Source: a virus
Direction: 5' to 3' (one strand)
IMG/VR virus record: IMGVR_UViG_3300027901_000227
Location: 1 to 22,562 of that record
Length of the DNA stretch: 22,562 nucleotides
Below the pieces are notes generated by a model. The model searched no databases. It had not been told where the DNA came from and was given only the letters and a program-made list of their open reading frames with translations. The translations under genes and the position numbers were made by a program. Shown here one piece after another: positions 1-22,562 of this stretch (the first letter of the stretch is position 1; each line of letters starts with the position of its first letter).

Positions 1-661
1 TACCAGTTGCACCTGGCACAGTAAATTTATTTGTATTAAAAGTAATATCTGATGTTGAGGAGCCAATAAGGTCAGCTCCTGCTCCAAGAGTTATAGATGC
101 AGTAGCACCTATAGCTCCAGTAACATCTAAAGTGCCTCCTACTACTGTATTACCTGTTGCTCCAGCTACTGTGAATTTGTTTGTATTAAAGGTAATATCT
201 GATGTTGAGGAGCCAATAAGGTCCATACCTGCTTGAAGACTAATACCTCCATCAGTAACGTTAAAAATTGAAGCCTCATCAACCTCAAATTTAAACTGAC
301 CTTTATTTGCTGTAGCGCTTGCAGTTTTAGTTTGAAATAATGCGTAGTCTAATGTTTGTGCTCCACCATCGAATATGGACTGAATGTTTAATACTTCACT
401 TGTAGTTGCCCCGATAGCTAATAATGGATTTCCATCATTTGTTGCATTCAATAAATCTAAATCAACCATGTAGCCTTTTCTATTATTATCAATAGTAGTA
501 AGTGAGTTTATTAACAATTTTCCAATATTAATAGCCTTTACACCGCCATCAAGACCATCAATAATATTTGAAATATTACCGTTAAGCCTAGCAGCAGTCA
601 TTGTTTGACCAGTAACCCATGTGTGGTTTTGTGTGATATAATTTTCAGCGATAATAACCAT
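1..661 (-). CDS. Tail fibre/appendage protein, N-terminal part (cut by window edge)
   Basis: The frame is open from the ATG at 661 to the window edge, giving 220 residues of a longer protein. The first 60 residues are mixed and could be the virion-attachment region. After that come Thr/Gly/Ala/Asn-rich strands such as GNTVVGGTLDVTGAI, typical of beta-rich phage fibre shafts. A 50-residue repeat is visible: the stretch beginning DLIGSSTSDITFNTNKFTV at residue 147 recurs at residue 197. The gene is last in the window's transcription order, after the ejection-protein genes and a putative promoter at 744-761. Its start is odd: the SD (AAGGAG) abuts the ATG with no spacer, so initiation may occur a few codons later. 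The fibre role is inferred from composition, repeats and position; the receptor-binding end is not in the window. Confidence 0.7.
   Translation of the reverse strand, partial: MVIIAENYITQNHTWVTGQTMTAARLNGNISNIIDGLDGGVKAINIGKLLINSLTTIDNNRKGYMVDLDLLNATNDGNPLLAIGATTSEVLNIQSIFDGGAQTLDYALFQTKTASATANKGQFKFEVDEASIFNVTDGGISLQAGMDLIGSSTSDITFNTNKFTVAGATGNTVVGGTLDVTGAIGATASITLGAGADLIGSSTSDITFNTNKFTVPGATG
2..223 (-). repeat. 150-bp-period direct repeat within the fibre gene
   Basis: Positions 2-73 and 152-223 are near-identical copies offset by exactly 150 bp (50 codons). The best-conserved stretch, roughly 31-73 against 181-223, differs at only one base. This is a modular fibre-shaft repeat that may continue beyond the window. 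Confidence 0.8.
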
Positions 662-672
662 CTCCTTCTTTT

Positions 673-729
673 ATAGAGGGGTATAAGCTCCTCAATGATA
701 TAGAGAATTCAGTTTTATAAAATCTCTAT
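673..729 (-). promoter_or_regulatory. Leader RNA hairpin upstream of fibre gene
   Basis: Between the putative promoter (744-761) and the fibre start (661) lies an untranslated leader of about 80 nt. ATAGAGA at 729-723 (coding-strand sense) can pair with TCTCTAT at 706-700. Its ATAGAG core can alternatively pair with CTCTAT at 678-673, just upstream of the Shine-Dalgarno site. No U-run follows the first hairpin, so it is not an obvious terminator. A regulatory role is inference only. Confidence 0.3.
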
Positions 730-743
730 TTAGTTCTGTTGCT

Positions 744-761
744 TTTCTAATTATAATAGGT
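744..761 (-). promoter_or_regulatory. Putative late promoter motif, copy A (before fibre gene)
   Basis: The coding-strand sequence is ACCTATTATAATTAGAAA, identical over 18 bp to the copy at 15816-15833. It lies just after the stop of the 764-2071 gene and about 80 nt before the fibre gene. It overlaps a perfect 14-bp palindrome at 759-772. The promoter role is inferred from repeated intergenic placement. Confidence 0.6.
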
Positions 762-763
762 GA

Positions 764-2071
764 TTAATCACCAATCTCTGCTATAAGTCCAAAATTATCT
801 TTCTTTCCTTCCTTAATACCTCTAAGTATTCTTCTTGTCATACCTTGCAATGATTCATCTGCTGCTTTTAAATATTCATCTGTAGTTTTAGCAAAACCTT
901 GTCTAACAGCTTCTTGTGCATGTTCTGGAGTCATAAATTGTTTTACGTTTTCATAATTACCCTTTATATGTCCACGTAGTCTATCGACATCTGCCTTGTC
1001 TGCAAATTGTGCTAAAATATCCAATGATTCTTCAGGTGTTTTAACTGTTTTAGCTAAATCAACAATTTGTTTATCAGAAAGGTTTTTAGCTGTCTTTCTA
1101 GCTGTATCATCAATTACTTCATGTATCTCTGCATACATTTTCTGCCCTAGAAAATCCTGAACGTCCCCTTTAGAAAAGCCCCTCATAATCCATTTAGCTT
1201 TACGTTGGAGATATTCTATAGGAGCAGCTTCTAACTCTTCTCTGGTCATTTCTCCAGACTCAACAAGAAAATCAGCCATTTCACCTTTAGCGGACATTTG
1301 AGCAACATCATAATTACCAATAATATCTCCTCTCATATGTGTCTCTAATATATCTGGGTCTAATCCAGCATCAAGTAATTCTTTTTTAAATCCTTCCACT
1401 GTAGTGATACGTTTTGAAATATTCTTGATTTTCTTCTCAGTTAATTCACCAACTCCATCAACTATATTTGATTTTAAAGACTTGTTAACGAAATCAGTTA
1501 AACCTTCACCAGTTTCATTATCTAATATTGCATTAAGAACTTTAGGATCAACATCAATGCCTTCCTTTTTTAAATATTTCAATACTTTTGCATCTGCTAA
1601 AATTCCTGCCATCTCTGGTTGTGTACTTAAAGCTTCGTCGACTATACTAGCTAACTTTTTATTATCAATGCTACTTTTATTAATTTTCTTAATTAAATCT
1701 AAGACTTTATCTCCAACATGCATGGTTTGTTTCACAAAAGCTTCACCAAATTCTGATACAAATGGTTTTAAAGCTTTTCTAGTCATAGAGCCTACAATTG
1801 GAACAAGTCCAAATGTTGCTTCTAAACCACCAGCTACAGCTGCTCCTCTTGTTGCTTCTCCAAGTGTTTTACCTTCACCTTTTTGCCTTGCGAACTCAGA
1901 ACCTGCTTCCAAAATAAAAGAACTAACTGGCTCTGGGTTAACCATATTAAAAGCTTGCATTAAAGAACCACCAGCGCGTAATCCAGATGGTATATCTTCT
2001 TTTGTTAAACCTTTATATTCACCAGCTATATTTCTACGAAGAATGCGTTCCTCTGGTATCAACTTTCCCAT
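764..2071 (-). CDS. Putative internal virion/ejection protein (435 aa)
   Basis: I do not recognise a named family. The 435-residue product is predominantly helical and charged. A small Gly/Ala-rich segment at about residues 72-95 (EATRGAAVAGGLEATFGLVP) recalls the membrane-active stretches of neighbouring proteins. It is the last of five consecutive genes after the tail-nozzle gene, where short-tailed phages usually encode proteins that are ejected into the cell with the DNA. The start overlaps the upstream stop (TAATG) and has an SD (GGAGG) 8 nt away, so it is translationally coupled to the 501-residue gene. No enzymatic motif such as a lytic transglycosylase signature is visible. Function is inferred from position and composition only. 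Confidence 0.55.
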   Translation of the reverse strand: MGKLIPEERILRRNIAGEYKGLTKEDIPSGLRAGGSLMQAFNMVNPEPVSSFILEAGSEFARQKGEGKTLGEATRGAAVAGGLEATFGLVPIVGSMTRKALKPFVSEFGEAFVKQTMHVGDKVLDLIKKINKSSIDNKKLASIVDEALSTQPEMAGILADAKVLKYLKKEGIDVDPKVLNAILDNETGEGLTDFVNKSLKSNIVDGVGELTEKKIKNISKRITTVEGFKKELLDAGLDPDILETHMRGDIIGNYDVAQMSAKGEMADFLVESGEMTREELEAAPIEYLQRKAKWIMRGFSKGDVQDFLGQKMYAEIHEVIDDTARKTAKNLSDKQIVDLAKTVKTPEESLDILAQFADKADVDRLRGHIKGNYENVKQFMTPEHAQEAVRQGFAKTTDEYLKAADESLQGMTRRILRGIKEGKKDNFGLIAEIGD

Positions 2072-3576
2072 TAATCTTTCCTCCTTATTAAAGAATCTCC
2101 AGATAATTCAAAGTTAATTTCTTTATTAATTATATCTTGAGAAATATTGCTAATCTCTTCCTCTGATAAATTTTCAGTAATGTAATTTAAAGTTTCAAAC
2201 TCTTCATCATCATCTAAATCATCTATAAGACTTGGTGTTTTCCTTATTAAGGCTTTTGAAGTCAATTTAGTAGCACCTTTACCAACATATTTTATACCAG
2301 TTTTATTTTCTGCAACTTTAACAGCGGTCTTTACAAATTGTCTTTGCAATGCATCATTTTGTGCCAGAAATGCCCCTATTACACCTGCCCCTTGATACAA
2401 TAATCCAGAAACAAATAACTTTGAGCCAGATAATATATTAACCAACTCTGATGACTTTGCTTTTTTTATTTTCTTCATCATTTCTTCTACACTTTCTCCT
2501 CCTCCTCCTGGAAGGTGTCCTCCCTCTTTTTTTATAAAATTACTAAACTCTTCTATTCCGTCAACGTACACTTGATATGCTTCTTTTTCAGTCTTAGCTA
2601 TTCCCTTAAGCTGATCTTTTCCTTTTTTCAACTTTTTCTTCAGTGGATCAAGTTTATTATCAAATTGAATTACTTTATTTTTTGCCTCTATTAACTTATC
2701 ATTAGCTCTTTTAATAGCATCACTTCTTTTATATTGACCTAATTTATTTCTTAACTTTGTTACTTTTTTTGTCGCAACTCTTCTTTTTCTATCTATTGCA
2801 TTTATTTGTTTAACTATATCTTTATTACTTGCATCTAATTTATTGCTTTTTTTAATTAAATTAAGTAATGGATCACCTGACTTTTTAAACCTTTTAAATG
2901 CTTTATGTAATTTACCAGCCTGCTCTTTTCCAACAAATTTGGAGCCATAATCAATACCTATATCTAACATGTCTTTAAAGGTTGTTGCAGTTCTACCAGT
3001 GATTAATCTTGAGAAGCTATTTAAAGCATCAAGTGACATACCAGAAATATTTAATGTTTTATCAATCTTTTTTAAAGAAGTTTTAATAGCACCAGAAGCA
3101 TTTAATGCTTTATCAATTTTACCAACACCTTTAATAATACCAGGAGTCATAACACCAATAGTTAAATCTGTTGCACCAACCACTGCTGCATCCTTTAGAG
3201 CTTCCTTTGGTTTTTTTCCTTCTGCTATTGAGGCTAAATACTCTGTTCCACCCATAATCCCTGAACTGAGTGCGTCGGCTACAAACTCTCCACCAACGGC
3301 TCCAGCTCCAACTCCAGCCACAGCTCCAGGTCCTGATGGAGCTGTAAGTGCTCCACCTATAGCTCCACCAATAAATGGTCCAGTAAATGATACACCTGTA
3401 GATAATACATCTCCAGTCCTTCGAATAATTGTTGGAAGGTTTTCTTTAACTTTATCAACGAAAGTCGCTTCTTCTTCATCAACATCAAATTGATTTAAGA
3501 ACGTCATATCTTCTGAGACAGCGACTTCTTCTTCATCAACATCAAATTGATTTAAGAATTCCATATCTGTAGACAT
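2071..3576 (-). CDS. Putative ejection protein with duplicated N-terminal acidic motif (501 aa)
   Basis: The product has three visible regions. Residues 1-40 carry a tandem duplication of FLNQFDVDEEE spaced 19 residues apart. Residues about 60-110 are a Gly/Ala-rich glycine-zipper-like segment (FIGGAIGGAL, GAVAGVGAGAVGG), as found in proteins that insert in membranes. The middle, about residues 220-330, is very Lys-rich and helical and probably coiled coil. The C-terminus is acidic (DDLDDDEE). The gene starts in a TAATG overlap with the upstream gene and ends in another with the downstream gene. No catalytic signature is recognised. A role in the DNA-ejection apparatus is inferred from the hydrophobic zipper, the coiled coil and the position after the tail genes. 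Confidence 0.55.
   Translation of the reverse strand: MSTDMEFLNQFDVDEEEVAVSEDMTFLNQFDVDEEEATFVDKVKENLPTIIRRTGDVLSTGVSFTGPFIGGAIGGALTAPSGPGAVAGVGAGAVGGEFVADALSSGIMGGTEYLASIAEGKKPKEALKDAAVVGATDLTIGVMTPGIIKGVGKIDKALNASGAIKTSLKKIDKTLNISGMSLDALNSFSRLITGRTATTFKDMLDIGIDYGSKFVGKEQAGKLHKAFKRFKKSGDPLLNLIKKSNKLDASNKDIVKQINAIDRKRRVATKKVTKLRNKLGQYKRSDAIKRANDKLIEAKNKVIQFDNKLDPLKKKLKKGKDQLKGIAKTEKEAYQVYVDGIEEFSNFIKKEGGHLPGGGGESVEEMMKKIKKAKSSELVNILSGSKLFVSGLLYQGAGVIGAFLAQNDALQRQFVKTAVKVAENKTGIKYVGKGATKLTSKALIRKTPSLIDDLDDDEEFETLNYITENLSEEEISNISQDIINKEINFELSGDSLIRRKD
3468..3558 (-). repeat. 34-bp exact direct repeat encoding duplicated FLNQFDVDEEE
   Basis: Positions 3468-3501 and 3525-3558 are identical over 34 bp and offset by 57 bp (19 codons). 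They encode the duplicated acidic/aromatic peptide at the N-terminus of the 501-residue protein. The identity at DNA level implies recent duplication or conversion. Confidence 0.85.
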
Positions 3577-4916
3577 TAGTTAAACAACCCCCTTCCGTAT
3601 CCATATTGAATAAGGATTCTTTTAGCTTTTATCCCCTCTGGGCTATTTGGATTTTTTTTATAAATTTCAAGTATCCTTTCTGCTTGTTTAAATGTAGGTT
3701 TTCCTTTTCCTTTATATTTATCTTTATCTTTATTTTCATCAATTTTCATTTTTTGTAATTTAAAATCATCTTTAAATATTTCATTAAATTTAGCCACGGT
3801 CATGTCTGTCCTTTTAGCTCTTCTTTCAAATAGATTATCAATAAATTCATTATTATTAGATACTAAATTATTTTCAATAGTATCGATATAAGATGCGAAT
3901 GCTAGAACATCTTCTTCATTCATCTTACCAGACTGGAATTTATTATAAACTCTTCTCATTCTATCCCATACTTGTTGAGAACCAGCTACACGTTTAACGT
4001 CTCTATCTGTCAATACACCTTTTTCACCAGCTAATGCTCTAGCTATACGAGACTGCAATGCTCCAACTAATGTAGGGTCATTTTTCAGTAAAGCCTCTCT
4101 TAATACACCAATATCTCTATGAGATGCTCTAAAATCTTTTAATTCAGCATTTTTAGTTAATAAATCTTCAACGTCATCAATTTCTTCAACTTGTGTTGCT
4201 GTATATTCAGCTCCAACACCTCTCTCTTTAACATAAGTCTTTCTATAACCAGAAGGGTCCTTTGTATCTATAACAAAAACTTCTTGACCTCCAGTAGTAC
4301 CAACTGGAACTTCTTCTAAGTTCTGTTTAACTAAATCACCTTTACTTAGTGCACCAACACTTTTAGCGTCAGCCGTCTCTTTTTCTTTTACTAATATTAC
4401 TTGTCGATTAGATGGAAGTGTTACAACAAATGGCTTAACACTAGGATCAGCTATTGCTGCTTCAGATGCATCCATTACTCTAAATCCCTTTTGTTGAAAA
4501 TCAATTAACTCTTTTGCATCTTCTTCTTGAATACCTACTAACATTTCCTGTTGCTTCTGTAGTAATTTAGCTCCTTCAACTTCCTTCTTTTGGCCTAATT
4601 CTTGCTGTTTTAATGCAACATTAATAATATTAGATACATCGGCTTTACCTATTAATGATTTTCCAATCTCAGAACCTATAGTTGCACCTAATACTGAATC
4701 TCCACCTTCCATTCCTCCACCAACGGTAGCTCCAATTCCTGCACCAATTAAAGAGGCAATACCACCTATTAAATTACGTTTTTCAGCTTCCTCTTGTTCT
4801 TCTCGATTTATACGTCTAACAAAACCAGTTGCCAAGGCAGATGTGATATCTCTACCTTGTTGCAATGACTGTTGTCCAAATCTTGCTGTTCCAAAAATAT
4901 CTGATAAATTCATCAT
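3576..4916 (-). CDS. Putative ejection/internal virion protein with glycine zipper (446 aa)
   Basis: I place the start at the ATG at 4916 (MMNLSDIFG), two bases after the upstream stop and preceded by AGGAGG. The frame also opens at 4967, but that ATG lies inside the upstream gene and has no SD. Residues about 33-75 hold a Gly/Ala-rich zipper (SLIGAGIGATVGGG, GATIGSEIGKSLIG). The rest is soluble, helical and charged, with a Lys/Asp-rich stretch near the C-terminus (KDKDKYKGKGK). No known enzymatic motif is seen. It is the third of five co-oriented genes that resemble a podovirus ejection-protein set. The function is inferred; the family is not recognised. Confidence 0.55.
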   Translation of the reverse strand: MMNLSDIFGTARFGQQSLQQGRDITSALATGFVRRINREEQEEAEKRNLIGGIASLIGAGIGATVGGGMEGGDSVLGATIGSEIGKSLIGKADVSNIINVALKQQELGQKKEVEGAKLLQKQQEMLVGIQEEDAKELIDFQQKGFRVMDASEAAIADPSVKPFVVTLPSNRQVILVKEKETADAKSVGALSKGDLVKQNLEEVPVGTTGGQEVFVIDTKDPSGYRKTYVKERGVGAEYTATQVEEIDDVEDLLTKNAELKDFRASHRDIGVLREALLKNDPTLVGALQSRIARALAGEKGVLTDRDVKRVAGSQQVWDRMRRVYNKFQSGKMNEEDVLAFASYIDTIENNLVSNNNEFIDNLFERRAKRTDMTVAKFNEIFKDDFKLQKMKIDENKDKDKYKGKGKPTFKQAERILEIYKKNPNSPEGIKAKRILIQYGYGRGLFN

Positions 4917-4917
4917 A

Positions 4918-5328
4918 TTATCTTTTCCTCCTTTTATCTTCGAAAGGATCATATTTAAACTGGTCATAAAATGAACTATTTTCTTCCCTTGTTAATGGTT
5001 TCTTGAAAACATTGTCCAAAGATAAATCCCTTGATGTAATAAGCTGATTAACAACTCCACCTAATTCTCTAATTCCTTTTCCAGTCACTTCATCAGGTCC
5101 ACCACCTGCTGATGAACCAACCAGTTGTCCAAGTTTTCCACCTATAGCAGCACCAGCTGGACCACCAAAAGTTCCACCTATAACAGTTCCTATAGTTCCA
5201 AAAATAGTTCCTAAAAGGTTGCTTTGTTGTGCTCTCCTTCTAGCTTCTTCTGCTTCCTCTCTTTCTTTTTTTCTTTGTCTACCTAATAAGATATTATCAT
5301 GCATTTCTTTGAAAATATTATTGTTCAT
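4918..5328 (-). CDS. Small glycine-zipper protein, probable ejection protein (136 aa)
   Basis: The N-terminal 35 residues are strongly charged (RQRKKEREEAEEARRR). A hydrophobic glycine zipper of about 35 residues follows (FGTIGTVIGGTFGGPAGAAI and onward), then a polar tail ending in a basic cluster (DKRRKR). This layout resembles small membrane-active internal virion proteins of podoviruses, but no specific family can be claimed. The stop lies one base before the ATG of the next gene (TAATATG), indicating coupled translation. The SD (AGGAGG) lies within the end of the upstream gene, about ten bases before the ATG. Confidence 0.55.
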   Translation of the reverse strand: MNNNIFKEMHDNILLGRQRKKEREEAEEARRRAQQSNLLGTIFGTIGTVIGGTFGGPAGAAIGGKLGQLVGSSAGGGPDEVTGKGIRELGGVVNQLITSRDLSLDNVFKKPLTREENSSFYDQFKYDPFEDKRRKR

Positions 5329-5330
5329 TT

Positions 5331-6725
5331 TTACATAACCCCTCCTGAAAGATCACTGCTAGATGTTGGACCACCAAAAGTACCTGAAAGACCTGATGGG
5401 ACATATTTTATAATAACTTCAGGTTCTTCCTTTATTTTATCGGCAATATCTTGTGTAATAGCACCTTGATCTACTAAAATATCAAGACCTTTATTTAAAT
5501 CATCATCTTCACCAGTTGACAATAAGGCAGTTCCTATAGCAATAGTTCTATTCTTCACTGGATCGTCAATAAATTGTGATGGGTCTTCATTAATAAGTTT
5601 CCATTGCTCTTCACCGATTCTTGCTTTCATTTTTCCAAAGTCTTTAACCGACAAACCTGCCATTTGTGCCATTTGTGCAAATTCTACTTGCTGGTCACTA
5701 GTCATTGAGACTCCTGATCCTAAAATACTAGTTATTAATTGGTTAGCTGCATCACCAGTAATATTTCCACTCGCTATTAATTGCAAGTCTCTGTTTTCTT
5801 TTTCGAAATTTAACTGCTTATCTGTTAATGCAGTTTTCAGTGTTCTATCGTAACTATTTTCAGCTGTTTTCCATTGTTGTTCTAATAGCTGCATTTTTTC
5901 AGCAGATGAGATTTGTTCACCAGCTAAGAATTTCTGAAGTGATCTATTTAATTCATTCTGCTCAACATTAAAGTCTATATTTGCATAAAATCTTTCTTCC
6001 TCTGAGGTTAATTGCTCATTTGCTAAGAATTTCTTTAATACCCTATCAGTTTCTGCTTCTGCTTTAAGGAAAGCTTGTTGATCTTCTTGAGTCAATGTTT
6101 CAAAAGCTTCCATAGCTTCTCTTTCAGATGTGGTAAATGCTTGGATAGCTTCTCTTTCAGTTTTTGTAAATGTTTCAGCGCCAAGTCTTTCTCCTGTCTG
6201 GAATTTCTCAATAGCTTCTCTTTCTCCTGTCTGGAATTTCTCAATAGCTTCTCTTTCTCCTTTTGTAAATGTTTCAGCGCCAAGTCTTTCTCCTGTCTGG
6301 AATTTCTCAATAGCTTCTCTTTCACCTTTTGTAAATACTTGTTGTAATTTAAGTATATCCTTTTCAGCAGCAATGCCACGTTTTTGCATTAACTCTCTAG
6401 TTTCTCTCTCTAAAGCACTCTCATCTCCTTGGAATTTACGTGATTTAGCTGACTCCGCTGCTGCAAAAGCTTGATCCATTGCAGACTGTCCAAGTTGGGC
6501 TCCTATACCTTGAGCAATTCTACCTATTTCTTTTGTTTGTTGTCCAAGTTGTTCTAATCGTATATCTCTACCAGCTCCACCAAATGCAATCCCTCTTGTA
6601 CCTAATCTCTCCTCAAGAGCTTCCTGTTCCTTGGTGAAAGCTTCCTGTAATGGCGCAACAGTAGATTGAAATGCCGCCTTAGCGATATCCTCTTGGCTTT
6701 GTGGTAATTCAAAATTTATTGACAT
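5331..6725 (-). CDS. Coiled-coil virion protein with tandem 11-residue (hendecad) repeats (464 aa)
   Basis: The most distinctive feature is an array of 11-residue units at residues 135-222, for example EREAIEKFQTG and ERLGAETFTKG, with eight consecutive copies in exact register. The register continues more loosely: DRVL at 227, NRSL at 260 and DRTL at 293 are spaced 33 residues apart, which is three hendecads. This predicts one long, nearly straight helical coiled coil over roughly residues 124-310. The C-terminal part (about 320-440) looks globular and helical, and the end is Gly/Ser-rich. The gene directly follows the nozzle-like gene and precedes the glycine-zipper genes, so a virion role in a tail or ejection core is inferred. 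The family is not recognised. SD GGAGG precedes the ATG. Confidence 0.6.
   Translation of the reverse strand: MSINFELPQSQEDIAKAAFQSTVAPLQEAFTKEQEALEERLGTRGIAFGGAGRDIRLEQLGQQTKEIGRIAQGIGAQLGQSAMDQAFAAAESAKSRKFQGDESALERETRELMQKRGIAAEKDILKLQQVFTKGEREAIEKFQTGERLGAETFTKGEREAIEKFQTGEREAIEKFQTGERLGAETFTKTEREAIQAFTTSEREAMEAFETLTQEDQQAFLKAEAETDRVLKKFLANEQLTSEEERFYANIDFNVEQNELNRSLQKFLAGEQISSAEKMQLLEQQWKTAENSYDRTLKTALTDKQLNFEKENRDLQLIASGNITGDAANQLITSILGSGVSMTSDQQVEFAQMAQMAGLSVKDFGKMKARIGEEQWKLINEDPSQFIDDPVKNRTIAIGTALLSTGEDDDLNKGLDILVDQGAITQDIADKIKEEPEVIIKYVPSGLSGTFGGPTSSSDLSGGVM
6060..6323 (-). repeat. 33-bp tandem repeat array encoding hendecad coiled coil
   Basis: Eight in-frame 33-bp units encode the 11-residue repeats EREAIEKFQTG, ERLGAETFTKG and variants. 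Several units are near-identical at DNA level, so the array could expand or contract by recombination. The repeats also create open frames on the opposite strand, which are not genes. Confidence 0.85.
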
Positions 6726-6737
6726 GTTCTATCCTCC

Positions 6738-8324
6738 TTATTCTCTATGTAGATTGTCGTAAAAAACAATAATTTTATTAATTCTTGTAAACTCATCAGC
6801 ATTAAGATTTTCGCATTTTATTGCAAGAAAGTTACCTCTTAATCCTGTTCTAAATTTCTGAGATTTAATACCAACATTAGTTACAGTACCTGTTCCAACT
6901 ACCGCTGTTCCAACAAGAGCTGTAGAGCTTGCTCCAGAAACTGTGTATTCTCTACCACTAATTTCAGCAGGAATAAAGTCATTTAACTTATATGTTGCTA
7001 CCTCAACATCCACATCCCAATTTTCCAACTCTGCAAAAACAATAATTGGATGAAATAATCGATATGTTGCTGTGTCTGGTTGTCCCGTAAATCTATCTGG
7101 AGGAGCTGACCAACCAACCTCTATAACTGACTCTATTGCAGAACTACTGTCATTATGTATTCCTCTAACCAATCTTGAAGCTGTAACTGCACTCTCATCA
7201 ACACAATATAGAACTGGATCACTAGAAACTGTTTGAACTGCATAAAAATCAAATTCAAAATTAGTAAATTGTGTCCAGAACGGTTGTAATGTTTGTATAC
7301 TTGGTATTTGTTCAAATTTTGTTGTATCTGCTGCATAACATATATCCATTTCATTACCTGTCGCGTCTGTTGAGTTGTATGATAATATATAAAGGTCTTT
7401 ATACAACACAGCATGCGCTCTTTGGATATTTCCTCTCTCAATGTATAAGTCTATGGTTTCCTGTATACGTTCAGAAACAACAGGACTTCCTGTTCCACCT
7501 AAAACATATTCTCCAGAGGTAAATGTAACATTAGGGTTAATTTTTCTAACTCTACCATCTGTTGCTAAGAAATAAACACCATCCTTTGTTCTTCTAATAG
7601 TATCTGGACTCAATGTTCCTGTCTCTGCATCTATCTTTAATACAGACCAAGACGAAACAGATTCAGCTGCATTTGGTATAATGTAAATACCTCTTTCCTT
7701 AAAGATAAATAATGAGTCACCCCAGATTTCTAGTCCTTGGATATACCCATCAACACCAGGAGCGATTTCTATATCATTAGTACCTAAAGCCCATGTCTCA
7801 AAAGCATTAACATCTGTGTAATAAAGAGTGTCTCTATTGTTAGCTACAAATAAACGATTTTTATGTAATTTAATAAACTCTCCATCTGTTGGTGAACTTG
7901 CAACCGCTGAAGCTGCAGGGACACTTGCTGTTGTGGTAATTTTAGTTACTGAGTCTGATCCATTTACTGCATACATATTGCGATTAGCGCCAAATCCAGC
8001 TTGTTCAAACCTCATGTATTGATTACTTGTAAGAACAACGCCTGCATCTACCCATCCAGAATTGTAATAGTAAATTTTAGTACCTTGGGTTAATAGTAAG
8101 AATTCAGCTGCTTCATTATTTTTATAATTAGCAAAACCATAAGCCTTTGAAGCAGCTGGTCCTGCTGCTAAATCTGTTCCTCCTCCTCGTTCCTCTAAAC
8201 CTCCATTTTGCAGGTAAAGATAATTATGATTTTTCATTAATCGTCCAAAGTCATAGGACGTCTTGTTTTGAGTTGTGTCCAAAGGAAGGAATCGAGAAAT
8301 TGTAACATTTGGTCTATTGCTCAT
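6738..8324 (-). CDS. Tail nozzle / packaged-DNA stabilisation-like protein (528 aa)
   Basis: I set the start at the ATG at 8324 (MSNRPNV), which follows AGGAGG by 5 nt; the earlier ATG at 8357 lies within the upstream gene. Residues 40-53 contain NGGLEERGGGTDLA, matching the NGxLxxRxGT-type signature near the N-terminus of T7 gp12-like nozzle proteins and P22 gp10-like stabilisation proteins. Repeated short beta strands follow (KLHKNRLFVANNRDTLYYTD, IWGDSLFIFKERGIYII, KDGVYFLATDGRVRKI), consistent with the beta-propeller-like fold of these proteins. The size is typical. It follows the adaptor gene as expected for the head-to-tail assembly order. The subfamily cannot be settled by eye. Confidence 0.8.
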   Translation of the reverse strand: MSNRPNVTISRFLPLDTTQNKTSYDFGRLMKNHNYLYLQNGGLEERGGGTDLAAGPAASKAYGFANYKNNEAAEFLLLTQGTKIYYYNSGWVDAGVVLTSNQYMRFEQAGFGANRNMYAVNGSDSVTKITTTASVPAASAVASSPTDGEFIKLHKNRLFVANNRDTLYYTDVNAFETWALGTNDIEIAPGVDGYIQGLEIWGDSLFIFKERGIYIIPNAAESVSSWSVLKIDAETGTLSPDTIRRTKDGVYFLATDGRVRKINPNVTFTSGEYVLGGTGSPVVSERIQETIDLYIERGNIQRAHAVLYKDLYILSYNSTDATGNEMDICYAADTTKFEQIPSIQTLQPFWTQFTNFEFDFYAVQTVSSDPVLYCVDESAVTASRLVRGIHNDSSSAIESVIEVGWSAPPDRFTGQPDTATYRLFHPIIVFAELENWDVDVEVATYKLNDFIPAEISGREYTVSGASSTALVGTAVVGTGTVTNVGIKSQKFRTGLRGNFLAIKCENLNADEFTRINKIIVFYDNLHRE

Positions 8325-8335
8325 AATCTCCTCCT

Positions 8336-9010
8336 TTAAATACGATTGTGGTTCCAAAATCTTGGGTCTAAACTAACACTTGCAGGACATGGTTTAAAAA
8401 AGGCTCTTAACTTCTGTTTTTCCATACTTTCGAATTGTACGTTAATTTGTAAATTCTTACTATCGAAGTCTCTTTGATAAAACCAAATTGCACTTTTATA
8501 CACGATTAACATATTATACTCTTTAGGTAAATCAACCGCTGGAGATAGATCATCTGCATCTAAATCTGTTGGTGCCAATAAACCATAAGCCTTTAATGCA
8601 TCAGTATCTGTATTTACAAAGTTTGTGTCGAATACGATTTTGTCATTTCTTTCTTCATAATACGACGGTGTATTGCCAGAAGTATTATCAAAAAGAGCGA
8701 CAGGGCTTACTATTTTATTTAATGCTTTTTTCTCAAGTCGTTTATAAACTCCAGAGTCATTGCTATATAGGTCTTGTATTTCAATAAATGTACTTGGTTT
8801 AGTTACCGTATTAGAGCCTGCAGTTGTTGCTATATTTGTAGCCTCTGACATAAGTACACTTGGTTGTATCTCATAAGCAATTTCTCTTTGAGCTTGATTT
8901 ATATATGAAATTAACAGCGCTTGTGTAGGATCAGTGGACGCACTTGTTGTGTCTAAATTTAAGTGATTCTCAAGCAATGCTAAAAGTTCTGAACCAGTGG
9001 AATTAGCCAT
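8336..9010 (-). CDS. Head-tail adaptor protein (224 aa)
   Basis: The 224-residue product has an N-terminal helical segment (ELLALLENHL...LLISYINQAQREIAYE), a beta-rich middle (TFIEIQDLYSNDSGVYKRLEKK, PSYYEERNDKIVFDTNF) and C-terminal helices (YNMLIVYKSAIWFYQRD). This resembles podovirus gatekeeper/adaptor proteins that bind under the portal. It starts a new transcription unit: a putative promoter at 9032-9049 and a terminator at 9058-9080 lie immediately upstream. The next gene, the nozzle-like protein, starts 11 nt after its stop. SD AGGAGG is well placed. The assignment rests on fold-like pattern and gene order. Confidence 0.7.
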   Translation of the reverse strand: MANSTGSELLALLENHLNLDTTSASTDPTQALLISYINQAQREIAYEIQPSVLMSEATNIATTAGSNTVTKPSTFIEIQDLYSNDSGVYKRLEKKALNKIVSPVALFDNTSGNTPSYYEERNDKIVFDTNFVNTDTDALKAYGLLAPTDLDADDLSPAVDLPKEYNMLIVYKSAIWFYQRDFDSKNLQINVQFESMEKQKLRAFFKPCPASVSLDPRFWNHNRI

Positions 9011-9031
9011 ACTCTCCTCCTTTTTTATGAT

Positions 9032-9049
9032 GTTCTATATATAATAGGT
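9032..9049 (-). promoter_or_regulatory. Putative late promoter motif, copy B (before adaptor gene)
   Basis: The coding-strand sequence is ACCTATTATATATAGAAC. It sits between the terminator of the glycan operon and the SD of the adaptor gene, about 20 nt before the ATG, exactly where a new promoter is needed. Confidence 0.6.
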
Positions 9050-9057
9050 GGTAAAGT

Positions 9058-9080
9058 AAAAAAGGGAGGCATTGCCTCCC
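9058..9080 (-). terminator. Rho-independent terminator of the glycan operon
   Basis: In coding-strand sense, GGGAGGC (9080-9074) pairs with GCCTCCC (9070-9064) around a 3-nt loop and is followed by TTTTTT at 9063-9058. It lies 26 bp past the stop of the last glycosyltransferase gene. Confidence 0.9.
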
Positions 9081-9105
9081 TAATTGTTGTTATAATAGTT
9101 TACAA

Positions 9106-10227
9106 TTATATTATGAAAGAATACTTTGTATAGCTACATATTGGTTTATCATCTCTTATTTCAATTTGATCTTCTAACCAATTAGTTAACCCATCAATGA
9201 TCTTCCTTGGTGAATGATTTTTATTTAAAAGATATCGTAGTTTTTTGTGTTTTTTGTTTTCTATACCTAAAATTGTTTTCTCCCATTCTCCCCTTTTGGC
9301 AAGATATAAGCCTTTTCCTACCATATGCCTTGTTCTATCATTATTAAATGTCCTCACATTACTTACAACTATTGGCTTAGACATAAACAGTGCCTCTAAA
9401 ATTTTTAATTCAGATTTACAGCGATTAAAGTGTAAATCTCTGAGAGGAGCAATAAATATATCTATATCTGCTCTATATAGCTTCTGAGGGTACTCTGATA
9501 TGTGCACAGAGAGGTTTTTATACTTAATCCTATCACTTTCCTTTAGGAACGATGGTTTATAGCCTCCTAGATGGATAGATAGCTCATATTTATCATTTCT
9601 ATCAATGAAGTCAACTAATTCATCCCAGACAGACTCTAGATCGTGATCGTGACCAGAAGCACCTACATATCCAAGTCTAATCCTATCTTTTTGTTCCAGT
9701 GAATCTTTTTTATATGTAAAATTGTCTTTCCTAATGAAGTTTGGCATTATGTAGATATTCTGATTATATGGATATACCTCATGTCCAAGAAAATAATTAG
9801 TAACAATTACTCCATCTGATAATGCCAACTGGTCTTTAGTAAGTTGAAAATATTCCTGAGGGAGATCAATAATAGATGATTGAGAAACTGATGTAATGGA
9901 GTCATCAATATCAACGAATACCTTAACATTTGGATTTGCTTCACGGAGCACTTTAAATAATCTCAATGTAGCGGCAAACTTAAACCTCTGTACTATAATG
10001 ACATCAAAACACTTAAAAGCGGCAATCAATGACTGTTGGATTTTATCACTATGTTCACCAGTTGTTGAATGAAGGACGTATTCCCAAGAAATGGGAGCTC
10101 TGGGGTCACAACCCATATATTCAATATGAACTCCATGCTTTCCTTGTGCAATTAATGCTTCTGCAGGTTGTTCACATCTGTAAAAGTCAACAGATAAATT
10201 AAGTGTTGGTATGTATATGATTTTCAT
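9106..10227 (-). CDS. GT-B fold glycosyltransferase (GT4-like)
   Basis: The 373-residue length suits a single GT-B glycosyltransferase. The N-terminal Rossmann-like half begins MKIIYIPTLN and contains VIIVQRFKF and VFVDIDDSI. The C-terminal half begins near IRLGYVGASGHDHDL and carries IFIAPLRDL and ELKILEALFMSKPIVVSN, the GT4-like nucleotide-sugar-binding region with its acidic residues. It should transfer a sugar from an activated donor to a glycan or protein acceptor in the cytoplasm; donor and acceptor cannot be read from the sequence. It is the last gene of the glycan operon, starts in a TAATG overlap with the methyltransferase stop, and is followed by a terminator. The role in glycan assembly is inferred from the neighbours. 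Confidence 0.8.
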   Translation of the reverse strand: MKIIYIPTLNLSVDFYRCEQPAEALIAQGKHGVHIEYMGCDPRAPISWEYVLHSTTGEHSDKIQQSLIAAFKCFDVIIVQRFKFAATLRLFKVLREANPNVKVFVDIDDSITSVSQSSIIDLPQEYFQLTKDQLALSDGVIVTNYFLGHEVYPYNQNIYIMPNFIRKDNFTYKKDSLEQKDRIRLGYVGASGHDHDLESVWDELVDFIDRNDKYELSIHLGGYKPSFLKESDRIKYKNLSVHISEYPQKLYRADIDIFIAPLRDLHFNRCKSELKILEALFMSKPIVVSNVRTFNNDRTRHMVGKGLYLAKRGEWEKTILGIENKKHKKLRYLLNKNHSPRKIIDGLTNWLEDQIEIRDDKPICSYTKYSFII

Positions 10228-10841
10228 TATTTAGCCTCCTTTTTAATTGCCGATACTCCGATCCATTTAGCTTTCTTATTTTCCTCTTTATCAAAGAAGT
10301 CGGCAATACCAATTAATTTATAATCTATATCGAATTTATTAAATAGTTCCTGTATTTCTGGTATAGTGTATATCTTATTGTGGTGATGACCAAGTTCTTC
10401 CTCTTGTGGAAAGCTACATATTAGAGAGCCACCAACTTTAAGTACTCTGAGAGCCTCTTTAATACACACTGATGGATCAAATACATGTTCTAATACCTCT
10501 ATGATAGTAATACTTCTAAATTTGCCGTCAGGGAACCTAGAGAGGTCTTCAGCAGAACCTTGGAAGCAGGGTATGCCATTTTTATTACATTTCTTAACCA
10601 AAGCTGGAACAAGTTCTATTCCTTTAACATAACAATTATTTTCATACTTCAACATTAAACCAATAGCACCAGTATTACTACCAACGTCTAAATGCATGCT
10701 TTTCCTTGGTGTATTAGCAACTATGAATCTACCAAGATAGAATTCTGGTGTTCCTATTTTATATCTTCCTTTTGCAACACCGTCGCTATTATAATTATGT
10801 AAATGGTGTTGTTGTGCTTCTTCTTTAGAATTAAATTTCAT
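10227..10841 (-). CDS. Class I SAM-dependent methyltransferase
   Basis: The start is set at the ATG at 10841 (MKFNSKEEAQ), with AAAGGAG 5 nt upstream; the frame extends to 10862 but that ATG lacks an SD. Residues 51-58 (LDVGSNTG) are the SAM-binding motif I. EVLEHVFDP is the typical post-motif of type-11 methyltransferases, and LRVLKVGGSLICSFP is the later motif. The substrate is unknown; the neighbouring glycosyltransferases and the TylF-like enzyme suggest a sugar or glycan. The gene starts 2 nt after the TylF-like stop and ends in a TAATG overlap with the GT-B gene, so it belongs to one polycistron. Confidence 0.85.
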   Translation of the reverse strand: MKFNSKEEAQQHHLHNYNSDGVAKGRYKIGTPEFYLGRFIVANTPRKSMHLDVGSNTGAIGLMLKYENNCYVKGIELVPALVKKCNKNGIPCFQGSAEDLSRFPDGKFRSITIIEVLEHVFDPSVCIKEALRVLKVGGSLICSFPQEEELGHHHNKIYTIPEIQELFNKFDIDYKLIGIADFFDKEENKKAKWIGVSAIKKEAK

Positions 10842-10843
10842 AA

Positions 10844-11509
10844 TTACTCCTTTATTAGCCAAGCAGCTGACCTATCTATAAGTTCTGGTTTCTGTTTAAT
10901 TTTATTCTCTTTTCTAAAATCAACCCAAGCCTTTCGTGCGCCATTCCAAGCATTATAGTCATCCATTATTAAAATACCGCCTTTAACAAGCTTTGGATAA
11001 AATTTCTCAATGGCAGCTTTAGTTGGTAAGTAAAAATCTACATCTATACGTAACAGAGCAATCTTTTCTGGTATAAAATCGACTTCCTTAGTAATATCTC
11101 CCTTATGATAATGAATAAGTTCTTTCGGATACATTGTACGTGCCATATTTATCTTAACTTCATCCAGTGTACCAAGACACCACTCACTATATGTACCTTT
11201 GTTATACTTATTATACTTTCTCAATGTGTCTTCATATGTTTTATTTTTTTTACAGTCTTCTTCTGTTGGTTTTACCATTCCAGCAAATGTGTCATATAGA
11301 TGGATATCCTTTAATGTTAAATGATTCATTAGAGATAGAGCCATACACATAGATGAACCACCTTTAGCAACTCCTATCTCTACCATATCTCCTTGGCATT
11401 GACTTACCTGCCATACAGCTTTATGTAGGTGATTCATTCTTGTTTCATTACACAAAGAATACTTTAATGAATTTGAAATATCATTAGCAGAATATTGATA
11501 GCATCCCAT
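10844..11509 (-). CDS. TylF/MycF-type macrocin O-methyltransferase-like protein
   Basis: This 221-residue protein has the family pattern. GDMVEIGVAKGGSS at residues 40-53 is the SAM-binding loop. IHLYDTFAGM with PTEED follows, then LLRIDVDFYLPTKAAIEKFYP and GGILIMDDYNAWNGARKAW, where acidic residues would coordinate the divalent metal. Known TylF/MycF enzymes methylate sugar hydroxyls on macrolides, and relatives occur in glycan clusters, so O-methylation of a sugar is likely here. It starts in a TAATG overlap with the amidase stop (SD GGGAG), and the second methyltransferase follows. O-methylation is often a capping step that ends or masks a glycan chain; that role here is inference. Confidence 0.85.
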   Translation of the reverse strand: MGCYQYSANDISNSLKYSLCNETRMNHLHKAVWQVSQCQGDMVEIGVAKGGSSMCMALSLMNHLTLKDIHLYDTFAGMVKPTEEDCKKNKTYEDTLRKYNKYNKGTYSEWCLGTLDEVKINMARTMYPKELIHYHKGDITKEVDFIPEKIALLRIDVDFYLPTKAAIEKFYPKLVKGGILIMDDYNAWNGARKAWVDFRKENKIKQKPELIDRSAAWLIKE

Positions 11510-11976
11510 TATTTATCTCCCTTTATCTTTTCCAATAATATTAAAATGACTTCAATTAATCTGCGTATTGGTCTTTTTGACTCTTTATCAAGAAATGACA
11601 ACATACCTGCCAAGTTTCTACCTGGACAGGTTTTATTTGTTGTATATTCGCAGTGGTTATGTATTTTAACATCATGCTTCATTCTCAATCTTGTTAAAAG
11701 TGAAATAAGTGATTCAATCTGTTTAGTCTTTGGTGCTCTTTTATCAAAATCTCCTATTACACAAATATGGATTGAGTCATTATTGTGATGATAAACTCCT
11801 GCACCAATTTTAGACACTGGGCGGCCTATTTTAATGGTGCCGTATTGACCTATTACAAAATGATACCCGATATCCCTCCAGCCTCTATTTAAGTGCCATT
11901 GTTTAATGTCTTCAAATGTTGTAGAAAATGGAGATTCACTATGATGTAAAAATATACGATTAATTTGCCTCATCAT
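11509..11976 (-). CDS. N-acetylmuramoyl-L-alanine amidase (Amidase_2/T7 lysozyme-like)
   Basis: The 155-residue product resembles T7 lysozyme and the PGRP/Amidase_2 family, Zn-dependent enzymes that cut the bond between MurNAc and L-Ala in peptidoglycan. Likely zinc ligands are H11 (in FLHHSES), H108 (in HNHCEYT) and C117 (in TCPGRN). The typical core GWRDIGYHFVIGQYGTI lies at residues 32-48. There is no signal peptide. The C-terminal tail, RRLIEVILILLEKIKGDK, is an unusual hydrophobic/basic helix that might touch membrane. No holin or spanin is seen next to it. It lies inside the glycan operon between the dehydrogenase-like gene and the TylF-like gene, an uncommon place for an endolysin. It could serve lysis or wall remodelling during glycan attachment. 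Confidence 0.85.
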   Translation of the reverse strand: MMRQINRIFLHHSESPFSTTFEDIKQWHLNRGWRDIGYHFVIGQYGTIKIGRPVSKIGAGVYHHNNDSIHICVIGDFDKRAPKTKQIESLISLLTRLRMKHDVKIHNHCEYTTNKTCPGRNLAGMLSFLDKESKRPIRRLIEVILILLEKIKGDK

Positions 11977-12130
11977 CTATTTCCTTTCTAGTAAAATCAT
12001 AGACGACATCTGATATTTCAATACCGTGCTCCCTGCAAAATACTAAACGACATCCATTCATTGTAATTTTATAAACATTTGAAAAATCTATCTCTTTATT
12101 ACATTTATCGCATCTGTAAAATGTTGACAT
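11960..12130 (-). CDS. Small Cys-rich putative zinc-binding protein (56 aa)
   Basis: A short gene starting MSTFYRCDKCNKEI. It has a CxxC pair at residues 7 and 10 and a second cluster with C27 and C32-x-x-H35 (FCREHG), which together could bind one zinc. The SD is very strong (GGGAGGGGAG, 5 nt before the ATG). Its end overlaps the amidase start by 17 bp, so amidase translation is probably coupled to it. It lies between the dehydrogenase-like gene and the amidase. Function is unknown; a zinc-ribbon adaptor or regulator is possible. It is real by SD, overlap and motif, but has no family name I can give. Confidence 0.7.
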   Translation of the reverse strand: MSTFYRCDKCNKEIDFSNVYKITMNGCRLVFCREHGIEISDVVYDFTRKEIDDEAN

Positions 12131-12156
12131 CTTACTCCCCTCCCATTATCTCATTT

Positions 12157-13068
12157 TTATTCTACAACTCCACCATGTGTATTTCTACATCTGTAATGTG
12201 GGTCATCTAAGTTACTTCTTAACATATCACTTTTTTTCTCTTCTGCTTTCAGTAAACTACAATCAACGTTATGATTATTAAATTCATCCATTATAGCTTT
12301 TGTATCTTTGCAAATACAATGAGAACAACGACCTAATTCTCCTTGATATGGGATACTATATGGGTATTCACCCATTCTAGGGTCTAATTGCCAAGCTTTA
12401 ATAATGTCGTTAAATGGAACTGAGTCTTCCTCTTTAACTTCTTCGTGTAATTCATAAAATTCACTCATAAATGTGCACTTCATTGCAAGGAAGCAATTCT
12501 CCATGTACTTGATTAGAGCTGCATCAACAGCTGAGACGTGTGACAATTTTGGAGTACTCCATGTGCTATTTAGTATTGAGTGGTCCATAACCATCTCTTT
12601 AACTGTGTTAAAAGCATCCTGTGAACCACCAATGATCCAAATATTACTATATAACTGGTCTCCAATGGTGTTTTTAGCAGATAGATACTCTGGAGAGATT
12701 GCAATATCAAGGTTGACACAAACATTCTTAAGTATCTTTACGTGACTTGGTAATATAGCAGATTTAATCAATACAACTGGTTTTTTATTAAGAGAGAAAG
12801 CCAAATTATCTAAATCCATCATTACTTCATTTATAATATCTGGTACATAGCCTTCTGATAAACTATATGGAGTTGGAACGCCAACCATTATTAAATCAGC
12901 ATGACATACTAAATCTCTTTTTGTAAAAAACTTCTTCTGATCTGGCTCTTTTGCAATATCATTAATCATAATATGACATTTAGGTGCGAAAACATATTCA
13001 AAAGCTTCACCTAAGAAGCCATATCCAATAATGCCTAATGTTCTTTCTTTTTTAACGTTTTTCATCAT
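12157..13068 (-). CDS. UDP-glucose/GDP-mannose dehydrogenase-like protein, short form
   Basis: The 303-residue product covers the NAD-binding and central domains of the nucleotide-sugar 6-dehydrogenase family. GYGFLG at residues 15-20 is the dinucleotide-binding loop. All key catalytic positions appear: E127 in SPEYL, K187 and N191 in LIKYMEN, and C251 with D255 in HCICKDT. The family normally has about 400-450 residues with a C-terminal sugar-nucleotide-binding domain, which is absent here. Four-electron oxidation to a uronic acid is plausible if a partner supplies the missing domain, but the true substrate is uncertain. ATGs at 13068 and 13065 are both possible; the second has better spacing (6 nt) from AAGGAGG. 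That SD lies inside the upstream zinc-ribbon gene. Confidence 0.8.
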   Translation of the reverse strand: MMKNVKKERTLGIIGYGFLGEAFEYVFAPKCHIMINDIAKEPDQKKFFTKRDLVCHADLIMVGVPTPYSLSEGYVPDIINEVMMDLDNLAFSLNKKPVVLIKSAILPSHVKILKNVCVNLDIAISPEYLSAKNTIGDQLYSNIWIIGGSQDAFNTVKEMVMDHSILNSTWSTPKLSHVSAVDAALIKYMENCFLAMKCTFMSEFYELHEEVKEEDSVPFNDIIKAWQLDPRMGEYPYSIPYQGELGRCSHCICKDTKAIMDEFNNHNVDCSLLKAEEKKSDMLRSNLDDPHYRCRNTHGGVVE

Positions 13069-13165
13069 TTTCCTCCTTATTACACTCAGGACACCTTTTA
13101 ACGCCCTCTTTTAAAAGTAACCACCCTAATCCACCACATGCATCACACCCATTAAAGCACACCAT
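13052..13165 (-). CDS. Zinc-ribbon mini-protein, DnaJ-like CxxCxG half finger (37 aa)
   Basis: The 37-residue peptide begins MVCFNGCDACGGLGW and continues to RCPECNKEE. C7-x-x-C10-GGLG and C25-x-x-C28 form a four-Cys pattern like half of a DnaJ-type zinc finger. The ATG overlaps the upstream glycosyltransferase stop (TAATG), and its 3' end overlaps the dehydrogenase-like start by 17 bp while supplying that gene's SD. It therefore bridges two enzymes by translational coupling. Its own SD is weak. Function is unknown. It could bind a partner protein or RNA, or mainly serve coupling; the clean Cys pattern argues for a real product. Confidence 0.65.
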   Translation of the reverse strand: MVCFNGCDACGGLGWLLLKEGVKRCPECNKEENDEKR

Positions 13166-13848
13166 TATAAAGATACCTGTATACCGTATTCTTTATACAT
13201 CTTTTCTTTAATTTTAGCAGCCTTCTTTCTATTTCTATTTGTGTTACCTTCTATTTTTTGTAATAGAACATTTTCACAGGCTGCAAATTCAATCCCTGCA
13301 TTATGCATATCCAGTAACATAAATTCAAAAAGATCGCTATCCTTTGTTTTTACATGATATGGATGTGCTAGGGCAACTTCTCTTCTGTAAGCCACAGTAG
13401 GGTGTGATATTGTGGTCTTACTCTCAAAATCCCAAACTACAACTGGAACTTCTTGCTTAATGAATAAATTCTCTGCTGACCGTATAGAATAAGCTGAATA
13501 CATAACTCCTTTATGTGGATATTTAGTAAATAGCTCCTGAGCGGCCTCAGAGCGATGTTTAGTGTATAAATCTGAGTCACAGACCATAATGATATCACTT
13601 GTTGCTAATTTGTTCCCTTCATTGCGTCTAAAGGCCGCTCCAAGGCTCTTAGAATGGAGAATTAGCTTACCTCCAGTGTCTTCTATCTGTTCCTTGAAGG
13701 TTTCTAGGATTTCTGGTGTTGCATCAGTGGAACCATCATCAATAATAATGAGCTCAACTGGAATTACTTGATTTAATAGAGAACGAACACATTCTGCAAT
13801 AGTTGACTGTTCGTTTCTAACTGGTAATACAGCGCTAATTGTTAACAT
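13165..13848 (-). CDS. GT2-family (GT-A fold) glycosyltransferase
   Basis: The 227-residue protein starts MLTISAVLPVRNEQSTIAEC, the classic GT2 opening. DDGSTD at residues 37-42 and DSD at residues 91-93 are the nucleotide-sugar and metal-binding motifs. SLGAAFRRNEGNKLA matches the conserved GxxxARNxG region with small changes. There are no membrane segments, so it acts in the cytoplasm. It starts in a TAATG overlap with the two-domain glycosyltransferase and is followed by the zinc-ribbon peptide in another TAATG overlap. Donor sugar and acceptor cannot be read. It probably adds one sugar in the glycan built by this operon. Confidence 0.88.
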   Translation of the reverse strand: MLTISAVLPVRNEQSTIAECVRSLLNQVIPVELIIIDDGSTDATPEILETFKEQIEDTGGKLILHSKSLGAAFRRNEGNKLATSDIIMVCDSDLYTKHRSEAAQELFTKYPHKGVMYSAYSIRSAENLFIKQEVPVVVWDFESKTTISHPTVAYRREVALAHPYHVKTKDSDLFEFMLLDMHNAGIEFAACENVLLQKIEGNTNRNRKKAAKIKEKMYKEYGIQVSL

Positions 13849-15512
13849 TATTTATCCTCCATAATTTCTTTTATTCTTTTAACATAATTTTCTTGACTCA
13901 TTTTTTCATATACTAAATTATCTACCAATCCTTGCTCTGCGTATCCTATTCCTCCTCTTGTTTTACATTCCATTATTTTATTTATTACTTCATTCTTACA
14001 GTCCTCATAGTGAAGGATATCTTGGAAAGACAAACCAATATCAGCAAATGGTAAATGGCTCGATGTTATAACTCGTCTGCCAGATAACATAAACTGCAAT
14101 GGTAAATGAGGTAAAGAGTCATGAATAGTTGTTCTCACTATTGTTGAGCAGCTATTGATAAACTCTGGCATATCCTCGCTTGGTATTTTACCACAAAATT
14201 CAACATTAGCAGTTGTGAACCTTGCTTTGCCACCAAAGAACTTAAACTTAACATTTGGCATTGCTTTTGCAACTTCCCACATTAAATATAAGTTAGACTC
14301 ACCATTATTATTATCAAATGGGTCCTGTGTATTGAAAAAGTTCATATTTGGCGTATCTGAATAATAAACAGCAACTGTAAACTCTGCAGGTTGAATTGTT
14401 GGTATGAATCTTTCAGGTTTATACAGTGGTGTGTATAATAATTCAGTTTTAATACCCATTTTCTTCATTTCTTTCTGTAAGCGCTCAGAATTAACTAATA
14501 ACGTTGCTTTATTCTTCTTTAAGTACTTCTTAATACGGTCTAGAGACGCAGGAGACTGTTTTTCCCATAATTGGAATACATCAGTACCAACAAAGTGAAT
14601 TATTGGCTTACCTACGGAAAATTCAAGGTGGTTCTTTAATGCAGATACTGGATGATTGAATCCACCAATGATATATGTATGTGTCCAATTATCAAAGTCT
14701 AGATTTGCAGGATATATTCCATGTGTTCCACCTTGTGCTGTCCCAGCGTAGTCAGCATTTAGTATTTCAGCTCTTTGTTCTGCTTGTAAAGGGCAACCAA
14801 AAGTTGTTACAACTAATGAACTATCCTCTATGTTATTAACTTCTCTAAAAGTTTTACATTTATCCTTTAAAGGTATGTTTATTCCAGAAATATTACCTTC
14901 CACTGATGGTTCTGTTAGGAAAATAGTTTCTTTAAGGTAATAACCTTTACTACCAGCTTTTACCATTCTATAAAACAGGTCCCAATCTTGGAAATAATCT
15001 AATTCCTCGTTAAACCTTGCAAAATTATCAGTTCTCATCATACTCATAGTTGAAATATAATTCATTGTTCTCAATGTGTATGGATTAAATGGTCTTGATG
15101 TATATTTATGACCGTTTGTGTATTCATAATCACCATATATGAAATCTATATCCTCTTTGTCTAAAATATCAACCATATTCTGTAAAATACCAGTTTTTAC
15201 CATACAGTCAGAGTCAAGGAAAAATAAATACTTTGGCTTAGATGTTCCAACTGCATTGATTATTGTATCATATCCAAGATTACGAGCAGCTGATGCTCCT
15301 TTATTCTCTGGTAGGAACTCATAATTTAATTTAAAGGTTAATTCACCTTCCTCTATCTTTGATGTTATTCGTTTCTCCAATTCTTCATCTCTGCCATCAT
15401 TAACCAATGTCACTGTGAAGTCTTGAAAATCTTGATCTTGTAATGATTCTAAACAAAAATCAATTATATCTGCATCCTTGTGCGCTGGTATAATAATAGC
15501 TAGTTTACTCAT
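13848..15512 (-). CDS. Two-domain glycosyltransferase: GT2 (GT-A) fused to GT-B-like domain
   Basis: The start is set at the ATG at 15512 (MSKLAIIIPAHK), which has AAGGAGGG 5 nt upstream; the frame opens at 15548, but that ATG lacks this signal. The product has 554 residues. Residues 1 to about 220 form a GT2 domain with NDG at 38-40, KGASAARNLGYD at 71-82 and DSD at 100-102. The second part, from about residue 230, looks like a GT-B glycosyltransferase: IIGGFNHP, KPIIHFVGTDVFQLW, LLVNSERLQKEM, FKFFGGKARFTT and DSLPHLPLQFMLSGRRVITS. One polypeptide could therefore add two sugars in sequence. The start overlaps the SpoVG-like stop by 8 bp. Donors and acceptor are unknown. Confidence 0.85.
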   Translation of the reverse strand: MSKLAIIIPAHKDADIIDFCLESLQDQDFQDFTVTLVNDGRDEELEKRITSKIEEGELTFKLNYEFLPENKGASAARNLGYDTIINAVGTSKPKYLFFLDSDCMVKTGILQNMVDILDKEDIDFIYGDYEYTNGHKYTSRPFNPYTLRTMNYISTMSMMRTDNFARFNEELDYFQDWDLFYRMVKAGSKGYYLKETIFLTEPSVEGNISGINIPLKDKCKTFREVNNIEDSSLVVTTFGCPLQAEQRAEILNADYAGTAQGGTHGIYPANLDFDNWTHTYIIGGFNHPVSALKNHLEFSVGKPIIHFVGTDVFQLWEKQSPASLDRIKKYLKKNKATLLVNSERLQKEMKKMGIKTELLYTPLYKPERFIPTIQPAEFTVAVYYSDTPNMNFFNTQDPFDNNNGESNLYLMWEVAKAMPNVKFKFFGGKARFTTANVEFCGKIPSEDMPEFINSCSTIVRTTIHDSLPHLPLQFMLSGRRVITSSHLPFADIGLSFQDILHYEDCKNEVINKIMECKTRGGIGYAEQGLVDNLVYEKMSQENYVKRIKEIMEDK

Positions 15513-15786
15513 CAGAACCCTCCTTACCACGCAAAAACTCGCCAACAATTGGCCTCACAGCCTCAAGTAGCGAGTTATATGTTTCTGAATTAATTGGGTA
15601 GTAGTATTGCAGGTTGGTATCTTGGAATTTCTTCGAAGGACATAATAAATACAATGTTCCATCATTCTTTACTTTAACAGCTATGGAAGATAGGTATAAA
15701 TTGTTATCATACACACAATTTACAAATCCAAGTAGACCATTTTTAAATGTAACGGGTATAAAATTAATGTTTGTGAATTTATTCAT
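15505..15786 (-). CDS. SpoVG-family protein
   Basis: The 93-residue product matches the SpoVG pattern. LLGFVNCVYDNNLYLSSIAV corresponds to the usual LxAxASVxxDxxFVVxxIxV strands, TLYLLCPSKKFQDTNLQYYY to the conserved MPSKK region, and YPINSETYNSLLEAV to the HPIN helix. Cellular SpoVG is a small dimeric nucleic-acid-binding regulator affecting septation, capsule and virulence gene expression in Firmicutes, and a DNA/RNA-binding protein in Borrelia. Here it is the first gene after a putative promoter (15816-15833) and leads the glycan operon, so a regulatory role on this operon or on the host envelope is plausible but unproven. The alignment is by eye; the N-terminal 12 residues and C-terminal tail differ from typical members. 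Confidence 0.75.
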   Translation of the reverse strand: MNKFTNINFIPVTFKNGLLGFVNCVYDNNLYLSSIAVKVKNDGTLYLLCPSKKFQDTNLQYYYPINSETYNSLLEAVRPIVGEFLRGKEGSDE

Positions 15787-15815
15787 TTTTCACTCCTTTT
15801 TCATAATTTATTAGG

Positions 15816-15833
15816 TTTCTAATTATAATAGGT
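15816..15833 (-). promoter_or_regulatory. Putative late promoter motif, copy C (before glycan operon)
   Basis: The coding-strand sequence is ACCTATTATAATTAGAAA, identical to the copy at 744-761. It starts 19 bp beyond the moron terminator and ends 29 bp before the SpoVG-like start. The upstream flank AAAGTTTTCA resembles the flank of the copy at 19265-19282. Confidence 0.65.
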
Positions 15834-15852
15834 TGAAAACTTTCACATAAAG

Positions 15853-15878
15853 AAAAATAGGCCACGAATGGCCTATTT
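15853..15878 (-). terminator. Rho-independent terminator after the moron gene
   Basis: In coding-strand sense, AAATAGGCC (15878-15870) pairs perfectly with GGCCTATTT (15863-15855) around a 6-nt loop. A T-rich run follows (TTTTT then CTTT). It lies 54 bp after the stop of the 67-residue gene and just before the glycan operon's promoter motif. Confidence 0.9.
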
Positions 15879-15931
15879 CTCACGATCAAAGAAGTAATGT
15901 AATTATATTATGACATAATGTATATTAAAAG

Positions 15932-16135
15932 TCAAGTAATATCATTACAATTTATCACATTTAATTCTTTTAGTATCTTGCAAACCTTACTTTCAAAGTT
16001 TATTGCATCGTTGCATTCTATTATTGTATGTTCTTTATCCTTTGTATCTAAACGTAATCTACTATCATGTTTATTAATTACAAATCCATTGTCGAGATTA
16101 ATGAATGTATCATCTCCTACTGAAATCCAAGCCAT
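15932..16135 (-). CDS. Moron-like small protein of unknown function (67 aa)
   Basis: The product is a small mixed alpha/beta protein: MAWISVGDDTFINLDNGFVI, then LRLDTKDKEHTIIECNDA and a C-terminal helix ESKVCKILKELNV. This strand-strand-helix layout is common in tiny uncharacterised prokaryotic proteins, but I recognise no specific family. It stands alone: a terminator precedes it, a sigma70-like promoter at 16171-16199 lies in its 5' region, and its own terminator follows at 15853-15878. That is the classic moron layout, often associated with genes expressed independently of the phage late programme. SD AGGAGGG is well placed. Function unknown; superinfection exclusion or host modification is only a possibility. 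Confidence 0.8.
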   Translation of the reverse strand: MAWISVGDDTFINLDNGFVINKHDSRLRLDTKDKEHTIIECNDAINFESKVCKILKELNVINCNDIT

Positions 16136-16170
16136 TGTACCCTCCTGAAAGCAAATAATTTTATATTACC

Positions 16171-16199
16171 ATTATTGCTTTATATTTCAAGAAAGTCAA
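16171..16199 (-). promoter_or_regulatory. Sigma70-like promoter of the 67-aa moron gene
   Basis: In coding-strand sense, TTGACT (16199-16194, 5/6 to consensus) is followed after a 17-bp spacer by AATAAT (16176-16171, 5/6 to TATAAT). It lies immediately downstream of the capsid-operon terminator and upstream of the 67-residue gene. It differs from the ACCTATTA motif used elsewhere. Confidence 0.6.
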
Positions 16200-16202
16200 C
16201 TA

Positions 16203-16241
16203 TAAATAAAAATAGAGGACAAGATTTCTCTCATCCTCTAT
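16203..16241 (-). terminator. Strong terminator after the major capsid gene
   Basis: In coding-strand sense, ATAGAGGA (16241-16234) pairs with TCCTCTAT (16219-16212). The intervening bases can add two G-U wobbles and an AGA/TCT stem closed by a GAAA tetraloop, giving about 13 continuous pairs. TTTTATTTAT follows. It ends the head operon, 65 bp beyond the capsid stop. Confidence 0.88.
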
Positions 16242-16305
16242 AATTATATCACTCTGTGGCTTAAATGTGATTACTTAAATGTCAAGTAGTCAAAACCCTA
16301 AGACT

Positions 16306-17406
16306 CTATGCTACCTCTGTGGTTATCAGCCACAAGCCAGCGTTTTGATTGAGAATCTTACCTCCACTAAAGATGCTGTAAGCTGCAGTCTTAATTTTGT
16401 TTGCAGGGTCAGAAGTTGTTTGTGGTCCAGACTCTTTAATGAAAAGGCTAAAACCTTGTCTATCATTAGCGCCTTGGATAGAAACAACACCATAAGCTTC
16501 TTTACCGAAAACCAATGTACCCATAATCGCACCAGATGAAGTAGCTAAAGTGTCACCAGTCAATGGGAAGCGATAAGCTGTAGTTGACTTATGGATTTTA
16601 ACTCCAGCTACAACACCTTCTGCTACTGGTGATCTCTTAGCTGCTTCACTAGATGTTGGTGAGAACCATCCTTTAAAACCTGCTCCAGTAGTTATTTGAT
16701 AAACTGAAGTTGGATGCATAATTGCTTGGTAATTACCATCAATAGTTGGAACATCTCTACCTTCAAGTGTATTAACAGCTGCTTGAAGAGTTTTGATAGT
16801 CATTGCTGATTTACCTAAAGCAACAACACTAGATGACTGTGCAAGTAAGGCTTTGTTATGCATAAGGTCGAAACCTCTTGCGTTAGAAGAACCATTACCA
16901 TCAACAGTCCAGATTTTAACAGCTATACCAGAGTGGTTCAATTCTCCGCCGTCTATCTTAAGGTTTTGCATGTTAACAGCTGATAAAGAAGCTTTATCAA
17001 CAACTGCTATACCGATATCGTTTCTAACAAGAATGTCTAATGTTTTTCTTGCAGCGTCAGAAACTCTCTCCATCGCTTGCTCTAACGGATTAGATATTGC
17101 TGTTAAGTCAACGAAACGTGAAAGCTTAACATGTTGAGTTCTGTTATGAACAACTGCAGATACAACTTCTGCTGATAAATAAGTTTGATAGTTAGTCAAT
17201 TCATCTGCATCGTCATCACGTTTTGCTGCGATTGATTTGTAACGTGTAAATTCTACAGTTTTACCAGAACCTTGAGGCATGTCTACCTTAATAGGTGCTA
17301 AACTGTGGAAGTATGTTTGTGGTTCGAAATCCTCTAAAATCTTTTTCTCAAAGTACGTATTAATTGCATCAGTTAATGATGCGTGGGTTGTTTGTTGGTC
17401 AGCCAT
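16306..17406 (-). CDS. Major capsid protein, N4-gp56-like
   Basis: The 366-residue product matches the N4-gp56 major capsid family pattern. TDAINTYFEKKILEDFEPQTYFHSL opens the protein, then MPQGSGKTVEFTRYKSI, TNYQTYLSAEVVSAVVHN, LEQAMERVSDAARKTLDILV and, near the C-terminus, GVKIHKSTTAYRFP and IMGTLVFGKEAYGVVSI. It would form the icosahedral shell with an HK97-type fold, assembled on the preceding scaffold-like protein. The start is set at the ATG at 17406 (MADQQTTH), 9 nt after AAGGAG; the ATG at 17415 abuts that SD. A possible hairpin at 17414-17457 would hide the SD. A strong terminator follows the gene. The family call is by eye. Confidence 0.85.
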   Translation of the reverse strand: MADQQTTHASLTDAINTYFEKKILEDFEPQTYFHSLAPIKVDMPQGSGKTVEFTRYKSIAAKRDDDADELTNYQTYLSAEVVSAVVHNRTQHVKLSRFVDLTAISNPLEQAMERVSDAARKTLDILVRNDIGIAVVDKASLSAVNMQNLKIDGGELNHSGIAVKIWTVDGNGSSNARGFDLMHNKALLAQSSSVVALGKSAMTIKTLQAAVNTLEGRDVPTIDGNYQAIMHPTSVYQITTGAGFKGWFSPTSSEAAKRSPVAEGVVAGVKIHKSTTAYRFPLTGDTLATSSGAIMGTLVFGKEAYGVVSIQGANDRQGFSLFIKESGPQTTSDPANKIKTAAYSIFSGGKILNQNAGLWLITTEVA

Positions 17407-17413
17407 AGTGTTC

Positions 17414-17457
17414 ATCTCCTTGTTATTTGAATTATGTAAAAAAATGTAACAGGAGAT
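17414..17457 (-). promoter_or_regulatory. Possible SD-sequestering hairpin before the capsid gene
   Basis: In coding-strand sense, ATCTCCTGTTA (17457-17447) can pair over 11 bp, with one bulged A, with TAACAAGGAGAT (17425-17414) across a 21-nt loop. The second arm contains the AAGGAG Shine-Dalgarno site of the capsid gene. Translation control is inference. Confidence 0.4.
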
Positions 17458-17484
17458 TATTTAGTTAGTTAGATTTAAATATCA

Positions 17485-18369
17485 TTATCTTAAACGTTTG
17501 TCTTTTATTCCCATGTTCTCCTTAATATGTGATAGAAATTCATTCGAGCTCATTTCCTTAACTGATTTCTTTGGTTGAGAATTTACTGGAGCTTGTGTGT
17601 TTGTGATTGTGCTTGCTGCCTGTTTACGTTTATTTATGTCCGCGCTTCTTCCATTGTCACCAGATTTAGGTTGTGGTTGAGTTGAAGTCTTTCCTTTCAA
17701 CATTTCCATGACTGTGGCATTTATAGTTTCTCTCATCCATCCCTTTTGGTAAACTGCAGATTGTCCTGCTTTAACGAATTTAGAATCAAGTATGGGCTTA
17801 AGTTTATTAAAGACCTCTGGGTCTTTAGCGAGATCATTATAGGCTCTGTGATTTTCTTCAAAAGCCTCCTGTTTAATTCTCTCTTCTCTAGCTTGTCGTT
17901 CCTTACTGATATTACCAAATTCATCACGGATAAGATTTTTAATATAGTCTACATCAGACTTATTATAATCACCATAGTCAGTTTCTTTAGCCTCTTCAGG
18001 CTCAACGCTTTTAGCTATTGCTTCTAGCGCTTTCTTTTTTAAGTTACCAATTTCATTCCCTTGACGAGATATGAACTTTTGCTGTTCTTGCACAATTTTT
18101 AATAAATCTTCTGTGCTCTTCCCAGCATATGGATCATTGTTAGTTTCCTTTGGCTTGTCCTCTACAGGGTCCTTAGAACTAGTCGCGTCTTGGTCATTTG
18201 TTGGTTGTTCAGTTGCAGTTGGCTTGTCCTCTACAGGGTCCATTGCAGTTTTGTCATTATTTGTATCTTCAGATTGTACAGCTCCAGATTGTCCTTTTGT
18301 ATTGATCCATTGTTTTAATTCTTCTTTAGACATTGATTTGAAGTCTGTGTCTTGATTTTTACCAGTCAT
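17485..18369 (-). CDS. Putative capsid scaffolding protein (294 aa)
   Basis: The gene lies directly before the capsid gene. The product is polar and low in hydrophobic residues. Residues 1-80 are acidic and disordered-looking, with a duplicated DPVEDKP motif. The middle (about 85-190) is helical and probably coiled coil (LLKIVQEQQKFISRQGNEIG, REERIKQEAFEENHRAYNDL). A Ser/Thr/Gln-rich linker follows, and the end is basic (VKEMSSNEFLSHIKENMGIK, then DKRLR), as scaffolds often use to bind the capsid protein. There is no visible protease motif. The role is inferred from position and architecture, which are usual for scaffolds even when sequence is not conserved. SD AAAAGGAG precedes the ATG. Confidence 0.75.
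   Translation of the reverse strand: MTGKNQDTDFKSMSKEELKQWINTKGQSGAVQSEDTNNDKTAMDPVEDKPTATEQPTNDQDATSSKDPVEDKPKETNNDPYAGKSTEDLLKIVQEQQKFISRQGNEIGNLKKKALEAIAKSVEPEEAKETDYGDYNKSDVDYIKNLIRDEFGNISKERQAREERIKQEAFEENHRAYNDLAKDPEVFNKLKPILDSKFVKAGQSAVYQKGWMRETINATVMEMLKGKTSTQPQPKSGDNGRSADINKRKQAASTITNTQAPVNSQPKKSVKEMSSNEFLSHIKENMGIKDKRLR
18150..18241 (-). repeat. 23-bp exact direct repeat in the scaffold gene
   Basis: Positions 18150-18172 and 18219-18241 are identical over 23 bp, 69 bp apart (23 codons). They encode the duplicated DPVEDKP in the acidic N-terminal region of the scaffold-like protein. Confidence 0.8.
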
Positions 18370-18384
18370 ATTTTTCTCCTTTTA

Positions 18385-18403
18385 TACATAGTTAAACTAT
18401 GTA
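18385..18403 (-). promoter_or_regulatory. Inverted repeat just upstream of the scaffold gene
   Basis: TACATAGTT and AACTATGTA form a 9-bp perfect inverted repeat with a single central base. It lies in the 41-bp gap before the scaffold-like gene, immediately before its SD. No U-run follows, so it is not a terminator. It could be an mRNA-stabilising or processing hairpin; the function is unproven. Confidence 0.4.
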
Positions 18404-18410
18404 AAATGCA

Positions 18411-18914
18411 TTATTGAATTGAGCCACCTGATATCTCATCTTCTTCCAGTCTTTTCTTTTCAGCTTTAAGAACATCTAAGTATTCTCTATAAGCTTGTTT
18501 AAAATCAATATGTTTAATAATCTTAGCTAATTTAAGAACTGCTATCTCAACAACTGATACTGGAATTCCAATCTTTCTTGCTAAGTCTGCTCTTGAGATA
18601 ATTGTTCCATCGTAAAAACCATATCTACCAAGTAAATCATTAATAAAGACATTGTCTATTTTACGATGATTAAGTTCTAATGCAACTTTATCTAATTGTT
18701 CAACTGGTACATTAAAAGCTTCAGCTGTTCTAATCTTGCCTCGTTCAATAGTTCCTTTTTTTCTAAATTGTTTCTTCCAATCTTTAACCTTCACAATTCG
18801 TCCATCTTTGGTTTCAACTTGAACGTCTTCCATGTAAATATCTTTATCGAAGTCAGCTACATATTTTTCTTCTTTCTTGTCATCTTTGTTTTTATTTTCT
18901 GATTGTTTTGCCAT
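18411..18914 (-). CDS. Head-operon protein with possible helix-turn-helix (167 aa)
   Basis: I do not recognise a named family. The N-terminal 20 residues are Lys/Asp/Glu-rich and disordered-looking. Residues 32-60 include VQVETKDGRIVKVKDWKKQF. The second half has TIISRADLARKIGIPVSVVE followed by a helix, which reads like a helix-turn-helix of the kind in small DNA-binding proteins. The C-terminus is a charged helix. The gene lies between the 107-residue protein and the scaffold-like gene, with SD AAAAAAGGAG. It could be a minor head protein, or a DNA-binding factor in packaging or late regulation; the sequence does not decide. Confidence 0.6.
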   Translation of the reverse strand: MAKQSENKNKDDKKEEKYVADFDKDIYMEDVQVETKDGRIVKVKDWKKQFRKKGTIERGKIRTAEAFNVPVEQLDKVALELNHRKIDNVFINDLLGRYGFYDGTIISRADLARKIGIPVSVVEIAVLKLAKIIKHIDFKQAYREYLDVLKAEKKRLEEDEISGGSIQ

Positions 18915-18929
18915 GTTTAGTCTCCTTTT

Positions 18930-19253
18930 TTAATCTTTTGTATATCTTTCCAAAATTCTTAATGCCTCAATATATTGATCATGATTTTGTCTCAATCTTA
19001 AAATATTCATAACATCAGTATCTGCATCCTTCATCTTTTCTGCTAATTCAGCCTTGATGTCATCTTTAGCTTTTATTAACTTATCATATAGAACTCTAAC
19101 ACATCTACCGTTTTTATAAATATCTAACTTATCTTGATACCATGAAAGCCTCTCTCTTTGCTGTTGTATCACCTCCAAACTTAGGTCGTTATGATCTGTA
19201 ACGACCCTGATACACTCTTTTATTTGTAATTTAAAAAACTCATTAGGTGTCAT
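18930..19253 (-). CDS. Small helical protein of unknown function between portal and scaffold (107 aa)
   Basis: The product is almost wholly helical and charged (VIQQQRERLSWYQDKLDIY, KLIKAKDDIKAELAEKMKDA), with no Gly/Pro-rich or catalytic motif. The pattern of long amphipathic helices suggests a coiled-coil dimer. It follows the portal and is preceded by a copy of the putative late promoter (19265-19282), with SD AAGGAG partly overlapping that motif. Small helical genes in this position can be head-assembly or minor virion proteins, but nothing specific supports a choice here. Confidence 0.65.
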   Translation of the reverse strand: MTPNEFFKLQIKECIRVVTDHNDLSLEVIQQQRERLSWYQDKLDIYKNGRCVRVLYDKLIKAKDDIKAELAEKMKDADTDVMNILRLRQNHDQYIEALRILERYTKD

Positions 19254-19264
19254 TATTTATCACT

Positions 19265-19282
19265 CCTTCAATAATAATAGGT
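19265..19282 (-). promoter_or_regulatory. Putative late promoter motif, copy D (after portal gene)
   Basis: The coding-strand sequence is ACCTATTATTATTGAAGG, located in the 39-bp gap between the portal stop and the 107-residue gene. The upstream flank AAAGTTTTTA resembles copy C. The motif runs into the SD, so a transcript starting here would have a very short leader. Confidence 0.5.
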
Positions 19283-19292
19283 TAAAAACTTT

Positions 19293-21344
19293 TTAATTTA
19301 CTTTTTTACCAGTTCTAAGCTCAATTTCTGCCTCTGCAATTCTACGCTTAGTCTTCTCATCTGTTTCTATTTGCATCTTAGCCATATCTGCTTCTAAGTC
19401 TATTCTCTTCTTAACAACATGTGCTTCAATATCACCTTGTTGAATTTGTTGTTGCTGCTTCTGTATGAATTCTCTCATCTTCTGGTTTTCTTCTGCAACC
19501 TGTTGCATTTGTTGTTGCTGTTGTTGCATTTGTCCAATAAGTTGGTTAACAACCTGTTTCTGTTCTTGTTCTGCTTTAAGAATAGCTTGAACACTTTCCT
19601 CTGGGATAAATACATCTTCTGCATCGTCTAGAATACCATATGATCCTAAAAGCTTATTAGTTAACTCTTTGTAATCTAACCGTCTTGCAAGATTTGGTAT
19701 TTGTTGTGATAATCCTAATAGTCTTTCGTAACCTTCTCTATTAGCTCTCTCCTGAGATAATTTCATGTTTCCAAGGATTTTAACTTTAGTGAAAGGAATT
19801 AACATTGGTAATACTTTTAATTGCTCTACGTCTATCATCTTGATTTCTTCTTCATCTAAAATTTGCAAGATATCCATTGGGTCTTTAAACTGCATGTTAC
19901 GTTCGAATAACATTTCAATAAATGGCTTAATTTCAGACTCTACTTTGTTAATTATTATATTATCCAAAGGAAATTCGTTTTGCGCTATTAATGCATTAGT
20001 CTGTCTTGCAGTGTCAGGTAACAATCTCCTGTCACTCTGTCCTTGCTGAATAGGTGATACAGACCAGATTTCATCAATATCTCGTTGTATCATAGCAGCG
20101 TCATTAAGACCAAGATTTGGATTAGCAGGATTAATGATTGCACTTATTGGATTAGGTCCTACTCCTTTAATAACACCATTTGGTCTCCATACACCATCCC
20201 AGTCAATAGTTGAACTAACGTTGATATACAACATAGGGAAGATTGAGAAGTTTTTACTATCTGTTATCATACTCCTTGTGGCATTGAGTTCTCTTACAAG
20301 TGGCAATGACTTAATTGCATTACTTTCTCCATAAAGGAAATTAGGTCTTACTTTATATCTTCCAACAATAAATGGTCTAATGTAACGATTGTGTTTAAAA
20401 GGTGTTGATTGAGCCCGTATTAAAATACAGCCATTAGCTATTGTTACTAATACTTCCTCTGGTATACCGTCTCCATTAAGGTCATACATACCATAACACT
20501 CATCTATCCTAACAATTCCACTGTTGAACGTTTTTTGCATCTCTGCGTTGATTTTACCAACACCTACTTCAGAAATTCCTAAGATATTTAGATACTGTCT
20601 ATATTCCTCTGTTATATTATCTGGACTAAGAAGGTCTAGATTAAAATAATTACCAACTACAGTTTCCTCTACTCGAATACTGGTAGAGCCATCAGGATTG
20701 GTTACTTCTACCTGATTCTCAATTAAACGCATTTCATTAACTCTTAATGTTTCCATTGATACTTCTGTAGAATATATACATGCTGCTGAGTCCCTTATGT
20801 CACTTTTTGTTATGTCACTGTAAAAAGTCTTTAATGGGACAGTTCTCCAATAAGTATTATCCTTAATGGTTGCTACAAAGCCATCTCCAAGGTCTCTCTG
20901 CTCGTATTCTTGTGTTATCTTAGCAACAGCTGTTCCTTGTATCGCTTGTAAAAGATTGAATTGATGGTATTCACCTCTAAATCCAATTTCGCTAAGTTGA
21001 TGATTAAAGATGTATTTATTTTGTAACTTAATAATGTCAATATCCACTGGTGACATTTTTAATCCTTCAATACGTCCAAGCCTTGTAACGTTAAAGATCA
21101 TACTTTCTAATCTTGATACAACTGCAGTTACCTTCTTGTCGATTTCTGGGATTCTAATATTAGCATATCCTTCATAGCTTTTTGCCATATCATCACTATT
21201 AAAATAAGCTCTCAAAGCCTCATCCCATTCTCCTTCTAATGGGTTTCTTTGTCTTCCATATATACCTTTTAATGTATTAAAATATCTTACAATTTCTGCC
21301 TCATCAGTGTATCTGTCTGTTCTTTCGTTTAAGTTATCTGGCAT
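19293..21344 (-). CDS. Portal protein
   Basis: The 683-residue protein follows the terminase gene, the usual place for the dodecameric portal through which DNA is packaged and ejected. It has the features of P22-like podovirus portals: a helical N-terminal part (NTLKGIYGRQRNPLEGEWDE, IRIPEIDKKVTAVVSRLESM), a mixed central wing/clip region (VGRYKVRPNFLYGESNAIKS, then LPLVRELNATRSMITDSKNF), and a long C-terminal helical part. Residues about 590-640 are Gln-rich coiled coil with runs of five or more Gln, encoded by CAA/CAG repeats, and may form a barrel reaching into the capsid. Its length fits this class. SD GGAGG is well placed and a putative promoter motif lies at 21357-21374. Assignment is by architecture and order. 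Confidence 0.85.
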   Translation of the reverse strand: MPDNLNERTDRYTDEAEIVRYFNTLKGIYGRQRNPLEGEWDEALRAYFNSDDMAKSYEGYANIRIPEIDKKVTAVVSRLESMIFNVTRLGRIEGLKMSPVDIDIIKLQNKYIFNHQLSEIGFRGEYHQFNLLQAIQGTAVAKITQEYEQRDLGDGFVATIKDNTYWRTVPLKTFYSDITKSDIRDSAACIYSTEVSMETLRVNEMRLIENQVEVTNPDGSTSIRVEETVVGNYFNLDLLSPDNITEEYRQYLNILGISEVGVGKINAEMQKTFNSGIVRIDECYGMYDLNGDGIPEEVLVTIANGCILIRAQSTPFKHNRYIRPFIVGRYKVRPNFLYGESNAIKSLPLVRELNATRSMITDSKNFSIFPMLYINVSSTIDWDGVWRPNGVIKGVGPNPISAIINPANPNLGLNDAAMIQRDIDEIWSVSPIQQGQSDRRLLPDTARQTNALIAQNEFPLDNIIINKVESEIKPFIEMLFERNMQFKDPMDILQILDEEEIKMIDVEQLKVLPMLIPFTKVKILGNMKLSQERANREGYERLLGLSQQIPNLARRLDYKELTNKLLGSYGILDDAEDVFIPEESVQAILKAEQEQKQVVNQLIGQMQQQQQQMQQVAEENQKMREFIQKQQQQIQQGDIEAHVVKKRIDLEADMAKMQIETDEKTKRRIAEAEIELRTGKKVN

Positions 21345-21356
21345 TCTTTACCTCCT

Positions 21357-21374
21357 TATCTAATAGTAATAGGT
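21357..21374 (-). promoter_or_regulatory. Putative late promoter motif, copy E (before portal gene)
   Basis: The coding-strand sequence is ACCTATTACTATTAGATA. It overlaps the terminase stop codon by one base and is followed closely by the portal SD. It shares AACCTATTA and the TATTAGA half with copies A and C. Confidence 0.5.
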
Positions 21375-22562
21375 TAAGACCTTCCGATATATGGAGTTTT
21401 TATATCAATATCAGCGCAAGAACCTTGGCTAAGTCTAATGCAACAGTATTTAATTATATCCATAAAGTGGTCATTTTTCTTTTTAACAGTATTTAGTTCT
21501 TCATTTCTTTCTGATACTTTAGAACTTATATGTGAAGCCCATTCATATCTTCTAAACTCATTTATAACTCCAGAACAACCATGAAATACGTATAGTCTTG
21601 GTTTTACACTAACTTTATCTGTATCATAGTGGCGCAGGCGTTCTTTAACTGCGCCAATACCAACAGCGTTGTCTTTCATACATAGCATGGTTGTAATTCC
21701 TGCTTTAGCAAATTCTGTCCTTATAGTTACATGTTCATCAATATCTTCGCCATACCCTCTCATTGGAATTGGCACTTGAGAGCTGGTATCTATCTCACAC
21801 CAAGACGGTGATATCTTCTGCCTCTTGTGTTTTATCAATTTGGAAAATTCACTAATTAACATTGACTCATGAGGAGCTATGATCTCCTCTACTACGTAGA
21901 GGATATCATTTTTTGTATCGTAGAGGAAGCGTAACCATCTATGTGGAGTCTTTAAGTGAGGATCAATGCCTTCATATATCTTATATCTCTTTGGATCATC
22001 CCTCCATAGCTTAATATAATTGAATGGATCAACTATATGTATTTCATCAAATTCTTTATATACAAGACCAGATATTAACTTAGGTCGACCATATACCCTT
22101 GAATCAATCTCATCTGGATCACAAGTCTTAAGGTAATTATCTTTTGCTTGCTTACTGACATAAGGATTTTCCAACATGGTCATCATGTATAATTTAATAT
22201 CTTCATTTCCTTCGTCGTATAAGAAGTTCACAAGACGTGTAAAACCCATTAAAGACGTAAAAGTAAAAAGTATTACACCATTTCTATCCATAACACGCGC
22301 CAAACATTCTTGAAATATATCCCATGCACATTCTTCATCTAACCATACTAAATCTAATGTTGCACCTTGGAATGATTTCCTTTCCTGAGAATATGTCTTA
22401 AACCATATTTTACTTCCTGTATTACTAATAATAAGGTTGTTTTTCCAGCCTCTCGATGGATTAAAATCACCTTCATCAATTGAGTTAACTGGTATCCATT
22501 CATTCAAAATTGTCTGTTGTACCTTAATACTCATATCTGATTCAGTTGCACAATAAATGCTT
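21374..22562 (-). CDS. Terminase large subunit, C-terminal part (5' end outside window)
   Basis: The frame stays open beyond the first ATG (22534) to the window edge, reading SIYCATESD upstream, so the gene is cut by the edge and its Walker A motif is missing. Visible ATPase motifs are Walker B with catalytic Glu (LDLVWLDEEC) and the coupling motif (ILFTFTSLMG). The RNase H-like nuclease has its acidic residues in IYEGIDPHLK, WCEIDTSS and KKNDHFMDIIKYC. The protein pumps DNA into the procapsid through the portal encoded by the next gene and cuts the concatemer. The stop lies 30 bp before the portal start. Which packaging type it uses cannot be judged from this part. Confidence 0.92.
   Translation of the reverse strand, partial: SIYCATESDMSIKVQQTILNEWIPVNSIDEGDFNPSRGWKNNLIISNTGSKIWFKTYSQERKSFQGATLDLVWLDEECAWDIFQECLARVMDRNGVILFTFTSLMGFTRLVNFLYDEGNEDIKLYMMTMLENPYVSKQAKDNYLKTCDPDEIDSRVYGRPKLISGLVYKEFDEIHIVDPFNYIKLWRDDPKRYKIYEGIDPHLKTPHRWLRFLYDTKNDILYVVEEIIAPHESMLISEFSKLIKHKRQKISPSWCEIDTSSQVPIPMRGYGEDIDEHVTIRTEFAKAGITTMLCMKDNAVGIGAVKERLRHYDTDKVSVKPRLYVFHGCSGVINEFRRYEWASHISSKVSERNEELNTVKKKNDHFMDIIKYCCIRLSQGSCADIDIKTPYIGRS

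Follow-up and report, generated by a model that had tools for sequence, protein, structure and literature searches.

A new family of hendecad-repeat proteins encoded after the tail nozzle gene: candidate ejection proteins with an expandable stalk

Gene P464 and its genomic setting

The window analyzed here is a complete 22,562-base IMG/VR virus record, all of whose large genes lie on the minus strand. Read along that strand, the genes run in the order terminase, SU10-type portal, capsid, SU10-type adaptor, nozzle, the gene that we call P464, four further genes of the virion cluster, and a partial tail fibre gene. The tail fibre is assigned by sequence and position. The terminase matches phrog_2 (4e-18), the capsid matches phrog_1357, and the adaptor gene (8336..9010, minus strand) matches the Pfam family SU10_adaptor at 3.3e-16. 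The nozzle gene (6738..8357, minus strand) matches phrog_3287 at 1e-10, a family that also matches the SU10 nozzle protein gp17 at 8e-116, confirming the original prediction that P464 lies right after a nozzle gene. P464 itself (5331..6725, minus strand) is an ORF of 464 amino acids that starts at an ATG at 6725, behind a ribosome site, AAGGAGG, at 6739-6733. Its start lies 12 bases after the nozzle stop codon. The gene stands 3′ of the tail nozzle and before the tail fibre gene, and relatives occupy the equivalent position at 12 other loci. The listed nozzle ORF starts at a TTG, and its homologues align from the methionine at codon 12 (8324-8357 being the stretch concerned); this internal ATG is probably the true start, judging from the alignment, in which case the overlap with the adaptor gene would vanish.

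Downstream of P464 lie a 136-amino-acid gene (4918..5328, minus strand), which has weak phrog matches, and a 463-amino-acid gene (3576..4967, minus strand), for which we found no family match in PHROGs or Pfam. Each encodes a Gly-rich hydrophobic segment, and both are putative partners in an ejection cluster. By sequence, Gly/Ala-rich hydrophobic segments are present in four genes downstream of P464. The gene at the end of the cluster appears tail-fibre-like from the sequences of ORF 2-661 of the window and of L074:10441-12285; the partial copy at window positions 2-661 contains an internal repeat, DLIGSSTSDITFNTNKFTV. On the other side of the adaptor, the interval between capsid and adaptor (9106-15548) holds a glycosyltransferase and methyltransferase cassette with an amidase (11509-11976; phrog_822, 5e-35). 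A similar cassette is found at the same place in L067 and L066, indicating that the structural operon of these phages includes a set of sugar-modification genes.

P464 had no family match at a useful E value in Pfam, PHROGs or the PDB, and tblastn of P464 against annotated phages returned no relative. Searches of viral contigs with P464, the nozzle, and the capsid, as well as two scans of genome contigs for a host, likewise gave no match. P464 represents a new protein family that occupies a familiar genomic slot and carries an expandable hendecad stalk.

Hendecads, 33-residue repeats and predicted structure

The hendecad array of P464 (residues 135-222; 6060..6323, minus strand) consists of eight units. 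Counted from residue 135, units 1 to 7 comprise EREAIEKFQTG (three times), ERLGAETFTKG, ERLGAETFTKT, EREAIQAFTTS and EREAMEAFETL, and unit 8 (TQEDQQAFLKA) is degenerate. Phe occupies unit position 8 in every one of the eight, and Glu occupies position 1 in seven. The lag-11 self-similarity of the protein was 146, compared to a maximum of 44 in 2000 shuffles, and the eight in-register units that had been read from the sequence at the outset are therefore real. In the DNA, units 1, 3, and 4 agree at all 33 positions and units 2 and 5 at 30 of 33, and TRF detected a tandem repeat at 6145-6327 with a 99-bp unit, 1.8 copies, and 95% matches.

The array is followed by three 33-residue repeats (residues 223-321; 5763..6059, minus strand), which are expanded in the relative L067/L073. 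The claim that these repeats are marked by DRVL, NRSL, and DRTL at residues 227, 260, and 293 held up as well: the lag-33 score over residues 223-321 was 48.5, a value reached by none of 2000 shuffles. Hydrophobic periodicity over residues 106-209 was 15.1 at 11/3 (0/2000 permutations) vs. 0.19 at the heptad period, in agreement with the proposal that the repeats are hendecads and not heptads. Extending the interval to residues 106-318 raised the 11/3 value to 18.2, which indicates that the 33-residue repeats roughly stay in phase with the hendecads. The proposed continuation of the register is roughly correct as to phase, but the 11-residue signal within the 33-residue repeats is weak: taken alone (213-318), they gave an 11/3 periodicity of only 4.4 (0.011), and lag 11 over residues 223-321 was not significant (0.13). 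By our own geometry, the conserved Glu at position 1, Ala/Gly at 4, Ile/Ala/Met at 5, and Phe at 8 would share one face of the hendecad wheel and would correspond to the a, d, e, and h core positions.

AlphaFold monomer models were built from 13 sequences and are of low confidence, with a mean pLDDT of 57 for P464 and 52 for the relative L076. The P464 model contains an unbroken 104-residue helix at residues 106-209 (pLDDT roughly 48-68), followed by breaks at 210-212, 235-240, and 268-273 in the 33-residue repeats, where the later helices are short. The NEQLTSEE and GEQISSAE repeat boundaries look like helix ends and caps, and the predicted model breaks there. The single rod of about 190 residues first envisaged thus has partial support, from the one long predicted helix, and is weakened by the predicted breaks beyond it. 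Ahead of the long helix, the N-terminal domain (residues 9-96; 6438..6701, minus strand), delimited from alignments and from the P464 and L076 models, is predicted to be a helical hairpin with an RGIAFGGAG turn: helices 9-43 and 51-96 of P464 lie around the conserved GIAFGG turn, and the corresponding helices of L076 span residues 16-51 and 59-110. The C-terminal helical domain (residues 343-441; 5403..5699, minus strand), recognized by a C-domain profile and predicted with pLDDT up to 79, is kept in relatives that have no repeats. The P464 model has no C-terminal knob or beta-prism, and a Foldseek search of the L076 model against PDB and BFVD gave no match at E <= 0.001. As predictions, the models support helix, not assembly.

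Relatives and length variation

A terminase scan and a portal scan yielded 37 + 1 loci. Of these 38 records, 22 were searched using P464 and the nozzle as queries, and two contained P464 homologues, the others being distant or fragments. Profile scans of IMG/VR with the nozzle and the N-domain brought the P464 family to 13 members, the window included, and a wider N-domain profile scan returned 12 loci on the same contigs and no new member. In all 12 relative loci, the P464 homologue lies directly 3′ of a nozzle-sized ORF, the nozzle being identified by phrog or tblastn in the window and at three loci, and by size and N-terminal sequence at the others.

The N-terminal helical hairpin is common to the family and the C-terminal domain is present in most members, the conserved parts of P464 being residues 1-98 and about 343-392. 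What lies between varies greatly in length. Two of the 13 members, L071 and L076, are repeat-less proteins of 240 and 248 amino acids with 48 residues between the N- and C-terminal motifs. At the other extreme, L073 has >400 residues made up of 33- and 44-residue repeats and is cut off by the end of its contig. The remaining members have insert lengths between these extremes; L073 and L080 were given no insert length, as their C-terminal motif was not matched by the search pattern. In L080:3471-5105, L077:5944-7167, and L079:3515-4762, the C-terminal tail is replaced by an unrelated Cys-containing segment, FTVLCTELYRQGKLSRKIFVADC; L077 and L079 are incomplete, both running off the available stretch.

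Comparison of close relatives showed changes in whole repeat units. One 33-residue indel in the repeat region and one residue at the C-terminus separate L074 from L075; between L077 and L079, the difference is one 11-residue indel plus one residue at the trimmed end. The expectation that near-identical 33-bp units would lead to length variation is thus borne out between related phages. The nozzle alignment of L074 and L075 is free of gaps, with 525 amino acids in both, and nozzle and adaptor measure 531 and 237 amino acids in all seven of the loci L077-L083. In the repeat region of L074/L075, dN/dS is 0.052, indicating that the repeat sequence is under purifying selection in that sister pair. 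The repeats are looser in the L077-L082 group, with dN/dS of 0.73 for L077/L079 and 0.27 for L078/L081; the latter pair also shows several indels that are not multiples of 11 and lie outside the hendecads.

Possible role in ejection and comparison with known systems

We searched 50,697 phage records with the repeats only, at E values up to 10. The window repeats matched 15 records, nine of which are annotated as DNA pilot protein, all from microviruses; the other six were PTXU04, its second record, Pondi, HelliStehle (Bas95), one P22-like record, and one unannotated microvirus. The repeats of L074, which have a different unit, matched six records, every one a DNA pilot protein. In contrast, the reversed window repeat gave one match, to a Vibrio phage and not to a pilot protein, and an ordinary helical stretch of the window searched likewise gave none. 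The pilot-protein matches are individually weak (E 0.006-6). In a permutation test, the P464 unit matched the units of microvirus 677 and PTXU04 (0/500 permutations reached the BLOSUM match), and it did not match the family's own L075 units (0.13). The repeats thus best resemble those of Microviridae DNA pilot proteins, a likeness in sequence that is weak but order-specific. Candidates put through comparison and rejected were the phiX174 H tube (hydrophobic r 0.49, p 0.53; BLOSUM p 0.71) and Bacillus phage Page gp18 (p 0.49). Lag-11 repeats do occur in the tail regions of Page (gp18, L010:17622-18875) and of MT835662, a contig from a human-gut phage whose capsid protein is related (a 341-amino-acid protein, L006:11628-12653), and consist of different residues, being Gln/Trp- or Asp/Tyr/Arg-rich. 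The E. coli phages PTXU04 and HelliStehle (Bas95) have 11-residue repeats of the SEREASQAY type (L002:17893-18747 and L003:7893-8876); the gene for this repeat protein stands just before a very large gene, and the protein is probably also ejection-related.

Our best reading is that P464 is stored in the head as an ejection protein and that its stalk is an expandable coiled coil. That it is an internal virion (ejection) protein, encoded by the first gene of an ejection cluster after the nozzle gene, has in our estimate a probability of about 0.5. This reading draws on the position of the gene directly 3′ of the nozzle in all 13 members and on the SU10-type portal, adaptor, and nozzle around it. 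The nozzle gene of SU10 is followed on its 3′ side by the gene for the needle gp18 and next by those for the ejection proteins gp20-24, which the SU10 study reports in virions but not in the release intermediate (PMC9509320). The ejection reading also draws on the size of the repeat-less members, which is near that of OM ejection proteins, given in another study as 196 amino acids for T7 gp14, 229 for P22 gp7, and 240 for K1E gp34 (PMC8954989). Four further points favor it: repeat-only searches match mostly DNA pilot proteins while the reversed query does not; four downstream genes have Gly/Ala-rich hydrophobic segments; in EBPR podovirus 1, gp28, just after the stabilisation (nozzle) gene, belongs to the DNA-ejection family phrog_598 (1.6e-8); and the repeat unit sequence is under purifying selection in L074/L075. 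The description of the central region as a stalk is based on the 11/3 periodicity, the change in copy number by whole units, and the purifying selection in one sister pair.

Under the ejection reading, the N-terminal hairpin and the C-terminal helical domain would form the working core, conserved also in repeat-less relatives, and the hendecad array between them would serve as an expandable helical stalk. Several copies of P464 may associate side by side along the Ala/Ile/Phe stripe to form a coiled coil or a helical tube, which once ejected may extend the DNA channel past the nozzle or serve as its lining there. From the identical units and the 11- and 33-residue indels, we infer that the unit number grows and shrinks via recombination between near-identical 33-bp units.

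Profile tests for homology to known ejection proteins were negative or lacked power. The GxxxxG turn offered a lead to gp7/gp14 homology. With hhalign, P464 was compared to P22 gp7 and gp20, SU10 gp20-23, and others, and no ejection candidate exceeded 2% probability; the positive control, the window nozzle vs. SU10 gp17, also failed (0.22%), which makes this negative outcome uninformative. In a rank test with the N-domain profile, four named ejection proteins did not score significantly high, with 11 of 120 column-shuffled profiles doing as well. A wider set of nine beat all 120 shuffled profiles, but that set was chosen after the motifs were known and the reversed profile came close. The rank-test signal is mostly a composition effect. 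Our searches turned up no known gp7/gp14-type protein that has an expandable hendecad stalk, and the open-access literature that we searched yielded no account of podovirus ejection proteins carrying a hendecad array.

The main rival to an ejection protein is a tail needle or plug equivalent to P22 gp26 or SU10 gp18, that is, a coiled coil that shuts the nozzle and pierces the outer membrane. The gene follows the nozzle directly, as gp26 follows gp10 in P22 and gp18 follows gp17 in SU10, a long helix is predicted, and PHROGs and Pfam revealed no other needle candidate in the window. However, the coil is absent from L071 and L076, the model lacks a knob or beta-prism at its C-terminus, and the P22 and SU10 needles score no better than random with the N-domain profile (62/120 shuffled profiles do as well), and we consider a needle unlikely. 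The original prediction had offered a plug and a part of the ejection channel as roles; both are possible, and we favor an ejection protein.

The 11-residue units could instead form an amphipathic helix on or across the host membrane rather than a coiled coil. Repeats with 11/3 periodicity are known for membrane-binding helices, such as those of apolipoproteins, synuclein, and LEA proteins, and the strict 11/3 periodicity of P464 without a heptad signal would suit such a helix. The apolar stripe (Ala/Gly, Ile/Ala, Phe) is narrow, though, with an almost invariant Glu inside it, and the array has a net charge of -8 over 88 residues, all of which makes membrane binding quite improbable. We are more doubtful still of an assembly factor or scaffold-like protein that builds or fills the head and is absent or minor in the mature virion: P464 is helical, acidic (pI 4.65), and poorly conserved, as such a factor might be, but a separate 294-amino-acid scaffold-like gene (no family match; placed by position only) lies upstream of the capsid, and P464 is syntenic with nozzle and tail genes. 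A ruler, as the original prediction had it, or a tape measure, with repeat number setting tail or channel length, is very improbable, because although length varies by repeat units, sisters differ by 11 or 33 residues with equal nozzle and adaptor lengths, two of 13 members lack repeats, and these phages have short tails, a type built without a ruler.

Few parts of the virion vary as much as ejection proteins or are as poorly understood. The natural series described here, with no repeats, few units, 17 hendecad-lengths in the window (residues 135-321), or >400 residues between conserved ends, would provide a ready test of whether channel length matters in DNA entry. We can also imagine, as a speculation with the odds well against it, that a portable 11-residue block, [ST][GS]ERxAxxxF, forms the wall of an extendable DNA-entry channel in phages as unrelated as ssDNA microviruses and short-tailed dsDNA phages, its copy number being rapidly tuned by slippage between identical 33-bp units and the channel length adapting to the host envelope.

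Among known systems, SU10 (Kuravirus) has an SU10-type portal, adaptor, and nozzle followed by a gene cluster, as around P464, whereas SU10 gp18-gp23 are, by eye, not hendecad arrays, and the hhalign comparison, a weak test, detected no sequence homology to P464. Proteins of the P22 gp7/T7 gp14 type (PHROG 598) resemble the repeat-less members in size and, like the P464 family, have a Gly-containing turn between helices. The Microviridae DNA pilot proteins of the bajarodmic viruses share the 11-residue unit pattern [ST][GS]ERxAxxxF/Y and the order-specific search match; the likeness, which is weak, is confined to the repeats, with no whole-protein homology to P464, and microviruses, unlike the P464 phage, are ssDNA viruses with unrelated capsids. 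Convergent evolution of helix-forming units would explain the likeness as well as a common origin would. The phiX174 H tube, a decameric helical barrel with three hendecads, has 11-residue periodicity in a DNA conduit (PMC7354561); H differs from P464 in residue pattern and shares this periodicity. If the likeness to microvirus pilot repeats reflects a shared function, it would offer a signature by which conduit-forming helices could be recognized in sequences from different phage classes.
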